NCBI GenBank assembly: GCA_022565595.1
Contig: JAIUML010000007.1
Span: 1 to 64,000 of the forward strand
Length of the DNA: 64,000 nt
Source: Saccharospirillum sp.
GTDB lineage: Bacteria; Pseudomonadota; Gammaproteobacteria; Pseudomonadales; Natronospirillaceae
Reading direction: 5' to 3'
Made by a program: the position numbers and the translations under genes. Positions 1-64,000 of this stretch are shown here, one piece after another (the first letter of the stretch is position 1; the number at the start of each line of letters is the position of its first letter). Below the pieces are notes generated by a model. That model ran no database searches and was not told the DNA's origin. It saw only the letters and a list, made by a program, of their open reading frames with translations.

Positions 1-227
1 TACGCGCTTCTTTCAGGCTGGCCTCACGGCTTCCCCCTTGCGTTTCGCTACGGTTGTCGTCACTACTTCCGGTTACCTCCTTTCAGGTAACAAGTTCTGG
101 CCCATGCCGGGCACACGAGTGTCGATTTGCAATCGACGCTGCGGACTCAAGGCCGCTCAATTCAGGTCGGCTCACGCCGACTGCGTCGATGATGATATCG
201 ACGCTCCAATAGACACCAGGAGCCCTT
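1..227. repeat. Hairpin-rich noncoding leader upstream of bioA
   Basis: No credible gene is seen here. The stretch holds a ladder of short inverted repeats: GTTACCT 72-78 with AGGTAAC 85-91; GTCGATT 121-127 with AATCGAC 131-137; GTCGGC 166-171 with GCCGAC 176-181; and GCGTCGAT 183-190 with ATCGACGC 197-204. Weaker pairs lie at 100-112 and 141-156. It could be the end of an upstream repeat element, a structured 5' leader of bioA, or a chain of REP-like hairpins. A 72-codon open frame over 38-256 is not convincing as a gene. Confidence 0.5.
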
Positions 228-1514
228 ATGACTCCCTCTGTAGACACAGCCTTTGACCAGGCCCACCTTTGGCACCCCTACACCTCGACCACTCATCCCC
301 TGCCCTGCTACCCCGTTGTCGCAGCCGAAGGCTGTGAGCTGATTCTTGAAGACGGCCGACGCCTGGTCGATGGCATGGCCTCCTGGTGGTGTGCCATTCA
401 TGGTTACAACGTACCGGAGTTGAATCAGGCCATTACCGACCAGGCCAGCCGCATGAGCCATGTGATGTTTGGCGGCATTACACATGCACCCGCGGTGGAA
501 CTCGGCAAACGCCTGGTGCAGTTGACGCCCGCGCCTTTGAACAAGGTGTTTCTTGCCGACTCGGGCTCTGTCTCGGTTGAAGTGGCACTGAAAATGGCAT
601 TGCAGTATTGGCAGGGGCGTGGTCGCCCTGAGAAATGCCGCCTGGCTTCCTTTCGACACGGTTACCATGGCGACACCCTGGGCGCCATGAGTGTGTGCGA
701 CCCGGTCAACGGCATGCACCGCCTCTTTGCCAGCGTACTGCCCAAATCGGTCTTTCTGGATGCTTTGCCGACCGGCTTCGACCGGCCGGTCACTCAATCA
801 GATATTGATGCTCTGGATCAACAACTGGCCCGCCATGCCGATGAACTGGCAGCGGTCATAGTTGAGCCTGTTGTACAGGGAGCGGGCGGTATGCGCATCT
901 ACAACCCGCAATGGTTGAAGGTGCTGCGCAATCTCTGTGATCAACACAAAATTCTGCTCATATTCGACGAAATCGCTACTGGCTTTGGTCGCACAGGTCG
1001 ACTCTTCGCTCTGGAACACGCTGATGTTATTCCAGACATCCTTTGCCTGGGCAAGGCGTTGACCGGCGGGACCATGACATTGGCCGCTACTCTGGCCACG
1101 GACGAAGTAGCTGATGGGGTCTGTGCCAGTGAAGCCGGTGTATTCATGCATGGCCCGACCTTTATGGGCAACCCCCTGGCCTGTGCGGTAGCCGCAGCAG
1201 CTATTGATCTACTTACCCAGAAGCCTTGGCAACAACGGGTCGAAGCCATTGAACAACAATTGCTGGAAGAGCTGATGCCCCTGGCTCAGATCGACGGCGT
1301 AGCGGATGTTCGGGTACTGGGCGCTATTGGGGTCATGGAAATGAAAGAACCCGTGGTGGTCGCCGAGGTGCAAAAACAACTGGTGGATGCTGGCGTCTGG
1401 ATTCGACCCTTCGGCAAGCTGGTGTACATCATGCCACCCTATGTCATTACCACAGAGCAGCTCAGCCGATTGACCAGCGCCATGCGCTTATTGGCAGAAT
1501 CAACGTCGGCCTGA
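228..1514 (+). CDS. bioA: Adenosylmethionine-8-amino-7-oxononanoate aminotransferase
   Basis: BioA uses S-adenosylmethionine as amino donor to turn 7-keto-8-aminopelargonate into 7,8-diaminopelargonate in cytoplasmic biotin synthesis. The 428-residue length is normal for the family. It is a class III PLP aminotransferase: [10 protein letters not shown] near 51-60 is typical of Bio[13 protein letters not shown] near 246-257 holds the PLP-ring aspartate (D247), and K276 in LGKALTGG is the probable Schiff-base lysine. The ATG follows AGGAG at 217-221. No other bio gene is in the window, so bioA is separated from bioBFCD here. Its stop overlaps the tail of the convergent small gene by 15 bases. 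Confidence 0.95.
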
Positions 1515-1811
1515 TGGATTGCGAGGAACGCGCCGAGTCAAGACACCGGTACGATGTTTTGGTTGCTCGGCTTTCGCTTTCTGCCTTTTCGCTCGGCGCA
1601 GGCGGCGGCGCGCCTCCCGATTTTTCTGCTGAGACTTGTTGATCAGGTACAATACCAGGATCAACACCAACAAGCCCAAAAGAATGACACCCAGCCAGAC
1701 CCACTGCATCGGATCGGCAGGCGTGGTCAGATACTCGGCAATGCCCCGAATGCGATCGACCTGTACCACTTGAGAGGTCAGGCTGAGGTCAGGCAAGGCA
1801 CCGCGGAACAT
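1500..1811 (-). CDS. Small single-pass membrane protein, coupled to can
   Basis: Protein of 103 residues that I do not recognise by name. It has a soluble N-terminus, one hydrophobic helix at about 38-60 (rich in Leu, Val, Ile) and a strongly basic C-terminal third with many Lys and Arg, so a cytoplasmic positive tail is likely. Its ATG overlaps the TAA of the carbonic anhydrase gene in a TAATG arrangement, the main evidence that it is expressed by translational coupling. It converges on bioA with a 15-base overlap. A role beside carbonic anhydrase, for example in membrane association or bicarbonate handling, is only a guess. Confidence 0.7.
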
Positions 1812-2464
1812 TACAACGCATCCCTCAGATGCGCTTTAATACGCGCATCCATGGTGTCCCGGATTGAACTGGTATCCTGATGTGACACATCCAGATCCTT
1901 GAGGATGCCGTTGTCAATGCCGTAAATCCAACCGTGCACGGCCAGTTTTTGACCGCGTTGCCAGGCGGCCTGAACCACCGTCGTCTCGGCCAGATTCATG
2001 ACCTGGGCCATCACATTCACCTCACACAGGCGAGCCACGCGGGCATTATCATCTGGCAGCTGATCAAAATACGACTTGTAACGTCGCCAGACATCTTGAA
2101 TGTTGCGCAGCCAGTTATCAATCAAGCCCATGGGCTCATTTGCCAGCGCCGCAGCTACGCCGCCACAACTGTAGTGCCCTGTCACAATGATGTGCTTCAC
2201 CTTCAGCACATCGACTGCATACTGAATGACCGACAGGCAATTCAGATCGGTATGCAATACCAGGTTGGCCACATTACGGTGCACAAAGACCTCGCCAGGC
2301 ATCAAGCCCATGATCTCATTCGCCGGTACTCGGCTATCGGCGCAACCTATCCACAAGAGCTCTGGCTGCTGCTGACGCGCCAATTGCTCGAAGAAATCCG
2401 GTTGTTCGGCAATAATTTTATCTGCCCACTTCCGATTGCGCGTTAACAAATCGTCCAGTTTCAA
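1811..2464 (-). CDS. can: Beta-class carbonic anhydrase
   Basis: Interconverts CO2 and bicarbonate in the cytoplasm, supplying bicarbonate to carboxylases. The zinc-site motifs are clear: GCADSRVPAN (Cys and Asp-Arg dyad) and HYSCGG (His and Cys). The stretch HRNVANLV-HTDLNCLSV-QYAVDVL matches the E. coli Can subgroup closely. I place the start at the TTG at 2464, which gives 217 residues, aligns with the N-terminus of E. coli Can (220 residues) and has an AAGAAGG-like ribosome site upstream. A longer frame from a TTG at 2545 adds residues without family similarity. The small membrane gene follows in a TAATG overlap. Confidence 0.93.
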   Translation of the reverse strand: MKLDDLLTRNRKWADKIIAEQPDFFEQLARQQQPELLWIGCADSRVPANEIMGLMPGEVFVHRNVANLVLHTDLNCLSVIQYAVDVLKVKHIIVTGHYSCGGVAAALANEPMGLIDNWLRNIQDVWRRYKSYFDQLPDDNARVARLCEVNVMAQVMNLAETTVVQAAWQRGQKLAVHGWIYGIDNGILKDLDVSHQDTSSIRDTMDARIKAHLRDAL

Positions 2465-2609
2465 TTGTTCTACCCTTCTTGGCTCAACAGCATATCGCAG
2501 ACCATAGGCGCATCCTGTGGCACAATCAAGCTGACCTGAGTGCAAAGTGCCTTTACCTCAGGGACAGTATAGTCAACCGTGAAAAAGAGCGATAAAGGGT
2601 TTAGCCAGA

Positions 2610-3197
2610 ATGACCACCATCACATTGAAAGAACTGAGGGGCACGGCGCTCGAAGCTGCATTGAATGAGTTGGCGGCGTTGCGCATTGAAGTATTTCGGG
2701 ACTTTCCTTACCTGTATGATGGGAACTTCGACTATGAAAGAGACTATCTATCGCATTATCGCCATGAGCAATCGATCATTATTGGCGCCTACGGCGGCAA
2801 TCGCTTAATCGGTGCTGCCACAGCGGGAGCCCTGGCAGACCATGCTGAAGCGTTCAGTCAACCACTGGTAGAGGCTGGCTACGATCCGAACAGGATGCTC
2901 TATTGCGGTGAATCGGTGCTGTTGAAGCACTACCGTGGCCAGGGCATTGGCCACGCATTTTTCGATAAAAGAGAAGCCCACGGCCGGCGCCTCGGCAAAA
3001 CCCACAGCCTGTTTTGTGCGGTTGTCCGGCCAGACAACCACCCCTTACGTCCAGAAGATTACCAATCACTTGAACCCTTTTGGCGTAAACGTGGCTATCT
3101 GCCAGAGCAAGGGCTTTTGACACACTACAACTGGAAAGACATCGATCAGCCGGAAGCGACCGACAAGCCCATGCAGGTCTGGCTGAAAGCCCTGTGA
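2610..3197 (+). CDS. GNAT family N-acetyltransferase
   Basis: Protein of 195 residues with the GNAT fold. The acetyl-CoA pyrophosphate loop is RGQGIG at 109-114, preceded by the beta strand ending CGESVLL. The N-terminal part with RIEVFRDFPYLYDG and the C-terminal FWRKRGY are typical of an uncharacterised bacterial GNAT subgroup of about this length. The substrate cannot be told from sequence. The last 52 bases overlap the 3' end of the convergent adenylate-forming gene, so both ends are constrained by each other. It stands alone, divergent from can. Confidence 0.85.
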   Translation: MTTITLKELRGTALEAALNELAALRIEVFRDFPYLYDGNFDYERDYLSHYRHEQSIIIGAYGGNRLIGAATAGALADHAEAFSQPLVEAGYDPNRMLYCGESVLLKHYRGQGIGHAFFDKREAHGRRLGKTHSLFCAVVRPDNHPLRPEDYQSLEPFWRKRGYLPEQGLLTHYNWKDIDQPEATDKPMQVWLKAL

Positions 3198-4480
3198 GAG
3201 TCTTCCAGCATTGTTGTCCGGCTGCGCAATGGCGCGGCATCCTCTTTTGGCACCAGTAGAAGGTCCTCCCTTGTTGGCTCGGTCAAGTAGAGAAAACCCG
3301 TCTCATCCTGATAACCGATATCACCGGTCATCAACCAGCCTTGATTGAAACGAGCCGCACCGTTTGACTCGTCCGACCAGTAACCCGTGGCGACGGTATC
3401 GCCGCTAATGCATATCTGGCCAGCGGCGCCTGCGGGTAATGCCTCACCATTGTCGCCCTGGATCCTGATGTCGATGCCCAGCATCGGCAAGCCGGCAGAG
3501 GTCAGCCGATCGCGGCAATCGCCATAGGAGGCAAAACGGTGCTGAATCAAATCCAGTACCGCCATCCCCAGTGGACATTCCGGATGGCCCAGTAAACTGA
3601 GCAGACGATGACCAAAGCGGTTGTGGACTCGATCCGTCAGTTCGCAGGACAAGGGCTGACCACAAGCAATCAGGGAATCGACCCCCGCGAGTGCGTTGTC
3701 CGACCAATGCTCTGCTGCCGAAACCAGGCGCTCGACCATGGCGTTATTGGCCAGGATGGTCACCGCCAGATGTCGTTCCAGCAGGCGACCCAGCGCATCG
3801 GTATCACAGCGATCGCCATCCGGTATCAATTGATACCCGCCTGCGGCAATAAAAGGCAGCATGTAAAAGCCAGCGCCCTGGGCCAGACTGGTACTGTGAA
3901 ACAGCGCCTCCCCAGGCCGTACCTTCTTGACCTGGGCCTGGAAGCGATTGACCAGAGACAACAGGGAATGATGGCTGTGCATGACACCAAGCACCGGCTC
4001 AGCATCGTCCGCGCTGTATTGCAGCCAGGCCAGACTGCCAGGCTCACACTGGGTCACTGTCCAGGAGCCTGCATGGATTCTCTTGCTGTAGGCCGGCTCA
4101 TCGACGTTCAGCACGGCAGGGCCTGTTCTAACGGGGTCAAAAGCGTCGCTTGACCGGTGGCTCACCACGGCAAGTGCAGGCTGACAGTCTCTGACAATGT
4201 CGCGAATTCGGCCTGCGCTCGCGGTGGCATCCAGGGGTACGATCACCAGGCCAGCCAACCAGGCTGCAAAGTAGAGCTCTATAGTCTCGCTTCGATTCTC
4301 CAACAGGGTGAGAATACGGTCACCCGGTTCGAGCGCATCCAGGGTTCTGAAGGTGCGAGCCAGCCCTTGAGCCCGCTTCAGCAAGGCGCTGTATGTGCAA
4401 TTGAAGTCAGTGATGCCGTGCACGGCGATCTCAGTCGGGTGCGTGGCAGCAGAGCGGATCAGGATATCGGCAAGGTTCAT
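3146..4480 (-). CDS. Degenerate, shortened AMP-binding (acyl-CoA synthetase-like) protein
   Basis: The protein resembles the large N-terminal domain of adenylate-forming enzymes: LLENRSETIELYFAAWLAGLVIVPLDAT near the start, then a GEALPAGAAGQICISGD-type A7 region, and TGDIGYQDETGFLYL, the A8 Asp motif. Two things are wrong for a working ligase. The phosphate loop, normally (S/T)SG(T/S)TG-PKG, reads YSADDAEPVLG, and the C-terminal domain with the catalytic lysine is missing: the protein ends about 40 residues after A8. I start at the ATG at 4480 (444 residues) because a -24/-12-like promoter lies between it and the upstream ATG at 4531. It diverges from the sigma-54 activator. It may be a non-catalytic ligand-binding paralogue or a decaying gene, though the frame is intact. 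Confidence 0.7.
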   Translation of the reverse strand: MNLADILIRSAATHPTEIAVHGITDFNCTYSALLKRAQGLARTFRTLDALEPGDRILTLLENRSETIELYFAAWLAGLVIVPLDATASAGRIRDIVRDCQPALAVVSHRSSDAFDPVRTGPAVLNVDEPAYSKRIHAGSWTVTQCEPGSLAWLQYSADDAEPVLGVMHSHHSLLSLVNRFQAQVKKVRPGEALFHSTSLAQGAGFYMLPFIAAGGYQLIPDGDRCDTDALGRLLERHLAVTILANNAMVERLVSAAEHWSDNALAGVDSLIACGQPLSCELTDRVHNRFGHRLLSLLGHPECPLGMAVLDLIQHRFASYGDCRDRLTSAGLPMLGIDIRIQGDNGEALPAGAAGQICISGDTVATGYWSDESNGAARFNQGWLMTGDIGYQDETGFLYLTEPTREDLLLVPKEDAAPLRSRTTMLEDSHRAFSQTCMGLSVASG

Positions 4481-4514
4481 GGCATCGGTCTTGTTGTGAT
4501 TATGCCCTTGTCCT

Positions 4515-4530
4515 TTCAAGCTTCGTGCCA
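4515..4530 (-). promoter_or_regulatory. Putative sigma-54 (-24/-12) promoter for the AMP-binding gene
   Basis: Read leftwards, the strand gives TGGCACG, four bases, then TTGAA. This matches the sigma-54 consensus TGGCACG-N4-TTGCW except for the C of the -12 GC. It lies about 35 bases before the ATG at 4480 and roughly 50-115 bases from the two dyads near the divergent activator gene, a normal distance for an enhancer-binding protein. The imperfect -12 element keeps confidence moderate. Confidence 0.5.
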
Positions 4531-4580
4531 TGCCGGTGACGCCCTGAATCAGGCCTTTCTGGAAAAGCGGTCACTGGGGT

Positions 4581-4598
4581 TGTCTGTTATTCCAGACA
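4581..4598. promoter_or_regulatory. Dyad operator 1, TGTC-N10-GACA
   Basis: TGTCTGTTATTCCAGACA is an 18-base imperfect palindrome. It shares 14 of 18 bases and the same TGTC-N10-GACA frame with a second site whose centre is 45 bases away. A further half site, TGTCTGGAA at 4603-4611, forms a nine-base perfect inverted repeat with TTCCAGACA at 4590-4598. Probable binding site (upstream activating sequence) of the Fis-type activator encoded next to it. Confidence 0.6.
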
Positions 4599-4625
4599 CT
4601 AATGTCTGGAAATACGTCATCGAAT

Positions 4626-4643
4626 TGTCTAGTATTCTGGACA
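4626..4643. promoter_or_regulatory. Dyad operator 2, TGTC-N10-GACA
   Basis: TGTCTAGTATTCTGGACA is the second copy of the 18-base dyad, centred 45 bases from the first and only 20 bases before the ATG of the sigma-54 activator. That position would let the activator repress its own gene while activating the divergent promoter, the usual arrangement for such pairs. Binding is inferred. Confidence 0.6.
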
Positions 4644-4663
4644 AAGCCAATTCGAGTTGACCG

Positions 4664-6109
4664 ATGTCCGCCAACCCTTCCGAGCAACTTCGCCAACACG
4701 CCATGCACATGCTGGCTGAGTCCTTTTCGACTTTCTATGAGCACGCCGTAGCGGTTGACCGAGAACATCGCATTACCTGGATCAGTGACAGCTACTGCCG
4801 CTTCCTTGGGTTGGACAGACCGCCCATAGGTGAGTTGATTACCCATCACGTAGAAAACAGCTTTTTGCCAGGGGTGGTCGACTCAGGGGTGCCGGTACTG
4901 CTGGATTTGCTGAACGTGCGCAACCAGTGGGTCATTGTCAGTTCGCTGCCCCTGCATGACGATCATGGCCGCATCATCGGTGGCTTCGGCTTTGTCGCCA
5001 TCGACGACAGCAACGCCCTGGGCCGTCTGGCCGACAAATACAACCGGTTGCGGCGCGAACTCGACACCGTAACCCACCAATTGACGCGTGAACGGCAAAG
5101 CCGTTATCACCTGTCGCAGATCGTTGGTCGCAGCCAAAAGCTGAAGAACGCCAAGGAGCAGATACGCAAGGCAGCAAGATACGACATTTCTGTATTGATC
5201 ACCGGTGAAACCGGCACTGGCAAAGAGCTGTTTGCGCATGCCTTGCACCGGCTCTCGCTGAGAGCCAATCGCCCTTTTGTCTCCATCAACATGTCTGCCA
5301 TTCCGGAGACATTGATGGAGGCCGAGTTTTTTGGCGTTGCGCCGGGTGCCTATACCGGTGCCAGCAAAGAAGGTCGACGTGGTAAAATTGCCCTGGCCAA
5401 AGGCGGCACCCTCTTTCTGGATGAAATTGGTACCTTACCGCTGGACATGCAAAGCAAGCTGTTGCGTTTGCTTCAGGAGCAGGAGTATGAACCGCTGGGT
5501 TCCGACAAACTGGTCAAGGCCGATGTGCGCATTGTGGCGGCGACCAGCAGCGACTTGAACCGCATGATGGCCGAAGGCACCTTCCGGCAGGATCTGTATT
5601 ATCGTTTGAGCGGCATGCCTATCCATTTGCCGGCATTGCGAGAGCGGCTCGAGGACATCGACCTCATTGCCGAGAAACTGCTGGACGATTTGACCGCCCG
5701 TTTGCAGTTGAGACCGCATTATCTCAATCAATCGGCGCTCGCATTTCTGACGACCTACCATTGGCCAGGCAATGTCAGAGAGTTGCAGAATGTACTGGAA
5801 CGGGCCTTGATTCTCTCGGAAAACAACCCGGAGCTCGATGCGACACTGCTGAACGACCTGATCCAGCCAACGCCTTCTGCAACCACTCAACTAACGGCTA
5901 TACCTGCCCCTGAGCCTGCCCATCAACCCATGGATGCCAGCCTCAGCCTGAAGCAGCAGGTGCAACGAACGGAACAGGCTGCGATAGAATATGCTCTTCA
6001 ACGGTGTCAGTTCCACAAGACTCGAGCAGCGCGAATGCTGGGCATTTCTCGCGCCGCCCTGTACGAAAAAATGCAGCGTTTCGGTTTGTCCACTACTGCT
6101 GAGCACTGA
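4664..6109 (+). CDS. PAS-domain sigma-54-dependent transcriptional activator
   Basis: Enhancer-binding protein of 481 residues. An N-terminal PAS-like sensory domain (about 18-115) is followed by a coiled segment (115-148), the AAA+ domain and a C-terminal Fis-type helix-turn-helix (about 435-480, RAARMLGISRAALYEKMQRFG). Walker A is GETGTGKE at 181-188 and Walker B GGTLFLDE at 247-254. The sigma-54 contact loop is GAYTGA at 228-233, a Phe-to-Tyr variant of GAFTGA known in working activators. No receiver domain is present, so control is by a ligand or partner sensed through PAS rather than by phosphorylation. It diverges from the AMP-binding gene across two matching dyads, and that gene is the likely target. 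Confidence 0.92.
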   Translation: MSANPSEQLRQHAMHMLAESFSTFYEHAVAVDREHRITWISDSYCRFLGLDRPPIGELITHHVENSFLPGVVDSGVPVLLDLLNVRNQWVIVSSLPLHDDHGRIIGGFGFVAIDDSNALGRLADKYNRLRRELDTVTHQLTRERQSRYHLSQIVGRSQKLKNAKEQIRKAARYDISVLITGETGTGKELFAHALHRLSLRANRPFVSINMSAIPETLMEAEFFGVAPGAYTGASKEGRRGKIALAKGGTLFLDEIGTLPLDMQSKLLRLLQEQEYEPLGSDKLVKADVRIVAATSSDLNRMMAEGTFRQDLYYRLSGMPIHLPALRERLEDIDLIAEKLLDDLTARLQLRPHYLNQSALAFLTTYHWPGNVRELQNVLERALILSENNPELDATLLNDLIQPTPSATTQLTAIPAPEPAHQPMDASLSLKQQVQRTEQAAIEYALQRCQFHKTRAARMLGISRAALYEKMQRFGLSTTAEH

Positions 6110-6111
6110 AC

Positions 6112-6846
6112 TCAGGCACCTCTGGAGCAGACATCCAGATACTGTCGGGTAACAAAGGTCATGCCCTGTTCGATGCATTCAACCGTCAGGACATGGCCAA
6201 TCGACACCTCAAGGATGCCGGGAATGGTCAGAAAATCAGGCAGGTTTTTCAGGTCGAGATCATGGCCAGCGTTGACCCCCAACCCAAGCGCTTGTGCCCT
6301 TAGCGCCGCCTGTCGGTATAGGTCCAGCGTCTCGGCTTGTTTTTCGGTGCCGAACGCACTGGCATAAGCCTCTGTGTACAGCTCTATTCGGTCAGCCTGT
6401 GACTGAGCCGCAGCCTCCACCTGTTGCAGATCCGGGTCCAGAAAGACAGCGGCGCGAACATCAGCGGCCTTGATGCGTGCCAGTATTGGCGCGAGTGCCT
6501 CGGCCTGGGTGGTAAAATCCCAACCATGATCCGAGGTCAACTGATCCGGTGCATCCGGGACCAGGGTACATTGATCCGGCTTGACGTCGTCAATCAATTG
6601 CAGAAAATCGTCACTGGGATAGCCTTCAATATTGAATTCAACATCGTCATGGCGGGCCAGTATGGCGCCCAGGTCGTAGGCATCCTGGCGAGTGATATGG
6701 CGCTCATCCTGGCGCGGGTGAATCGTTATCCCTTTCACGCCCAGATGAATGAATTTCTGTGCAAAATCCAGAACATTGGGAAAGTCGCGGCCACGGGAGT
6801 TGCGCAACAAGGCGATTTTATTGAGGTTAACGCTGAGTCGGGTCAT
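6112..6846 (-). CDS. pdxJ: Pyridoxine 5'-phosphate synthase
   Basis: PdxJ joins 1-deoxyxylulose 5-phosphate with 3-amino-2-oxopropyl phosphate to make pyridoxine 5'-phosphate, the last ring-forming step of DXP-dependent vitamin B6 synthesis. The 244-residue protein shows the family TIM-barrel signatures: LSVNLNKIALLRNSRG at the N-terminus, HPRQDERHI (active-site His and Arg), FNIEGYPS, TLVPD, IELYTE and GHDLDLKNL, then EVSIGH near the end. It ends two bases after the convergent activator stop. It may be read as the distal gene of the znuA-side operon, 121 bases behind the small gene at 6968-7294, but this is uncertain. In many relatives pdxJ sits behind recO/era instead. Confidence 0.95.
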   Translation of the reverse strand: MTRLSVNLNKIALLRNSRGRDFPNVLDFAQKFIHLGVKGITIHPRQDERHITRQDAYDLGAILARHDDVEFNIEGYPSDDFLQLIDDVKPDQCTLVPDAPDQLTSDHGWDFTTQAEALAPILARIKAADVRAAVFLDPDLQQVEAAAQSQADRIELYTEAYASAFGTEKQAETLDLYRQAALRAQALGLGVNAGHDLDLKNLPDFLTIPGILEVSIGHVLTVECIEQGMTFVTRQYLDVCSRGA

Positions 6847-6967
6847 TCAGGCTTCCAGGCTTAGAAAGATCAACAGGCCCACCGAGGGTGCAAGGGGTCG
6901 AAGAGCCGTAATGTTGTTTCCATCGAAAGTGGTGGAAAATGGCCTTGAAGTGTAACAGATCCCGGCG

Positions 6968-7294
6968 TCAGTCCATAAACCAATAGAGGAAAGGTGCGTT
7001 CTCCTGAACGCGAACAGGGTAGCCCTGCTGCCGGAGAAACCAGGCACTGCAGAAAAGCGCAAAGAGTTGATCCTGTTCGGTCAGAGTATGCTGAGCCAGG
7101 AAATCGGCTGGTGCAGGACAATCAGCAGCCAGATAGCTTCGCCATAGCACCATAAAGCCTTGCACCAGTGCAGCATTCAGCTCAAAACTCAGAGCCTTGC
7201 TCTTCTTGATCCAGGCCAGATGCACCCTGGGTTGCACCAGCAACTGATCCTGCCTCACCAGCCGGCCCGGGTGTGTCTCCGGGTTCTCGGTCAC
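6968..7294 (-). CDS. Small hypothetical protein of the znuA-side operon
   Basis: A 108-residue protein I do not recognise. It looks soluble and mixed helical, with an aromatic-rich C-terminus (FLYWFMD) and one long amphipathic stretch around 38-60. Its ATG lies inside the stop of the thioesterase gene (ATGA, four-base overlap), and that gene in turn overlaps znuA the same way, so the three are surely one translationally coupled unit. Other frames open across this stretch give less credible proteins. A function tied to zinc or to the thioesterase cannot be judged from sequence. Confidence 0.7.
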   Translation of the reverse strand: MTENPETHPGRLVRQDQLLVQPRVHLAWIKKSKALSFELNAALVQGFMVLWRSYLAADCPAPADFLAQHTLTEQDQLFALFCSAWFLRQQGYPVRVQENAPFLYWFMD

Positions 7295-7695
7295 GTCGCC
7301 AATATCCGATAGTCACTGACGAGGTGAGCCACTTCCTCACCCTCTGCGTTTACTGCAGATGAGGTTACCAGAGCACGCCAGTGACCGCTGGGTCTGAGAT
7401 CAGGAAGTTGCTGAAATCGGGCCGTTACCACAAGGTCCGAGGTGGCGGCTCTGGGGTAGCGAACGGTCCCTTCTTTTATGGCCACCTTATCCCCCAGGCC
7501 CTGGTCTTGAGCCCATTGGCTGGCGTGGTACCAGCCCGCAAGGACCAGAGCCGCGTATTGGCTACCGGCAAAAAAGGTGCCTTTGTCGTTATGGTTTCCG
7601 TTGATACCAATGCGGAAACGGGTTTGATCGGCTGTCTGATCCAGCCATTCGATCCCCAGGGCCTCAAGCGGTTCTATTTTATCCAGTTGAATCAT
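7291..7695 (-). CDS. YiiD-C-terminal-type hotdog thioesterase
   Basis: Protein of 134 residues resembling the putative thioesterase domain at the C-terminus of YiiD. The N-terminal IEWLDQTADQTRFRIGINGNHNDKGTFFAGSQYAALVLAGWY is the typical hotdog region: N-x-NDKGT-FFAGS precedes the central helix. The C-terminal half, with VVTARFQQLPDLRPSGHWRALV, supplies the beta strands. Likely a cytoplasmic acyl-CoA or acyl-ACP thioesterase; the substrate is unknown. The ATG sits in the znuA stop (ATGA) and its own stop overlaps the next gene, so it is expressed with znuA and probably under zinc control. Confidence 0.8.
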   Translation of the reverse strand: MIQLDKIEPLEALGIEWLDQTADQTRFRIGINGNHNDKGTFFAGSQYAALVLAGWYHASQWAQDQGLGDKVAIKEGTVRYPRAATSDLVVTARFQQLPDLRPSGHWRALVTSSAVNAEGEEVAHLVSDYRILAT

Positions 7696-8648
7696 GGTTG
7701 ACCTTGCATCAGGTTATATTCCACCGCAGTAAAGCAGGCCAGGAGATTATCAGACAGTGCCGTCATCATGTCGAAATAGAGTGACGGCCCTGGCGACAAA
7801 TTGGCGCCGAGCGGATCGATCTGCCCGACACCAGCCTCAGGAATGGCTTGAGTCAGTGGCTGCATCCAACGCTCGCTGTATTGCGGCTCATGGAACAGGC
7901 ACAGGCTGTCCTGCTGTTTGCCAATTTCGGCCAGATTCGCCACCGTCCTTGGGCCCGGCGGAATATCCGGGTTCAGCACCAGAGCCCCCAATGCATTGAG
8001 TGAGTAGGCACGATCGAAGTACTGAAAACCGTCGTGCAATACGATGTAGGGAACCTCGCCAACCTTTGCCAGTTGCTCGGACAGGTGAAGATCGAGCGCT
8101 CTGAGGCGGGCAATCAACCTCGTCTCGTTTGCCTGATACTGGTCAGCGTTGGCGGGGTCCATCTCAGCCAAATGATTGGCAATGGCTCTCGCAAAGAGGG
8201 TCATGTTCTCGATTGACAGCCAGAAATGCGGGTCGGTATCGCCGTGGTCGTGGTCATGCCCCGGCCAGTGCCCATGAGTGTCGAACAAGGTATCGCGCAT
8301 CGGGTAGAGCTCCATGCCTGCGTCGTAGTCATGCAACGTCAGCGCCACCGCCTGTTGAGGCAGGCGAGTAATCAGCCGACTGAGGCCGACTTCCAGCTCC
8401 GGCCCAACCCAGATCAACAGATCCGTATTGACGATGGTGCGCAATTGAAAAGGGGTCAGGGCTCCGCTGTGTGGTGACTGAGTGGCTTCATAGATCATCT
8501 CTGGCTCAGCAACACCCAACATCAGGTTGGCCACCAGGCTATGCAGGGGTGCGATGGACACCGACACCCGGGGCGGTGTCGATGCTTGAGCTGCCACTAC
8601 CAGGAATAACAGGCCAACGGCCACCAGATTTCTTGCTACACACTGCAC
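7692..8648 (-). CDS. znuA: Zinc ABC transporter periplasmic binding protein
   Basis: High-affinity zinc-binding protein that hands Zn(II) to ZnuBC. I choose the GTG at 8648 (318 residues): GGAG lies ten bases upstream and the signal peptide NLVAVGLLFLVVAAQAS then begins properly. The longer frame from 8762 starts inside the Zur-like palindrome and is unlikely. Candidate metal ligands are the His in SPHSGALTP, the His in DPHFWLS and the His in LHDGFQYFDRAY. A His- and Asp-rich loop, HGHWPGHDHDHGDTD, is characteristic of ZnuA rather than manganese-binding homologues. The partner genes znuC and znuB diverge on the other strand. Confidence 0.93.
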   Translation of the reverse strand: MQCVARNLVAVGLLFLVVAAQASTPPRVSVSIAPLHSLVANLMLGVAEPEMIYEATQSPHSGALTPFQLRTIVNTDLLIWVGPELEVGLSRLITRLPQQAVALTLHDYDAGMELYPMRDTLFDTHGHWPGHDHDHGDTDPHFWLSIENMTLFARAIANHLAEMDPANADQYQANETRLIARLRALDLHLSEQLAKVGEVPYIVLHDGFQYFDRAYSLNALGALVLNPDIPPGPRTVANLAEIGKQQDSLCLFHEPQYSERWMQPLTQAIPEAGVGQIDPLGANLSPGPSLYFDMMTALSDNLLACFTAVEYNLMQGQP

Positions 8649-8752
8649 GCGAACACCGCTCCATAATCTATAAATGAGGATCAAATAGCGCCGGGCGGTA
8701 AGTACATTTTCGCTAGGCACTTGTGCGCTGCATGGGCACACCGCAATCCCTC

Positions 8753-8773
8753 GAAATGGCATGATGCCATTTC
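8753..8773. promoter_or_regulatory. Probable Zur operator between znuA and znuCB
   Basis: A perfect 21-base palindrome: arms GAAATGGCAT and ATGCCATTTC around a single central G. The outer GAAATG and CATTTC match the ends of the gammaproteobacterial Zur box, although the spacing is two bases shorter than the E. coli form. It lies 105 bases from the znuA GTG and 71 bases before the znuC TTG, so one site could repress both sides when zinc is plentiful. Zur itself is not encoded in the window. Confidence 0.8.
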
Positions 8774-8843
8774 AGCAAGGAATCTAACCGAGTATGATAC
8801 ACTGTAACTTCAAACATCGCTGGCTTATACGGAGCATTCATAC

Positions 8844-9605
8844 TTGCCAGATACCGCGAATACCGAATCTTTACTGCGCTGCCGGGGGTTGAGTGTCACC
8901 CTGGGCAAGCACCCCATCATTGACCGGATAGACTTGAACCTGAACCGTGGCCAGATCATGACGGTTATCGGCCCTAATGGTGCCGGCAAATCAACCCTGA
9001 TCAAGGCTCTGCTGGGCATAGTGCCGATCCGCTCTGGTCAATTGGAGCGCAAGCGCGGCTTACGCATCGGCTACATGCCGCAAAAGCTGCACATAGACGA
9101 CAGCCTGCCTTTATCCGTCTACCGTTTGATGACACTGACCCAGGCCGCCAGTCGTGATCAGGCAAAAGCCGCCCTGGCTCAGACCGAAGTGTCGCACCTG
9201 CTCGACCGGGCCGTACAGAAGCTCAGCGGTGGGGAATTTCAGCGCGTCATGTTGGCACGGGCCCTGCTAAAGGACCCGGAACTGTTGGTGCTCGACGAAC
9301 CCGTTCAGGGTGTCGATTTCACCGGTGAAATTGAGCTCTATCGGCTGATCCAGCGCCTTCGTGATGAGCGTGGATGCGCCATTCTGATGGTGTCTCACGA
9401 TCTGCATCTGGTGATGGCTGCCACAGACGAAGTCATCTGCCTGAACGGTCATGTCTGTTGCTCTGGTGCCCCGGAAAACGTCACCAAAGCGCCCGAGTTT
9501 CTGGCAATGTTTGGCCCCCAACACGCTGATGCTCTGGCCTTTTACAGCCACCATCACGACCATCGACACAGCCTGCACGAGCAAGGAGGCCATGTGCATG
9601 ATTGA
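8844..9605 (+). CDS. znuC: Zinc ABC transporter ATP-binding protein
   Basis: ATPase of the ZnuABC importer, 253 residues. Walker A is GPNGAGKST, the signature LSGGEFQRVMLARAL, Walker B LLVLDEP, with the switch histidine in MVSHDLHLV. The C-terminal tail is rich in histidine (YSHHHDHRHSLHEQGGHVHD), common in ZnuC and fitting zinc. The start is a TTG at 8844 with GGAG nine bases upstream. It is transcribed away from the Zur-like site and overlaps znuB by eight bases. Confidence 0.95.
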   Translation: MPDTANTESLLRCRGLSVTLGKHPIIDRIDLNLNRGQIMTVIGPNGAGKSTLIKALLGIVPIRSGQLERKRGLRIGYMPQKLHIDDSLPLSVYRLMTLTQAASRDQAKAALAQTEVSHLLDRAVQKLSGGEFQRVMLARALLKDPELLVLDEPVQGVDFTGEIELYRLIQRLRDERGCAILMVSHDLHLVMAATDEVICLNGHVCCSGAPENVTKAPEFLAMFGPQHADALAFYSHHHDHRHSLHEQGGHVHD

Positions 9606-10392
9606 ACTGCTCTGGCCTGCCCTGGTCGCAGGCACTCTTATCGCCCTGGTCGCCGGGCCACTGGGCAGCTTTATGGTCTGGCGCCGCATGGCTTATTTCG
9701 GTGACACCATGGCGCATTCCGGGTTGTTGGGCGTGACCCTCGCCGTCATTCTGAATTTGCACCTGACTCTGGGTGTCGCCCTGGTGACAACGACTCTGGC
9801 CTTGCTACTCTTTACTCTTCAGCGCCAGAAGCGCCTGCCAACCGACACGCTTCTGGGCATACTGTCTCACGGTTCACTGGCCATCGGCATGCTGGCACTG
9901 GCGTTTTCCGACTCGATTCGAATGGATTTGAGCGGTCTGTTATTTGGCGATTTGCTCGCCGTTAACCCGACCGACCTGATCTGGGTTGGTACCATCACCC
10001 TGATCGCTCTACCGCTAATGGCGTGGATGTGGAAACCTTTGTTGGCGATCACCGTTCACGAAGACCTGGCCAAAGCCGAAGGCATTCCGACCGAGCGCAT
10101 ACGGGTGCTGTATCTGATTCTGATAGCGTTGGTCATTGCCGTAGCAATGAAGATCGTCGGTATTCTATTGATTACGGCCTTGTTGATTATACCGGCGGCC
10201 GGTGCGCGCTGGCTGGCCAATACCCCCGAGCAAATGGCATTGGGCGCGGCCGCCCTGGGGATGCTGTCAATCTGGTTGGGACTGTGGTTTTCGTGGGTGG
10301 CTAACGCCCCTAGCGGGCCAGCCATCGTCGTTACGGCGGTAGTGGCCTTTACCCTATTGTTGGTAGCAGGCCTCCTCAAAAAGGAGGCCTGA
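9598..10392 (+). CDS. znuB: Zinc ABC transporter permease
   Basis: Integral membrane subunit of ZnuABC, 264 residues and about eight hydrophobic helices, ABC-3 family. The start is the ATG at 9598, eight bases after a perfect AAGGAGG (9583-9589); the ATG at 9592 is too close to that site. Family features include WRRMAYFGDTMAHSGLLGV near the N-terminus and KIVGILLITALLIIPAAGARWLA in the C-terminal half. The stop codon is inside a strong inverted repeat that probably ends the message. Confidence 0.94.
   Translation: MIELLWPALVAGTLIALVAGPLGSFMVWRRMAYFGDTMAHSGLLGVTLAVILNLHLTLGVALVTTTLALLLFTLQRQKRLPTDTLLGILSHGSLAIGMLALAFSDSIRMDLSGLLFGDLLAVNPTDLIWVGTITLIALPLMAWMWKPLLAITVHEDLAKAEGIPTERIRVLYLILIALVIAVAMKIVGILLITALLIIPAAGARWLANTPEQMALGAAALGMLSIWLGLWFSWVANAPSGPAIVVTAVVAFTLLLVAGLLKKEA
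10367..10391 (+). terminator. Hairpin over the znuB stop
   Basis: Ten-base perfect arms, CAGGCCTCCT (10367-10376) and AGGAGGCCTG (10382-10391), around CAAAA. No T-run follows on the plus strand, so it may terminate weakly, protect the 3' end, or act with the convergent gene at 10411. Confidence 0.45.
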
Positions 10393-10410
10393 TGTGTCCA
10401 GGTCAAACAT

Positions 10411-10665
10411 TTAGATGCCCATATTGGCCAGGGACTCCAGAATGTTTCTGGCTACTGCAGCACTGCGTGGGTGATCAACACTGAGGTCTTCGACCAGCAT
10501 CTCGATGCTTTCTTTCAGTGTTGGCTCTTCCGGATCCGGCTCACCTTCGTTGTGGATGTGATACTCCACTTTATTGAGCAACTCGACCGCTTGTGGGCTG
10601 GGCTTTCCTTCGTCCATGGTTTCACGTAAGCGGTTCAACATCTCATGAAGTTGGTCCTTGGGCAT
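10411..10665 (-). CDS. DUF4404 family protein
   Basis: Small acidic, helical cytoplasmic protein of 84 residues. Its layout matches the DUF4404 family: LHEMLNRLRETMDEG at the N-terminus, LNKVEYHIHNEG in the middle and VEDLSVDHPRSAAVARNILESLANMGI at the end. No function is established for the family. It converges on znuB and diverges from the CueR-like regulator; there is no sign of an operon. Confidence 0.85.
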   Translation of the reverse strand: MPKDQLHEMLNRLRETMDEGKPSPQAVELLNKVEYHIHNEGEPDPEEPTLKESIEMLVEDLSVDHPRSAAVARNILESLANMGI

Positions 10666-10745
10666 GATGAATCCTCATTTCGGGTTTATCATGATTATAG
10701 CAGAAAACCCGGCTGACTTTCCGTCTTCCAATCTGGAGGTGACTC

Positions 10746-11162
10746 ATGCAAATCAAGGCAGCAGCGCAAGCCTCAGGACTGCCCGCTAAAACCATTCGTT
10801 ATTACGAAAGTCTTGGCTTGATTCATGCGCGCAGGACAGACAATGGGTATCGCCACTACAGCCAGGCCGACCTCGATCGAATGATCTTTATTAAGCGCTC
10901 GCGCAACCTTGGCTTTACTCTGGACGAATGTCGAAACCTGTTGAGCCTTTACGAAAATCCGAGCCGGGCGAGCGCGGAAGTCAAATCAATTGCCAAGCAA
11001 CACCTGAACGACATAGAGCACAAGCTGGCAGAGCTACAGGCACTGCGGGCCACTCTCAGTGACCTGGTAGAACGCTGTCAGGGTGACAACAATGCCAATT
11101 GTGTGATTCTCGACCGTTTATCGCTTGGTCCAGTTGACGAAAATGGCCCTATGACCGAATAA
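10746..11162 (+). CDS. CueR-like MerR-family copper(I) regulator
   Basis: MerR-type activator of 138 residues: N-terminal winged helix (IKAAAQASGLPAKTIRYYESLGLI), dimerisation helix, and a metal loop C111-QGDNNAN-C119. The two cysteines and seven-residue spacing, with S76 in the RASAEVK segment, match CueR (S77, C112, C120 in E. coli) and point to a monovalent metal, Cu(I) or Ag(I), rather than Zn or Hg. It would distort overlong-spacer promoters of copper efflux genes. None (copA, cueO) is in the window, so its target is elsewhere. An upstream AATCTGGAGG gives the ribosome site. Confidence 0.85.
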   Translation: MQIKAAAQASGLPAKTIRYYESLGLIHARRTDNGYRHYSQADLDRMIFIKRSRNLGFTLDECRNLLSLYENPSRASAEVKSIAKQHLNDIEHKLAELQALRATLSDLVERCQGDNNANCVILDRLSLGPVDENGPMTE

Positions 11163-11240
11163 CAATCATGCCGAGGCTTCTCAACCCTCCCTTTCCACTT
11201 TAAGCTGGAGGCTTGTCGCTACTTCCTCAAGGAGAACCCT

Positions 11241-12068
11241 ATGACCGACTGGATCAGTACCTTCTGGACAAATAATGCCGAACTCATACTGGGTATCGGT
11301 TACAATATATTCCTCGTTATCCTCATCTTTTTTGTCGCCAGTATCGCTTCAAGAACGATCAAATCAGCCATTCGTAACAACGGTCAACGATTCTCGAGAA
11401 TGGACCCAATGCTGGTGCCACTCTTTGCCGGCATTGCCGGCTACTCCGTTTACATTGTCAGCATCATCATTGTTCTCGACCTCTTTGGATTTAACACCAA
11501 TTCAATCGTTGCACTCCTCGGTGCAGCCGGTATCGCTATTGGGCTTTCGTTAAAAGACACTCTGAGTAACATCGCAGCCGGCATGATGATGCTCTTTCTA
11601 CGGCCATTCAAAATTGGGGATTTCATTAGCTTCAATAGCACCATGGGAACGGTCACTGAAATCAGCCTGTTCACCGTGACCTTGAAAACACCGGATGGTC
11701 AGTACGTCAGCGCACCTAACAGCAATGTCTGGGGAGCAACCCTGGTCAACTCAACCCGCAACGGCACTCGACGCATGGATCTGATTGTGGGTGTCAGCTA
11801 CAGTGACGATCTGGATGCCGGATTTCGAGCGCTCAGAAAACTGGTTGATGAAGAGCCGCGTTTTCTGAAAGAGCCCGAGCCGCAAATCATGGTTCAATCC
11901 CTGGGTGATAGCTCGGTGAACTTGCAAATAAGAGCCTGGGCAACAATCGATGACTACTGGTCCATCTGGTGGGAAATGCAACACAAGCTGAAAGCTGAGA
12001 TTGAAGCTGCCGGCTTGTCCATTCCCTTCCCTCAACGCGACCTGCATTTGCACAACGAAAAGAGTTAA
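11241..12068 (+). CDS. Small-conductance mechanosensitive channel (MscS family)
   Basis: Inner-membrane channel of 275 residues that opens under membrane tension to release solutes on osmotic downshock. Three helices are seen: about 15-37, 60-82 and the pore-lining TM3 at 87-118, the last with the Gly/Ala-packed ALLGAAGIAIGLSLKDTLSNIAAGMMML pattern. RPFKIGDFI follows as the start of the MscS beta domain, with PNSNVWGATLVN and an alpha/beta C-terminal domain ending in FPQRDLHL. Length is close to E. coli MscS (286). It is a single gene with its own GGAG ribosome site and ends just before a large hairpin. Confidence 0.93.
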   Translation: MTDWISTFWTNNAELILGIGYNIFLVILIFFVASIASRTIKSAIRNNGQRFSRMDPMLVPLFAGIAGYSVYIVSIIIVLDLFGFNTNSIVALLGAAGIAIGLSLKDTLSNIAAGMMMLFLRPFKIGDFISFNSTMGTVTEISLFTVTLKTPDGQYVSAPNSNVWGATLVNSTRNGTRRMDLIVGVSYSDDLDAGFRALRKLVDEEPRFLKEPEPQIMVQSLGDSSVNLQIRAWATIDDYWSIWWEMQHKLKAEIEAAGLSIPFPQRDLHLHNEKS

Positions 12069-12080
12069 TACTCAACTACC

Positions 12081-12113
12081 TGCAAAGAAGTGGCGCTGGC
12101 GCCCTTCTTTGCA
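12081..12113. terminator. Bidirectional terminator-like hairpin
   Basis: Lies between the convergent mscS-like gene and the ODP-type gene. Arms TGCAAAGAAG (12081-12090) and CTTCTTTGCA (12104-12113) are perfect, extended inside by GGCGC/GCGCC with one bulged base. The A- and T-rich outer arms suit termination in both directions though no long T-run follows. Confidence 0.65.
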
Positions 12114-12124
12114 AGTTCGACGCA

Positions 12125-12922
12125 CTAAAAGGTAACGCGCGGCGCGCGGAAATCTTCCTGGCTGAGCAAGTCGATGCCGCAATCTACGGTCTCGACCCAA
12201 TCCAGAAAGCGACTCACCATGGCTTTGCCTTCAAATCGCTTACCGTGTTGCGGCACTATCATCTCGACATCCATAGCACGAACCATGTTGGCCCAGAGCT
12301 GGCAGACCTTGCGTGAGGCGATGTAGCGCCGATGAAAGCCGATCATGTCCAACTTGTGTTGGTCAAAGTTCTGTACCGGGCCATGGTCATTATGGTCGCC
12401 CATGGAAGCCCCCAGATCGCCAGAAAAGAGGATTTTTGAAACCGGGTCAAAGAACTGCAAATTGCCCACCGAGTGCATGAAGTGGGCCGGCAAGCATTGA
12501 ATATAGCTGGAACCTAAGGGCACATTGGCACCGCGATCGTCGATGGGAACGATACGGTCGTAGACGCTGCCGCCCATTCGCGTGCTGTAATCCGAAGCCA
12601 GGTGTGGCAAAAACCGCGACCAGAGCCGAGAGGTCACTACCTGGGCCTTGGTGTGCATGATCCAGCGATCAATCGAGCCAATGATGTCTGGATCCTGATG
12701 GGAGGCAAAGATGTATTTCATGCCGCCCACTTGCATATAGCGCGAGGCGGCGAGCGTCAAGGGCACATAGGTCAGGTCGCCACCGGGGTCAATCAGCGCT
12801 TCCTCTTTGCCATCGATCAACAGAAACTGGTTGGACTGCACCCCTTCCCCTACCACCAGGCTGTCAAACATCAAGCATTTGTGATGCCCATTATCAAACA
12901 ACACCACCGGTTCCGCAGCCAT
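12125..12922 (-). CDS. Metallo-beta-lactamase-fold protein of the ODP (oxygen-binding diiron) type
   Basis: Protein of 265 residues from the ATG at 12922, which has GGAG nine bases upstream; a frame from a TTG at 12949 adds nine residues. It resembles the diiron domain of flavodiiron proteins without the flavodoxin part. The first metal motif reads SHQDPDIIGS rather than H-x-E-x-D-H: His, Asp and Asp are kept but the adjacent His is Ile. Later ligands appear as the His pair in AHFMHS, the Asp in SGDLGAS and the His in PQHGKRF. Single-domain ODP proteins in other bacteria bind oxygen and work with chemoreceptors. Here it stands alone, so oxygen sensing is inference; a hydrolase is the other option. 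Confidence 0.75.
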   Translation of the reverse strand: MAAEPVVLFDNGHHKCLMFDSLVVGEGVQSNQFLLIDGKEEALIDPGGDLTYVPLTLAASRYMQVGGMKYIFASHQDPDIIGSIDRWIMHTKAQVVTSRLWSRFLPHLASDYSTRMGGSVYDRIVPIDDRGANVPLGSSYIQCLPAHFMHSVGNLQFFDPVSKILFSGDLGASMGDHNDHGPVQNFDQHKLDMIGFHRRYIASRKVCQLWANMVRAMDVEMIVPQHGKRFEGKAMVSRFLDWVETVDCGIDLLSQEDFRAPRVTF

Positions 12923-13082
12923 CAAGTCACTCTCCAAAGGGTTATCCAAAAAGAGGTAGAGACTAGGGAGTTTTGGGCCGGAAAGTATTGAGCCAGGTCA
13001 ATTCAGGAAAGAAAGAACGACCAGATCGGCGATTGAATCGAACGACTCGGCATTGGTCCGCACCGGCCAACATTATTCAGAT

Positions 13083-13541
13083 TCAATGAATCGCATCACT
13101 ATCGGGGCCATCAAACTCGCTTTGTTCCAGGTAGAGCACATCCATCTGGCTGGCGTGTTCGACGATGCTGTGGGTTTCGTCCAGTACTCGGCTGAACCAT
13201 TGCAGGAAGTAGGGTTCGGTCAGGCCACCCGGTGGCAGGCAGGCACTGATCAGCAAACGGGGAATGTCGTCATCGATCAGGTTGACCAGACACTTGACCA
13301 TGGGATTGTCGAGGTTGATCAGGTGCAGCGAACCCTGAATGGGCAAGACGGCCGAGGGCCGAATGGCGATTTCAGTGAGCAGGCTGAGCAGGTCTGGCTC
13401 GAGCAGTAATCTGGCTTCCAGTACGCCCAGCCGTTGTTCGGTTTCGCTCAGATGCAGGCCGTCGCAATCCGGACACAGGTAGTGGTTAATGTCTGCTTCG
13501 TCCAGCCAGGCCTGAAGGGTGTCTCTTGTCAGTGCTTCCAT
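13083..13541 (-). CDS. YbjN-like protein
   Basis: Soluble protein of 152 residues from the ATG at 13541 (162 if read from the ATG at 13571; neither has a strong ribosome site). It resembles the YbjN fold, an alpha/beta domain related to type III secretion chaperones: TLQAWLDEADINHYLCPDCDGLHL at the N-terminus, LRLINLD-like strands in the middle and LLISACLPPGGLTEPYFLQWF, then LDETHSIVEHA at the end. A Cys-x-x-Cys in the LCPDC segment is notable. Function is unknown; YbjN affects motility and stress responses in enterobacteria. It stands alone between the ODP-type gene and the Lrp regulator. Confidence 0.65.
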   Translation of the reverse strand: MEALTRDTLQAWLDEADINHYLCPDCDGLHLSETEQRLGVLEARLLLEPDLLSLLTEIAIRPSAVLPIQGSLHLINLDNPMVKCLVNLIDDDIPRLLISACLPPGGLTEPYFLQWFSRVLDETHSIVEHASQMDVLYLEQSEFDGPDSDAIH

Positions 13542-13620
13542 GGTTACCGGTGTCTGTAAATGTGGCGGCATTGTACGAATAAAGCCCTGGCGGGGCTAGT
13601 GCGCTGTGGCCTGCTGCTGC

Positions 13621-14085
13621 TCAAAGAATGGGCAGCGGCCCTTCTTCCTTGACCGCGCGAATGGCGAAACTGCTGTCGACGGTGTTGACGTTGGGCAGGC
13701 GCTGCAAACGTCGGACCCATTGTTCGTAGCCGCCGAGATCCGTGGTGACTACCTGCAACAGGTAATCAAAGGCACCCGAGACAGTATGGCAGTTGATCAC
13801 TTCGGCCATGGTGCGAACGGTCTGCTCGAAGTCTTCTACCAGTTTTTCCTGGTGTTGGCTCAGCCGGACTTGCACAAAGATGGTGATGCCAAGATTCAAC
13901 TTGTTGCGATCAAGCTGGGCCTTGTGGCCCTTGATATAGCCCTCCTGTTCGAGCAGCCGGATTCGTCTGGCGCAAGGCGAGGCCGACAAGCCCACTTTTT
14001 CTGCCAACTCCGTCGCCGTCTGTCGCGCATCGTGCTGCAAGGCATCCAGCAGGCGTCGGTCGATTCGATCCAGCCGTTCAGACAT
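13621..14085 (-). CDS. Lrp/AsnC family transcriptional regulator
   Basis: A 154-residue regulator with an N-terminal winged helix (LDRIDRRLLDALQHDARQTATELAEKVGLSASPCARRIRLLEQEGYI) and a C-terminal RAM ligand-binding domain (TVRTMAEVINCHTVSGAFDYLLQVVTTDLGGYEQW). It would sense an amino acid in the cytoplasm as an octamer or similar oligomer. It diverges from an EamA exporter and an aminotransferase, with paired A/T-rich inverted sites between, so these two genes are its probable targets and their amino acid substrate its probable effector. Confidence 0.93.
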   Translation of the reverse strand: MSERLDRIDRRLLDALQHDARQTATELAEKVGLSASPCARRIRLLEQEGYIKGHKAQLDRNKLNLGITIFVQVRLSQHQEKLVEDFEQTVRTMAEVINCHTVSGAFDYLLQVVTTDLGGYEQWVRRLQRLPNVNTVDSSFAIRAVKEEGPLPIL

Positions 14086-14131
14086 CGAGAACCTCTTTCA
14101 ATCAATGGAACGTACTTAGTTAGCATTTTCT

Positions 14132-14187
14132 GCCAATTATTCTGCACAATATACGGATTTTTGATCAGAATTACAGAATAATTTGGC
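14132..14187. promoter_or_regulatory. Inverted Lrp-type sites upstream of the EamA gene
   Basis: GCCAATTATTCTG at 14132-14144 and CAGAATAATTTGGC at 14174-14187 are inverted copies differing by one inserted T, with centres about 42 bases (four helical turns) apart. AGAAT also repeats at 14166-14170. The spacing and A/T-rich core suit cooperative binding by an Lrp/AsnC oligomer, here most likely the product of the gene at 13621-14085. Confidence 0.6.
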
Positions 14188-14221
14188 GCACACTTTTGCT
14201 GACTTTCAGGAGAGTGATTTC

Positions 14222-15184
14222 ATGACGCAAATAACCGCCAATAGCTGTACGCCCAATCAGGGGCTCACTACCGTTCTGCCTCTGGAAAGCACTGCTGTGC
14301 AGCGGCTGCTGGGCTACGCGGCTGCACTGACAGTCGTCATCATCTGGTCGGGCTATTTTCTATCGCTGCGCCAGGGGGCCTTGTCGCCATTGGGCACTCT
14401 GGAGCTGACCTTCTTTCGTTTTGCCGTTCCGGCTTTTTTGCTGCTGCCCCTGGCCTTGCACCGCTGGCGTCGGCTGTTGGCGGTGAATCCGATCTGGTTG
14501 ATCGGAATGACCGTCGGGGCTGGCCTGCCCTTCTTCCTGATCAGCGCTGTGGCCATGCAAACGGCCCCTGTGGCCCATGGCAGCACCCTGATTCCGGGTA
14601 CGGCCCCTCTGTTCGTTACGACATTGGCGGTACTGGCCTTCAGGCAGCATTTGTCGGTAACCCGAGGTATTGGCTTGTTGGCTGTCGTTGTCGGCATCGG
14701 TTGCCTGTTGCTGGCTGCCTGGGTCGAACCCGGCAGAGATCTGTGGCTTGCCCAGTTAATGCTGCTGTTCGCTGGTCTGATGTGGGCTCTGTTTACCATC
14801 AGCCTTCGTCAAAGCGGGCTTGGTCCGATGGAAGCAGCGGCAGTGGTAACCCTGCCTTCCACTCTGGTGTTGCTGCTTTACATGCTGTTCACCGGAACCG
14901 GGCTCCAGCTCGACTCATTACCCACCCAGGAGTGGTTGGTACAAATGGCGGTTCAGGGCCTGGCGGTCGGCCTGGGTGCGGGTTTTCTCTACGGTTTTGC
15001 TGTTCGCACCCTGGGTGCGGAAACCACTTCTGCTCTTGGGTCGCTGACACCGGTGGTTGCCACCCTGGCCGCCCTGAGTTTTTTTCAGGAAAGCATCGAA
15101 ATGAGTACCCTTGTGGGGTTATCCTTGGTCACCCTCGGCGTGGTGTGCGCCAGCGGCCTGTTGAACCCCAAGCGGAGACACTGA
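14222..15184 (+). CDS. EamA/DMT-family inner-membrane exporter
   Basis: Membrane protein of 320 residues with about ten hydrophobic helices in two EamA repeats. The ATG at 14222 follows AGGAGAG by seven bases; an ATG at 14183 has no ribosome site. WSGYFLSLRQGALSPLGTLELTFFRF and the repeat-2 GAETTSALGSLTPVVATLAA motif are typical. DMT exporters often remove amino acids or metabolites. The next gene starts on the base after this stop, so exporter and aminotransferase are one operon, and the divergent Lrp regulator hints at an amino acid substrate. Confidence 0.85.
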   Translation: MTQITANSCTPNQGLTTVLPLESTAVQRLLGYAAALTVVIIWSGYFLSLRQGALSPLGTLELTFFRFAVPAFLLLPLALHRWRRLLAVNPIWLIGMTVGAGLPFFLISAVAMQTAPVAHGSTLIPGTAPLFVTTLAVLAFRQHLSVTRGIGLLAVVVGIGCLLLAAWVEPGRDLWLAQLMLLFAGLMWALFTISLRQSGLGPMEAAAVVTLPSTLVLLLYMLFTGTGLQLDSLPTQEWLVQMAVQGLAVGLGAGFLYGFAVRTLGAETTSALGSLTPVVATLAALSFFQESIEMSTLVGLSLVTLGVVCASGLLNPKRRH

Positions 15185-16369
15185 ATGTTTGAGCAACTCG
15201 ATGCCCCACGACAGGACCCGATACTGTCTTTGACGGTGGCTTTTCGTAATGACCCTCGCCCCAACAAGATCGATCTGGGCATCGGTGTATATCGCAACAG
15301 CGAAGGGGTAACCCCGATCATGGCCGCCGTGAGGCAGGCACAGATCGCCCTGGCCGAAGAACAGACCACCAAGAGCTATGTGGGTCTGGCCGGTGACGAA
15401 GTCTTCAATGACCTCATTACCGATCTTGTGCTGAAGGGCACTGAGGCCAGAAGCCGCACCAGCGCAGTGCAAACACCAGGCGCCAGTGGCGCCCTGCGCA
15501 TGCTGGCCGACTTGATGGCTTCTGCTCAACCAGATACTCGCGTCTGGATCAGCAACCCGAGCTATGTCAATCACCGCCCGGTCATGGAAGCCGCCGGCCT
15601 GCAGGTTGAGCAATACCCCTATTTTGACCCTGAAACCAAGGTCGTTGATGAAGCCGCCATGCTGGCGCAATTCGAACAACTGGGGCCCAGAGATGTGGTG
15701 CTGCTGCACGGCTGCTGCCACAACCCGACCGGAGCAGACCTCAGTGAAGCCGCCTGGCAACGCATTGCCGAGCTGGCGGTTGAACGCGGGTTTTTACCCT
15801 TTGTCGATATCGCCTACCAGGGCTTTGGTGACGGCCTGATCGAAGACGCCGCCGGCTTGCGCCTCCTGGCTGAAACCGTACCAGAAATGCTCATCGCCAC
15901 CTCCTGCTCGAAAAACTTTGGCCTCTACCGCGAGCGCACCGGTGCGGCCATCGTGATCGGGAAAACCCTGGAACACAGCCAGCGCGCCAAGGGTCGTATT
16001 CTGGAAATGGCCCGAGCCACCTACACCATGCCACCCGACCATGGCGCTGCCATCGTCGCCAGAATTCTGCAGGACGAAACGCTGCGCAATACCTGGCAAT
16101 CCGAACTGGTGGCCATGAACCAACGCATCAACGGCTTGCGAAGCCTGTTGGTAGAGCAATTTCGCATCGCCAGCGACAGCCAACGCTTTGATTACTTTGG
16201 TGAACACAGAGGCATGTTCTCGGTAACCGGGCTGGACGAGACGCAAATAGAGCGACTGAAAGCAGATCACGGCATTTACCTGGTCGGTGGCGGTCGTGTC
16301 AATGTGGCCGGTATGGCAGAGCGCGATGTGCCCATTGTGGTCGACGCTTTTCTTGATGTAGGTGCCTGA
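15185..16369 (+). CDS. Aspartate/aromatic amino acid aminotransferase (class I)
   Basis: PLP enzyme of 394 residues in the AspC/TyrB subgroup. Family marks include DLGIGVYRN near the N-terminus, TPGASGALRM, the NPSYVNH substrate segment, LLHGCCHNPTGAD, the DIAYQGFGDG region and SCSKNFGLYRERTG with the Schiff-base Lys. It moves the amino group between aspartate or aromatic amino acids and 2-oxoglutarate. AspC and TyrB cannot be separated by eye; tyrosine breakdown genes at the right end of the window make an aromatic substrate possible. The ATG touches the exporter stop (TGAATG) and the pair is probably under the divergent Lrp regulator. Confidence 0.9.
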   Translation: MFEQLDAPRQDPILSLTVAFRNDPRPNKIDLGIGVYRNSEGVTPIMAAVRQAQIALAEEQTTKSYVGLAGDEVFNDLITDLVLKGTEARSRTSAVQTPGASGALRMLADLMASAQPDTRVWISNPSYVNHRPVMEAAGLQVEQYPYFDPETKVVDEAAMLAQFEQLGPRDVVLLHGCCHNPTGADLSEAAWQRIAELAVERGFLPFVDIAYQGFGDGLIEDAAGLRLLAETVPEMLIATSCSKNFGLYRERTGAAIVIGKTLEHSQRAKGRILEMARATYTMPPDHGAAIVARILQDETLRNTWQSELVAMNQRINGLRSLLVEQFRIASDSQRFDYFGEHRGMFSVTGLDETQIERLKADHGIYLVGGGRVNVAGMAERDVPIVVDAFLDVGA

Positions 16370-16374
16370 ATCTT

Positions 16375-17292
16375 TTGACAGAACTGGCGCGCAAACCAAA
16401 GCCGAAGCTTTGGAAAATCGTCGTTTTGGCACTGCTGGCCATACCCCTGCTGGTGATAGATCGCCCCACGGGTGCCGATCAGGAGCTGGCCAGGGGTTTA
16501 TGGAACCTGGGTCACATCTGCTTCTTTGCATTAGCCGTTCTCGCGCTGAAGCGTCAGTTGGACATGCGCAACTGGCCACATTGGCTTGCCATCAGCATTG
16601 CCGTCTTTGTGATCAGCGTCATAGTGGAGTTCCTGCAATACGGTGCCGGCCGAGAGCGAGGTTGGGAAGACATAGAGCGCAACCTCATTGGTGCCTGGCT
16701 GGCCATGTTCTGGCTGATTCCCGGTTCGGCGCAGGTGTGGACGGGGCGCCTTATCGCCACAGGCCTCTTTCTGGCTCAGGTCAGCGTGGTCGGTCAGTTG
16801 GCCTTGACCGAACACCGCCTGAGCCAAAGCTTGCCCATACTGTCCAGCCTGGAGAAACCGTACGAACTGCAATGGTGGGATGGGCAGGTCGAGCGCAGCA
16901 CAGAACACACCCGACTGGGCCAATACAGCCTTAGAGTTCATTACAGCGACAGTGGCTATTCCACAGCCGTTCTGCACACTCTGCCCAGTGACTGGACGGG
17001 CTATCAAAACCTGAGATTCGAAGTGCACAACCCTCAACTGACCCCGGTGTCACTCAATCTGCGAATTCAGGATCTCGAATACCAACAAAGAGGGGCGCGC
17101 TTCAATGATCGCTTTAATCTGGCCTTCGTTGCCGAGCACGGCTGGAACACCATAGAGGTCAGCCTATCGGACGTGCTTGAAGCCCCGGAAACCCGCCATA
17201 TGCAGATGAACCGGATAGCCCAATTGGAAGTGTTCACCACCAACCTACCGCAACCGAAAGTCATTTATCTGGACCACTTCCGTTTGCGTTAA
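16375..17292 (+). CDS. VanZ-like membrane protein with C-terminal beta-sandwich-like domain
   Basis: Protein of 305 residues. The N-terminal half has four hydrophobic helices (about 14-31, 42-57, 70-90 and 100-150) and resembles VanZ-like proteins: GLWNLGHICFFALAVLAL, then VIVEFLQYGAGRERGWEDIERNLIGAWLAM. The C-terminal 160 residues are soluble and beta-rich, with WDGQVERSTEHTRLGQYSLRVHY and YQNLRFEVHNPQLTPVSLNLRIQD, which look like a galactose-binding-type sandwich lying outside the membrane. The start is a TTG at 16375, five bases after the aminotransferase stop, so it is probably the third gene of that operon. Function is unknown; a carbohydrate or cell-wall ligand is a guess. Confidence 0.75.
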   Translation: MTELARKPKPKLWKIVVLALLAIPLLVIDRPTGADQELARGLWNLGHICFFALAVLALKRQLDMRNWPHWLAISIAVFVISVIVEFLQYGAGRERGWEDIERNLIGAWLAMFWLIPGSAQVWTGRLIATGLFLAQVSVVGQLALTEHRLSQSLPILSSLEKPYELQWWDGQVERSTEHTRLGQYSLRVHYSDSGYSTAVLHTLPSDWTGYQNLRFEVHNPQLTPVSLNLRIQDLEYQQRGARFNDRFNLAFVAEHGWNTIEVSLSDVLEAPETRHMQMNRIAQLEVFTTNLPQPKVIYLDHFRLR

Positions 17293-17297
17293 AGCGC

Positions 17298-18182
17298 TCA
17301 GGACACCGCCTTGCGACGCGGCCATCGAATTAAACGAGTGGCAATGCCAGTACCCACCAATGTAATGACCATGCCGATAATGATTTGTATGGTCAGTACT
17401 TCTCCCAGTATCAGATACCCCCAACCCAGGGCACTGACCGGCACCAGGAAAGTCACGGTTGAAGTCGCCGTCGCACCCGCACTGGCCAACAATTGGAAAT
17501 ACAAAAAGAAGGCCAGAGCCGTGCTCAGAATCGCCAATGCAATGGCATTGGCCCAGGCGATACCCGAGGGCATTTGATCCGGCCACAACAACAAAGCCGG
17601 CACCATCAAGATCAGGCTGGACATCAAGGTCGTGCCACCGGCCACCACCCGAATCGGCAAATGGGCCAGCTTCGCTTTCGAATAATTGCCCGCTATACCA
17701 TAAAAAACCGTCGCCCCAAGCGCTGCCAGAATGGCCCAGCCATCGCCGCCCACAGAGAAATCCAGCCGGTCTGCTGAAAGCACGTATACCCCCAAAAAGG
17801 CCAGGCCCAACCCCCAATACTGTTGTCGCTGCACCGGCACAGCAAAGAGCAAAACACCAATCAGGGCGGTAAAGAGCGGTGTGGTGGCATTAATCAAGGA
17901 GGTAAAACCTGCCTCCAGACTCAGGGTGGCATAGGCCAACAGACTGAAAGGAATCACATGATTGGTCAGCGCCAACACAGCCAATGGAACAACATGCTGA
18001 AAGAAAAGCTGACGGTACCGAGCCACAGTAAACAAGGGCAACAACACCAGTGCAGCCACACCCATCCGAACCATAATCAAGGGCACCGGCCCAAACTCAG
18101 GCGCAGCGACTCGCATAAAAAGAAAGGACACGCCCCACAGGGTCGACAAGACAATCAGTCTGAATGCATCTATCGCTGACAC
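17298..18182 (-). CDS. EamA/DMT-family transporter
   Basis: Inner-membrane protein of 294 residues with about ten hydrophobic helices in two EamA repeats. The first repeat begins LIVLSTLWGVSFLFMRVAAPEFGP, the second GDGWAILAALGATVFYGIAGNYSK; the last helix is followed by a basic RLIRWPRRKAVS tail. It is only distantly like the EamA protein at 14222, so they are not a recent duplication. It converges on the VanZ-like gene (five bases between stops). Substrate unknown. Confidence 0.85.
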   Translation of the reverse strand: MSAIDAFRLIVLSTLWGVSFLFMRVAAPEFGPVPLIMVRMGVAALVLLPLFTVARYRQLFFQHVVPLAVLALTNHVIPFSLLAYATLSLEAGFTSLINATTPLFTALIGVLLFAVPVQRQQYWGLGLAFLGVYVLSADRLDFSVGGDGWAILAALGATVFYGIAGNYSKAKLAHLPIRVVAGGTTLMSSLILMVPALLLWPDQMPSGIAWANAIALAILSTALAFFLYFQLLASAGATATSTVTFLVPVSALGWGYLILGEVLTIQIIIGMVITLVGTGIATRLIRWPRRKAVS

Positions 18183-18261
18183 TACGTTTTACACCCTTTA
18201 TGTTCGGCCTGCTCTGCTCAGGCGCATTCTGTTTAGTTCACCGGCTGAGTTCGCGCTCGCC

Positions 18262-18481
18262 ACTGGGTAAGCCTCTGACGGGGACGCTACAAGTAGGTTA
18301 TCAGGCTCATCCCTGAGCCTGACCCTCCGGGCTCGCTTCGCTCATGCCAAAACGCTCCAGGCGTTTTGGTCCCTGTAAGCTCGGCGGTCCCCATCCAACC
18401 GCCATGGATGGCGGAAGTGCCGTTTTTGCAGGAGCAAAAAACGGCCATGGGGACCGACGCCCCGACAGAGGCTCACCCAGT
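18262..18481. repeat. Nested palindromic element 1 (MITE/REP-like), 220 bases
   Basis: Outer arms at 18262-18283 and 18460-18481 are inverted copies matching at 20 of 22 bases and starting ACTGGGTRAGCCTCTG. Inside are perfect or near-perfect hairpins: TCAGGCTCA/TGAGCCTGA (18301-18322), CCAAAACGC/GCGTTTTGG (18347-18369), CGGTCCCCAT/ATGGGGACCG (18385-18394, 18447-18456) enclosing CCGCC/GGCGG and GCCGTTTTTGC/GCAAAAAACGGC (18419-18445). It encodes no plausible protein; an 86-codon frame here is a by-product of the symmetry. It may be a non-autonomous element, a REP-type cluster or a structured RNA gene. No clear target duplication is visible. Confidence 0.75.
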
Positions 18482-18599
18482 ACCAAGCGCTTGGATATCA
18501 CCATGAGTAGACAATGGCAGGAGATAGTACATCGATTGTTCAAGTGAACTAGCCTTAATTGATACATTTCATATTGTGATGAACTACAAAAGGCTAGCG

Positions 18600-18721
18600 C
18601 TGGGTACCGGGGTGACTCATCAAGGGTGGTCTGCAGTATGGATCGGTCCGACGCCTCGGCTGCAGCCCAGGCCCCATGGATGGGTCCACGCCGACCCTTG
18701 AGGAGTTACCCCGGTGGCCAG
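18600..18721. repeat. Nested palindromic element 2, 122 bases
   Basis: Arms CCGGGGTRACTCMTCAAGGG at 18607-18627 and, inverted, at 18694-18714 match at 19 of 21 bases, with weaker pairing continuing outward. The centre repeats motifs found in element 1: CCATGGATGG and GGTCCGACGCC (GGACCGACGCC in element 1), so the two belong to one family. It ends 20 bases after the hisI stop (read leftwards) and may serve as its terminator. Confidence 0.65.
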
Positions 18722-18740
18722 TGCGGGTTATAGCTAAAGG

Positions 18741-19151
18741 TTACAACCCAGACCCAGGATCCGACTCGACGGTTGCGCCCTTGTCGTCGACCATGTAGAA
18801 GAAGCAACTGCGCCGGTTGGTGTGGCAGGCGGGGCCTTGCTGGTCGACGAGCAGCAACAGGGTATCGCCATCGCAATCTACCCGCATCTGTTTGAGCTTT
18901 TGGCGGTGGCCAGAGCTTTCGCCTTTGCGCCAATAGGTTTTGCGGGAGCGTGACCAGTAGCAGACCTGGCCCGTAGCTAATGTCTCCTCGATGGAGGCAC
19001 GGTTCATCCAGGCCATCATCAGTATTTCGCCGGTATCCTGTTGTTGGGCGATGGCGGGAATCAGGCCTTCGTCTGTGACCTTGAGTTGGCTGAGCAAGTC
19101 AGCCAGATCGATTCTTTCGCCCTTTGGAGCCTTTTCCCAGTTCTTGAACAC
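18741..19151 (-). CDS. hisI: Phosphoribosyl-AMP cyclohydrolase
   Basis: HisI opens the purine ring of phosphoribosyl-AMP in the third step of histidine synthesis. The 136-residue protein holds the full family core: EILMMAWMN, the YWSRSRKTYWRKGESSGH substrate region, VDCDGD (Mg-binding Asp cluster) and CHTNRRSCFF (zinc Cys/His). It is the stand-alone bacterial form without a HisE domain. It lies 16 bases behind the outer-membrane barrel gene, reading the same way, so it appears to be the last gene of an envelope operon rather than next to hisE or tat genes. Confidence 0.95.
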   Translation of the reverse strand: MFKNWEKAPKGERIDLADLLSQLKVTDEGLIPAIAQQQDTGEILMMAWMNRASIEETLATGQVCYWSRSRKTYWRKGESSGHRQKLKQMRVDCDGDTLLLLVDQQGPACHTNRRSCFFYMVDDKGATVESDPGSGL

Positions 19152-19167
19152 GCCGTCAGTCTCATCA

Positions 19168-20385
19168 CTAGAATACGGTCGACCAGTTTACCGAAATTCG
19201 CGTTGGATACACGCCAAATTCGTCTTTGAGCTGCAGCGTAGTCATATCCGAGCCTTCCATCGTGGCTGACTCAGCAATGGGTAGACTGGCCGAGATGTCC
19301 AGCCGGCTGTTGTCGGTCAGGCTGTAATCCAGCATGGCGTTGAGCAGCAGGCCGCCATCTCCCAGATTGGTCAGCAAGGCACCCTGAGCATAGAGCAAGG
19401 GATTCATGGGTTTGCTTGCGATCAAGCTGGCGTAGTGTCGACCGGCCGGAATGACCATTCCCTTGCGATAGAAACCAGACTGCCAGGTTTCGAGACTTGC
19501 CTGGCGCTCACCCAGCCCATTGAAGTGGTATTCCAGTGCGATGTAAACATCATTCAGTACCTGCTGATCGGCGCCCAGGGTGAATCGTGCACCCTGGTTT
19601 TCGTCACTGCCCAGCCAGGCGATTTCCTGCCACCAACCCCAGGTGCCGGCAGTGCCCTGGCTGCCAAAACCGAAGAGGTGATAGTCGCCATTCACGGTCA
19701 AGGCAGTGAACTCCAGCGTCAATGCGCTGACCTGATTGTAGGTACGCACGAAGGCGAGTTGATCTTCACCAAATACCCAGCCGATGTCCAACTCACCCAA
19801 TTGCCCCAGGGGTTGCAGCCAGCGCACGGCATCGACGCCAGGGCGATAGCTGCGTTCTGCGGCTCCGATGTTGGCAGGAAGGACAACATCGACCGGTGAA
19901 AACTGTTGCGAGAGCCCAAAACTGATGGCCTGGCGACCGACAGAGAGGTCGCCCTGGTCATTCAGCCAAAGAAAATAGAGTCGATCGAGATTTTGTTCGA
20001 GTACCAGACTGTCGTCATCGTTCGAGTAGAGTTCGGTGTCGAGATCCTGCCAACGGTAATCTGCGCCTGTGCCGTCGAGGCCATCGAAAGACAGGTTGCC
20101 ATCGTCCTGAGCCAGGCGCCAGCGCTGCGCCAGGCCGTAGTGGAGGCCGAATTCCAGGTCAGGCGTCAGGCTGGCACTGAGGTTCCAACGCACTTCGGCG
20201 CGCTGGTCGATGGCCCATTCTGGAGGCTGAAGCGCAGAACTCGCACCGCTGATTTGAGGGTAACCGTAGGCATCGGAGCCGAGCGTGATATCCGTCCAGG
20301 TGAAGACATCCGCCTGTGCTGAGACCGCAAGCATTGCAGTGATTAATGTCAGGCTGCGAAGCGCTTTAACGAACACGGCGATCAT
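19168..20385 (-). CDS. Outer-membrane beta-barrel protein of the LolA-like/FtsX/LolD operon
   Basis: Protein of 405 residues from the ATG at 20385 (an upstream start at 20403 is possible). A signal peptide (SLTLITAMLAVSAQA) is followed by alternating hydrophobic and polar strands rich in aromatic and Gly residues, such as RQAISFGLSQQFSPVDVV, GRHYASLIA and LLLNAMLDYSL, and the chain ends SVNWSTVF, an aromatic C-terminus as recognised by the BAM complex. I cannot name a family. It overlaps the upstream ATPase gene by 20 bases and belongs with the permeases and LolA-like protein, suggesting an outer-membrane exit or receptor for whatever they carry. Confidence 0.8.
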   Translation of the reverse strand: MIAVFVKALRSLTLITAMLAVSAQADVFTWTDITLGSDAYGYPQISGASSALQPPEWAIDQRAEVRWNLSASLTPDLEFGLHYGLAQRWRLAQDDGNLSFDGLDGTGADYRWQDLDTELYSNDDDSLVLEQNLDRLYFLWLNDQGDLSVGRQAISFGLSQQFSPVDVVLPANIGAAERSYRPGVDAVRWLQPLGQLGELDIGWVFGEDQLAFVRTYNQVSALTLEFTALTVNGDYHLFGFGSQGTAGTWGWWQEIAWLGSDENQGARFTLGADQQVLNDVYIALEYHFNGLGERQASLETWQSGFYRKGMVIPAGRHYASLIASKPMNPLLYAQGALLTNLGDGGLLLNAMLDYSLTDNSRLDISASLPIAESATMEGSDMTTLQLKDEFGVYPTRISVNWSTVF

Positions 20386-21058
20386 CCTCCTCCACTCGAC
20401 CATCGCGCAGGCTTATAAGACGGTTGGCTCTTTCCATGATCATCGGGTCGTGCGTGGAAAATACGAAGGTCATGCCATCATTGCGATTCAAATCGTGCAT
20501 CATGTCGAGCAAGTCCTTGCCGGTGTGCGAATCCAGGTTGGCGGTGGGTTCATCGGCCAATATCAAGTCGGGCTGGCTGACCATGGCTCGGGCCACGGCG
20601 ACCCGCTGTTGCTGTCCGCCGGAGAGTTCTCCCGGGCGACGGTTTTCCTTACCGCTAAGCCCTACTTTGGCCAACATATCCTGGACTCTGTGTTTGCGCT
20701 CGGCTTCTGGCACGCCCTGCAACAACATGATGTACTCACAGTTTTCCGCAGCCGTAAGCACTGGAATCAGATTGTAGGCCTGGAAAATAAACCCGATATG
20801 ATCCCGCCGGAAATCCGACAACTCTCGGCCACTCATGGCGGAAATCGCCTTGTTTGCCAGCCATACCTCGCCAAGCGTCGGCACATCCAGCCCGCCCATC
20901 AGTTGCAGCAGGGTTGACTTGCCGGAGCCGGACGGCCCGACAATGGCGGTAAACTCGCCCGGCTCTATGGTCATATCGACGGCATCCAGCGCCTTGACCA
21001 GGGTATCGCCACGGCCGTAGTGTCGACTGAGTTGGTGTGTCTTGATGACGGCAGTCAA
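20366..21058 (-). CDS. LolD/MacB-type ABC transporter ATPase
   Basis: ATPase of 230 residues. I place the start at the TTG at 21058, six bases after a perfect AAGGAGG; a longer frame to 21163 adds a non-homologous N-terminus. Walker A is GPSGSGKST, signature LSGGQQQRVAVARAM, Walker B LILADEPTANLD, switch region FSTHD. This LolD/MacB class drives permeases that move substrate without crossing the inner membrane, for example releasing lipoproteins from it. It follows two FtsX-type permease genes by 11 bases and overlaps the barrel gene. Confidence 0.93.
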   Translation of the reverse strand: MTAVIKTHQLSRHYGRGDTLVKALDAVDMTIEPGEFTAIVGPSGSGKSTLLQLMGGLDVPTLGEVWLANKAISAMSGRELSDFRRDHIGFIFQAYNLIPVLTAAENCEYIMLLQGVPEAERKHRVQDMLAKVGLSGKENRRPGELSGGQQQRVAVARAMVSQPDLILADEPTANLDSHTGKDLLDMMHDLNRNDGMTFVFSTHDPMIMERANRLISLRDGRVEEDDRRVR

Positions 21059-21069
21059 TGCTGGCCTCC

Positions 21070-22296
21070 TTATAGACTTTTTTGCAGAGCCCTGGCGGGC
21101 ACGATGCGTGCTGCGTGCAAAGCGGGGTAAGTTGCAGCGACCAGTGTCAGCAGCAACACCCAAAAGGGGTAAAGTTGATATTGGCGAGAATCCACCACCG
21201 GCCGAATGACCTCAGCCAGTGACACACCGGATATCTCCATGTTGCCGTAATCAATGCCAACGGCTGCCAACCAGATGGTGAGGCCGAAGCCGAGGAGCAA
21301 CCCCAGCGCAATGGCTCCGATGGCCAGCAAAAACGTCTCGGTCAATATCAGCCTGAAAATGCTGCGCCTACGCGTACCAATGGCCAGCAACACACCAATT
21401 TCCCAGGTGCGTTCGTAAATGGACATGAAAATACCGTTGGTCACACTCAGGCCCGCCAGTATGAAAAGTATGCCGCCAATAACGGCCATGGACGCCCCGG
21501 TCAGCTCCAGCATACTGGCCAGTTGCGGAATCAGTGTTGTCCAGCCCTGAGCAGTAACATCCTCGGTACTGAGTGCCTGCCACAATGGCAAATCGCGCTC
21601 GCTGGCCAGAGAAGCCGAGTGCATGATCCAGGCAATCTCATGCACCCCTTCGATGGCCATCATCGATTGCAACTTGGGCAGGAGTACAAACACCATGTTT
21701 TCATCCAGCATGCGAGCGTTAAAGTGGAACAAGCCGCTCACTCTGAACAACTGCTGGTCGACACCACCATCGTCCTGGTTATTGACAGACACCACCAGGC
21801 GGTCCCCCAGCCCCACTTCCAGCAGATCGGCCAAACGCTCGCCAAGCAGAATCTGGGTGTCATCGCCGGCTTCGGTCAAGTAATCTCCTGCCGTCATGGC
21901 TTCACGGATTTTCGACACTGCAGCTTCGCGCTCCGGATCTATACCAGTCACTTGCACCGCTCTGTTGTCGGCCGCGCTGGAGATCATACCGAACGCCAGA
22001 ACTCTCGGTGTTGCGTTGGCCACTTGCGCAGCAGCGGCCAATTGGTCGAGATGATGGTCAGGGTTTGCAATGATGAAGGCTTCATCCCGCTCATCCAGAA
22101 AATCCCGATGATGCATTTGCGCATCGCCTGAATACATCCGTGTCGCGGAGCGAACGGTGGTATCCATAAAACCAAGAATAAAAGCGTCTGTGACGACCAG
22201 CGCCGCCGTACTCAGGCTGATCACCATGCCCGTCAACAACGTTCGACGCGTGTTGCGCGTCAGGTTGCGCAGTGCGAGGCGCCAATTCAGTCCCAT
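21070..22296 (-). CDS. FtsX-family (LolC/E, MacB-like) ABC permease 2
   Basis: Permease of 408 residues with the type VII layout: an N-terminal helix (about 19-42) after a basic RLALRNLTRNTRR start, a large periplasmic domain (about 43-270) and three C-terminal helices (about 275-405). LSVTNGIFMSIYERTWEIGVLLAIGTRRRSIFRLILTETFLLA is the conserved FtsX coupling region. Its ATG directly follows the stop of the first permease. The two permeases are related but diverged, like LolC and LolE, so the complex is probably a heterodimer. Confidence 0.9.
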   Translation of the reverse strand: MGLNWRLALRNLTRNTRRTLLTGMVISLSTAALVVTDAFILGFMDTTVRSATRMYSGDAQMHHRDFLDERDEAFIIANPDHHLDQLAAAAQVANATPRVLAFGMISSAADNRAVQVTGIDPEREAAVSKIREAMTAGDYLTEAGDDTQILLGERLADLLEVGLGDRLVVSVNNQDDGGVDQQLFRVSGLFHFNARMLDENMVFVLLPKLQSMMAIEGVHEIAWIMHSASLASERDLPLWQALSTEDVTAQGWTTLIPQLASMLELTGASMAVIGGILFILAGLSVTNGIFMSIYERTWEIGVLLAIGTRRRSIFRLILTETFLLAIGAIALGLLLGFGLTIWLAAVGIDYGNMEISGVSLAEVIRPVVDSRQYQLYPFWVLLLTLVAATYPALHAARIVPARALQKSL

Positions 22297-23538
22297 TCAG
22301 TGAGCCCTCATCGCGTCAATAGGGGTAAGTCTTGCCGCTCTTAAGCCAGGCAACAACGCCACAATAAAAGCCGCAACAAAAATCACCACAGCCGGGAAGG
22401 CAAATACAGCAACCGACATCTGGCCGCGATAGTGTGAAAACAGAATGCCGGAAACCTCAATGGCCTCCCCCATCTCGAAACCGACGTGCGTTAACCAGTA
22501 ATTGGCCGGAAGAGCAATCAGAAAACCCAGGGCACAAGCAATCAGGGCCAGCATCTGAGTTTCGAGTAGAATCAGCATGAAGAGACGTGAGGGTGACGTG
22601 CCTATCGCCTTGAGGACCCCGAATTCACGGGTGCGCTCCATGACCGACATCAACACCGTATTGAGCACCCCCACACAGACCAGAAAAATCAACACATAGC
22701 TGGCAAAGACACTGCCTTCTTTGTCGGCCTCCATGGTGTCATAAAAGTCCTTGGCGACGACTTGCCAGGGGTCGACTTCCGCCTCGGCCTCGGCAAAAGG
22801 GGTGTCCTCAGCCCAGAGCGCCAATTGATTCGACAAGGCTGTGGCACGACGGTAATCCGTACCGAGTATCAGAACGCGGTGTGCCTGCTCAGGCAAGACA
22901 AACAATTCCTGTGCCGCTGTCAGTGGCAAGAACACCTGTCGCGCTTCCATGCTGTCCGCATCACCGACTATGCCGACAACGCGATACAGATCGTTGGCCA
23001 GAGACCCATCCGCCCCCTGTGAAATCAGCACCAGCTCGTCGCCAACGCCCAGGGACAATTGACGCGCCACCGCATGCCCAATCATGGCAGAGTAAAAGCC
23101 ACTTTCATCAAGATCGGATGTCAGATAATTTCCGGCGGTCAGTTTGTCAACCAGCAATGAGAGCTGCGCTTCTCGCTCAGGGTGTATGCCTGTTACGGCA
23201 ACCGGGAAACTCTTGTCTTCGCCATAGGCCAGAGCGCTGCTTTCCAGCCTTGCGGTCACCGCTTCGACGCCGTTCTGATCGGAAAGCTGATTCAGCAAAG
23301 ACTCATCGGCCGGTACGGTGCGGTGCAGGTTGGGTCTTTCGATAAAGCCTGGCGCGGTAATTTGCACATGGCCGGTTACGTCTCTGGTATAGAAGTTCAG
23401 CACCTGATCGTAACTGCCTTCCTCCACAGAATTCAGCAAAGCCACCAGCAAATAACCACCCAACATGCTTAATAAAGTCAGGGTCGTGCGTCGACGGTTG
23501 CGCAACAGATTGCGGAAGGCGAGTTTCAACATCAGCAT
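22297..23538 (-). CDS. FtsX-family (LolC/E, MacB-like) ABC permease 1
   Basis: Permease of 413 residues with an N-terminal helix (about 16-36), periplasmic domain and three C-terminal helices. FRNLLRNRRRTTLTLLSML opens the protein and GVLNTVLMSVMERTREFGVLKAIGTSPSRLFMLILLETQMLA is the FtsX core motif. The ATG lies nine bases after GGAGG. The gene sits between the LolA-like protein gene (17-base gap) and the second permease (no gap). It fits a MacB/LolCDE-type exporter that takes substrate from the outer leaflet of the inner membrane and passes it to a periplasmic carrier. Confidence 0.9.
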   Translation of the reverse strand: MLMLKLAFRNLLRNRRRTTLTLLSMLGGYLLVALLNSVEEGSYDQVLNFYTRDVTGHVQITAPGFIERPNLHRTVPADESLLNQLSDQNGVEAVTARLESSALAYGEDKSFPVAVTGIHPEREAQLSLLVDKLTAGNYLTSDLDESGFYSAMIGHAVARQLSLGVGDELVLISQGADGSLANDLYRVVGIVGDADSMEARQVFLPLTAAQELFVLPEQAHRVLILGTDYRRATALSNQLALWAEDTPFAEAEAEVDPWQVVAKDFYDTMEADKEGSVFASYVLIFLVCVGVLNTVLMSVMERTREFGVLKAIGTSPSRLFMLILLETQMLALIACALGFLIALPANYWLTHVGFEMGEAIEVSGILFSHYRGQMSVAVFAFPAVVIFVAAFIVALLPGLRAARLTPIDAMRAH

Positions 23539-23555
23539 GTTGCTTTACCTCCCGC

Positions 23556-24296
23556 TCAGCGTCTCAGGTTTTGCAGAGTAAACCAGTTTTCGCTCAGGTT
23601 GACATCAAAGGTCAGGTCGTTGTATTCAACGGTGGTCTGGTGCCCCTCCTTGTTCAAGGGTGTCAATACCATCCTGGCCGGCAGTGCAATGCCATCGAAC
23701 TCACGCACCTCTGCAAACGCCATGACCCGCATCAAGGTTCCAGCTTCGTTATAGTAGCGCTGCTCCAGAGGAAGCAAGGTCGACCTGTCGATGTCAATTT
23801 CCATACCGCCCCACACCGTGACAGTCTGCTCCCTGGGCACCAACCGCAACAGGTAACGAGCTTCCTCTTCAACCAGAGTCACAGTGTATTCTTCAACCCA
23901 GGAAGCATCACGCATCAGATCATCGTTGGTGAAGTCCGACCCCATCCAGCTGCCCATCATCATTGATGGTGGTACCTTGACGACACGATTGACGCGCGGC
24001 AAGTAGTTCCACATATCATTCTCTCGCTTGAGTGTGCTGACACCTCGATCACGAACCGGTTCCAGCACACGCACCAGGGCATAGTCCAGACCCAAAGACC
24101 AGGATTCCATCTTCATGGTCCGCTCATAGTCCGGGGTTTTTATGTGCATGGTCATGGTCGCGTGGGAGGCATCCTGCTGGTAGAGCTGGTCCATACGTTC
24201 GAGCAATTCGACGGCTTTTGGGTCGCTTTCTGCTGCGGCACTGGTCAACCAGAAAGCCATCAATGCCAGGAGGATTTGAGACAGGAACCGCTTCAT
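23556..24296 (-). CDS. Periplasmic LolA-like protein
   Basis: Exported protein of 246 residues with signal peptide LLALMAFWLTSAAA. It belongs to the LolA-like superfamily often annotated as outer membrane lipoprotein-sorting protein: MTMHIKTPDYERTMKMESWSLG, then LKRENDMWNYLPRVNRVVKVPPSMMMGSWMGSDFTNDDLM, a run diagnostic of this subgroup, and TVEYNDLTFDVNLSENWFTLQNLRR at the end. These are open half-barrels with a hydrophobic cavity for lipid or acyl chains. It is distinct from housekeeping LolA. As first gene of the operon it would take a lipid-linked substrate from the permeases toward the outer membrane. Confidence 0.9.
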   Translation of the reverse strand: MKRFLSQILLALMAFWLTSAAAESDPKAVELLERMDQLYQQDASHATMTMHIKTPDYERTMKMESWSLGLDYALVRVLEPVRDRGVSTLKRENDMWNYLPRVNRVVKVPPSMMMGSWMGSDFTNDDLMRDASWVEEYTVTLVEEEARYLLRLVPREQTVTVWGGMEIDIDRSTLLPLEQRYYNEAGTLMRVMAFAEVREFDGIALPARMVLTPLNKEGHQTTVEYNDLTFDVNLSENWFTLQNLRR

Positions 24297-24389
24297 GTAG
24301 ACCTCTTCCTTTACCCTTATTCTGTCGGAGCAATTACTTTAGCAGGCAAAGGGGTTCCTGGTCTCCTGAGTTGAACATATTCATGACAT

Positions 24390-24412
24390 GGATCAAACCG
24401 TAATGTTGATCC
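24390..24412. other. Inverted repeat downstream of the cyclic-nucleotide-binding gene
   Basis: GGATCAA (24390-24396) and TTGATCC (24406-24412) are perfect seven-base arms nine bases apart. They lie right behind the stop of the gene at 24418 and about 95 bases before the LolA-like ATG. With no T-run either way, an operator for the LolA-like operon is as likely as a weak terminator. Confidence 0.35.
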
Positions 24413-24417
24413 TTGAC

Positions 24418-25095
24418 TTACTCGGTATGAATCGGGCTGCTGTCGCTTCCTGACTGCTCTTCCATAAAGAGCGTGTTCCAGCGCATCAGCAGAACCGTCA
24501 TGTGCTGTGCCTGGCGAGCCAACGACTGTAACTCCTCTTCAGAGTTGGGCGTACCACGAAAGAGTTCTATCTTGCGCATATCACGGCTGATCACATGGGT
24601 TGGTGACTGCATGCGATAGACTTCCAGCTTCCAGCGCGTATTGGCCACGACCATACGGTAAAACAGTATCTTGGTATGACGACGCACTCGTGAATAATCG
24701 CTCAGATCGCCAAAGGCACTGCCATCAATGACCACCAGTTTAACCTCGCCACCGTCCGGGTCCGCAATGATGGTGGCCGTCCTGTCCACACGGCAGATCA
24801 TGGCCAGTGCACCGAAAACATGGCCCGGTGTAATGGCGCTTAAAGGTTCACCCTTCAACGACTGGTCATCGGGGTACACCAGAAGTTGGCCGCGTAACAG
24901 AAAGTAGAAATTCGGATCACTGTCACCGTAATGAATCACCGTCTCACCTGGCTCGACCGCCATTACCTTGGCGTAGGTTGCCAGAAACTCGGCCTGTTTG
25001 GCGTCTACGGTTCGCAACTCGCGAAAAAAGGAGATACCAGATAACAAATCATCGAGAGCGGCCGGGTTTTGAGCGCCGGATGTCAGTAGTTTCAT
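24418..25095 (-). CDS. Cyclic nucleotide-binding domain protein without a DNA-binding domain
   Basis: Cytoplasmic protein of 225 residues. Residues about 22-150 form a cNMP-binding beta-roll: MAVEPGETVIHYGDSDPNFYFLLRGQLLVY, then ITPGHVFGALAMICRVDRTATIIA in the phosphate-binding cassette position. That cassette reads GALAMICRVDRTATI rather than the E. coli CRP form GELGL-RSA, so cAMP binding is uncertain. The C-terminal 75 residues are helical but show no helix-turn-helix, so it is not a CRP-type regulator. It reads toward the LolA-like operon with a 121-base gap and could act with it, but no direct link is seen. Confidence 0.8.
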   Translation of the reverse strand: MKLLTSGAQNPAALDDLLSGISFFRELRTVDAKQAEFLATYAKVMAVEPGETVIHYGDSDPNFYFLLRGQLLVYPDDQSLKGEPLSAITPGHVFGALAMICRVDRTATIIADPDGGEVKLVVIDGSAFGDLSDYSRVRRHTKILFYRMVVANTRWKLEVYRMQSPTHVISRDMRKIELFRGTPNSEEELQSLARQAQHMTVLLMRWNTLFMEEQSGSDSSPIHTE

Positions 25096-25233
25096 AAGCT
25101 CACTAAAAGAGAGTGAATGGATATTGAGTAGAGTATAGCATTTTGAAGAAAAGCTGACCTTGATGACTTCAAATGCCAGTACAGAGACGGCATTATGCTC
25201 ATCCCGGACCCATTGCTCAGGATCACTTGCTGA

Positions 25234-26745
25234 ATGTACCCCCGCCTTTTAATCACCCACCCTGCACTGCAGACCATTGCAGCCTTGATGCTCGGGTTGA
25301 TGTTGCCTTTGTCGATGGCTCCGTTCCGCCTCTGGCCACTGATCTGGCTCAGCATCGCCGGTTTCTTTGTGCTGATTCACCAGGCTCGAAGTGGCCGCCA
25401 GGCGCTCTGGCTGGGCTGGGTTTATGGTGCCGGCATGTATGGACTGGGCATTTCCTGGGTGTACCAGAGTATGCGCACCGTCTCGACCCCAGTGCCCATG
25501 TCTTTGCTGCTGACCAGCCTGTTTTGCCTGGGCATTGCGCTCCTGCCGATGCTGCAGGCCTGGCTTTATCATCGCTACCTGCGAGCCCACCGTGCGGCAG
25601 TCTGGCTGGCTGCACCCATGTTGTGGGTGCTGTTTGAATGGCTGCGCAGTTGGCTGTTTACGGGTATGCCCTGGTTGTTGTCGGGCTATGCGCTGACCGA
25701 CACTCCCATGGCTCAAGTGGCAGCCATCATTGGTGTTTATGGGCTTGGCACCCTGGTCGTACTGTCTGCTGCGGGCCTGGCACAGGCGGCCATCCAGCCA
25801 CAACACCGCTCGCTCTGGCTTGGGTCCAGCCTGGCGCTGATCGCGCTGCCCATGGCAATTGGCTGGGCAGTGCCGGCAAGCCATTGGTCCGCTCCGCAGG
25901 CGGTAATAACCGCCGTCGCCGTGCAAAGCAATGTCCGCCAGGCCGATAAATGGGCTGCCCGAAATGTACGCCCCACCCTCGATTTTTATGCCCGCCAGGC
26001 CCGGTTGCATACCGAACCCGACCTGATGCTCTGGCCAGAAGCCGCGCTGACGGTGCGCCCCCATCGCATTCCGGATTGGCTTGATGAGCTTGACCAGATG
26101 GGTAAAAACCGGGAACAAGCCATTATTACCGGCATCATCACCGAAGAGGCTGGCCGCTATTACAATGCGCTGCTGGGTTTTGGTGAAAGTGAAGGCGAAT
26201 ACAGAAAACAACACCTGGTTCCTTTTGGTGAATATCTGCCTTTCGAACAGCAATTGCGTGGCCTGATCGAATTCTTCAGTTTGCCCATGTCAACGCTGAC
26301 GCCAGCACCCGAGCCACAACAGCCCATGCAGTGGCAACGTCAGGATGCCACCTATCGCCTGGCGCCGGTGATTTGTTACGAAGCCGCCTACCCAGGGCTG
26401 GTCCGCCAGTTAGCAAAAGAGTCGGACTTGATGATCATGGTCAGCAACGATGCCTGGTTTGGTGACTCCCTCGCTCCTCACCAACATTTGCAGATCACCC
26501 GGATGAGAGCCATCGAAAACAGCCGAGCAATCGTCCGGTCTACCCAGAACGGCATATCCGCCCTGATCGATGCCGACGGCAAGCTGCTGGCTCGCAGCCG
26601 ACAATTCGAGGTAGCCGCTTTGACCGGCCAGGTAACCTTACGGCAGGGGATGACACCCTATCAACGTTGGGGCGGCATCGGCTGGCTACTGGTGCCAACC
26701 GTGCTGGTGGCGTTGATTGCATGGCAGTCACGCCGCAAGCATTAA
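25234..26745 (+). CDS. lnt: Apolipoprotein N-acyltransferase
   Basis: Inner-membrane enzyme of 503 residues that adds the third acyl chain to the N-terminal Cys of lipoproteins, the step that lets LolCDE sort them. The N-terminal third has about six to seven helices; a periplasmic nitrilase domain follows. The catalytic triad is visible: Glu in LMLWPEAAL, Lys in YRKQHLVPFGEYLPFE and Cys in VICYEAAYP. A last helix lies near 478-495. It diverges from the cyclic-nucleotide-binding gene. Usually lnt sits behind ybeX/corC; here corC is not adjacent. Confidence 0.96.
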   Translation: MYPRLLITHPALQTIAALMLGLMLPLSMAPFRLWPLIWLSIAGFFVLIHQARSGRQALWLGWVYGAGMYGLGISWVYQSMRTVSTPVPMSLLLTSLFCLGIALLPMLQAWLYHRYLRAHRAAVWLAAPMLWVLFEWLRSWLFTGMPWLLSGYALTDTPMAQVAAIIGVYGLGTLVVLSAAGLAQAAIQPQHRSLWLGSSLALIALPMAIGWAVPASHWSAPQAVITAVAVQSNVRQADKWAARNVRPTLDFYARQARLHTEPDLMLWPEAALTVRPHRIPDWLDELDQMGKNREQAIITGIITEEAGRYYNALLGFGESEGEYRKQHLVPFGEYLPFEQQLRGLIEFFSLPMSTLTPAPEPQQPMQWQRQDATYRLAPVICYEAAYPGLVRQLAKESDLMIMVSNDAWFGDSLAPHQHLQITRMRAIENSRAIVRSTQNGISALIDADGKLLARSRQFEVAALTGQVTLRQGMTPYQRWGGIGWLLVPTVLVALIAWQSRRKH

Positions 26746-26772
26746 GGTGGCAACCTCGGCATCATTGGAGCC

Positions 26773-27603
26773 TTACTTGCTGTTACCCTGAAGCCGGAAA
26801 TGCCCGACATCGGCCAGCCCCAAAGCCGTCATCAAGGGTTCTTTCAGTGAGGTCAGGGTCGCATCCAGTCCCCAGGGTGGGTTCAGCACCACCATGGTGC
26901 TGGCCGTCATGCCACGACCGACTTCATCCGGCCTTACCCCCAGCTCAACCGAAACGGATGGGCCGAGGGATGTCAGGCCCCTTTCGAGACGGCGGCTGCG
27001 GTTGCGATCGACCACCGGCATCCAGATGGCGATGACGGCGTTGGGCATCTTGCGCAGGGCATCGGCTACGGCTTTCTTGACGCGGTCGTAATCGGCCTTG
27101 ATCTCGTAGGAAGGGTCGACCAGCACCAGGGCCCTTCGTTCGGGAACTGGCAATTCAGACAACAAGCGTTCAAAACCATCCTGTGCCGCCACTTTGACGC
27201 GGCGATCCCGCTTGAAGGTTTGTTGGAGCAGGTTCAGATCTGTGCTGTGCAGTTCGGTCACGACCAGCCGATCCTGTTCCCGCAGACACTGAGCGGCCAA
27301 CCAGGGCGACCCCGGATAATAGCTGAGACGACTGTCTCCTGCGGAAGCAACCAGAGCCAGGTAACGTTGCACAAGCTCAGATTTGACATCCGCGCTCTGC
27401 AATAGCGCTATACCCTCCGCCGCCTCCCCGGTTTTGCGTGCATAATCGGAATCAAGTCGATAGAGCCCCGCCCCGCCATGGGTGTCGATGTAACGCAAGG
27501 GTGCCTCTTTACGAGTCAGATAATCCAGGCAATACACCAGAACCAGGTGTTTGAGCACATCGGCGTGGTTGCCGGCGTGGTAAGCGTGTCGATAACTGAG
27601 CAT
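26773..27603 (-). CDS. rlmJ: 23S rRNA (adenine(2030)-N6)-methyltransferase
   Basis: RlmJ methylates A2030 of 23S rRNA using S-adenosylmethionine. From the ATG at 27603, which has GAGGGG upstream, the protein is 276 residues (E. coli 280). MLSYRHAYHAGNHADVLKH is the diagnostic N-terminus, YIDTHGGAGLY is the SAM site, and VDPSYEIKADY is motif IV: the second Pro of DPPY is Ser here, with the key Asp and Tyr kept. A longer frame from 27735 adds 44 residues unlike the family and is rejected. It converges on lnt. Confidence 0.95.
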   Translation of the reverse strand: MLSYRHAYHAGNHADVLKHLVLVYCLDYLTRKEAPLRYIDTHGGAGLYRLDSDYARKTGEAAEGIALLQSADVKSELVQRYLALVASAGDSRLSYYPGSPWLAAQCLREQDRLVVTELHSTDLNLLQQTFKRDRRVKVAAQDGFERLLSELPVPERRALVLVDPSYEIKADYDRVKKAVADALRKMPNAVIAIWMPVVDRNRSRRLERGLTSLGPSVSVELGVRPDEVGRGMTASTMVVLNPPWGLDATLTSLKEPLMTALGLADVGHFRLQGNSK

Positions 27604-28006
27604 GGGTAACCCCTCAAAATTTGGCCCATTGTACGCGGGCTGACACCAAATACAGCCACAGAACGACTGTGCATAGGCTGTACAGTACCTGAACAGATTG
27701 AACGACTTGGGGTTACACCCTCCCAATGGCCGCAAAAGACCTGTACAGTCATTGTCATCCGGGTGTCATTTCTGAACTACGGAACAGAGTCTTTCAAAAA
27801 ACAACATAATGGGGTGACGACGCAAAAAAGGACATTTATACTCGATCAGAACCTGAAAAGTGATTTTGGGTGACTGAACCAGCGCATGAAAGATCAGGAA
27901 AATCGGTAAAATACCGCTTACGGGCCCAAAGTATTGCCTGTAAGTACCAATCCTGAGCATGCCTACTCACAGTTAAAAAAGACAATAAATTGATGGGAGT
28001 CATAGA
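27604..28006. promoter_or_regulatory. 403-base intergenic region with paired CTGTACAGT sites and a leader hairpin
   Basis: No gene is seen. CTGTACAGT occurs at 27678-27686 and again at 27741-27749; each contains the palindrome CTGTACAG and they are 63 bases apart, close to six helical turns. CTTACGGGC (27917-27925) can pair with GCCTGTAAG (27936-27944) in the leader of the ABC importer. AATTGATGGGAG lies just before the binding-protein ATG. The region must hold promoters for rlmJ and the importer, but I cannot place them firmly. Confidence 0.4.
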
Positions 28007-29188
28007 ATGAAAAAATCCTTATTGGCCACAACCGCACTCGCTCTGACAGCCGGCCTGGCGATGGCAGACGAAGTAAGAATGGGTGTCCTGTTGGGCTTCA
28101 CCGGTCCAATCGAATCGATCACACCCCACATGGCTGACGGTGCCGAAATGGCCTGGAATGAAGTCAACGAGAGCGGCCTCTTCCTAGGTGGCAACACCAT
28201 TCGTTCAGTACGTGCAGACTCGACCTGTGTCGATTCTTCCGCTGCTCAGGCTGCTGCAGAGCGTATGATCTCATCTGATCGCGTTGCTGCCATCATGGGT
28301 GCTGACTGTTCAGGTGTTACCATGGCGGTTCTGCAAAACGTCGCCATGTCTGCTGGCGTTCCGATGATTTCGCCTTCAGCGACCTCACCTGCCTTTACCA
28401 CCACAGAATCCAACGGTTTGTTCTTCCGTACCTCACCCTCTGATGCACGTCAAGGCGCCATCATGGCTGAGATCGTCATGGACCGTGGCTACTCGCAAGT
28501 CGCATTGACCTACACCAACAATGACTACGGTGCGGGTTTCGCCAATGCCTTTGAACAATCCTACACTCAACTGGGTGGCACCATCACCTCCAAAGTGGCT
28601 CACGAAGAAGCCCGTGGCGACTACTCCGCTGAAGTCGGCCAGTTGGCTTCTGCTGGTGGTGACGCTCTGGTCATTCTTGGCTACGTAGACGGCGGCGGTT
28701 CCATGCTGCGTACTGCCTGGGAACTGGGTGCCTTTGATAACTTCTTCATGGGCGATGGCATGTATGGCGACGAGCTGATTTCAGCAGTCGGTGAAGCACT
28801 GGAAGGCACCATCGGTACCATTCCCTGGGCCTCAGGCGAAGGCGCTGACAAGTTCCACGAGATGGCAGCTGCCGCTGGTGTGCAAGGTCAGTCAAGCTAT
28901 ACCCGCGAAAGCTATGACGCTGCAGCTCTGCTGGCTTTGGCCGCACAAGCAGCCGGTTCTGCCGACCCACGAGCCATTGCCGACAACATCATGAATGTTG
29001 CCAATGCTCCCGGTGTTGAAATTCTGCCTGGCGATCTCGCTCGTGGCCTGCAGATTCTGGCCGATGGTGGCGAAGTCAACTATCAGGGTGCCACCAATGT
29101 TGAACTGGTTGGTCCTGGTGAAGCTGCCGGTAGCTACCGTGAATACGTCGTTCAAAACGGCGAATATGTAACGGTGCGCTTCCACTAA
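28007..29188 (+). CDS. ABC transporter substrate-binding protein, branched-chain amino acid (LivJ) type
   Basis: Periplasmic binding protein of 393 residues. Signal peptide LLATTALALTAGLAMA is followed by the mature start DEVRMGVLLGFTGPIESITPHMADGAEMAWNEVN, typical of the Leu/Ile/Val receptor superfamily. There is no lipobox. GADCSGVTMAVLQNVAMSAGVPMISPSATSPAFT is the conserved ligand-binding segment, and two cysteines (in STCVDSS and GADCSG) could form a disulfide. Ligands across this superfamily include branched-chain amino acids, amides, urea and aromatics, so the substrate is not fixed. A strong terminator follows, then the four other importer genes. Confidence 0.88.
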   Translation: MKKSLLATTALALTAGLAMADEVRMGVLLGFTGPIESITPHMADGAEMAWNEVNESGLFLGGNTIRSVRADSTCVDSSAAQAAAERMISSDRVAAIMGADCSGVTMAVLQNVAMSAGVPMISPSATSPAFTTTESNGLFFRTSPSDARQGAIMAEIVMDRGYSQVALTYTNNDYGAGFANAFEQSYTQLGGTITSKVAHEEARGDYSAEVGQLASAGGDALVILGYVDGGGSMLRTAWELGAFDNFFMGDGMYGDELISAVGEALEGTIGTIPWASGEGADKFHEMAAAAGVQGQSSYTRESYDAAALLALAAQAAGSADPRAIADNIMNVANAPGVEILPGDLARGLQILADGGEVNYQGATNVELVGPGEAAGSYREYVVQNGEYVTVRFH

Positions 29189-29217
29189 GTTCAGACTACT
29201 TTCCAAACTTGAGTCTA

Positions 29218-29249
29218 CGGCCCGAAGATACGATCCTCGGGCCGTTTTT
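29218..29249 (+). terminator. Intrinsic terminator after the binding-protein gene
   Basis: CGGCCCGA (29218-29225) and TCGGGCCG (29237-29244) form a perfect eight-base GC-rich stem followed at once by TTTTT. It sits inside the importer operon, so partial termination would leave more binding protein than membrane components. Confidence 0.88.
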
Positions 29250-29293
29250 CTATACGCGCCTTATAAGGCGCCGCGAAACAGGAAACAAAGATC

Positions 29294-30091
29294 ATGGCAA
29301 TGATCCGGGTTGAGGACCTGCATAAGCACTTCGGTGGGTTTCACGCGGTCGATGGTGCCACGTTGGAGATCGAGAAAGGCTCGATCACAGGGCTGATTGG
29401 TCCAAACGGCGCCGGCAAAACGACGCTCTTCAATGTGATCGCGGGGGTATTAGCGCCCACTTCAGGCAAGGTACTGATGGAAGGTGAAGACATCACTGGC
29501 CTGCCACCACACCAGTTGTTTGACAAAGGTTTGTTACGCACCTTTCAGATCGCTCACGAATTCCACTCGATGACAGTGCGCGAAAACCTCATGATGGTGC
29601 CACCCAACCAGTCAGGCGAGAATCTGTACTCTGCCTGGTTTCATGGCAAACGCGTGCGGGAAGAAGAAGAACGCATCCGGGCTCGCGCCAACGAGGTGCT
29701 GGAATTCTTGACCATCAGCCATATCGCTGATGAAAAAGCCGGCCAAATTTCAGGTGGTCAGAAAAAGCTGCTTGAATTGGGCCGCACCATGATGACTGAT
29801 GCCAAAATTGTGTTTCTGGATGAAGTGGGTGCCGGGGTTAATCGCACGCTCTTGAATACCATTGCTGACGCTATTGTTCGGCTGAACCAGGAACATGGCT
29901 ACACCTTTGTCGTCATTGAACACGACATGGATTTTATTGGGCGAATTTGCGATCCCGTTATCTGTATGGCTGAAGGCAAGGTATTGGCCGAAGGCACCCT
30001 GGATGAGATCAAGGCAAATGAGCAAGTGATTGAAGCCTATCTTGGCACTGGCCTCAAGAACAAGGTAATGCAGGAGGAAGGTCATGTCTGA
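29294..30091 (+). CDS. ABC importer ATPase, LivG type
   Basis: First ATPase of the branched-chain amino acid-type importer, 265 residues. Walker A is GPNGAGKTT, the signature SGGQKKLLELGR (the LivG form), Walker B IVFLDEVGAG, followed by the typical FVVIEHDMDFIGRICD switch segment. VGAGVNRTL takes the place of the usual PxxGL(N/D)P, a modest change. It follows the terminator by 44 bases with an AGGAAAC-like ribosome site and overlaps the next gene by eight bases. Confidence 0.92.
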   Translation: MAMIRVEDLHKHFGGFHAVDGATLEIEKGSITGLIGPNGAGKTTLFNVIAGVLAPTSGKVLMEGEDITGLPPHQLFDKGLLRTFQIAHEFHSMTVRENLMMVPPNQSGENLYSAWFHGKRVREEEERIRARANEVLEFLTISHIADEKAGQISGGQKKLLELGRTMMTDAKIVFLDEVGAGVNRTLLNTIADAIVRLNQEHGYTFVVIEHDMDFIGRICDPVICMAEGKVLAEGTLDEIKANEQVIEAYLGTGLKNKVMQEEGHV

Positions 30092-30818
30092 GCAACAACC
30101 GGAATTCAGTACGGAGCCTTTCTTGATCGGGGACTCCATGACCGGTGGCTACGGTGGTGCTGATATTCTGCATGACTGCACCATAGCGGTCGATAAAGGC
30201 GAGATCGCCGTCATTGTTGGCCCGAATGGCGCGGGCAAATCCACCGCCATGAAAGCAGTCTTTGGTATGCTTGAATTGCGCAAGGGTATCATTCGACTGA
30301 ACGGCGAAGACATCAGTGCGCTTACCCCTCAAGCTCGAGTCGCCAAAGGAATGGGCTTTGTCCCTCAGAACAACAATATCTTTCCGTCCATGACCGTGGA
30401 AGAAAACCTGGAAATGGGTGCTTTCATCCGAGTCGATGATATTTCAGAAACGATAGAGCAGGTTTACGAACTCTTCCCGATTCTGAAAGACAAACGTCGT
30501 CAGGCCGCTGGTGAACTTTCTGGCGGGCAACGTCAGCAGGTAGCCGTCGGGCGCGCGTTGATGACACACCCTACGGTGTTAATGCTTGATGAACCTACCG
30601 CAGGCGTTAGCCCCATCGTTATGGATGAACTGTTCGACCGCATCATAGAAATTGCCCGTACTGGCATCTCCATTTTGATGGTAGAACAGAACGCCCGACA
30701 AGCTCTGAACATCGCCAACAAGGGCTATGTTCTGGTACAGGGTGAAAACCGATACACCGACACGGGGGCTGCGCTACTGGCTGATCCCGAAGTCCGCAAG
30801 AGCTTTTTAGGGGGTTAA
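30084..30818 (+). CDS. ABC importer ATPase, LivF type
   Basis: Second ATPase, 244 residues. MTGGYGGADILHDCTIAVDKGEIAVIVGPNGAGKST leads into Walker A, the signature is LSGGQRQQVAVGRALM, Walker B VLMLDEPTAGVSP, and ILMVEQNARQAL is the LivF switch region. It pairs with the LivG-type ATPase to power transport. Its start overlaps the previous gene by eight bases and the first permease follows after five. Confidence 0.93.
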   Translation: MSEQQPEFSTEPFLIGDSMTGGYGGADILHDCTIAVDKGEIAVIVGPNGAGKSTAMKAVFGMLELRKGIIRLNGEDISALTPQARVAKGMGFVPQNNNIFPSMTVEENLEMGAFIRVDDISETIEQVYELFPILKDKRRQAAGELSGGQRQQVAVGRALMTHPTVLMLDEPTAGVSPIVMDELFDRIIEIARTGISILMVEQNARQALNIANKGYVLVQGENRYTDTGAALLADPEVRKSFLGG

Positions 30819-30823
30819 TTCAG

Positions 30824-31834
30824 ATGGAACCGCTCAACGCGCTAATCAGCGTTACCAACTTCATGCTGATCCCGGCTCTGGCCTACGGCAGTCAACTGGC
30901 CCTGGGTGCATTAGGGATCACGCTCATTTTCTCTATTTTACGCTTTGCTCATTTCGCTCATGGTGACACCATGGCTTTGGGTACGGCAGCTGTCATTGGA
31001 GGAACGATATTCCTGCAGGGTCTGGGTGTATCCATAGCACCGTTGCCAACGGCTCTGCTGGCCATTCCTTTCGGCATGCTTGTACTGATCAGTTATCTTC
31101 TGGTCGCCGACAAACTGGTTTACTCCTACTTCCGCAAGGTCAAGGCAAAGCCGCTGATCTTTGTCATGGCATCACTGGGTGTGATGTTTGTGACCAATGG
31201 CATTACTCGGCTGTTCATGGGTGTAGGGGAAACACGCTTCGAAGACGGCCAGCGCTTTCTGTTTACGGTAAGAGAGTTCCGCGCCTTTACTGGCCTTGCT
31301 GAAGGAATGGCATTGCGCACCTCCCAGGCACTGACCGTGGTAACGGCCCTGGCCGTCATGGTCGCATTGTTCTGGTTTTTGAACCGTACGCGGTCGGGTA
31401 AATCCATGCGCGCCTACTCCGATAACGAAGATCTGGCATTGCTCTCTGGTATCAACCCCGAACGAGTGGTGATGATTACCTGGATCATTACCGGCACCTT
31501 ACTGGTTCTGGCAGGCACTCTCTATGGCCTGGATAAAGGTTTCCGTCCATTCAACTACTTTCAGTTGCTACTGCCGATGTTTGCCGCCGCGATTCTCGGT
31601 GGGCTTGGCTCACCCTTCGGAGCCATTGTAGGGGCCTACGTAGTGGCCTTCGCTGAACTTGGAATCACCTACGCCTGGCGACGAGTTTTTACCTATCTCA
31701 TGCCAGAGGGTATGGAACCCACGTCCATGATGCAACTCCTCCCGGTTGATTACAAATTCGCAGTAACGTTCGCCATTCTGGTCATCGTTCTGTTGTTCCG
31801 ACCGACCGGTATTTTCAAGGGGAAAGTGATATGA
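30824..31834 (+). CDS. ABC importer permease, LivH type
   Basis: Inner-membrane permease of 336 residues with about eight to nine helices. ALGITLIFSILRFAHFAHGDTMALGT is the LivH-type N-terminal signature; KSMRAYSDNEDLALLSGINPERVVMITWIITGTL is the coupling loop that contacts the ATPase; MFAAAILGGLGSPFGAIVGAYV follows. It overlaps the second permease by four bases (ATGA). Confidence 0.92.
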   Translation: MEPLNALISVTNFMLIPALAYGSQLALGALGITLIFSILRFAHFAHGDTMALGTAAVIGGTIFLQGLGVSIAPLPTALLAIPFGMLVLISYLLVADKLVYSYFRKVKAKPLIFVMASLGVMFVTNGITRLFMGVGETRFEDGQRFLFTVREFRAFTGLAEGMALRTSQALTVVTALAVMVALFWFLNRTRSGKSMRAYSDNEDLALLSGINPERVVMITWIITGTLLVLAGTLYGLDKGFRPFNYFQLLLPMFAAAILGGLGSPFGAIVGAYVVAFAELGITYAWRRVFTYLMPEGMEPTSMMQLLPVDYKFAVTFAILVIVLLFRPTGIFKGKVI

Positions 31835-33135
31835 ACCTGACTGCACGTGATTTATGGCTGTTTGCAGGCATGGGGCTTGTGCTGGCCATGGTCGGCATGT
31901 TCCAGAGTTGGCAACTGGCGATCACCATCCTGAATATGAGTTTGATTTCCGCCATTATGGCATTGGGCGTTAACATGCAGTGGGGCTATGCAGGCCTCTT
32001 TAACGTGGGCGTTATGGGCTTTACCGCAGTCGGAGGCCTGGCCGTCGTACTGATTGCCCAACCCCCGGTTCCTGAGGCCTGGGCGGCAGGTGGCTTCGGC
32101 ATACTGCTGGGCCTTATGCTTGGCGTCTCGACCATTCTGGCTGCAATCATTGTTTATAAGCGCATGCAGCCTGGCCGGCTTCGTGGACTGGCAATCTTTG
32201 CAGTGCTACTTGGCGGCTACCTGATCACCGCACAGGTCTTTGGCCCAGCAAAGCAGGCTGTTCAGGCCGTCAACCCGGCTTCAGAAGGCTACCTCGGCGG
32301 CGCCAACCTGCCCGTCATTCTGGCTTGGCCAGTGGGTGCTGTTTTCGCCGCAGGTATAGCCTGGGTGATCGGTAAAATCAGCCTGGGGCTTCGCGCCGAC
32401 TATCTGGCGATCGCAACGCTTGGCATCTCGGAAATTGTCATCGCCGTGATGAAACATGAGCGTTGGCTTGCACGGGGTGTAAACAACGTGACCGGCATTG
32501 ACCGACCCGTTCCTCGCCCTGTCGACTTGCAACCCCAACAATGGGTCCAATCTCTGGCCGACACCCTAGGCTGGAGTCTTTCGCAAACGGCCAATGTGAT
32601 TTCAGGGCTTGGCTACAGCATACTGTTTCTGATCGTTCTCATAATCCTGATGTGGCTGGCAGAGCGTGCTCTGAATTCTCCCTGGGGTCGGATGATGCGA
32701 GCCATCAGAGACAACGAGATTTCTGCCCGCGCCATGGGCAAGGATGTCACCAGGCGTCATCTTAACATCTTCGTTCTGGGGTCGGCTGTCTGCGGCCTGG
32801 CCGGTGCGATGATGGTCTCGATGGATGGTCAGTTGACACCCGGCAGTTATGAACCGCTGCGTTACACCTTCCTGATTTGGGTGATGGTGATAGTCGGTGG
32901 TTCTGGCAATAACTGGGGCTCGGTACTGGGTGCTTTTGTGATCTGGTTCCTGTGGGTACAGGTTGAACCTGCCGGGCGCTGGTTTATGGATGTGATTACA
33001 TCCGGCATGGCGGTGGATTCGGAACTTCGCCAGCATCTGCTGGGTTCAGCGGCGTACATGCGCTTGTTGACCATGGGCATTGCCTTGCTGCTGATGCTGC
33101 GCTTTGCACCTCGTGGTTTGATTCCTGAACGCTAG
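31831..33135 (+). CDS. ABC importer permease, LivM type
   Basis: Second permease, 434 residues with ten or more helices. NMQWGYAGLFNVGVMGFTAVGGLAVV is the LivM signature; LNSPWGRMMRAIRDNEISARAMGKDVTRRHLNIFVLGSAVCGLAGAM is the coupling loop. An inserted segment around 90-190 makes it longer than LivM of E. coli in the mid-region. Last gene of the operon, closed by an intrinsic terminator. Confidence 0.92.
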   Translation: MNLTARDLWLFAGMGLVLAMVGMFQSWQLAITILNMSLISAIMALGVNMQWGYAGLFNVGVMGFTAVGGLAVVLIAQPPVPEAWAAGGFGILLGLMLGVSTILAAIIVYKRMQPGRLRGLAIFAVLLGGYLITAQVFGPAKQAVQAVNPASEGYLGGANLPVILAWPVGAVFAAGIAWVIGKISLGLRADYLAIATLGISEIVIAVMKHERWLARGVNNVTGIDRPVPRPVDLQPQQWVQSLADTLGWSLSQTANVISGLGYSILFLIVLIILMWLAERALNSPWGRMMRAIRDNEISARAMGKDVTRRHLNIFVLGSAVCGLAGAMMVSMDGQLTPGSYEPLRYTFLIWVMVIVGGSGNNWGSVLGAFVIWFLWVQVEPAGRWFMDVITSGMAVDSELRQHLLGSAAYMRLLTMGIALLLMLRFAPRGLIPER

Positions 33136-33168
33136 GAACTTGTCGGACTCCGGATAAGCCAGGCAATC

Positions 33169-33200
33169 AAAAAGGGCAGTGCCAACACTGCCCTTTTTTT
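33169..33200 (+). terminator. Intrinsic terminator of the importer operon
   Basis: AAAAAGGGCAGTG (33169-33181), loop CCAA, then CACTGCCC (33186-33193) followed by seven T (33194-33200). The A-tract on the left makes it able to terminate the convergent M23-hydrolase gene as well. Confidence 0.93.
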
Positions 33201-33231
33201 GTACTACGAAACAACGCCTTCCTGAACTTCT

Positions 33232-34728
33232 TCAATCACTACTGAAATACCCATCCCGCAGGAACTCGACAACCAGACTGCGCACCTTTTCATCGTTCAT
33301 GATAAAGGTATGGCCGGACTCAACCACTCGAAAGCCCTCAGCTTCTGATAATTGCGCACTGGAAACCGTGACCTTGCCGTCGTGTGCATCGTCAAAGAGA
33401 AAGTTGAACCAGGGGTCACTTGAGCGTACTCCAGTGATAATCCCGACCCGTTCGTTGATCGGACCAATGCGATTGACCAGAGCATTTTCCTGAGTACTGA
33501 GTTCCATGGCTGCCGGCCCGAATACCCATTGAAACCAGGGTTGGTCTCCGAGCGTATCGATGATTTCACTGCCATGATTGGGTGGGCTCAGCATCACCAC
33601 AGCGCTATCGTCGGGCAGTTGCCCCCATTGCAGCCAATAGCGAGCCAGAATGCCGCCCATGGAATGAGTCACAAGGTGCACTCGCTCGTAGCCTTGCTGG
33701 CGCAACTTCTCGACTGCGTTGGCTGCATAGCCGGCCAATTCCTGAAGGGATTCGCTTCGACTGGGGTAACTCTGATTGCAGGTCACATAACCTTCTTCGG
33801 CCAGAGTACTTGCCAGACGCTCCATGGAGCGATCGGTTCGACCCAAGCCATGCAATAAAACCACGGCCTCAGTGCCCTCTCCTTTTGGCTCACAAAGGTC
33901 TTCAAGACGGGGGACCCAAAGTGCCGCGTCCGTGCGCACCTCACCGATATTAATGCGCCAATCCAGATGGGGGCCCGTACTGCGCCCGGTTGAGCCAACC
34001 GCCGCAACGACTTGCCCCTGTTTAACTCGGTCACCGACGGCTACATCAATGCGTGAAAGGTGCAAGAAACTCGACGATAACCCGGCGCCATGGCTGATGA
34101 TGAGAGTACCACCACTGTAATAGAGGTCATCTTCTGCCAGTACCACCTCGCCACCAGCCGGCGCCAGAACTGGCGAACCCTGAGGGGCTGCGATATCAAT
34201 GCCCCAGTGAGGCGCACCAGGCACTTCATTCAGGATCCGCTGACTTCCATAGACACCCGTAATTCTACCTTGTACAGGCCAGATAAAGGGCGCACGCCAG
34301 TGATTGCTCTCTATGGATTTCAGTCGGGCATTGCCGACAGCTTCGGCTTCCCGGCGAATGCGTTCCATTGCATTAGGCGGAGGCGTAACAAAGCCTTGCT
34401 GCAGCCCATCGATTCGCTGCACCTGATAGTTTCGCGACTCCACTTTTGGGCTGTACTCACGCTCTGTTCCGTCCGGTAAACTGATGATCAGGCGTTGCTC
34501 GCCTTGCATTTCACGATCAAAGCCCAGCAAGAAATAGCCATCTTCGTCTACGACTATGCGTTTGTCATTAAACCAGACTCGGCTTTCCGGCTCTGTCAAA
34601 CCAACGAAGAAGCCGCCACTGCGCCATTCGCCATAACCGGGTAAGTCTTCTTCATCAAGCGCTGCCATTACTGGCCAGGCAGCCAGCAAAGCACCAACAA
34701 ACACAACACGATATAAAAACTGACTCAT
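33232..34728 (-). CDS. Exported fusion of an M23 (LytM-like) peptidase and an alpha/beta hydrolase
   Basis: One unbroken frame of 498 residues. A signal peptide (VVFVGALLAAWPVMA) is followed by a beta-rich region (30-105), an M23 peptidase domain (about 145-275) and an alpha/beta hydrolase domain (about 287-495). M23 marks: H174-x-x-x-D178 in HWGIDIA, the His of FLHL, and TGPHLDWRIN, which has H-x-D in place of the usual H-x-H, a form common in one M23 subgroup. Hydrolase marks: oxyanion LLHGLGRT, nucleophile S356 in THSMGG, SPPNHGSE and the C-terminal His of SGHTFIM. It would act in the periplasm or outside, on peptidoglycan and an ester or lipid. These two domains are usually separate genes. 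It stands alone, converging on the importer. Confidence 0.88.
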   Translation of the reverse strand: MSQFLYRVVFVGALLAAWPVMAALDEEDLPGYGEWRSGGFFVGLTEPESRVWFNDKRIVVDEDGYFLLGFDREMQGEQRLIISLPDGTEREYSPKVESRNYQVQRIDGLQQGFVTPPPNAMERIRREAEAVGNARLKSIESNHWRAPFIWPVQGRITGVYGSQRILNEVPGAPHWGIDIAAPQGSPVLAPAGGEVVLAEDDLYYSGGTLIISHGAGLSSSFLHLSRIDVAVGDRVKQGQVVAAVGSTGRSTGPHLDWRINIGEVRTDAALWVPRLEDLCEPKGEGTEAVVLLHGLGRTDRSMERLASTLAEEGYVTCNQSYPSRSESLQELAGYAANAVEKLRQQGYERVHLVTHSMGGILARYWLQWGQLPDDSAVVMLSPPNHGSEIIDTLGDQPWFQWVFGPAAMELSTQENALVNRIGPINERVGIITGVRSSDPWFNFLFDDAHDGKVTVSSAQLSEAEGFRVVESGHTFIMNDEKVRSLVVEFLRDGYFSSD

Positions 34729-34797
34729 GACGTTCTCTTGGACTCCAGGTTAGGCTAAGGTTAAAGCACCATTCTATCGGACAGGCATGACACTCTT

Positions 34798-36003
34798 ATG
34801 ATTGTGACCCCGGTTCTGGTTATCAACTCGGGCAGTTCTTCTTTAAAATTTTCGTTGTTCGACATGGCATCCGATCAGGAACTGTTGAGCGGCCAGGCGG
34901 AACGCCTGAACACCGGTGAAGCCAGCTTGCGCTGGCGCAGTGGGCAACAAGGCGACACCCTCTCCATACCGGATGAAGGTCATGCTGGCGCGCTCAAAGC
35001 CCTGTATCAACTGCTGCTCAGCCTGGATCACCTGCCAAGTACCCCTCTGAGTATAGGCCACAGAGTCGTTCACGGTGGTGAGACCTTTTCTGACTCCGTG
35101 GTCATCAATGAAAACGTAATCAGAGCCATAGAGCAATGTTCACGATTGGCACCTTTACACAATCCCGCCAATCTTCTGGGTATCCAGGTCATGCAAAAGC
35201 TCTACCCGGATGTCCCTCAAGTGGCTGTATTTGATACCGCCTTTCATCAAACACTCAAGCCGGAGTCTTTTCTCTACCCGCTCCCCTGGTCCCTCTACGA
35301 AGAGCAAGGCGTCAGGCGTTACGGCTTTCACGGCACCAGCCATCGCTATGTCAGCCAAAAAGCGGTAGACCGCTTGAAACTGGATCCGGACCAACATGGC
35401 CTGGTCTGTGCGCACCTGGGCAACGGCTGCAGCGCTGCGGCTGTGCGCAACGGCCTCAGTGTCGACACCACCATGGGGATGACGCCTCTTGAAGGCCTTG
35501 TCATGGGTACGCGCAGTGGCGATGTTGACCCCGGGCTGCACGAATACCTCAGTGATCGACTTGGCTGGAGCCTGACTGAGATTACCGAAATGTTGAACCG
35601 TCGCAGCGGTCTGCTGGGCCTTTCTGGCCTCTCCAACGATATGCGCACCCTGGTGGAGGCTCTGGACGCCGAGCATGAAGGCGCACGCCGCGCCATAGAC
35701 GTCTTCTGTTTCCGCCTGGCGCGGCAAATTGGGGCACTGGCGACCTCTCTTGGGCGTCTGGACGCCCTGGTCTTTACCGGCGGTATTGGCGAGCACTCGG
35801 CGTTTATTCGGCAAAATGTGCTGGATCGCCTGGGATTGCTGGGCTTTGTTTGCGATGCAAATCTGAACGAACAACATGGCGGAAACAGCGGCGTTATTAC
35901 CACATCAACCAGCACTCCGGCACTGGTGATCGCTACGCGCGAGGAATGGATGATCGCACGGGATGCACAACAATTGACTTTCTTGCCAATTCGCGACAAC
36001 TGA
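34798..36003 (+). CDS. ackA: Acetate kinase
   Basis: Cytoplasmic enzyme of 401 residues that interconverts acetyl phosphate and ADP with acetate and ATP. Family signatures: VLVINSGSSSLKF at the N-terminus, IGHRVVHGGETF, VFDTAFHQT, YGFHGTSHRYVS and HLGNGCSAAAV, then FTGGIGEHSAFIR and the final ATREEWMIARD. All are intact. The next gene, pta, starts ten bases after the stop, so the two form the classical acetate overflow operon. Confidence 0.97.
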   Translation: MIVTPVLVINSGSSSLKFSLFDMASDQELLSGQAERLNTGEASLRWRSGQQGDTLSIPDEGHAGALKALYQLLLSLDHLPSTPLSIGHRVVHGGETFSDSVVINENVIRAIEQCSRLAPLHNPANLLGIQVMQKLYPDVPQVAVFDTAFHQTLKPESFLYPLPWSLYEEQGVRRYGFHGTSHRYVSQKAVDRLKLDPDQHGLVCAHLGNGCSAAAVRNGLSVDTTMGMTPLEGLVMGTRSGDVDPGLHEYLSDRLGWSLTEITEMLNRRSGLLGLSGLSNDMRTLVEALDAEHEGARRAIDVFCFRLARQIGALATSLGRLDALVFTGGIGEHSAFIRQNVLDRLGLLGFVCDANLNEQHGGNSGVITTSTSTPALVIATREEWMIARDAQQLTFLPIRDN

Positions 36004-36013
36004 GGACTGCAGT

Positions 36014-38164
36014 ATGGCACAGCACGCCTTTTTTCTGACCGCTACGGTGACTGGCACCGGCCTGACTTCTGTCTGCCTGGGGCTGGTCAGAGCCTTGCAA
36101 CAACTGGGTGTCAAGGTAGCGTTCTGCAAGCCCATTGCCCAGCGCTACAGCGAAGATACCGGACCAGAACGTTCCACCCACCTGATTAATGCCACCCTGG
36201 GCCTGACACCGGAAGACCCGATGTCACTCTCTTATGCGCAACAACAACTGGCGAGCAACCAGACCGATACCTTGATGGAAGAGGTCATTCAGTTGTATCA
36301 ACAGTCAGCAGGGGATGCCGATGTCGTCGTCGTAGAGGGACTGGTTCCCAATGCGGATGAGAGCTATATCGGCAAGCTGAACGTCAATATGGCCAGGGCA
36401 CTGGATGCCGACATCATTCTGGTCGCAGCAAAAAACAACGACAGTGCCGAACAACTGAACGAACGCATTCAGATGTCGGCCAGCCTCTATGGAGGCCTGC
36501 GCAATCCGCGTGTACTTGGCTGCATCATAAACAAGGTTGGGGCACCAGACCCGGATAGCCAACAACTGCTGACTGAAGAATCCCGCCATACTGCACCGAG
36601 TGATGCCGACCAGCGCGAAGCCATGCTGAGTTCACTGAACGTCTTTGATAAAGACGTTTTTCGTTGCCTGGGTGCTATCGAATGGAACCCCAAATTGATG
36701 GCACCGCGCATGATAGATATCTGTGCCCATCTCAAGGCCAGCCCTCTGTTTGAAGGTGACCTGACTCGACGCAGAATCCACAGCATCACCATCTGCGCCC
36801 GTACCATGAAAAACATGCTTCATACGCTCAAGGCAGGCGCTCTGGTGGTTACGCCAGGGGATCGGGATGACATCCTGCTGGCCAGTAGTCTGGCCGCCAT
36901 GAACGGCGTACCTTTGGCAGGGTTGATCTTCACCGGTGACCTGAAACCCGAACCGGATGTACTCAAGCTTTGCCATGCGGCCTTTGAAACCGGCTTGCCA
37001 GTGCTGACCACCCGCTACAACACCTACCGGGCTGCACAACTGCTCGATAGCCTCGACAAGGAAGTACCGGTTGATGATGTCGAGCGCATGGATTCAGTCA
37101 TGAACGCCGTTGCCGCCAACCTGGACGGTGCCTGGTTGGCGCAACGGGCTCAGGTCAAGCTGGAACGCTTGCTGTCGCCACCGGCCTTTCGTCACCAGTT
37201 GGTGACGCGCGCACGTCTGGCTCACAAGAAAATTGTTTTGCCCGAGGGCGATGAAGTCAGAACCGTTCAAGCGGCGGCCTTTTGCCATCAAAAAGGCATT
37301 GCCCATTGCGTGCTGCTGGGGCGTCCGGAACATGTACGCAAGATCGCGCAGAGTCATAACATTCACCTGCCCGACGACATCGAAATCATCGATCCGGACA
37401 AGGTTCGTCATCGTTACATAGAACCCATGGTGGCGCTGCGTGAGCACAAGGGCCTGAGTGCACCCATGGCCGAAGCTCAACTGGAAGACACCGTCGTTCT
37501 CGCGACAATGATGCTGGCCGAGGGGGAAGTCGACGGCCTTGTCTCCGGGGCGGTTCACACCACCGCCAATACCATTAGACCGGCATTACAACTGATCAAG
37601 ACCAAGCCGGATGCCAGCCTGGTGTCGTCCATTTTTTTCATGCTGTTGCCTGATCAGGCTGTGGTTTATGGTGATTGCGCAGTCAACCCTGATCCGAATG
37701 CTGAGGAACTGGCAGACATTGCCATACAATCCGGCGACTCAGCCCGAGCCTTTGGTATTGAGCCTCGTATTGCCATGATCAGTTATTCTACCGGTGAATC
37801 CGGTTCTGGAACCGATGTCGAAAAAGTGCGCAAGGCGACCAGTCTGGCGCGGTCCAAACGACCGGATCTGATGATTGACGGCCCGTTGCAATACGATGCT
37901 GCCAGTGTACCCACCGTTGCTGCCAGCAAAGCACCTGACAGCCCTGTCGCTGGTCGTGCGACGGTCTTTATATTCCCGGATCTGAACACTGGCAACACCA
38001 CCTACAAAGCGGTTCAGCGCAGTGCCAACGTGGTCAGCATTGGCCCCATGCTGCAAGGCTTGCGCAAACCGGTCAATGATCTGTCGCGAGGGGCCACCGT
38101 CGATGACATCATTTACACCATTGCCCTGACCGCGATTCAAGCCAATGACAGTCCAGATCACTGA
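36014..38164 (+). CDS. pta: Phosphate acetyltransferase
   Basis: Long, three-domain form of 716 residues (as in E. coli), converting acetyl-CoA and phosphate to acetyl phosphate. The N-terminus has a P-loop-type dethiobiotin synthase-like domain (FFLTATVTGTGLTSVCLG), the middle is a DRTGG domain, and the C-terminal 330 residues are the catalytic PTA domain with KKIVLPEGDEVRT, DGLVSGAVHTTANTIRPALQ, MLLPDQAVVYGDCAVNPDPNAEELADIA and ISYSTGESGSGTDVEKVR. It sits ten bases after ackA. Confidence 0.97.
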   Translation: MAQHAFFLTATVTGTGLTSVCLGLVRALQQLGVKVAFCKPIAQRYSEDTGPERSTHLINATLGLTPEDPMSLSYAQQQLASNQTDTLMEEVIQLYQQSAGDADVVVVEGLVPNADESYIGKLNVNMARALDADIILVAAKNNDSAEQLNERIQMSASLYGGLRNPRVLGCIINKVGAPDPDSQQLLTEESRHTAPSDADQREAMLSSLNVFDKDVFRCLGAIEWNPKLMAPRMIDICAHLKASPLFEGDLTRRRIHSITICARTMKNMLHTLKAGALVVTPGDRDDILLASSLAAMNGVPLAGLIFTGDLKPEPDVLKLCHAAFETGLPVLTTRYNTYRAAQLLDSLDKEVPVDDVERMDSVMNAVAANLDGAWLAQRAQVKLERLLSPPAFRHQLVTRARLAHKKIVLPEGDEVRTVQAAAFCHQKGIAHCVLLGRPEHVRKIAQSHNIHLPDDIEIIDPDKVRHRYIEPMVALREHKGLSAPMAEAQLEDTVVLATMMLAEGEVDGLVSGAVHTTANTIRPALQLIKTKPDASLVSSIFFMLLPDQAVVYGDCAVNPDPNAEELADIAIQSGDSARAFGIEPRIAMISYSTGESGSGTDVEKVRKATSLARSKRPDLMIDGPLQYDAASVPTVAASKAPDSPVAGRATVFIFPDLNTGNTTYKAVQRSANVVSIGPMLQGLRKPVNDLSRGATVDDIIYTIALTAIQANDSPDH

Positions 38165-38277
38165 AAGATTAACCCACCGAAGGGCTGGCGCCCTTCACTC
38201 AAGCATTTTCATTTACGGCCGACTATACTCATCGAATTGGATTGCCAATCGACAACAGTTTCCCGAGGTAGTTTCAG

Positions 38278-40125
38278 ATGAAGACCATCAGTATTCGCGC
38301 GCGTTTGATGATTGGCGTAGCACTGGCAGCGGCCTTGCTCGTTGCCATCAGCAGTCTCTTCTCCTACCACCAGACCCGTAACGGCCTGATCGCCAATATC
38401 GATGACCTTATCAGCCGCACAGGTCAAGCCACCAGCACTTACGTCAGCAGTTGGATAGCCAGCCGTGGACAGGTTGTCAGCGGAGCCGCCATGGCACTGG
38501 ACGTTGGCACGGAAATCATTCCTACGGTTACTCAGGGTCAGTCCAGTGGCGATTTTCTCTATATGTATGTTGGTACCAGCCAGGGACAAATGCTCATGCA
38601 TCCGGAAGAGTCTCTACCGGCCGACTTTGATCCGCGAACCCGCCCATGGTACCAACAGGCTCAATCACAACGACGCCTCATACTGACACCCCCCTACCAG
38701 GATGCCAGCAGTGGTGACCTGGTCATGACCTTTGCTCAACCCACGTCCAACGGCGTGGTCGGTGCTGATGTGTTGTTAACCGATATTGTCGATCAGGTAC
38801 TGGCCGTACAGTTGGGCCAAAGTGGCTATGCGGCCCTGATCGATAGCAACAACCAGATATTGGTCCACCCGCAGCAACAGCGTCAGGGGCAGAACCTTCA
38901 ACAACTCGTCGGTAATGTTCGTCTCTCATCTGACCGGGCCGAAGTCAACATTGATGGCACAGACTGGTTTGCCTCGGCCTTTCCCATAGCGGGAACAGAC
39001 TGGCGTCTGCTGTTAATGGTGCCACGTAATGACGTCTTTGCGCAGTTGAATACCCTGGCGGTTACCAGTCTACTGACATCGGTCGTTACCATTGCCGTAC
39101 TGACACTGGTCAGTGGGTTGATGATTTCGATTCTCCTGAAACCACTGATTAGCCTGGGCCATGCCATGGTGGATATTGCAGAGGGCGAAGCCGACCTTAC
39201 CAAGAGGCTGGACATCACCAGAGAAGACGAGATCGGGCGTCTGAGCAAGTCCTTTAACCGCTTTGTGGAGTCGATTCATCGACTGGTTCAGGAAACACTC
39301 GATTCTTCCTTGCATCTGGCGCAGCTCTCCGAATCTGCACGAGACAATGCACAACGCAATAACGTTTCTGTTCAGTTACAGCAATCAGAAATCAGTCAGG
39401 TCGCCGCTGCGATCAACGAAATGTCATCGACCGCTGCCGAGGTTGCCAATAACGCCTCCGATGCAGCTGAGGCCGCTCACAAGGCATCAGAAGAGGGCAA
39501 AAACGGCATGTTTAATGCCAGCGAGAACAAGAAGCGAATGGGCAATCTGACTGGCCAGATAGACACCGCTACGGATGTCATTCGCCAACTGGATGAACAG
39601 GCCTTGCAGATCAACAGCATCCTTTCCACCATCCAGGAAATTGCCGAACAGACCAACCTGCTGGCCCTGAACGCTGCCATTGAAGCGGCCAGGGCTGGTG
39701 AACAGGGCCGCGGCTTTGCTGTAGTGGCCGATGAGGTGCGTGCCCTGTCCAAGCGCACGCACGAGGCGACAGGCGAGATACAAGCGATGATTGAGACGCT
39801 GCAAAATCAGACTCAGAATGCAGTCTCTATCATGGACAAGAGCAAAATACTGACTGGCGAGACAGCCGACAGCGCTCAGATTGTCACCAAAAGCCTGACC
39901 GCCATTGCAGAAGCGATCAATGACATCTCGAGCAGGGCGCAAAGCATCGCCGAAGCTTCGCGTGAGCAGAATTCCGCTACCGATGAGATCAGCCGCATTG
40001 CCACAGCTATTCAGGATGCGTCGGATCAATTGTCAGAAAACGTGGGCCAAGCGACAGCTCAGTCCAATGAATTGCACGAAGTCAGCGATGAGATAAAAGC
40101 CAATCTGGTGCGATTCAAGGTTTAA
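38278..40125 (+). CDS. Methyl-accepting chemotaxis protein with a periplasmic Cache domain
   Basis: Chemoreceptor of 615 residues. A helix at about 10-28 and a second at about 258-285 bracket a periplasmic double-Cache-type domain that contains the mark [17 protein letters not shown] domain (285-340) follows, then the cytoplasmic signalling coiled coil, whose tip [41 protein letters not shown] is fully conserved. The receptor ends KANLVRFKV with no NWETF-type CheR/CheB tether. Cache ligands are often amino or organic acids; none can be assigned. No che genes are near. The end overlaps the convergent HAD-like gene by four bases. Confidence 0.93.
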
Positions 40126-40718
40126 ACGGACTCTGCTTCAAGCCTTTGCAGAAAGTCATTGGGTAATAGCCAGTCCATTTGTTGGCGAGACGCTGAGTCT
40201 CGCCAGGCATCTGCCGCCACCAATTGGCACTGATCGAAGCAAACACCAAAACTGCGCATGGCGCGCAGCTTGACGGTGGCCAGCACACTATCCAGGCTAT
40301 CACCATCGTCCTTGCTCGCACAGGGCATGGCATCCACCACAAGGCCCAGATTACGGGCTTTCATTGCCAAAACCTGACTGCAAGTTGAGGTCACCAGCCC
40401 AACAACGGTATCGCGACTACGCATCAGGTCGTGCATGGTATCGATCATGGAACCATTGGCCTGGATGGCTTTGCTGTGAAAGAGGGTCTGTCGTTTGAGA
40501 TGCAACCGAAACCGGCTTCTCAGATAAAGCATTTCGTCTGCCGTAGGCGTTCGCCCCAATAAGGTCGACACCGCACTATGAAAGGGGTGTACTGGATTCG
40601 GCATCAAGGTAGATACCGTCTTCCGCGTTAAATCCGCCACTGCCTGGCAAAGAGCATAGCCTTCCATGGCACTTGAATGACACAGGGCTGTGTCAAGATC
40701 AAATACCACCAACTTCAT
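40122..40718 (-). CDS. HAD-superfamily-like hydrolase
   Basis: Protein of 198 residues starting VVFDLDTAL, the HAD motif I (DxDxT form, here D-L-D-T-A), with nucleophile and acid/base aspartates at 7 and 9. [18 protein letters not shown] is a reasonable motif II, with Thr in VTSTC, and [10 protein letters not shown] may be motif IV. Motif III lysine is not obvious. It may be a phosphatase or an inactive relative; the substrate is unknown. It converges on the chemoreceptor and diverges from the MaoC-like gene. Confidence 0.7.
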
Positions 40719-41139
40719 GTTGACCTCACGAGTCCGTTATCGGACTTTCTGTCATTGGTTGCCGAACTCAGCAACACATACCCTCACAGCACCAACCCTG
40801 TCTTGCAGCGCTGCGGGAAGCATCTTTTGCTCAAGAAGTCTGTCGACACCTCGACATGCAGACAGATCAGAATTCGACAAATTATTATACAACCTCAAAG
40901 AAACCGGCTCCCTAACTTACAGACTGGACGGAAAAAATGAAAGCGCTATTTAAACGGAGAGACATTGGCAAGTGGCCAGGGAGTTCAGTTGGGCATTGAT
41001 GCATTTGACTCAATACTATCTTTGCCAAAGCCTTGAAGCCAATCGAGTAGCCACTACGTATACTATAAATGGGAGTAATAGAACGGTAATGCCCCTCCCC
41101 CAATCCATCTATGGTCATTTCTGTGAGGGAAAACCAGAC
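40719..41139. other. 421-base intergenic region, no gene seen
   Basis: Lies between the divergent HAD-like and MaoC-like genes. It holds overlapping short frames without ribosome sites or similarity, an A/T-rich run near 40875-40900, and GTGAGGGA just before the MaoC-like ATG. Divergent promoters must be here but cannot be placed with confidence. A frame reading into the MaoC-like gene from 40972 is open, yet its first 56 codons look noncoding. Confidence 0.4.
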
Positions 41140-41814
41140 ATGAGCGTGATAGACCTGATAAAAGAAAAGAAAGAACGCCTGACCAGAAACCAGGCAGAAT
41201 TTCGCGATCTCATCGCCCCCCAATGGCGCGAATACTGGTCTGAACTCTGGACCAGCGCCCGTAATTATCAGTGGGTAAACTGGGTGCTTGAGCAAGAAAA
41301 AAGCGTTGTTGGCGGAGCAGCCGAAGCCCCTGTCCAGTGTGATCACCCTGAAGCAGAAGCCATGCGTCAACACTTGCTGGCACAGATTGATACAGTCACC
41401 TTTGTAGGAGAATGGATGCAGATTGGTCAGGATCGCATCAATCAATTTGCCGAGGTGACCGAGGACAGACAATGGATACACACAGACCCGGAGCGAGCCA
41501 AACGTGAATCGCCCTTCAAGGGCACCATTGCTCATGGGTTTCTGACGTTATCGATGATCCCTCTGTTAACCAATGCCGTGGATCCAGAAAACCCTCCCTA
41601 CGAGGGTGCCAAGATGGTGGTCAACCTTGGCCTGAACGAGGTGCGCTTCCCCTACCCGCTCAAGTCGGGCAGCCGGGTTCGAGCAAGCAAGAAAATCGTT
41701 GGCGTAGAAGTGGTCCGCAGAGGCCTTGAGGTGACTGAAGAGATTACTGTCGAGATCGAGAACACCCGCCGTCCTGCCTGTGTTGCCCAGGCGGTGATTC
41801 GTCTGGTTTACTGA
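41140..41814 (+). CDS. MaoC-like (R)-specific enoyl-CoA hydratase family protein
   Basis: Protein of 224 residues from the ATG at 41140, supported by GAGG about 12 bases upstream. The C-terminal 150 residues are a MaoC/hotdog hydratase domain: GEWMQIGQDRINQFAEVTEDRQWIHTDPERAKRESPFKGTIAHGFLTLSMIP contains the hydratase-2 motif with the catalytic Asp (TEDRQWIH) and His. LGLNEVRFPYPLKSGSRVRASKKI follows. The N-terminal 65 residues are charged and helical, longer than in PhaJ. It probably hydrates trans-2-enoyl-CoA in beta-oxidation or polyhydroxyalkanoate supply; no PHA gene is nearby. The end overlaps prmC by seven bases. Confidence 0.87.
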   Translation: MSVIDLIKEKKERLTRNQAEFRDLIAPQWREYWSELWTSARNYQWVNWVLEQEKSVVGGAAEAPVQCDHPEAEAMRQHLLAQIDTVTFVGEWMQIGQDRINQFAEVTEDRQWIHTDPERAKRESPFKGTIAHGFLTLSMIPLLTNAVDPENPPYEGAKMVVNLGLNEVRFPYPLKSGSRVRASKKIVGVEVVRRGLEVTEEITVEIENTRRPACVAQAVIRLVY

Positions 41815-42629
41815 GCCGGTCGCCGACCCAGGGTAATACGGTCGTTGCCCGCCAGGTCGCTCAGGGTTTCCACATCGCTATAGCCCGAGTTTGACAACAA
41901 CAATCGTACCGCTTCTCCCTGACGCCAGCCGTGTTCAACAAAGAGCCAGCCTGACTTTCTAAGCACAGCAGGCGCCTGCTCCGCGATCCGACGAATGGCC
42001 TCCATGCCCTGTTCTGCAGCCACCAGGGCCGAGCGGGGCTCAAAGCGTACATCCCCTTCGCTCAAATGCGGGTCGGCGGCATCGATATAGGGTGGATTAC
42101 TGACGATGGCATCCTGGCTGTTGTCGGCCAGGGGTTCACACCAGTCGCCCTGCTCTATCCGTATAGTCAGACCCAGTGCCTCGGCATTCGAACGCGCCAG
42201 TGCAATGGCTTCCGGTTCACGATCAATGGCCGTGACCCGCCATTGCGGCCGCTCATGAGCGAGCGCCAGGGCAATTGCACCAGAACCCGTGCCCAGATCC
42301 GCCACAGCAGCAGCCTTGGCCGGCATACGCGCCAAAACAGCTTCTACCAGAGTTTCTGTGTCCGGCCGTGGTATGAGGGTGCTGGCGTTGACACGGATTG
42401 GTAACGACCAGAACTCTCTTGTTCCGGTCAGGTAGGCAACAGGTTCACCTGCTGAGCGTCGCTTCATCAATCGCTGAAAATGGTGATACTGGTCTGCATC
42501 AAGTTGATGCTCTGGCCAGGTAAACAACCAGGTACGGGATTTAACGAGACAGAACGCCAGCAGCAATTCCGCATCCAGCCGGTCCAAACCTGCACCCAGG
42601 GCTTGCTGCAGCGCCGCCTTCACCGTCAT
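41808..42629 (-). CDS. prmC: Release factor N5-glutamine methyltransferase
   Basis: PrmC (HemK) methylates the Gln of the GGQ motif in release factors 1 and 2 using S-adenosylmethionine. From the ATG at 42629 the protein is 273 residues. Signatures: REFWSLPIRVNASTLIPRPDTETLV, VADLGTGSGAIALALA (SAM site) and IVSNPPYIDAADPHL, the NPPY motif that binds the Gln side chain. The ATG overlaps the prfA stop (TGATG), so enzyme and substrate are translated from one message. Confidence 0.96.
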   Translation of the reverse strand: MTVKAALQQALGAGLDRLDAELLLAFCLVKSRTWLFTWPEHQLDADQYHHFQRLMKRRSAGEPVAYLTGTREFWSLPIRVNASTLIPRPDTETLVEAVLARMPAKAAAVADLGTGSGAIALALAHERPQWRVTAIDREPEAIALARSNAEALGLTIRIEQGDWCEPLADNSQDAIVSNPPYIDAADPHLSEGDVRFEPRSALVAAEQGMEAIRRIAEQAPAVLRKSGWLFVEHGWRQGEAVRLLLSNSGYSDVETLSDLAGNDRITLGRRPAQ

Positions 42630-43714
42630 CACGACTGTGACATTTCCGCCAGAAGATCGGCCTGATGCTCCTGAACCAGTGGCTCTATGACCCAATCCAG
42701 ATCTCCGCCCAGAATCTCATCCAGCTTGTACAGCGTCAGATTGATACGATGATCCGTCACCCGACCTTGCGGGAAGTTGTATGTCCGAATACGCTCGGAG
42801 CGATCGCCGCTGCCGACAAGATTGCGTCGGGTATCGGATTGCTCCTTGAGTGCCGCACTTTCCTGAGCACTCTTGAGCTTGGCGGCCAACAGCGACATGG
42901 CCTGAGCCTTGTTCTTGTGCTGCGACCGCTCATCCTGACATTCAACAACAATGCCCGTGGGCAAATGCGTCAAGCGAACCGCCGAATCGGTGCGGTTTAC
43001 GTGCTGGCCGCCGGCGCCTGAAGCGCGGTAGGTATCAATCCGCAAATCGTTTCGATCGATCTCGATTTCGGCCAACTCATCGGCCTCGGGCATGACCGCC
43101 ACCGTGCAGGCCGAGGTATGTATTCGCCCCTGGCTCTCGGTTTCGGGCACCCGTTGCACCCGGTGTGCGCCGGATTCGAACTTGAGTTCAGAATAGACAC
43201 GATCACCACTGACGCGGGTGATCAGTTCCTTGTAACCACCGACTTCACCTTCGCTCGCCGACATCACTTCTATCCGCCAGCCGCGTTTTTCCGCATAACG
43301 GGCGTACATTCGGTACAGATCACCGCAAAACAGCGCGGCCTCATCTCCACCGGTACCCGCGCGTATTTCAAGAAAGACATTCTTGCCGTCATTGGGGTCT
43401 TTCGGCAGCATCAGAACCTGAAGCTCGCTGGCCAGTTGCTCCATGCGTTGCTGAGCTGCCTTCGCTTCTTCTCGCCCCATTTCGCGCATATCCGGGTCGG
43501 CGTCATTGGCCAGGCTCTCGCCTTCCTGACAATCCTGTTCGCTGCGCTGATATCGCTGAAAACAGTCCACCAAAGGCTCCAGTTCAGCGTATTCCTGGGA
43601 ATAACTGCGAAAAAGTGGCTGATTGGAGATCACCTCAGGTTGGGACAACAGTAAAGACAGCTCTTCAAAACGTTCAGCCAGTTCGGCCAGTTTGGTGCGG
43701 ATGGATGCTTTCAT
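42629..43714 (-). CDS. prfA: Peptide chain release factor 1
   Basis: RF1 reads UAA and UAG and triggers peptide release. The 361-residue protein from the ATG at 43714 (GAAGG upstream) has the [18 protein letters not shown] motif with GGQ, and [14 protein letters not shown] as the stop-codon recognition PxT motif (P-E-T; E. coli has P-A-T). Frames reading further upstream run into hemA and are rejected. It lies seven bases behind hemA and is coupled to prmC. Confidence 0.97.
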
Positions 43715-43721
43715 ACAGCCT

Positions 43722-44984
43722 TCAGGTTTCGTCCAGATCAAATAAACGGGACGCCCAGACACTGGCCTCGGCTTCCCCTTCGGCATGGGCTTTGCGTAGG
43801 GCCACCGTTGGCGCGTGCAATAACTTGTTGGTCAAGCCTCGGGACAGCTGCTCCAGCACTCGCTGAGGGTCTGCCCCTTGCGCCAAAGCGCGCTGCGCCT
43901 TTTCCAACTCAAGCGCCTTGAGCTGTTCCGCGCGTGAGCGCAGCTGTCGAATGGTGTCTACCGCTTGGCGCTCCAGCAGTGACTGAGTGAAAGCATCGGT
44001 CGACCGGGCAATGATCTCACTCGCTTCCACGGCAGCTTGCTGACGGCTCTTCATGTTGGCTTCGATGACGGAGCGCAAATCATCAACGGTATAAAGGTAG
44101 ACATCGTCCAGGTCACCGACCTCCGATTCGATGTCTCTGGGAACGGCGATATCGACCATGAACATGGGTTTATGACGACGTTTTTTCAGGGCTCGCTCGA
44201 TCAGGCCCTTGCCGATGATGGGCAACTGGCTTGCGGTCGAACTGATGACAATATCGGCACCCGGCAGTTCGTCCGGTATATCCGACAGCAGAACGGCCCT
44301 GGCTCCAAAATTGGCTGCCAGCTCCTGGGCGCGGGTCAGGGTTCGGTTGGCGACGACCAGATCCTTGACACCCCGGTCTACGAGGTGGCGCGCAACCAGA
44401 TCGATGGTTTCCCCGGCTCCCACCAGCAGTGCCCGGCATTGATCCAGCCGATCGAAAATGCGGGTGCTGAGCGTTACCGCCGCAAAGGCAACACTGACAG
44501 CATTCTCGCCGATGGCGGTTTGAGTGCGTACCGCCTTGGCAACCCGGAAGCTGTGCTGAAACAGATGATTTAACTGCCGACCGACCGAGTCGAACTGTTG
44601 CGCCACGGCAAAGGCAGACTTGAGCTGCCCCAGTATTTGCGGCTCACCCAGAACCATGGAATCCAGCCCAGCGGCAACTCGCCCAAGGTGCTCGACGGCG
44701 TCTCGATCCGCATGGACGTAGAGCGCATCACGCAGGCTGGAGAGATCAAGGTGATGGTAATCCGCCAACCATTGCATGACCGCTTCGCTGCTCAGTTGGG
44801 CGTGTTCGACAGACAAGTAGATTTCACTGCGATTGCAGGTGGAAAGGATGACTGTCTCGTCTATGCCCGGCAATGCCAGCACCGCCGACAGCGATTCGGG
44901 CATGGTATCCGGGGCAAAGCTGACCTTCTCACGGATGTGCACCGGGGCCGTGTTATGATTGATGCCAATGGCCAGCAAGGACAT
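43722..44984 (-). CDS. hemA: Glutamyl-tRNA reductase
   Basis: HemA reduces glutamyl-tRNA(Glu) to glutamate semialdehyde, the first step of tetrapyrrole synthesis in this C5 pathway. The 420-residue protein shows [12 protein letters not shown] with the catalytic Cys, [22 protein letters not shown], the NADPH site [16 protein letters not shown] and the C-terminal dimerisation helix. It heads hemA-prfA-prmC, the usual gammaproteobacterial order, and diverges from a TPR lipoprotein gene followed by lolB. Confidence 0.97.
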
Positions 44985-45275
44985 GAAGGGCAGTGCCTAC
45001 TCAAGTTTACTTCAGAAGGCGCGTAGTCTACCGATTTTCCCGGCTTTAGGCGACTCTATCGGTAAGATGCAGTCTTTCTGCCTGGTTCATCTTTACATCC
45101 ATTTACGCGCTATCGAAAGGAAGGAGAATCCGTTTTCCTGCCTATGCTGTTACTCTTTAGTGACCGGACCACTCCGTTTTACCGGGCATGCATCAAGGCA
45201 AATTTTGAGCGCTTCGACCTGTGCGTGCGTATCAGCTAATATCAAGTCTGATTACAAGAGTAGATTCCTTTGCCA
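44985..45275. other. 291-base divergent promoter region hemA / TPR lipoprotein gene
   Basis: No gene is seen. The stretch must carry the promoter of hemA (leftward) and of the TPR-lolB pair (rightward). ACCGAT near 45027 and ATCGGT near 45058 can pair, but too weakly to call. Confidence 0.4.
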
Positions 45276-47006
45276 ATGACGCTATCAAAACGCCCAAGAC
45301 AGTCTTTACTGGCCACCCTTTTGCTGAGTTTCAGTCTCGCCGGTTGTTCAACGACACCTGCGCAGGAAGCTCCCCAATCCGAACAGGGTTCGCAACCAGA
45401 GTCCATCGAACCGCTGGCGATTCAATACACGCCCTTGACCGGACAAACCTTCTACCAACTGCTGCTCGCCGAAATCGCGACCAACCGCCGAGATTTCGCA
45501 ACAGCTGCCGAGCTGTACAGCCGACTTGATCGCATGACGGACGATGTCGAGATCGCTCAAAGAGCAACGGTCCTGAACCAGACCATCGGCCAATACCAGA
45601 GAATGCTGGAACACGCCGAGCATTGGGCAGAGATGGACCCGGACAGTGCAGCGGCCTGGCAAGGCGTCACCATAGCGGCGCTGGCGGTCAGAGACTTCAA
45701 TCGTGCGGATCCGGCACTCAGAAACTGGCTGGAAAGAGACCCCCTTGCTGAGGTTGAAAATGCGCTGATCGGTACAGAGGGCTATAGCGACGCTGACTGG
45801 GCGATTCTGCTGACTTTGCTCGAGTCGGTCGCTGCCGACTACCCGGACATCAGCGCCCTGCCCTACGCCCGAGGTCAAATCCTGGCAGAACAGGGCGAAT
45901 GGGATGCCTCGCTGCGTGCGATCCGCAAGGCCAGATCCATTGAAGATCATCCCGGACGAGGCTTGTTGGAATACCGTATACTCGTTCAGCAGGGCGAAAT
46001 TGACGAAGCCCGAGAGGTCATTGAAGCCCTCGCAGAGCGCTTCCCGGACAACAGCCAGATCGCTACCGCCTACGCCAGTTTCGCCTATGCGGATGAGGAT
46101 CAGAACAGGTCCGAGATTCTCGCCAATCTGTTCAACCGTTTCCCGAATGAACCACTGATCGCCCGCACCTTCGCCCGGGAATCCTTTGATAATGAAGACT
46201 ACGACACAGCCGAGGCACTTTTCGCCCGTTTGACCGAATCGGAGTTTGCCGACGAAGCCAATTATTTCCTGGGCCGAATCAACCAGATCAATGCGCGCGA
46301 TGAGATGGCGGCCGACTTCCTGTTACAGGTTCAAAGGCCACCTTACCTGATCTCGGCTCTGGCAGAGTTGAGCAATCTCTGGCGAGATGACCGCTTGAGC
46401 GATCTGCAGGAACAATTGAATGAAGCCCGAGGCGACTTCCCCAACAACGGCCCAGTTTTGTGGCGCATTGAAGCGGATGCGCTGCGCCGTGTTGGCCAGC
46501 CAGAGCAAGCTTTCCAGGCTTTCAACCAGGGTCTGGCGTCTTATCCCAATGAAGAAACCTTGCTTTATGACCAGGCCTTGCTAGCGGTACAACTCGACCG
46601 CATCGACGTACTCGAAGACAACCTGACCCGAATCCTGGAAGCAGACCCGGATCATGCCATGGCGCTGAATGCACTAGGCTACACCTGGGCGGACAGGAAT
46701 GAAAACCTCGAGCAGGCAGCCGATTACATCGATCGCGCCCTGGCCATGCGACCTGATGATCCAGCCATCATGGACTCCAAGGGCTGGGTAGAATATCGCC
46801 TGGGCAATCTCGAAACCGCTGAACATTGGCTGCGCCGTGCTGCGGAAGCCTATGATAACGATGAAGTAGCCGCACATCTGGCAGAAGTCTTGTGGGTCAT
46901 GGAGCAAAGAGAAGAAGCCAGACAGTGGTTACGGCATGCGCTGGAGCTGGACCCGGAAAGCCCAACAGCAATCGACTTTATAGAACGCATGGAGGTTGAA
47001 CTTTGA
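45276..47006 (+). CDS. TPR-repeat outer-membrane lipoprotein
   Basis: Lipoprotein of 576 residues from the ATG at 45276. The signal peptide ends in the lipobox SLAGC, and acylation at that Cys with Ser-Thr after it favours the outer membrane. The rest is built of tetratricopeptide-like helix pairs, clearest in ALNALGYTWADRNENLEQAADYIDRALAMRPDDPAIMDSKGWVEYRLGNLETAEHWLRRAAEAY (about 465-530). Such proteins act as scaffolds in envelope assembly. Its stop overlaps the lolB ATG (TGATG), a pairing common in pseudomonads and relatives that suggests a shared role in outer-membrane biogenesis. Confidence 0.87.
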   Translation: MTLSKRPRQSLLATLLLSFSLAGCSTTPAQEAPQSEQGSQPESIEPLAIQYTPLTGQTFYQLLLAEIATNRRDFATAAELYSRLDRMTDDVEIAQRATVLNQTIGQYQRMLEHAEHWAEMDPDSAAAWQGVTIAALAVRDFNRADPALRNWLERDPLAEVENALIGTEGYSDADWAILLTLLESVAADYPDISALPYARGQILAEQGEWDASLRAIRKARSIEDHPGRGLLEYRILVQQGEIDEAREVIEALAERFPDNSQIATAYASFAYADEDQNRSEILANLFNRFPNEPLIARTFARESFDNEDYDTAEALFARLTESEFADEANYFLGRINQINARDEMAADFLLQVQRPPYLISALAELSNLWRDDRLSDLQEQLNEARGDFPNNGPVLWRIEADALRRVGQPEQAFQAFNQGLASYPNEETLLYDQALLAVQLDRIDVLEDNLTRILEADPDHAMALNALGYTWADRNENLEQAADYIDRALAMRPDDPAIMDSKGWVEYRLGNLETAEHWLRRAAEAYDNDEVAAHLAEVLWVMEQREEARQWLRHALELDPESPTAIDFIERMEVEL

Positions 47007-47563
47007 TGCGTCTGCTCGCGCTGATTCTGGTGGTGCTTGCTCTGGCAGGCTGTGCCAGACAAGGCATTCAACCGCAGGCATCCGAACTGACCGAACATTG
47101 GTCGTTCAATGGCCGAATGGCTATACGCAGTGCGACGGAAGCGAGCAGTTTCTCGGTGGACTGGCAGCAGAAGGCGGCGGCATTCGATATCCATCTTAGC
47201 GGCCCCCTGGGCCAGGGTGCCGTTAACATAGAAGGTCAACCGGGCCTGGTCACCCTGACTCGAGGCACCGAGGTCTGGCAGGCCAGCAGCCTGACGGAAC
47301 TGGGTAATCAGGTCAGTGATCTCGAGCTACCCCTGGACTACCTTCAATACTGGGTAAGAGCCCGACCGGCCCCTTACAGCGATGCCAGTCTAGCGGTGGA
47401 TGATGACACCGGACTGGTAATGGCGATTCAGCAGGCTGGCTGGGAAGTCAATTACACCACCTACTTTGGTGAAGGCGGCGATGCATTGCCACAACGCATC
47501 GACTTCGCACGAGAGCAAAGCAGTGGTCGACTGGTAATACGAAACTGGGTAGCAGAACTCTAG
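47006..47563 (+). CDS. lolB: Outer-membrane lipoprotein receptor LolB
   Basis: LolB takes lipoproteins from periplasmic LolA and inserts them in the outer membrane. The 185-residue precursor has signal peptide LLALILVVLALAGC with a clear lipobox Cys. HWSFNGRMAIRSATEASSFSVDWQQKAAAFDIHLSGPLGQGAVNIEG is the family pattern, and LPLDYLQYWVRARPAP is its conserved middle. It is translationally coupled to the TPR lipoprotein. The usual downstream neighbour ispE is absent here; the next gene is on the other strand. Confidence 0.95.
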   Translation: MRLLALILVVLALAGCARQGIQPQASELTEHWSFNGRMAIRSATEASSFSVDWQQKAAAFDIHLSGPLGQGAVNIEGQPGLVTLTRGTEVWQASSLTELGNQVSDLELPLDYLQYWVRARPAPYSDASLAVDDDTGLVMAIQQAGWEVNYTTYFGEGGDALPQRIDFAREQSSGRLVIRNWVAEL

Positions 47564-47658
47564 TTTATAACAAGTTTTTCGTGCTGAAATATTTGTTCGC
47601 CGGAGGCACGTCTGTGTGCCGCATTAACTCGGTAGTATTCTACTTCCGGATTAAAACA

Positions 47659-48795
47659 CTACTCTTCCTCAAGCGGCGCCTCGCCCGCTTTCATGCGCAC
47701 TGCGTTTGCATACTGACGCAACAGGAAGGGCCGCATTTCCTCTCTTGATTGTTTGACTTTCTGTTTGAGCTTTTCAGTCTCGGTGTCAAGAGTCGGCAAT
47801 TCAATGTCTCCGCTCGACAAGGCATCATAGGCCCATTGATTGGTACCAAAGACCTGACAATGGGCATGCACCTGCTCATCGATGGCTTTAGCGACATCAG
47901 CATCACGGCCGTAATCGCCAGCCAACACTTCGCCATAGGTCAAATGCACTCGTCCTTTCCAGCCGGTCATGCCACGCGCAATGGACAGCATGTCTTCGTG
48001 GGCCCGCTTCTTGTAGCCGCCCTTATGGACCTGAGCATAGAGTTCTCTGGCCTTGTGAAGATCCAGTGGGTCGCTTTCGTAACTCAGAGTGACCGGCACG
48101 ATATTCAACTCGCGAATATAATCAGCGTATAGCTGCTCTTTGGGCTTGCTTAAACTGAACATGCCGATCACGGCTGAATTGGTCTTGTCATAGCCGTTCT
48201 TCGCTCGCCCCTCACGCTGAGCAATCCAGACATTGGCTTTGTCCGCATTGATGCAATAATGGATATAGCGTGACAATTGTACCGCCGCCTTTAGCTTTTC
48301 ACGCATGCCTTTGGATGACCGTTTTACAATAAAACTCTTGTTGAGTCGCATCAGGTCAGAAACAAAGGGCTTGCTCAACAGATTATCGCCGATGGCAATG
48401 CGCACGGTCTGAAAACCGGCATGGTAGAGAGTCCAGTTGACCAACGCTGGGTCCATGACAATGTCGCGATGATTGGAAACGAAGAGATAGGCCTGATCGG
48501 GGTCCAGCTTGTCGAGGCCCGACACGGTCAATTGGCCGATGCTCTTGTCCATGATCCGCTTTAACACCACTCGCAGGCGAGGCTGAAAATCTTCAACGGT
48601 GCGAACGCCGCGAAAGTGCCACTTGAGGGCCACCTTGATCAACGCATGCAGCAGCCAGGGAGCATGACGATTCAAGCCTGGCGACAACCAGGCACCCAAT
48701 GCCTGATGCAACTCGGGATCAGCGACGACAGTGCGCAATACCTCCGCAACTTCGGCATCATTGTAGGGGCGAATATCATCAAATTCAGTGGTCAT
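47659..48795 (-). CDS. PlsC-type glycerolipid acyltransferase
   Basis: Membrane-associated enzyme of 378 residues with the acyltransferase motif SNHRDIVMDP (NHxxxD block I), followed at the right distance by the AQREGRAKNG block III and VPVTLSYE (block IV). The N-terminal 70 residues and a charged C-terminal tail (EKLKQKVKQSREEMR) are outside the PlsC core, so it is larger than housekeeping PlsC (about 245). It may acylate lysophosphatidate or another lipid; AGPAT activity is likely but not proven. It stands alone between lolB and the S66 peptidase. Confidence 0.85.
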   Translation of the reverse strand: MTTEFDDIRPYNDAEVAEVLRTVVADPELHQALGAWLSPGLNRHAPWLLHALIKVALKWHFRGVRTVEDFQPRLRVVLKRIMDKSIGQLTVSGLDKLDPDQAYLFVSNHRDIVMDPALVNWTLYHAGFQTVRIAIGDNLLSKPFVSDLMRLNKSFIVKRSSKGMREKLKAAVQLSRYIHYCINADKANVWIAQREGRAKNGYDKTNSAVIGMFSLSKPKEQLYADYIRELNIVPVTLSYESDPLDLHKARELYAQVHKGGYKKRAHEDMLSIARGMTGWKGRVHLTYGEVLAGDYGRDADVAKAIDEQVHAHCQVFGTNQWAYDALSSGDIELPTLDTETEKLKQKVKQSREEMRPFLLRQYANAVRMKAGEAPLEEE

Positions 48796-48875
48796 TGTCC
48801 GACTGCCAGTACCTGGAAAAGTTCGCTACTCTACCCCAAGGTGCCCGACAAACACCACCTTTACGACAGGATAAC

Positions 48876-49925
48876 TCACTGACGTGGTCGAGTGGCCGGC
48901 TCAGCGAGGACCAATCGCTGCTGCTCACAGTCGATTTCGATCAAGCCGCCCTGAGGCAACACCCACATCGGGTCTGTATGGCCGAAATCCAGATGGGTAA
49001 TAATGGGGATATCCAGCCCGGCTTCATCCCGAATCACCTTGAGTATAACGTCATCGTAGGCAAGAAAGGACTCAGGGCGGCAACCCCCTGGCCGCCCAAA
49101 GAGGAGGCCATTGATTTTTTGCAACAACCCCATAGCAGCAAGGGTTCGCAGGAAATATTGCAAGGTGGAAGGGGGTGGCGCCTGTTCCGAAGTCTCCAGA
49201 AAAAGAACGGCCCCTTGCCAGAGATCATCCGCTGGCCAGAAGTCCGTTCCTCTGAGCATGTCGAGCACGTCCAAACAGCCGCCAATCAGCCGGCCATTGA
49301 CCTCCCCTTGCCCTTGCAACCAACGCCATGACAGTGGTGATTCCCTCGGGCGCTGCTGGTTGGCTTCAAGGCCGGACCAGGGGAGAGCCTCCGTCGACCA
49401 GAGGCCCTTGTTGGCCGGCAAAGCCCAGTTTGCTGTTGGCTCGAACAGGGTTTTTCTGACGGTGTCGACCATAAAGGGGAATAGACCTCCTGGCTCACCA
49501 AAACCCGCCATTATGGTCGGCCCATAGTAGCTACGAACGCCTGCCTTGAGGCAAGCCATATGAGTAATGGTGCTATCGGAGTAACCGAGAAATACTTTCG
49601 GGTTTGCCTGGATCACATCCAACTTGAGCCAGGGCAGGATGCGGATAGAGTCGTCTCCGCCGATCGTCGAGATGATGGCACGATAGCGATTGTCCTCGAA
49701 GGCTTGCATCAAGTCATCTGCTCTGGCCTCTGGATTACGCCATAACCAGTCAGCAGATTTTAGCGCATTGGGCATGGCATCAACCTGAATGCCAAAGGTC
49801 CGCTCCAGTTGCTCGCAACCCCGCTTGAATTGCTCCGGGTAGGTGCCTGGCCCTCCCCAGGACAAACTCACTGCTGCGACTCTATCCCCCGGGGATAACG
49901 CCTGAGGTGTCTGCAAATGCGTCAT
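48876..49925 (-). CDS. S66-family LD-carboxypeptidase / MccF-like peptidase
   Basis: Serine peptidase of 349 residues from the ATG at 49925, which has AAGGAGA upstream. S66 marks: DRVAAVSLSWGGPG at the N-terminus, AIISTIGGDDSIRILPWL, the nucleophile Ser in FLGYSDSTITH, the Glu in FLETSEQAPPP and the His in ITHLDFGHTDPMWVLPQG. LdcA-type members trim peptidoglycan tetrapeptides; MccF-type members detoxify microcin C-like compounds. The wording of the motifs and the length suit the MccF side. It stands alone. Confidence 0.88.
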   Translation of the reverse strand: MTHLQTPQALSPGDRVAAVSLSWGGPGTYPEQFKRGCEQLERTFGIQVDAMPNALKSADWLWRNPEARADDLMQAFEDNRYRAIISTIGGDDSIRILPWLKLDVIQANPKVFLGYSDSTITHMACLKAGVRSYYGPTIMAGFGEPGGLFPFMVDTVRKTLFEPTANWALPANKGLWSTEALPWSGLEANQQRPRESPLSWRWLQGQGEVNGRLIGGCLDVLDMLRGTDFWPADDLWQGAVLFLETSEQAPPPSTLQYFLRTLAAMGLLQKINGLLFGRPGGCRPESFLAYDDVILKVIRDEAGLDIPIITHLDFGHTDPMWVLPQGGLIEIDCEQQRLVLAEPATRPRQ

Positions 49926-50089
49926 CAAGTCTCCTTTTCAAGGATCCTGAACAATGCCCAAGAGGCCTTTTCAGGTATTGGATTGGTCGTCGACCCCTTT
50001 CTACTGATACCATAAACTGTAGTGGTATCCAGTGCGAATTGCACTTATCTGACAATACCTCTTCAGGAGACGCTCTTGCGTAAGCCACT

Positions 50090-50701
50090 ATGACAGTACA
50101 TCGTTTCTTCGCCTATCTGTCACGCCTTCGCTGGATCAAACGCTGGGGCTTGATGCGCAATGTCATTGAAGAAAATGTTATGGAACACAGTTGGCAGGTG
50201 GCGACCATCGCTCATGCGCTGGCCGTCATTCAAAAACGTCTTTTTGGTGGTCGATGCAATCCTGAACGGGTGGCAACGGCTGCGCTCTATCATGACTGCA
50301 GCGAAATCATTACCGGAGATTTGCCGACACCCATCAAGTATCACTCCGAGACCATAAGAGACGCCTACAAGGCGATCGAAAAGGAAGCCGAACAAGACTT
50401 GCTGTCGCACCTGCCAGAGAGCATGCAGGAGGATTTCAGGCCCTATCTGATTCAGCAGGAGTTGGATGAAGAGACAAAAGGGCTGATCAAGTCAGCCGAC
50501 CTGATCAGTGCTTTTCTGAAGTGCCAGTCGGAACTCTCGGCAGGCAACCAGGAGTTCAGCAAGGCCAAGCTGGAAATCGAACGCAAGATACGCAAGCTAG
50601 AACGACCCGAAGTTGACTATTTCATGACCACATTTGTCGAGTCCTATCAACTGACTCTGGATGAATTACTGGCCCATCATGAACCGGGTCGACACACTTG
50701 A
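50090..50701 (+). CDS. yfbR: HD-domain 5'-deoxynucleotidase, YfbR type
   Basis: Cytoplasmic enzyme of 203 residues that removes phosphate from deoxynucleoside 5'-monophosphates. It shows FFAYLSRLRWIKRWGLMRNVIEENVMEHSWQVA, then the metal-binding ALYHDCSEIITGDLPTPIKY (HD pair) and, later, KSADLISAFLKC (Asp). These are the YfbR family marks. Divergent from the S66 peptidase, convergent with the RutR-like gene. Confidence 0.95.
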   Translation: MTVHRFFAYLSRLRWIKRWGLMRNVIEENVMEHSWQVATIAHALAVIQKRLFGGRCNPERVATAALYHDCSEIITGDLPTPIKYHSETIRDAYKAIEKEAEQDLLSHLPESMQEDFRPYLIQQELDEETKGLIKSADLISAFLKCQSELSAGNQEFSKAKLEIERKIRKLERPEVDYFMTTFVESYQLTLDELLAHHEPGRHT

Positions 50702-50758
50702 GTCTTTGCCGTCTCACAGCAAATACCTCTGAAACTGAGTCACTGCTGCCACAGCTTC

Positions 50759-51424
50759 TCAAGCCGGTGCCAGACCTATGCCTTTCAGAATAATGTGACA
50801 GAGGGTCTCTTCCGCGGCCTTGAAATCCGTATCTTCGAGCTGCTCCTTGCCCAGGGCCCAATGCACCTGAGTAGCAAAATCGGCGTAGTGTTGAGTTGCC
50901 CCCCACACCATGAACATGAAATGCACAGGATCAATAGCATCGATTTTTCCGGCGTCGATCCAGGCCTGGATCACAGCAGCTCGGCCGCCGACCCATTCGC
51001 TGAGCTCCTCCGCCAGAAAGGCTTTCAGATGTGGCGCGCCCTGAATAATTTCGATAGCAAAAATACGTGATGCCAGAGGATGGCTTCTGGAGTATCGAAT
51101 TTTGGCCCGTATGTAGCTACTGATGGCTTCAGCCGGATCGTCTTTCGCAGTCACATTATTGAACGACTGATTCCACATATCGAGAATGTCCGACAACACG
51201 GCACCATAGAGCCCAACCTTGTTGTGGAAATAGTAGAGGATATTGGACTTGGGTAGGCCAGCTCGTTCAGCAATGGCATTAAGTGAAGCGCCACGGAAGC
51301 CGTGATGAGCAAATTCTGTTTCGGCGGCTTCAAGAATGATGGCTTCATTCTGCTGGCGAATTCGACCGGCTTTTTCTTTGGTTTGAAAGGCTTCTTTTAA
51401 ACGTTTTTGGGCCTGATCGACCAT
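50759..51424 (-). CDS. RutR-like TetR-family regulator
   Basis: Repressor of 221 residues. The N-terminal helix-turn-helix region ILEAAETEFAHHGFRGASLNAIAERAGLPKSNILYYFHNKVGLY and the C-terminal domain closely follow RutR, including ASRIFAIEIIQGAPHLK, AIDPVHFMFMVWGATQHYADFATQV and IILKGI. RutR binds uracil and thymine and controls pyrimidine and purine breakdown. Here it lies 100 bases downstream of the guanine deaminase gene on the same strand, and a RutR-type box precedes that gene, so it very likely controls it; the ligand may be a purine or a pyrimidine. Confidence 0.9.
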   Translation of the reverse strand: MVDQAQKRLKEAFQTKEKAGRIRQQNEAIILEAAETEFAHHGFRGASLNAIAERAGLPKSNILYYFHNKVGLYGAVLSDILDMWNQSFNNVTAKDDPAEAISSYIRAKIRYSRSHPLASRIFAIEIIQGAPHLKAFLAEELSEWVGGRAAVIQAWIDAGKIDAIDPVHFMFMVWGATQHYADFATQVHWALGKEQLEDTDFKAAEETLCHIILKGIGLAPA

Positions 51425-51523
51425 AACCGCTTCCCGTCAATGAGAGGAGTGAAACAGAACAAGCCCTCTAGATTAGGGGGCTTGCGCTGGCTTTGCAACG
51501 CTTGAAAAGCACTGCCTCTAAGC

Positions 51524-52870
51524 TCAATAGTGCGAACCGGCAGCTTTTTGAGAGCCACCGTTCACTGCGAAGCGGCGATCTCCAGCCACCCAGGTGGCTT
51601 CTATACACCGCTCGTCACCAAGTATTAACATGGCAAACAACTGTTCTTCAATCGTCTCGGCACAATCGAAACGATGCAGCAGCAAGGGCTTCGCAGCGGG
51701 CGAGTATATCACCAGATCGGCCATTTTCCCGACCTCCAGGGTGCCAATTTCGGCCTCAAGCGACAAGGCTCTAGCGTTACCCTGCGTAATGCCATAGGCC
51801 AACTGATTGGCGGTCAGTCGATGGCCACCGAGTTGCGCCACTTTATAGGCCTCAGCTGCAGTCACCAGCATCGAGAGCGATGTACCGCCGCCAACATCAC
51901 TGGCATAAGCCAGGCTTACGCCTGTGGTGGCAGCTGTCTGAAAATCAAAGAGCCCACTGCCGAGAAAGGTATTGGATGTCGGACAAACTGCCAGCCGTGC
52001 CTGCTGACTTGCGAGCCGTTGCCATTCGGCTGGCTGCAGGTGAATGCCATGGGCCAGGATCGAACGCTCGTGCAAGAGACCATAGCGATGATACACATCG
52101 GCGTAGTCTTTCGCCCAGGGAAACAATGCCTTGACCCAGGCGATCTCATCCGGATTTTCAGCGATATGGGTCTGAACATAGAGCCCTTTTGCACGGCTCA
52201 TCAGGGCACTGGCCTGCTCCAGTTGCGCTTCGCTGGAGGTTGGTGCGAAACGGGGTGTCACGGCGTATTGCAAGCGAGAACGCCCATGCCACTGATCAAT
52301 CAAGCGGGCGCTGGCATCGTAGCCACTCTGGGCTGTATCCTGAAGGTATTCCGGGCAATGCCGGTCCATCAATACCTTGCCCGCCACTACCGCCATATTG
52401 CGTTGTTCGGCAGCGGCGAAGAGCGAATGCGTTGCCTGCTCATGCACGGTGCTGAAGACCATGGCTGTGGTTGTGCCGTGGGCCAGCAACTGGTCCAGGA
52501 ATCGAGCGTTCTCCTGATCGGCCATGCTCTCCTGTTCAAACCGGCGTTCCGCTGGGAAGGTGTATTGGTTGAGCCAATCCAGCAACTGCGTGCCCCAACT
52601 GGCCATCACGGGCAACTGAGCCGCATGCACATGGCAATCAATAAAGCCTGGCAGCAGCCAGGCGTCGCCGTAGTCATGACACTCAGCAAAGGCGTCTTTC
52701 GACCAGGCCAGGTCGGAACGGTCTCCGTGCCAGACTATCCGGCCCTGACTAATGATCAATGCAGCGCGAGGGCGATGCCTTATGGTATCCGGTTCCGGGA
52801 AATCGAGTGTCTGCGCCAGGATCAAGGTCGAGTGTTTCGGTTGAATCTCGGTTTTTTTTGGATGGTTCAT
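51524..52870 (-). CDS. guaD: Guanine deaminase
   Basis: Amidohydrolase of 448 residues that turns guanine into xanthine. Zinc ligands are visible: HVH in PGFIDCHVHAAQ, the His in VQTHIAENPDE, the His in LAHGIHL and the Asp in LAYASDVGGGTS. ERRFEQESMADQENARFLDQLLAHGTTTAMVF is the guanine deaminase-type region that contains substrate contacts. The ATG lies 42 bases after a RutR-type palindrome and the RutR-like gene follows. No xanthine dehydrogenase is in the window. Confidence 0.94.
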   Translation of the reverse strand: MNHPKKTEIQPKHSTLILAQTLDFPEPDTIRHRPRAALIISQGRIVWHGDRSDLAWSKDAFAECHDYGDAWLLPGFIDCHVHAAQLPVMASWGTQLLDWLNQYTFPAERRFEQESMADQENARFLDQLLAHGTTTAMVFSTVHEQATHSLFAAAEQRNMAVVAGKVLMDRHCPEYLQDTAQSGYDASARLIDQWHGRSRLQYAVTPRFAPTSSEAQLEQASALMSRAKGLYVQTHIAENPDEIAWVKALFPWAKDYADVYHRYGLLHERSILAHGIHLQPAEWQRLASQQARLAVCPTSNTFLGSGLFDFQTAATTGVSLAYASDVGGGTSLSMLVTAAEAYKVAQLGGHRLTANQLAYGITQGNARALSLEAEIGTLEVGKMADLVIYSPAAKPLLLHRFDCAETIEEQLFAMLILGDERCIEATWVAGDRRFAVNGGSQKAAGSHY

Positions 52871-52911
52871 GATGGGGTCTTTAAAGCTTTAACGCTCAGA
52901 CGATATCAAAT

Positions 52912-52927
52912 TTGACCTAAAGGTCAA
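52912..52927. promoter_or_regulatory. RutR-type operator upstream of guaD
   Basis: TTGACCTAAAGGTCAA: seven-base perfect arms around AA. E. coli RutR recognises TTGACCA-NN-TGGTCAA, so 14 of the arm bases match except the inner A/T pair, which is exchanged but still symmetrical. Position about 42-58 bases before the ATG suits repression of guaD by the neighbouring RutR-like protein. Confidence 0.8.
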
Positions 52928-52974
52928 CTTATTACTGCCGAGCAGAACTGCCCTTAAGAATCCAGTGCCCTGTA

Positions 52975-53667
52975 TCAGGGCAACCAGAGCTCAAAAACAG
53001 CCCCACCGGTTTCGGGATCGTTGGTCAATTGAATAAAGCCTTCGCGATCCCCGTTCTTGTGCAGTCGAGCGGTCTGGTAACAAAAAAACAACCCCAGGCC
53101 AGTACTGCCATTCTGGAAATTGATATCGCCTTGATCACCACCCTCCCCCATGAAGTTCATCATTTTCTCGGGATAGCCCGCGCCGTTATCGGTTATTCGG
53201 ATGGAAAGCCCGCCATCGCGTTCCTCTACCCTGAAAATCAGGTGGTCGGTGGTATAACGAATGCTATTGGTCAGCACATTGGCCAGAATGCCTTCGACCA
53301 GAACCGGGTCCATAAACCAGATCAGGTCCGGATCCTCCTGCTCCATGCTGAGTTTTACGCCCAGAGCTGAGAGGGTGTCGGTATAGCGCGAAGTAGCATC
53401 CCGAATGACATCTTCAACCAACACCTCTTCAAAGTTGGGCATGAAGGTTTCGCTATTAAGCCGGTAGAGACCAAGCATGTGTACCAGGCCATTATTGATG
53501 CGCCCTGCTTCGAGGCGAATTCTGCTCAGTTTCTGAGCAGCTTCGGGTGAGTCCACAGCTATTTCATCGATAACACCCTGTATTTGATCGTCTATTACGC
53601 TCAAGGAATTTTTAACATCGTGGACGGTCGCCGCCATCAAGGTGCTGATATCAAGACTGTTTTTCAT
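52975..53667 (-). CDS. Soluble sensor histidine kinase without a sensor domain
   Basis: Kinase of 230 residues. It begins with a short helical region bearing the phospho-acceptor box VHDVKNSLSVID, then the N box ILANVLTNSIRYT, G1 DNGAGYP, and a G2-type STGLGLFFCYQTARLHKNG lid-region motif. No transmembrane or input domain is present; the reading frame further upstream is noncoding sequence inside its partner gene, overlapping by 17 bases. It should phosphorylate the receiver-TPR protein encoded just before it. With no sensor of its own it may take its signal from that partner or another protein. Confidence 0.87.
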   Translation of the reverse strand: MKNSLDISTLMAATVHDVKNSLSVIDDQIQGVIDEIAVDSPEAAQKLSRIRLEAGRINNGLVHMLGLYRLNSETFMPNFEEVLVEDVIRDATSRYTDTLSALGVKLSMEQEDPDLIWFMDPVLVEGILANVLTNSIRYTTDHLIFRVEERDGGLSIRITDNGAGYPEKMMNFMGEGGDQGDINFQNGSTGLGLFFCYQTARLHKNGDREGFIQLTNDPETGGAVFELWLP

Positions 53668-55303
53668 GAGACATCCTGGTGTGTAGATCGACGATTTTCT
53701 TGCGCAGTGTCTGGTAACGCTCGTACTGATAATGATCTTCAGGAAGGTAGGCGAGTCGATTAACCATATCCAGACAGAAGTCGAGCCGCTCGAGGGTATG
53801 ATCTCCTGAACCCGCCAGCAATAGCGTTGACTGAACCAGATTAAGGACAATCCCGGGGTGCCTGGGAGAGAAACGCTGCGCCTCCTTGAACAGTTCACTG
53901 GCTTGCTTGAATTGCTTTTCCTTGTAACACGCGATGCCCTGGGTATTCAGTTCGTGCGCTTGACGACGAGCCTCGAAAGACACCGGTTCCATTTGCAAGT
54001 TGTTCAAGCGTTCGGTTAGAGCCGGGTTATCCTTATGATGCAACTTGAGTTGATCGACAAATTCGTCCGCAACGGCACTCAGTTTCTTTTCGTAAAGAAT
54101 TTCTGCTATTTCTGTGGCACTTTCTGGCGACAGTTCTTCCAGTTTACCTGCGGCTTCCTCAGCCAGTTTTTTCAGTGCCTTCTGAGCACGGCCAGTGGTG
54201 TCTCTAGGGTCTTCCAGATAGGCCTGATAAGCCTGAGCAAAAAGGTCGGCATCAATGTCTCCGGAGAACGCCTGCTGCAGACGTTTTAAATAGGACTGAG
54301 CATCGCGGTGCAATCGCCTGGCAAGTGCCTCGTCGTCCAATGAAGCCAAATGGTGCCGAGTGGTTCTTAGGACGTTCTTGTAGGCATCCGGCGATTCGTG
54401 CATGGTCCCTTCAGACAGATTGACAATTTCCTTGTAGGCCCTGGTGGCGGCGTAGTAGTCGCCGTTATCCATCGCCAATTCAGCAAAGGCCCGTTGTCTG
54501 GGAATATGACGCGGCGATCGAGCCAACGCCTGAGCCAGGGTATCCTGAGCCTGCTTCGGCTGCTTCAACTGGCGCTGTGCCTGCGCCAGTAAATCATAGG
54601 CATCCAGCAGGTTGGGCTGAGTCAGGACCAGTGTCTTCAATGCACGCTCTGCGGTCTTGTAATCGCCTCGCTGAATCTGAATGCGGCACAGCTCCATCTG
54701 TGCCCAGGGTTGTTCTCGCTTTTCAAGCAGCCCTTGCAGAAAATGCTCAGCCTCGGTTAACTGACCCTGCTGTATCATGGCGGAGACGAACTTGCGCTGC
54801 GCCCAGGCTCTGTATCGCGGTTTTTCCTCCATGACTCGACGTGCTGCCTTGGCTACCTCGGCCCAGTTGTCCTTGTCCAGCGCCTCGTTTATTTCGAACA
54901 GCGACGTCTGGCGGTCAAGCCAGCGGTCCAGGCGTTGTTTCAGGGTATCCATGGCAAAGGGTTTGGCCAGGTAGTCATCGGGCTGGAACTCAATGGCGCC
55001 CATCACCAGATCTCGCGAGGTTTCAGCGGTGATCATCACAAAGATGGTTTCATGAGACAACCAGCCTCTGACGCGCCATTCCTCCAATAGCTGCGAGCCA
55101 TCCTTGCCTTTGCCCAGATTGTAGTCGCACAGCACTACATCAAAGCGCCCGCCTCTGACCTGACGAGTAGCCTCGACACCGTTTGCCGCCTCGGCAACAT
55201 GAGCGACGCCCAGAGAGGTGAGCATACTGCGAATGGATTTGCGTACGTTGGCGAAGTCGTCAACGACCAGAAACCGTTTGTTCAATGAAGCGTTCAGATC
55301 CAC
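53651..55303 (-). CDS. Response regulator with C-terminal TPR repeats
   Basis: Protein of about 550 residues. I take the GTG at 55303 (GGGA upstream) as start; a TTG at 55327 would add eight residues. The receiver domain (about 8-125) has FLVVDDFANVRKSIRSML, phospho-acceptor Asp in VVLCDYNLG, Thr in MITAE and Lys in YLAKPF. The remaining 400 residues are tetratricopeptide-like helix pairs, such as AERALKTLVLTQPNLLDAYDLLAQAQRQLKQPKQAQDTLAQALARSPRH. There is no DNA-binding or enzymatic output, so it should act by protein contacts that change with phosphorylation. It is coupled to the kinase gene downstream. Confidence 0.9.
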   Translation of the reverse strand: MDLNASLNKRFLVVDDFANVRKSIRSMLTSLGVAHVAEAANGVEATRQVRGGRFDVVLCDYNLGKGKDGSQLLEEWRVRGWLSHETIFVMITAETSRDLVMGAIEFQPDDYLAKPFAMDTLKQRLDRWLDRQTSLFEINEALDKDNWAEVAKAARRVMEEKPRYRAWAQRKFVSAMIQQGQLTEAEHFLQGLLEKREQPWAQMELCRIQIQRGDYKTAERALKTLVLTQPNLLDAYDLLAQAQRQLKQPKQAQDTLAQALARSPRHIPRQRAFAELAMDNGDYYAATRAYKEIVNLSEGTMHESPDAYKNVLRTTRHHLASLDDEALARRLHRDAQSYLKRLQQAFSGDIDADLFAQAYQAYLEDPRDTTGRAQKALKKLAEEAAGKLEELSPESATEIAEILYEKKLSAVADEFVDQLKLHHKDNPALTERLNNLQMEPVSFEARRQAHELNTQGIACYKEKQFKQASELFKEAQRFSPRHPGIVLNLVQSTLLLAGSGDHTLERLDFCLDMVNRLAYLPEDHYQYERYQTLRKKIVDLHTRMSHEKQS

Positions 55304-55484
55304 ACTTCCCGTCCCGACCAGTTGCAACAGCTGTAACCATAGCGCTTTAGGGCAAGGCTGTCACACTGAAAACACCGTTTTACCATTGCCCCACTAGCAG
55401 GCACTGACTCTGCTACGGACAACGCCAAACATTCGGACTACAATAAAGGATTAACGCCCTGATCTGAGCGCAGGACACTCCTTG

Positions 55485-56864
55485 ATGATTTTACCTTTTA
55501 GCGAGCCATGTCAGTGGTGGGTACGGAAAGGTGTCCTGCTTCCCGCACTTCTGTGCCTCCTGTTAGCCTCTCCACTTCGTCAAGTCCTGGCTCAGGCCCC
55601 GGACACTCTCAATACCTTTGTTCAAGCCGTGCAATCGCAGAACTGGACAGAAGCCGGGACTCTGGCGGAACCCTTGTTGGATGAATTCGAAGGAACTCCC
55701 AGGTTCGACTACTACTATGCCTTGTTATTGATCGAAACAGGCCGGACTCAGGAGGCCATCTTTACGCTTGAACGGGTTCTTGCCTTTTACCCTCAGCAAC
55801 AACGCGCTCGCCTGGAACTGGCGCGTGCCTATTTTATCAACAACAACCTCCACCGCAGTCGTGTCGAGTTTGATCGGGTACTGTCTGAGGACCCACCGCA
55901 GAACGTGCGCGCCAATATAGAGCAGTTCCTGGCGCGCATTGACGCAGCCGAACACTCGACCCGCACCCAATTCCAGCTCTATGCAGGCCTGGACTTTGGC
56001 TGGAACACCAACATCAATAATGGGTCTACATTGAGTGGGGAACTGGCGCCCAACCTGCTTGGGCTGAACCGCATCAGTGATGCCTCCAGAGCCCAGGAGA
56101 GCTACTTTGGTCGTGTTCGGCTGGGCGGGCAATGGGTACAACCCACCAGCCTGACCAATGCCTGGGTATACAGCCTTCAGGCACAAAGCCTGATATACCC
56201 GGAAGCCGATGACTTCAATCAGAACGATCTTGCCGCCAGGGTCCAGCACCTGCACCGCAGTGATAGAACACGTTATCAGGCCGCACTGAACAGCAGTTAT
56301 AGCTGGATCGATGGGGATCCATGGCAGCTGTCACTGGGGCTCAATGGGCAATGGCAAGCCTCTGTCTGGCAGCGCCTGTGGGCAGGCCCGGCTGCTCAAG
56401 CTCAATGGGGTTGGGCTCAGGGCGGCAACCGCTCTGACACCTTCGGCACGCGCCTGGGCACTGTGCTGACGCTGGAAGAAAACAGCCGTCAACATGAAGG
56501 CCGTCTGGTTTACGCTCAGCAGAGCATTGAGGGCAACGACAACGGCCATCTGGAGTGGGATGGCGTTGGCACACAATACCAATTAGCCTGGCAATGGCCC
56601 AACCGGATCAATACCACCTTCCGCTTTCAGTATGACTGGCGCACCTATAGAGGCGACGACCTCTTGTTTGTGGTCAGCGAAGGCTCACAAGAGCGTAAAC
56701 GCCGTGAAGATCAGTTTCTCAGTGCCGAAACCGCCATCAATTGGCCAGTTCAGCGCTGGCTATCAAGCCGAACCAGCCTAAAATACGAATGGCTCAACAG
56801 TAACATTAACGCCTACAGCCGTGAGCAGTGGGTGTTCAGCCAGTCACTGACGGTGCTATTTTAG
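55485..56864 (+). CDS. SLAM-like TPR plus outer-membrane barrel protein
   Basis: Exported protein of 459 residues from the ATG at 55485. A signal peptide (VLLPALLCLLLASPLRQVLAQA) is followed by TPR-like helices (about 40-155: YYALLLIETGRTQEAIFTLERVLAFYPQQQRARLELARAYFINNNLHRSRVEFDRVL) and a C-terminal barrel of about 300 residues. The first strand, LYAGLDFGWNTNINNGS, and the aromatic end SQSLTVLF are typical. TPR plus a DUF560-type barrel is the layout of surface lipoprotein assembly modulators (SLAM), the type XI secretion translocators. The FecR-domain protein gene follows after 13 bases and is the natural candidate cargo. Assignment to SLAM rests on architecture, not on a search. Confidence 0.72.
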   Translation: MILPFSEPCQWWVRKGVLLPALLCLLLASPLRQVLAQAPDTLNTFVQAVQSQNWTEAGTLAEPLLDEFEGTPRFDYYYALLLIETGRTQEAIFTLERVLAFYPQQQRARLELARAYFINNNLHRSRVEFDRVLSEDPPQNVRANIEQFLARIDAAEHSTRTQFQLYAGLDFGWNTNINNGSTLSGELAPNLLGLNRISDASRAQESYFGRVRLGGQWVQPTSLTNAWVYSLQAQSLIYPEADDFNQNDLAARVQHLHRSDRTRYQAALNSSYSWIDGDPWQLSLGLNGQWQASVWQRLWAGPAAQAQWGWAQGGNRSDTFGTRLGTVLTLEENSRQHEGRLVYAQQSIEGNDNGHLEWDGVGTQYQLAWQWPNRINTTFRFQYDWRTYRGDDLLFVVSEGSQERKRREDQFLSAETAINWPVQRWLSSRTSLKYEWLNSNINAYSREQWVFSQSLTVLF

Positions 56865-56877
56865 GGAGAATCTCGTC

Positions 56878-58560
56878 ATGATACGTGTCTGTCTTTTCGC
56901 GATGAGCCTGATATTGATAAGCACCCAGGCACTATCATCTGTCGGCAAAATCATCATTGCCTCCGGTGACGTCTATGCGCTCGATGCCAACAACACGGCG
57001 CGTGAGTTGCGTCGTCGCTCCGATGTCTTCGAGGGAGACACCCTGGTCACCGGTACCGACGGCAGCCTGCAAATCCGTTTCAACGATAACGCCATTCTGG
57101 CACTTCAGGAAGACTCTCGGCTGGTCATCAGCGCCTATCAGTCTGCAGGCAGCGACCGTGAAGAAAGGGTGCTGATGGACTTGCTCGCTGGTGGCTTCCG
57201 CACCATCACCGGCAGTATCGGTCGCACCGACCGGGACACCTACCAGGTGCGCACCCCTAACGCCAGCATTGGTATTCGCGGTACTCATTTCGAATTGCTG
57301 CAAACCATCGATGCTCTGCTTATAGGCGTTTATGAAGGCAATATCAGAGTGAGCAATGCTTCTGGTCAATTGAATCTGGGCCAGCAGGAAGCCTATCTGT
57401 TCGCCCGTGTCATGCACCAGAGAAGGCCAGAGGGGTTGTTACAGCCACCGCCAGAACTGATGCGACCTCGCACCAGTCGGTTTGCACCACCCTCGGAAGA
57501 GGATGAAGAAGCGACGTGGCTCACCGACAGTGACGCTGACAGCCTGCCGCTGAACCGCTTATTCCAGGCAAGTGACCCCAACCTGCCGCCACAGCAGCCG
57601 CTCGGTGCCGAGCGTGATGAGGTGCCATCCTATTTGCTGGCACTGCTTGAGGAATCTCCCGAAACAGCATTGGTAATGGCCGAGCCCATAATCTCGGGGC
57701 CGGAAAGTGGTGACTATCGATTGAGCCAGGCGCAAGTCGACGAGTTCAGTGACACACCCAGAACCGGCTTTGTGGTGCTGACGGACGAAAACGGTAACCC
57801 CGTCCATTTTGTCTATCTGGCGTCGGGCGACAATGGCCCAGTGTTTGCCAATTTTGAAAGCGAACTGCTCACAGAACTGAACGACGGATACAAGGTGCCG
57901 GACTACGTCTTCAAGGGGCCGGAGTCTGTCTCTCCTGTCGAACTTGCTACCTTCAACCTTGGCGACGAAGTGATTTACTGGGGCCGCTGGGATGCCAGCC
58001 CGGAAGATCAGGCAAAACTGTACAGTGATCCAGACAGCACCGATGTCAGCCGTATGGTGGAATCCAGCTTCTTTTTTGTAGAGGCAACGCCTGCCAGTGA
58101 CCTGCCGCTGAGCGGCAGCCTCGATTTCTCTCTGAATTGCACCAATGATCCCTGTCTGGTGACCAGTCGACCTCTGTATGAAAGCGACGGTATTAATTTC
58201 ATCTATGGTGGGTTGAACATTGACCTGGATAGTGGCGATGGAAGCGGATATCTGGACATAACGACACAAAACCTCAGAGATGCTGCGGCCTCTGATAATT
58301 GGTACCTCTATTTTAGCGGCAGTCTGGTGGGTTCTCAGTTTTTCAGTCTGGTTGAAGGGGATGGTGAGAGCATGGTGTATATTGACGGTGCGGATGCCCA
58401 GTTCCTGTCCGGCAATGTCGATGGGCTGATCGTCCATGACGGCAGCCAGTTCCATGTTACCGGAGGCTTTGGCGTCAGCACGGACGACAACGCCCACAGC
58501 CTGAGCGGCATCTTCCTGATGGAGCAGTCAGGTTCTGATGGCAGCGTCACCGGGCAATAG
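56878..58560 (+). CDS. FecR-domain exported protein, candidate cargo of the SLAM-like translocator
   Basis: Protein of 560 residues with signal peptide AMSLILISTQALS and no lipobox. Residues about 25-175 form a FecR domain: VGKIIIASGDVYALDANNTARELRRRSDVFEGDTLVTGTDGSLQIRFNDNAILALQEDSRLVI and IGIRGTHFELL. A Pro- and acid-rich linker follows (about 175-270). The C-terminal 150 residues are beta-rich with a C421-x4-C426 pair and end VTGGFGVSTDDNAHSLSGIFLMEQ, similar in style to the transferrin-binding-protein-type barrel that SLAM systems recognise. FecR normally signals to a sigma factor, but there is no transmembrane helix or sigma gene here. Its role is likely at the cell surface or outside. 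Confidence 0.75.
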   Translation: MIRVCLFAMSLILISTQALSSVGKIIIASGDVYALDANNTARELRRRSDVFEGDTLVTGTDGSLQIRFNDNAILALQEDSRLVISAYQSAGSDREERVLMDLLAGGFRTITGSIGRTDRDTYQVRTPNASIGIRGTHFELLQTIDALLIGVYEGNIRVSNASGQLNLGQQEAYLFARVMHQRRPEGLLQPPPELMRPRTSRFAPPSEEDEEATWLTDSDADSLPLNRLFQASDPNLPPQQPLGAERDEVPSYLLALLEESPETALVMAEPIISGPESGDYRLSQAQVDEFSDTPRTGFVVLTDENGNPVHFVYLASGDNGPVFANFESELLTELNDGYKVPDYVFKGPESVSPVELATFNLGDEVIYWGRWDASPEDQAKLYSDPDSTDVSRMVESSFFFVEATPASDLPLSGSLDFSLNCTNDPCLVTSRPLYESDGINFIYGGLNIDLDSGDGSGYLDITTQNLRDAAASDNWYLYFSGSLVGSQFFSLVEGDGESMVYIDGADAQFLSGNVDGLIVHDGSQFHVTGGFGVSTDDNAHSLSGIFLMEQSGSDGSVTGQ

Positions 58561-58590
58561 CCATGTTGGTCGGGGTCGCCAGAATATCCG

Positions 58591-58606
58591 GAGAGTTGAG
58601 ACTCTC
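58591..58606. other. Small inverted repeat between the FecR-domain gene and fabA
   Basis: GAGAGT and ACTCTC around TGAG form a perfect six-base dyad, 30 bases after the FecR-domain stop and 100 bases before fabA. It could be a weak terminator or an operator of fabA. A TTGACG at 58616 may be a -35 element, but no good -10 is spaced from it. Confidence 0.3.
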
Positions 58607-58705
58607 ACCCCTGGCTTGACGCACTTTTTCCGCCAGAGCATGGAATAGGGCTCCGGTTTCCGCTATGGTTCGCCCATTAACAACGACTGATGGAACTAGA
58701 CCTTT

Positions 58706-59227
58706 ATGACAGACCGTCCTTCTTCTTTCGACAAAGCAGCTCTGATCGAGTGTGGCTATGGCCGGATGTTCGGCCCGGGCAACGCTCAGCTGCCAGTGGA
58801 CAATATGCTGATGATGGACCGCATTGAGTGGATCAGCAGCGAAGGTGGCGAGTATGGCAAGGGCGAAATCATTGCCGAGCTGGACATCAACCCGGACCTC
58901 TGGTTCTTTCAGTGCCATTTCCCGGGTGACCCGGTCATGCCTGGCTGCCTTGGCCTGGATGCCATGTGGCAACTGGTTGGCTTCTACCTTGGCTGGCGCG
59001 GCAACGCGGGCAAGGGTCGCGCTTTGGGCGTCGGCGAGCTGACCTTCAAGGGTCAAATCATGCCAGATGCCAAAAAAGTCACCTACCGTTTGAACATCAA
59101 AAGGGTGATGGAATCCAGACTGGTCATGGGCATTGCCGACGGTGTTGTCGAGCGCGATGGCCAGGCCATCTATTTCGCCAAAGACCTCAAGGTCGGCTTG
59201 TTCAAGCCGGAACAAATGGGAGGTTGA
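58706..59227 (+). CDS. fabA: 3-hydroxydecanoyl-ACP dehydratase/isomerase
   Basis: FabA dehydrates 3-hydroxyacyl-ACP and isomerises trans-2- to cis-3-decenoyl-ACP, the branch point to unsaturated fatty acids. The 173-residue protein has the hotdog active site: His in [24 protein letters not shown] with the Asp 14 residues later. [21 protein letters not shown] and [25 protein letters not shown] are the family pattern. fabB starts after one base, the usual anaerobic-type unsaturated fatty acid operon. Confidence 0.97.
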
Positions 59228-59228
59228 T

Positions 59229-60446
59229 ATGAAACGTGTCGTCGTAACAGGTTTGGGCATAGTGTCATGCCTGGGCAATGATGCCGAGGCCGTCACAGAA
59301 AGCCTCAAAGAAGGCCGCTCAGGCATCCGCTTTAACCAGATCTATGCCGATATCGGCATGCGCAGCCACGTCAGTGGGACGCCCGAAATCGATCTGGCGG
59401 ATTACATTGATCGCAAATCCATCCGTTTTATGGGTCATGCTGCCGGTTATGCTTATATTTCCATGGCGCAGGCCATCGCTGATGCGGGTTTGACAGAAGA
59501 CCAGGTGTCCAACGTCCGTACCGGACTGGTCGCCGGCTCTGGCGGCGCTGATTCCGGCAGCCAGACCGAAGCTGCCGATATCTTGCGTGAAAAAGGCCTG
59601 AAACGGGTTGGCCCCTATCGCGTTACCCAGACCATGGGCTCCACAGTCTCCGCCTGTCTGGCAACCCCCTTTCAGATCAAGGGGGTCAACTATTCCATCA
59701 CCTCCGCCTGTTCTACCAGCGCGCACTGCATTGGTAATGGTATGGAGCTGATTCAACTCGGCAAGCAGGATATTGTCTTCGCCGGTGGTGGCGAAGCCGA
59801 GCATTGGACCATGAGCTGCCTGTTCGATGCCATGGGTGCGCTCTCGACCAAATACAATGACGAACCCGAACGCGCCAGCCGCGCTTACGACGCTGATCGA
59901 GATGGCTTTGTTATCGCCGGTGGCGGCGGCATGCTGGTGCTGGAAGAACTCGAACACGCCAAGGCTAGAGGCGCCAGGATTTACGCCGAAGTCGTGGGTT
60001 ACGGTGCTACCAGCGACGGCTATAACATGGTCGCGCCCAGCGGAGAAGGCGCGGTGCGCTGCATGCAGCAGGCAATGGCGACGGTATCGGGTGGTATTGA
60101 TTACATTAACGCACACGGCACTTCAACGCCCGCTGGCGATGTCACCGAATTGCGTGCTGTGCGCGAAGTCTTTGGCGATGAGATGCCACCAGTGGCCTCC
60201 ACCAAGTCTCTTTCCGGTCACAGCCTGGGAGCGGCCGGTGTTCAGGAGGCTATTTACAGCCTGTTGATGATGCAGAACAACTTCATTGCCGCCAGCAAGA
60301 ATGTGGATACGCTCGACCCTGAAGCCGGTGATGCCAATGTCGTTACCGCACGTCAAGACAACGCCCAGTTGAATCGCGTCATGTCCAACAGCTTCGGCTT
60401 TGGTGGCACCAATGCCACCCTGGTGTTCCAGCGCTACGATGGCTGA
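59229..60446 (+). CDS. fabB: 3-oxoacyl-ACP synthase I
   Basis: FabB elongates cis-3-decenoyl-ACP and other acyl-ACPs with malonyl-ACP. The 405-residue protein starts at the ATG at 59229, one base after fabA, with GGAGG upstream. The Cys-His-His triad is visible: Cys in SACSTSAHC, His in [11 protein letters not shown] and His in [24 protein letters not shown] closes the protein. A 13-base stem follows the stop. Confidence 0.97.
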
Positions 60447-60463
60447 GTGTTAAACAGCTGGCA

Positions 60464-60494
60464 GCCAGCAGTCGCTTTTTTAGCGACTGCTGGC
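60464..60494 (+). terminator. Hairpin behind fabB
   Basis: GCCAGCAGTCGCT (60464-60476), loop TTTTT, and AGCGACTGCTGGC (60482-60494): a perfect 13-base stem, 18 bases after the stop. AAAATCTTT follows instead of a clean T-run, so termination may be partial or the stem may stabilise the message. Confidence 0.7.
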
Positions 60495-60614
60495 AAAATC
60501 TTTACAAAAATTACCCAACTCGCTCCTTCTGTCTTTCGTACTCTTTTCTGTGTCCAATTTTTAATGGCATGGCTATCCATCACTTTATTTGAACCCGGAC
60601 TTCGGAGGGACAAG

Positions 60615-61037
60615 ATGAACGTTAAACAACTTTTGACCGCAACTCTGCTCAGTGTTGCCCTGGCCTCAGGCGCTCACGCTCAGCAATGTGAAGATACCGC
60701 ACTCTTTGCCGAAATGGAGACCATGGCCGATACCATGCAAGGCCTGGCACGCGCCATTCGCGGCAATGATCTGGATTCCGCCAGAGAAGCTCTACCTACC
60801 CTGCAACAAGCCGCACGCAATGCACACCAGGAAACGCCTTTCTCGTTGAGAAACGGAGGCGCTGACCAGGACATTGCCAACTTCCGCGCTGCCATCGACG
60901 AGCTCAATGAGATGATCGACGAGCTGGACCTGGCATTGGCCAACGACAATCAGGCCGACGCCGCTCAAGCCCTGCGCGCCATTGGGGATGCCCGCCGTAA
61001 TGGCCATCGTCAATTCAAGGACCGCAGCTGCGGCTAA
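60615..61037 (+). CDS. Periplasmic cytochrome b562-like protein
   Basis: Protein of 140 residues with signal peptide LLTATLLSVALASGAHA. The start ATG at 60615 follows GGAGGGA. The mature chain is a four-helix bundle of the cytochrome b562 family: METMADTMQGLARAIRGND supplies the Met axial ligand near its start, and DARRNGHRQFKDRSCG the C-terminal His. No CxxCH is present, so heme is held non-covalently. Two cysteines, just after the signal peptide and two residues from the end, may form a disulfide that ties the termini. The b561 gene follows by ten bases. Confidence 0.88.
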   Translation: MNVKQLLTATLLSVALASGAHAQQCEDTALFAEMETMADTMQGLARAIRGNDLDSAREALPTLQQAARNAHQETPFSLRNGGADQDIANFRAAIDELNEMIDELDLALANDNQADAAQALRAIGDARRNGHRQFKDRSCG

Positions 61038-61046
61038 TAGAGAAGC

Positions 61047-61718
61047 GTGATGGGGTCTCGAACACACGACAGCGTCGACGTCTGGGACTGGCCAGTCAGG
61101 GTAATCCACTGGGGCATGGTGCTGGCCGTTGTTGTGCTATTTATCAGCGTCAACCTGGGATGGATGCAACTGCACTTTTATGCGGGCTATGGCCTGTCCG
61201 CGTTGATCCTGTTCAGACTTATCTGGTTGTTTGTGGGTACCCGCTATGCCAAGCTGACGGGCTTTAACCTGTCCATAACGGGGTTCTTTGGTCAGTTGAA
61301 TGCCCTGATCACCGGTCGTGCCCTGCCCTTTCTTGGCCACAACCCGGCCGGAGCTGTGATGGTTCTGGTGCTGTTGTTGGTATTGTCGCTGCAGATTGCC
61401 AGCGGCCTATTCTACACCGACGATGTCTTCTGGTTCGGGCCCTTCTTCTTTGACTCGCCGGACTGGGCTCAAAATGCCGCTGCCTGGCTTCACCCCAGAC
61501 TGCCGCCACTGGTTCTACTGCTTATCATTACCCACATTCTGGCGGTGATCTATCACAAGCTCCGTTTCAGAGAACCACTGGTTAGCGCCATGATCCATGG
61601 TCGAAAACCAGCGGCTGACGCTGGCGACGGGCGTGAACCTGTCAACCGGGTCTGGTTTGTGCTCAGCCTGGTTGCGGCTTTGGGTTGGCTGGGCTGGTTG
61701 TTGACGCTGGAGATTTAA
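61047..61718 (+). CDS. Inner-membrane cytochrome b561-domain protein
   Basis: Di-heme membrane cytochrome of 223 residues (GTG at 61047 or ATG at 61050). Four core helices hold the His ligands: VWDWPVRVIHWGMVLAVVVLF, LHFYAGYGLSALILFRLIWLFVGTRYA, then a loop ending AWLHPRLPPLVLLLIITHILAVIYHKL. A fifth helix near the C-terminus lies after a polar stretch. FRLIWLFVGTRYA is typical of the family. It probably passes electrons between quinol or a membrane donor and the b562-like protein. It converges on the acetyltransferase gene. Confidence 0.9.
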   Translation: MMGSRTHDSVDVWDWPVRVIHWGMVLAVVVLFISVNLGWMQLHFYAGYGLSALILFRLIWLFVGTRYAKLTGFNLSITGFFGQLNALITGRALPFLGHNPAGAVMVLVLLLVLSLQIASGLFYTDDVFWFGPFFFDSPDWAQNAAAWLHPRLPPLVLLLIITHILAVIYHKLRFREPLVSAMIHGRKPAADAGDGREPVNRVWFVLSLVAALGWLGWLLTLEI

Positions 61719-61723
61719 GGAAC

Positions 61724-62281
61724 TCAGGTGCCCGCTGCTCGCAAGACGCGACAGGGGTTGCCTGCAGCAACAACATCGGCAGGAATGTCCTGAGTAACTA
61801 CACTCCCCGCCCCTATGACCGCTCTGTCACCAATGGTGACACCCGGGCAAACAATCACACCGCCACCGAGCCATACATCGTTACCGAGGGTGATAGGCTT
61901 GCCTAATTGCTGATGGCGACGCAACTCAGCCTCCAGTGGATGGGTTGCGCTATAGAGCTGAACACCCGGGCCCAACAGACAGTGGTCGCCAAGCGTCACC
62001 GGGCAGGCATCCAGGATGACGCAATTCACGTTGAAGAAACAGTTTTTCCCGAGTCGAATATTGGCACCATAGTCGCAGTAAAACGGCGCTTCGATCTGTG
62101 CCGTTTTTGCTCCAGCCCCCAACAGCTCGCGCAACAGTTTCTGGCGCGTAATGCGCTCATGGGGTTCTGTCTGGTTGTAGCGCTGACAGAGACGCTGAGC
62201 TTCACGCCGCAAGCGCACCAATTCCTGATCCCCGGGATCAAAGTGCTCACCGGCGATCATCTTCTCACATTCAGTCGGCAT
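61724..62281 (-). CDS. Sugar O-acetyltransferase, maltose acetyltransferase (Maa) type
   Basis: Cytoplasmic acetyl-CoA-dependent enzyme of 185 residues from the ATG at 62281. The N-terminal Maa region (MPTECEKMIAGEHFDPGDQELVRLRREAQRLCQRYN) precedes a left-handed beta-helix of hexapeptide repeats with the catalytic His in YSATHPLEAELR and the coenzyme region GNDVWLGGGVIVCPGVTIGDRAVIGAGSVVTQDIPADVVAAGNPCRV. The acceptor may be a simple sugar or a galactoside. It starts one base after the maiA stop and so belongs to that operon. Confidence 0.92.
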   Translation of the reverse strand: MPTECEKMIAGEHFDPGDQELVRLRREAQRLCQRYNQTEPHERITRQKLLRELLGAGAKTAQIEAPFYCDYGANIRLGKNCFFNVNCVILDACPVTLGDHCLLGPGVQLYSATHPLEAELRRHQQLGKPITLGNDVWLGGGVIVCPGVTIGDRAVIGAGSVVTQDIPADVVAAGNPCRVLRAAGT

Positions 62282-62282
62282 C

Positions 62283-62912
62283 TCAGGGAGCACACTGCTC
62301 CGGCGCAGCGCTCCAGAAAGCGTCGAGGTGATTGGCCGCATCGTAGATATGCATCAACCGAGGGTAAGGCGCCATATCAAAATTGAAGCGCAATGCATTG
62401 TAGATTTGTGGTATCAGCACAACATCGACCAGGCTCAATTGATTCGCCACAAACCAGTCACCGCTGTTGCATTGGCCCGCCTCCAGTTCGAGCGCATCAA
62501 AGCCCTGTTTCAACCAGTGGTGGTACCAGTCGTTCACCGCCTGCTCATCGGCACTGAACTGCGACTTGAGTCGATTCAGCACACGCAGGTTGTTCAGCGG
62601 ATGCATGTCACAGGCAATGTCCATCGCCAGTGCTCGCACCTGTGCACGCGCCAATGGCGCTGTGGGAAGCAAAGGTGGCTCCGGCCAGGTTTCATCGAGA
62701 TACTCGATGATCGCCATGGACTGGCGCAATACGCCCGGCTCGAGGTCCAAAGAAGGCACCAGGCCAGCCGCATTGACAGAGCGGTAGTCGTCGCCGCGTT
62801 GAACGCCACCGCGCAGGTCGACCTCAAGTTTTTCGACGTTGAGCTGCTTCAGGTTGAGCGCAATGCGCACCCGATAGGCGGCCGAAGACCGCCAGTAATC
62901 ATAAAGTTTCAT
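62283..62912 (-). CDS. maiA: Maleylacetoacetate isomerase
   Basis: Zeta-class glutathione transferase of 209 residues that isomerises maleylacetoacetate to fumarylacetoacetate in tyrosine and phenylalanine breakdown. MKLYDYWRSSAAYRVRIALNLKQL holds the glutathione-site SSAAYRVRIAL motif. VNAAGLVPSLDL, LRQSMAIIEYLDETWPEPPLLP and SLVDVVLIPQIYNALRFNFDM are zeta-class patterns. It overlaps the fumarylacetoacetate hydrolase gene by four bases, matching its place in the pathway. Confidence 0.95.
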   Translation of the reverse strand: MKLYDYWRSSAAYRVRIALNLKQLNVEKLEVDLRGGVQRGDDYRSVNAAGLVPSLDLEPGVLRQSMAIIEYLDETWPEPPLLPTAPLARAQVRALAMDIACDMHPLNNLRVLNRLKSQFSADEQAVNDWYHHWLKQGFDALELEAGQCNSGDWFVANQLSLVDVVLIPQIYNALRFNFDMAPYPRLMHIYDAANHLDAFWSAAPEQCAP

Positions 62913-63901
62913 TCGGTTCCATCGTATGGTTGCACCTGCTGGTCTATGGCGCCAAACAGGCTCTGACCCTCTGCATCGGTCATCTCAATTCGGACACGGT
63001 CACCAAAGCGCAAAAACGCAGTGCTGGGTTGACCTGCTTCGATGGTTTCCAGCATGCGTTTTTCGGCCAGGCAGCTGGACCCTCTGGAACGATCATAGTT
63101 GGAAACGGTGCCGGAGCCAATAACGGTACCAGCAATCAGATGCCGGGTTTTGGCGGCGTGTGCGACAAGTTGTGCAAAGTCGAACGTCATGTCCACACCG
63201 GCCTCTGGCTCACCAAAGAGGTCGCCGTTCAACCAGGTGCGTAATGGCAGGTGCACCTTGTTGCCCTGCCAGGCACTTCCCAATTCATCGGGTGTGATGG
63301 CAACGGGAGAAAAAGCACTGGAAGGTTTGCTTTGATAGAAACCAAAACCCTTGGCCAATTCTGCGGGTATCAGATTCCGCAACGACACATCGTTGACGAG
63401 CATCAGTAACTGAATGTGCGACCCGGCTTGCTCGGCCGATACCCCCATGGGTACATCATCGGTGATGACCGCTATCTCGCTTTCGAAATCGATGCCCCAG
63501 TCTTCGCTGCCCATCACAATGGGGGCATGAGGTGCCAGGAAGGTATCCGAACCGCCCTGATACATCAAAGGGTCGGACCAAAAACTCTCGGGCATTTCGG
63601 CTCCACGAGCCTTGCGCACCAGTTCAACATGGTTAACGTAGGCACTGCCATCAGCCCAGTGGTAGGCACGCGGCAAAGGCGAGTGCGCCTGCGTCTGATC
63701 AAAGGGCAGAGCCTCTGCATGCAAGCCATCGTTCAAACCACGATAGACTCCTTCCAGGTCCGTCTTGACCTGTTCCCAGCGGTCCAGTGCGTCCTGGAGG
63801 GTATCGGCAATGTCCGGCACCGGTAGACAGCGGCTGAGGTCACGGCTGACCACAACCAGTTGTCCATCGCGGCTGCCGTTGTTCAAAGTCGCCAGTTTCA
63901 T
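62909..63901 (-). CDS. Fumarylacetoacetate hydrolase family protein
   Basis: Enzyme of 330 residues that should split fumarylacetoacetate into fumarate and acetoacetate, the last step of tyrosine breakdown. The metal site is seen in GSEDWGIDFESEIAVITDD (acidic ligands) and VNDVSLRNL. LIAGTVIGSGTVSNYD and RIEMTDAEGQSLFGAIDQ are FAH-fold marks. It is the shorter bacterial form rather than the 420-residue eukaryotic type. It is translationally coupled to maiA; homogentisate dioxygenase and hydroxyphenylpyruvate dioxygenase are expected upstream, beyond the window edge. Confidence 0.92.
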   Translation of the reverse strand: MKLATLNNGSRDGQLVVVSRDLSRCLPVPDIADTLQDALDRWEQVKTDLEGVYRGLNDGLHAEALPFDQTQAHSPLPRAYHWADGSAYVNHVELVRKARGAEMPESFWSDPLMYQGGSDTFLAPHAPIVMGSEDWGIDFESEIAVITDDVPMGVSAEQAGSHIQLLMLVNDVSLRNLIPAELAKGFGFYQSKPSSAFSPVAITPDELGSAWQGNKVHLPLRTWLNGDLFGEPEAGVDMTFDFAQLVAHAAKTRHLIAGTVIGSGTVSNYDRSRGSSCLAEKRMLETIEAGQPSTAFLRFGDRVRIEMTDAEGQSLFGAIDQQVQPYDGTE

Positions 63902-64000
63902 GGAATTTCTCCTTATATTTACTCAAGGTCGGTAAAAGTTATGCAGCAATGGCCCGCGACGGCTACCGGGTAGGCTTATTCGGGGTCGCCGTGTACCCAT
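63902..64000. other. Right-edge stretch upstream of the FAH-family gene, no gene seen
   Basis: Ninety-nine bases up to the window end. A GGAGAAATTCC-like ribosome site for the FAH-family gene (read leftwards) is near 63903-63912. GCGAC near 63957 and GTCGC near 63985 can pair loosely; the sequence is cut before anything can be identified. Confidence 0.4.

Follow-up and report, generated by a model that had tools for sequence, protein, structure and literature searches.

Is a protein that carries an M23 peptidase and an alpha/beta hydrolase in one chain real, and what would such a joined protein do? The question is raised by a gene in the window, which here means the whole 64,000-nucleotide stretch of Saccharospirillum DNA that was analyzed. 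A 498-residue open reading frame at 33232-34728 on the reverse strand starts with ATG and runs without an internal stop. The features of the gene and its surroundings, with the grounds for each, are as follows.

33232..34728, reverse strand: whole gene for the 498-residue fusion protein (continuous frame and 10 full-length homologues elsewhere)
34657..34728, reverse strand: predicted signal peptide, about residues 1-24 (hydrophobic N-terminal segment)
34333..34632, reverse strand: beta domain with a helix near the N-terminus, about residues 33-132, seen also in 2HSI and Pgp3 (structure prediction and matches to known structures)
33934..34212, reverse strand: M23/LytM peptidase domain, residues 173-265, with H174, D178, H223, H254 and D256 (PF01551 and invariance in the 11 fused proteins)
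33961..33969, reverse strand: H254-L255-D256, a third motif H-x-D in place of H-x-H (alignment to Pgp3)
33871..33903, reverse strand: 11-residue linker, residues 276-286, with Cys279 (alignment of the 11 fused proteins)
33238..33870, reverse strand: alpha/beta hydrolase domain, residues 287-497, with the putative triad S356, D450 and H473 (PF12697, residue invariance and lipase fold matches)
34798..38164, forward strand: divergent neighbors that we take to be ackA and pta, context outside the protein (same arrangement in relatives)

The Pfam profile Peptidase_M23 (PF01551) matches residues 173-265 with an E-value of 1.9e-28 (98.9 bits against a cut-off of 28.7), and the lipase-type profile Abhydrolase_6 (PF12697) matches residues 289-408 with an E-value of 2.3e-8 (35.4 bits against 26.3). 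By profile and fold, the window protein is thus an M23 peptidase whose third motif is a variant one, and the chain continues into an alpha/beta hydrolase. A sequence-only reading of this DNA had described one frame with one signal peptide, an M23 fold and then an alpha/beta hydrolase, and the two profiles occur in exactly that order. The active-site residues that it named (H174, D178, H254, S356 and H473) all lie where it placed them; H223 in FLHLS, D256 in the third motif and D450 in DGKV are added here. The N-terminal segment has a mean hydropathy of 2.12 over 12 residues, and the corresponding segment exceeds 1.8 in 10 of 11 fused proteins and reaches 1.74 in the remaining one. The protein is probably exported to the periplasm, and a periplasmic two-enzyme protein is the best reading that the sequence predicts.

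The gene stands singly. It diverges from the ackA-like gene, their start codons lying 69 bases apart, and on its other side converges with the final gene of a transporter-like cluster, presumably of the branched-chain amino-acid or urea type. Between the converging genes lies a perfect eight-pair hairpin (33170-33203) flanked by A and T runs, which resembles a two-way terminator; the terminator scan of the window listed none, although this hairpin with its T run is visible by eye.

A frame that joins two normally separate proteins could arise from an assembly or sequencing artefact in which the stop separating two genes was lost. The full-length fusion is present in ten further genomes, in the same single, stop-free frame across the junction, at 47-64% identity to the window protein, which rules the artefact out and leaves it practically no chance. 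The sequence-only reading had named two findings that would undo it, such an error and relatives that all possess two genes, and had singled out positions 33840-33900, covering the linker and the first hydrolase strand, as the place to inspect. Neither finding was made: alignment through that stretch is intact in the ten relatives, two of which carry a two-residue insertion, and apart from that insertion the junction is unbroken among all 11 fused proteins. Identical proteins were entered once in this alignment. It contains 127 positions that are invariant, out of 498 in the window protein, of which 57 fall in the M23 half, 68 in the hydrolase half, one in the linker (Cys279) and one outside these stretches. 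All eight catalytic or metal residues of both domains are invariant in 11 of 11. In comparisons against the window's gene, third codon positions differ at 0.52-0.72 and second positions at 0.16-0.38 in both halves; by these sequence measures, both halves of the fusion are under protein constraint.

The distribution of the fusion is narrow. A search of 96 relatives matched both halves in the window's own genome, in the other five genomes from its genus (59-64% identity) and in five genomes from elsewhere in the family (47-49%); no other genome among the 96 gave a match spanning both halves. When each half was searched alone in 22 genomes of the family, 11 had the fusion, eight the M23 half only, two the hydrolase half only and one neither, and the fusion was present in five genera. 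Beyond the family, samples of the order (390 genomes, E 1e-79), the class (369 genomes, E <= 1e-40) and the phylum (398 genomes, E 1e-70) yielded no fusion; at most 3-4 candidates per genome were scored there, at strict thresholds that a diverged fusion could escape. Among 72,556 plasmid records, none of the 3405 that matched showed at least 80% coverage at one place, and none of 396 matching records among 50,697 phage records held the fusion. All matches outside the family thus comprise one half only, in agreement with the expectation that the two parts are normally separate proteins. On these comparisons the fusion is real, old and conserved.

Several other long matches were encountered in these searches. 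A longer match in genome G359 (query 14-301) was rejected as read-through beyond a stop into unrelated sequence. A related M23 domain at L137 (G768:C1:422647-423366) lies inside a 769-codon open frame and is possibly another multi-domain form, and M23 matches with long open frames (514-522 residues) occur in G360 and G250.

The first half resembles known M23 proteins in its predicted structure. The whole-chain model has a mean pLDDT of 67, with most of residues 30-270 confident and the region after residue 400 poor, and structural matches of the M23 half span model residues 31-274. The best match in the PDB is 2HSI, both by sequence (E 5.2e-36) and by structure (Z 25.0, rmsd 2.3, 214 residues). 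A further match is 6JMX, the Pgp3 protein of Campylobacter jejuni (Z 24.6, rmsd 2.7, 230 residues). Against the NCBIfam model NF052530 (Heli_ShapePgp3), the window protein scores 128.2 bits, below the curated cut-off of 300, which places it outside Pgp3 proper.

In the alignment to Pgp3, H254 corresponds to H247 and D256 to H249. According to the text of PMC6978369, the metal ligands of Pgp3 are H168, D172 and H249, with H216 and H247 activating water, and the enzyme is both an endolytic and an exolytic peptidoglycan peptidase. D256 therefore stands at the position of an expected zinc-ligand histidine. Since its third motif reads H-x-D, the window protein falls within the M23 superfamily by profile and fold and outside it under a strict H-x-H definition. 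The sequence-only reading was right that the motif is present, and went too far only in so far as the motif is taken as peculiar to the fusion. All 11 fused and all 52 single M23 proteins have H174, D178, H223 and H254, and H-x-D is present in every one of the 11 and in 47 of the 52. The longer form H-x-D-x-R (33955-33969, reverse strand, in the window) is kept in 58 of these 63 rows, distant genera included, in a sample picked by similarity to the query and by the loci retrieved, which favors H-x-D. Of the remaining rows, one has H-x-C-x-R and four have H-x-H with S, S, T or N replacing R; three inspected M23 paralogues from the window's genome, of five found, have H-x-H-x-E. The retention of H-x-D-x-R therefore points to a subfamily trait with a partner residue, as opposed to decay in the window protein, and a motif typical of the sampled subfamily is uninformative about the fusion. 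From these alignments, H-x-D-x-R proteins look like an M23 subfamily with its own metal site, separate from the question of the fusion. Neither the PDB match nor the literature searches turned up a solved or assayed H-x-D-x-R member, and with the motif so common among sampled M23 relatives its metal chemistry is worth testing.

The substituted ligand could also be read as a loss. The M23 half would then serve chiefly as an anchor on peptidoglycan or as a regulator and would cut few peptides itself (compare EnvC and NlpD), its metal site weakened by the H-x-D change, and the hydrolase would be the working part. The replacement of a zinc-ligand histidine by D256 speaks for such a role, as does the existence of degenerate M23 domains that act as regulators, described in the text of a review (PMC9662197). 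Within the genus, moreover, the hydrolase half keeps 66-70% identity and the less conserved M23 half 54-60% (33235-34665, reverse strand, in the window). Decayed sites usually vary, however, and none of the five M23 active-site residues, D256 among them, varies among the 11 fused proteins; the spread of H-x-D-x-R across distant genera likewise argues against decay. Aspartate is also able to ligate zinc. An anchor or regulator with little activity of its own is accordingly considered somewhat unlikely, and an active M23 peptidase is preferred.

The second half carries the features of a serine hydrolase. S356, D450 and H473, in the triad order Ser-Asp-His, are invariant in all 31 proteins compared (11 fused and 20 stand-alone hydrolases), and D450 is the likely triad acid, judged by its place and invariance. 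The hydrolase sample, like the M23 one, was picked by similarity to the query and by the loci retrieved. When the hydrolase was modeled by itself from an alignment of two sequences, confidence was modest (mean pLDDT 64), but the core of the model matches 3ICV (Z 14.7, rmsd 3.5, 183 residues) and Bacillus subtilis LipA, 1ISP (Z 14.6, rmsd 3.0, 152 residues). Lipases, carboxylesterases and a phospholipase all appear among the fold matches, and with a likeness to small lipases about equal to that to carboxylesterases, a carboxyl ester is the furthest that the predicted substrate can be specified. No NCBIfam model reached its cut-off for the stand-alone hydrolases. A hydrophobic N-terminal segment is present in 19 of the 20, four of which have a lipobox-like pattern nearby, so the hydrolase was probably extracytoplasmic before the fusion. 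Two stand-alone relatives, L061 and L132, have no signal peptide by eye, and the family seems to include cytoplasmic forms. Scans of viral sequences for further hydrolase relatives gave one relative in one scan and none in two; a mixed alignment (A2) misplaced this relative and was excluded from the results.

The genomic position and the trees bear on how often the fusion arose. The divergent position beside ackA-pta is shared by 11 of 11 fused loci and five M23-only loci of the family; none of the other five M23-only loci examined, one of them from the same family, showed ackA. The hydrolase halves of the 11 fused proteins group as a single clade in a tree of 31 rows (95/89; recovered in 94% of bootstrap trees). 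Their M23 halves are not united in the unconstrained 63-row tree, where three changes are needed. In AU tests on a 52-row M23 tree, which omitted four long-branch H-x-H rows and seven near-copies from the 63, a constraint that unites the 11 carries a cost of 26.9 log units and is not quite rejected (p = 0.062); if six M23-only family members are admitted to the group, the cost is 4.6 and the constraint is well compatible with the data (p = 0.38). Two M23-only proteins of the family (L020 in G015 and L021 in G021) end in WVPxLxxLC followed by a short unrelated tail. No other protein among the 52 single M23 proteins has the VPx5C pattern of the fused linker, and this linker-like end is likely a scar left by the loss of a hydrolase domain. 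In the sequence that follows the M23-only family genes, no hydrolase remnant rose above noise (best E 0.005). The simplest history suggested by these data is one old fusion at the ackA-pta locus, in an ancestor within the family, with the hydrolase half later lost in some genera; gain may instead have been repeated.

Domain fusions hint at a common place or a common work. Outside the family, the hydrolase occurs in 16 of 55 genomes with the M23 protein and in five of 19 without it (74 genomes; Fisher p = 1.0), at thresholds of E <= 1e-18 for the hydrolase and E <= 1e-30 for the M23 protein that leave weak homologues uncounted. None of 39 neighborhood loci of stand-alone genes holds both halves (a fortieth region was a 100-base filler). 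With neither co-occurrence beyond expectation nor a shared neighborhood, genomics therefore shows no pathway link between the stand-alone halves. The sequence-only proposal that the two halves attack peptidoglycan together with a lipid-linked or esterified substrate is not supported by these unlinked genes, which speak for a harmless, accidental joining of two unrelated exported enzymes, each acting as its stand-alone relative does. The hydrolase half is, besides, missing from eight of the 22 family genomes, in which the M23 half occurs alone. An accident is harder to reconcile with persistence in five genera, with the invariance of both active sites and with a fusion-specific invariant cysteine in the linker, and we regard it as quite improbable.

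The reading that we favor, at a probability of roughly 0.55, is an exported two-domain hydrolase in which an M23 peptidase and an esterase are tethered at the sacculus, derived from one ancestral fusion. The M23 half, resembling Pgp3 and 2HSI, would bind peptidoglycan and cut its peptide cross-links or terminal D-Ala; H174, D178 and D256 would hold the metal, and H223 and H254 would activate water. The lipase-type half would cut a carboxyl ester through S356, D450 and H473. There are just two cysteines in the window protein. Cys279 belongs to the linker and is invariant among the 11 fused proteins; Cys317 lies in the hydrolase and is also present in all 11 rows. A predicted disulfide between them would fit the periplasm and may pin the linker to the hydrolase. 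The likely benefit of tethering would be to keep the esterase working on the sacculus at the points that the peptidase opens, and its substrate may be attached to peptidoglycan, part of a lipoprotein, a lipid or foreign. A bifunctional envelope remodeller would go further, coupling cross-link cleavage at an unusual His-Asp-Asp metal site to ester hydrolysis at the sacculus, for example by removing an acyl ester from peptidoglycan, lipoproteins or nearby lipids while the wall opens; no enzyme of this kind came up in the literature searches, and this coupling we hold to be unlikely. For an exported stand-alone alpha/beta serine hydrolase, being joined here to a peptidoglycan peptidase provides a first testable guess at its site of action.

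Literature searches found no paper on an M23-hydrolase fusion, and no activity measurement was found for any member. The main text of the M23 review reports more than 1,000 M23 domain architectures and does not contain the word lipase (PMC9662197); given that number, a new architecture alone is not extraordinary. Among known proteins, the putative M23 peptidase 2HSI from Pseudomonas aeruginosa is the closest by sequence and structure, but it has H-x-H as its third motif and no hydrolase domain. Pgp3 shares the N-terminal beta domain and the LytM domain over model residues 34-273, and the window protein keeps the H and D that serve Pgp3 as first ligands, along with the two catalytic histidines; Pgp3 differs in its H-x-H motif, in having no hydrolase domain and in an identity of 27% over the match. 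Stand-alone H-x-D-x-R peptidases from Aliidiomarina, Thalassospira and Wenzhouxiangella have the same third motif and 42-53% identity over the M23 half, whereas they stop at or shortly past the M23 domain and have other gene neighbors. On the hydrolase side, LipA has the same alpha/beta fold, but with about 20% identity and as a free secreted enzyme; the nucleophile of the window protein sits in an x-H-S-M-G motif, which we take to be that of LipA as well. The 20 stand-alone exported hydrolases of the same order are nearer, with 35-44% identity and the same triad, and they differ in being encoded by separate genes that never share a retrieved neighborhood with an M23 gene.

Follow-up and report, generated by a model that had tools for sequence, protein, structure and literature searches.

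The window, by which we mean the whole stretch of 64,000 nucleotides that was analyzed, is part of a 4.77-Mb draft genome and contains two adjacent genes on the plus strand, referred to below, after their proposed roles, as the exporter and the cargo gene. The exporter gene starts with an ATG at 55485, just after an in-frame TTG at 55482, and its ORF ends at 56864; the product has 459 amino acids. The cargo gene (56878-58560) encodes a protein of 560 amino acids, lies 13 bp downstream of the exporter ORF, and has a GGAGA in front of its ATG. Scans for promoters and terminators at the locus gave weak consensus matches only. The pair is flanked by fabA on its downstream side and by two minus-strand genes upstream. 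The features assigned to the locus are as follows:

52975-53898, minus strand: histidine-kinase ATPase gene, upstream of the pair (Pfam/domain search)
53651-55327, minus strand: protein with a CheY-type receiver and TPRs, divergent neighbor of the pair (Pfam)
55485-55595, plus strand: exporter signal peptide, residues 1 to about 37 (sequence; pLDDT below 50 for residues 1-36)
55599-55961, plus strand: predicted periplasmic TPR domain of the exporter, residues 39-159 (TPR_19, E 6.5e-13; helices in the AlphaFold2 model)
55968-56861, plus strand: predicted 14-strand outer-membrane beta-barrel of the exporter, SlipAM/DUF560 homologue, residues 162-459 (AlphaFold2, hhalign, and fold matches)
56878-56937, plus strand: Sec signal peptide without a lipobox, residues 1-20 of the cargo (sequence; layout shared by homologues)
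56938-57438, plus strand: FecR domain of the cargo, residues 21-187 (PF04773, E 2.6e-15; PupR 6ovk; 5ix9; NF033682)
57439-57720, plus strand: acidic, predicted-disordered linker of the cargo, residues 188-281 (pLDDT below 50 over most of 201-273)
57721-58083, plus strand: handle/pedestal subdomain of the cargo lobe, residues 282-402 (AlphaFold2; inside the range aligned to TbpB/hemophilin)
58099-58533, plus strand: 8-strand lobe barrel of the TbpB_B_D type, residues 408-552 (fold matches to NHBA, TbpB, and hemophilin)

The divergent CheY-TPR gene is kept in most of the same-genus and Reinekea loci (the window, L073, L074, L075, L076, L077, L083, and L086-L089). In the window it stands next to the histidine-kinase ATPase gene, and it may regulate the exporter-cargo unit.

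A putative Slam-like exporter and its FecR-headed partner

The sequence-only reading had proposed that the first protein has the TPR-plus-barrel layout of SLAM, and structure prediction agrees with it. The AlphaFold2 model, built with 49 family members (mean pLDDT 91.6), places TPR helices at residues 39-159 and 14 strands, mostly with a pLDDT above 90, at residues 162-458; the Slam barrel is likewise 14-stranded (PMC7857515). At the level of profiles, the proposed membership was found for part of the family but not for the single protein. On its own, the window exporter did not match SlipAM (PF04575) at E 1, and its score against TPR_Slam (PF24575) was 25.9 bits, below the cut-off of 35.2, whereas 18 of the 49 family members matched SlipAM (E ≤0.01; lowest E 1.9e-10), and homologues from genomes G030, G011, G016, G024, and G037 exceeded the SlipAM cut-off. 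Comparison of the exporter barrel profile with canonical Slam barrels using hhalign gave an alignment of 285 columns with a probability of 99.7% and E 5e-26, as compared to 13% for the reversed decoy. The predicted barrel also resembles the 14-strand folds of CymA and OmpG (Z 20-22). Judged by its sequence, the exporter is a divergent member of the DUF560/SlipAM (Slam, T11SS) family.

The second protein had been described as an exported FecR protein with an acidic linker and a beta-rich C-terminal domain, and all of these parts were recovered. The FecR domain matched PF04773, and the AlphaFold2 model of the cargo (made with 46 homologues; mean pLDDT 82) shows a low-confidence linker at residues 201-273 and a beta-rich C-terminal half. 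The linkers of the family contain on average 14.4 D/E and 2.0 K/R per 60 amino acids. As had been noted for the window, the cargo has no lipobox: by inspection, a stretch of the signal-peptidase-I (SPI) type runs directly into FecR in the window protein and in essentially all homologues listed (72 entries).

The C-terminal domain was predicted to form an 8-strand barrel with a handle. Using VIA-align, residues 281-555 were superposed onto NHBA (Z 12.4), the TbpB C-lobe (Z 12.0), fHbp, and hemophilin 6om5 (Z 10.6), and the terminal GFGV...LSGIFLMEQ stretch, which had been likened to the ends of SLAM cargos, corresponds to the closing two strands of this barrel. Here too, the profile evidence comes from relatives: the window cargo did not match PF01298 (TbpB_B_D), but a homologous cargo of the same genus scored 20.4 bits, and two homologous cargos (G010 and G016) exceeded the cut-off in the lobe region. 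When the lobe profile was compared to solved structures, the haemophore hemophilin (6om5) was the sole match at E 1 or better, with a marginal E of 0.18; single-sequence searches of solved structures with either protein returned nothing useful. Together, the C-terminal half of the cargo is a TbpB/hemophilin-type lobe.

Thus, the pair shares with Slam/T11SS units for TbpB, fHbp, or hemophilin a TPR-plus-14-strand-barrel protein and an adjacent cargo with a handle and a C-terminal 8-strand barrel, and with T11SS subcluster 1B an SPI-type, non-lipidated cargo. It differs from them in the divergence of the exporter, which PF04575 misses on its own, in the FecR head of the cargo, in the occasional fusion of FecR to the exporter, in its occurrence in marine, non-host bacteria, and in the lack of TonB or heme-receptor genes adjoining the pair in the window.

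For the FecR head, VIA-align superposed residues 51-201 onto PupR 6ovk with Z 14.7. The first half of FecR resembles the retention module of RTX adhesins and LapA. Foldseek matched it to the "cell surface anchoring domain" 5ix9 (31% identity over 62 columns, with an rmsd of 0.9 Å), and the same entry, listed as an antifreeze protein, was the sole match of the FecR profile below E 0.01 among solved structures (E 0.0017). This structure belongs to the Marinomonas ice adhesin. The LapA retention-module profile NF033682 was matched by 32 of 46 cargos; the window cargo reached 27.4 bits, which is short of the cut-off (50). The layout is also similar to that of LapA and the Marinomonas adhesin, in which the N-terminal fold (shared over the first half) precedes a flexible stretch and C-terminal domains of the surface type, without a lipid anchor. 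In contrast to these adhesins, the cargo contains a complete FecR domain and is paired with a Slam-family barrel rather than a T1SS; by inspection, its signal peptide is of the Sec type and not one of type 1 secretion. A Peptidase_C93 gene is present elsewhere in the genome, but a LapG-type site ([TAP]AAG) is absent from the window linker and was found in only two linkers of the family, so a LapG-cleaved adhesin is out.

Two families of Leptospira FecR-type surface proteins (Lsa33, LipL45) were matched as well, NF047849 by 44 and NF033165 by 36 of the 46 cargos, although the matches of the window cargo are far below the family cut-offs. Lsa33 and LipL45 likewise carry a FecR-like domain in proteins named surface adhesin or lipoprotein; LipL45, unlike the window cargo, is annotated as a lipoprotein, and neither family is known to us to contain a TbpB-type lobe. 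These precedents for FecR-type domains outside sigma regulation, together with the LapA-like half, mean that the sequence-only reading overstated the case in calling FecR in a secreted cargo a new use of the fold. In the open-licence literature we found no paper that links FecR with Slam, DUF560, T11SS, a retention module, or CHASE2 and adhesins or describes the pair, and on FecR in surface lipoprotein assembly there was just an unrelated siderophore paper. A Slam-family cargo headed by FecR thus appears unreported in this literature.

Conservation and variation of the gene pair

Scanning genomes with the cargo alignment identified 68 loci in Saccharospirillum, Reinekea, Hahella, Bermanella, Thalassolituus, Natronospirillum, Pseudoalteromonas, Psychrosphaera, Colwellia, and other genera, with Saccharospirillum species as the nearest named relatives of the window locus. 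The exporter gene is directly followed by the cargo gene in 63 of them, and the gap between the two ORFs has a median of 8 bp; at least one of the five loci without the pair sits on a short contig. In the window genome, no FecR-domain gene other than the cargo gene was found, and no second exporter homologue was detected at E 0.001. That these two single finds lie next to each other goes far beyond what chance would produce. Among 58 relatives, 21 have both genes, 2 and 2 have one of them, and 33 have neither (Fisher p 1.7e-11, a value that ignores kinship).

To avoid selecting loci by their cargo, we also ran the PF04575 profile against 274 genomes of the class. A FecR gene adjoins all 14 weak-scoring PF04575 loci but none of the 6 canonical Slam loci examined (Gammaproteobacteria). 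In a phylum-wide sample, an adjacent FecR gene (E <1e-10) was present at 12 of 35 non-canonical and 0 of 5 canonical loci; many lineages, probably including the alphaproteobacterial ones, have no adjacent FecR. The iterated profiles were trained on the exporter and cargo family, and therefore their E-values are not independent, whereas the Pfam, fold, and PF04575-census results are independent of these profiles and the hhalign comparison was controlled by a separate decoy. The exporter-cargo pairing is deeply conserved and extends across many marine bacteria.

The segments of the two proteins are conserved to different degrees. In the cargo, pairwise identity averages 45% in FecR, 29% in the lobe barrel, and 15% in the linker; in the exporter, it averages 31% in the TPR domain and 20% in the barrel. 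FecR is thus better conserved than any other part of the two proteins, and the TPR domain is the best conserved part of the exporter. The combination of a conserved FecR and a variable lobe suggests a fixed partner for FecR in the envelope and a lobe that diversifies outside.

In six relatives, the exporter itself carries an N-terminal periplasmic FecR domain (L102:2705-4837, L105:7901-9925, L107:8022-9965, L132:8001-9977, L078:5269-7314, and L140:7668-9908). These domains form one clade apart from the cargo FecR domains (support 0.89), and their origin by repeated recombination from the neighboring cargo was rejected for this reason. One cargo with a long C-terminal part (L201:6954-8999) has a LysM domain before FecR (22.8 bits; cut-off 20.9), which could tie its N terminus to peptidoglycan. 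Cargo genes occur in tandem in some genomes (four copies in G005 and two in G002), and cargos may have two or three lobes (L129, L202, and L092) or be split into a FecR and a lobe gene (L123). Other partners consist of FecR with a Pro/Gly-rich tail (L239, L246, L249, and L218), and some FecR neighbors of Slam-like genes, including ones found through PF04575, have no recognizable lobe.

The surroundings of the pair vary as well. In Alteromonadales, a very large gene (up to >3,000 amino acids) follows within a few bases (about 10 bp) of the pair, as seen in Pseudoalteromonas, Psychrosphaera, Colwellia, and relatives (L125:11201-16978; equivalents in L126-L164). Both of the large downstream genes that were scanned (n=2) contain cadherin and bacterial-Ig (BIg) repeats, and a lipobox pattern is matched by 32 of the 35 proteins encoded at this position. 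The large cadherin/BIg lipoprotein is a possible second, lipidated cargo and could be displayed by the FecR-Slam unit of the same operon. Elsewhere, a 1201-amino-acid ORF with two FecR domains lies just upstream of an exporter-cargo pair (L196:2019-5624), a CHASE2-guanylate cyclase gene lies near the pair in Catenovulum (L162:12207-14444), and a gene for a cNMP-binding protein comes after the pair in Hahella (L113:12196-12975). Two genes beside Slam-like exporters (L233:4960-6192 and L234:6966-8294) encode products that weakly match FecR followed by TPR, and are possible remote relatives of the FecR-Slam arrangement.

Proposed export of the lobe and placement of the FecR domain

We propose that the exporter and cargo would form a two-gene, type-11-secretion-like unit, in which Sec would carry both proteins across the inner membrane. 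The 14-strand barrel would sit in the outer membrane with the TPR domain in the periplasm, and the exporter would recognize the C-terminal TbpB-type lobe of the cargo and move it to the cell surface. The FecR domain would fold in the periplasm, would be unable to pass the narrow barrel, and would stay there, possibly against the TPR domain. The cargo would then remain as a lipid-free surface protein that spans the outer membrane on a flexible acidic tether. We consider it quite likely that the neighboring barrel exports the lobe; the lack of a PF04575 match for the window exporter and its TPR_Slam score below the cut-off count against it. To the whole chain, in which lobe export would be combined with retention by FecR, we give about an even chance.

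Several observations favor a periplasmic FecR: it occupies the mature N terminus, which is the place of a lipid anchor, is fused to exporters, follows LysM in one cargo, and resembles an adhesin module. The acidic disordered tether and the strong conservation of FecR also speak for retention. On the other side, the likeness to the retention module does not reach beyond the first half of FecR, and at the sequence level it is weak. Furthermore, lipidated Slam cargos bring their N termini to the surface and a Cys-mutant TbpB is released (PMC7857515), which shows that N-terminal parts can pass. On balance, the evidence leans toward retention of the cargo through FecR over its release, which the sequence-only reading had considered.

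If released, the cargo would be a soluble T11SS substrate, exported whole like hemophilin or HrpC, with FecR as an external ligand-binding or adhesive head. This would fit its SPI signal without a lipobox, as in the non-lipidated cargos of subcluster 1B (PMC8406197), and the published T11SS pattern of an N-terminal effector with a C-terminal barrel as the export signal. However, published T11SS cargos are variable at the N terminus, while FecR is here the best conserved segment (45% as compared to 29% for the lobe), unlike an exposed effector; the periplasmic side of FecR in the exporter fusions and the LysM of one cargo are further points against release, which we regard as rather unlikely.

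FecR could instead serve in docking or as a chaperone and deliver the cargo by binding the exporter TPR domain (or the FecR domain fused to the exporter), with its final place being secondary. The presence of FecR in all 46 aligned cargos, which were selected by FecR, and in the lobe-less partners found through PF04575 is consistent with such a role, as are the conservation of the TPR domain (31% as compared to 20% for the barrel) and the six exporter fusions. Yet canonical Slam cargos lack FecR and are exported all the same, and we judge the docking role unlikely.

Export of a polysaccharide through a barrel of the BcsC/PgaA/PelB type, with the FecR protein as a periplasmic accessory, is brought to mind by Foldseek, which ranked BcsC first for the exporter and also listed PelB, and by the assignment of PgaA homologues to PF04575 (PMC8406197), but it is very improbable given the 14 strands as in Slam, the barrel-wide profile homology to Slams, the lack of synthase genes adjoining the pair, and the TbpB-type lobe of the partner. 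Envelope signaling, with the FecR protein as a sensor or anti-sigma regulator, can be practically discounted: the cargo shares the FecR fold of PupR (6ovk, Z 14.7), but its signal peptide runs straight into FecR at residue 21, it has no STN subdomain, transmembrane helix, or cytoplasmic anti-sigma part, a surface-type lobe follows FecR, and this only FecR gene of the genome has no sigma-factor gene among its neighboring ORFs.

Returning to retention, we put forward, tentatively and as less probable than the chain itself, that FecR is the lipid-free anchor of a widespread second branch of T11SS, in which the lobe would be exported and the FecR head trapped, following the LapA principle with an unrelated exporter. 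In a 2025 survey, cargo-like genes rarely adjoined the marine Slam cluster studied (PMC12282271). Outside host-associated bacteria, the cargo is known for few Slam-family exporters. The FecR-headed proteins, which a simple rule of adjacency suffices to find, are candidate cargos for a large branch in the Gammaproteobacteria. In these proteins, FecR may take the place of the usual lipid anchor. If FecR indeed acts as a retention plug, T11SS would be joined to the LapA adhesins by a common anchoring principle, and many orphan FecR genes, which are not accompanied by a sigma factor, would gain a function.
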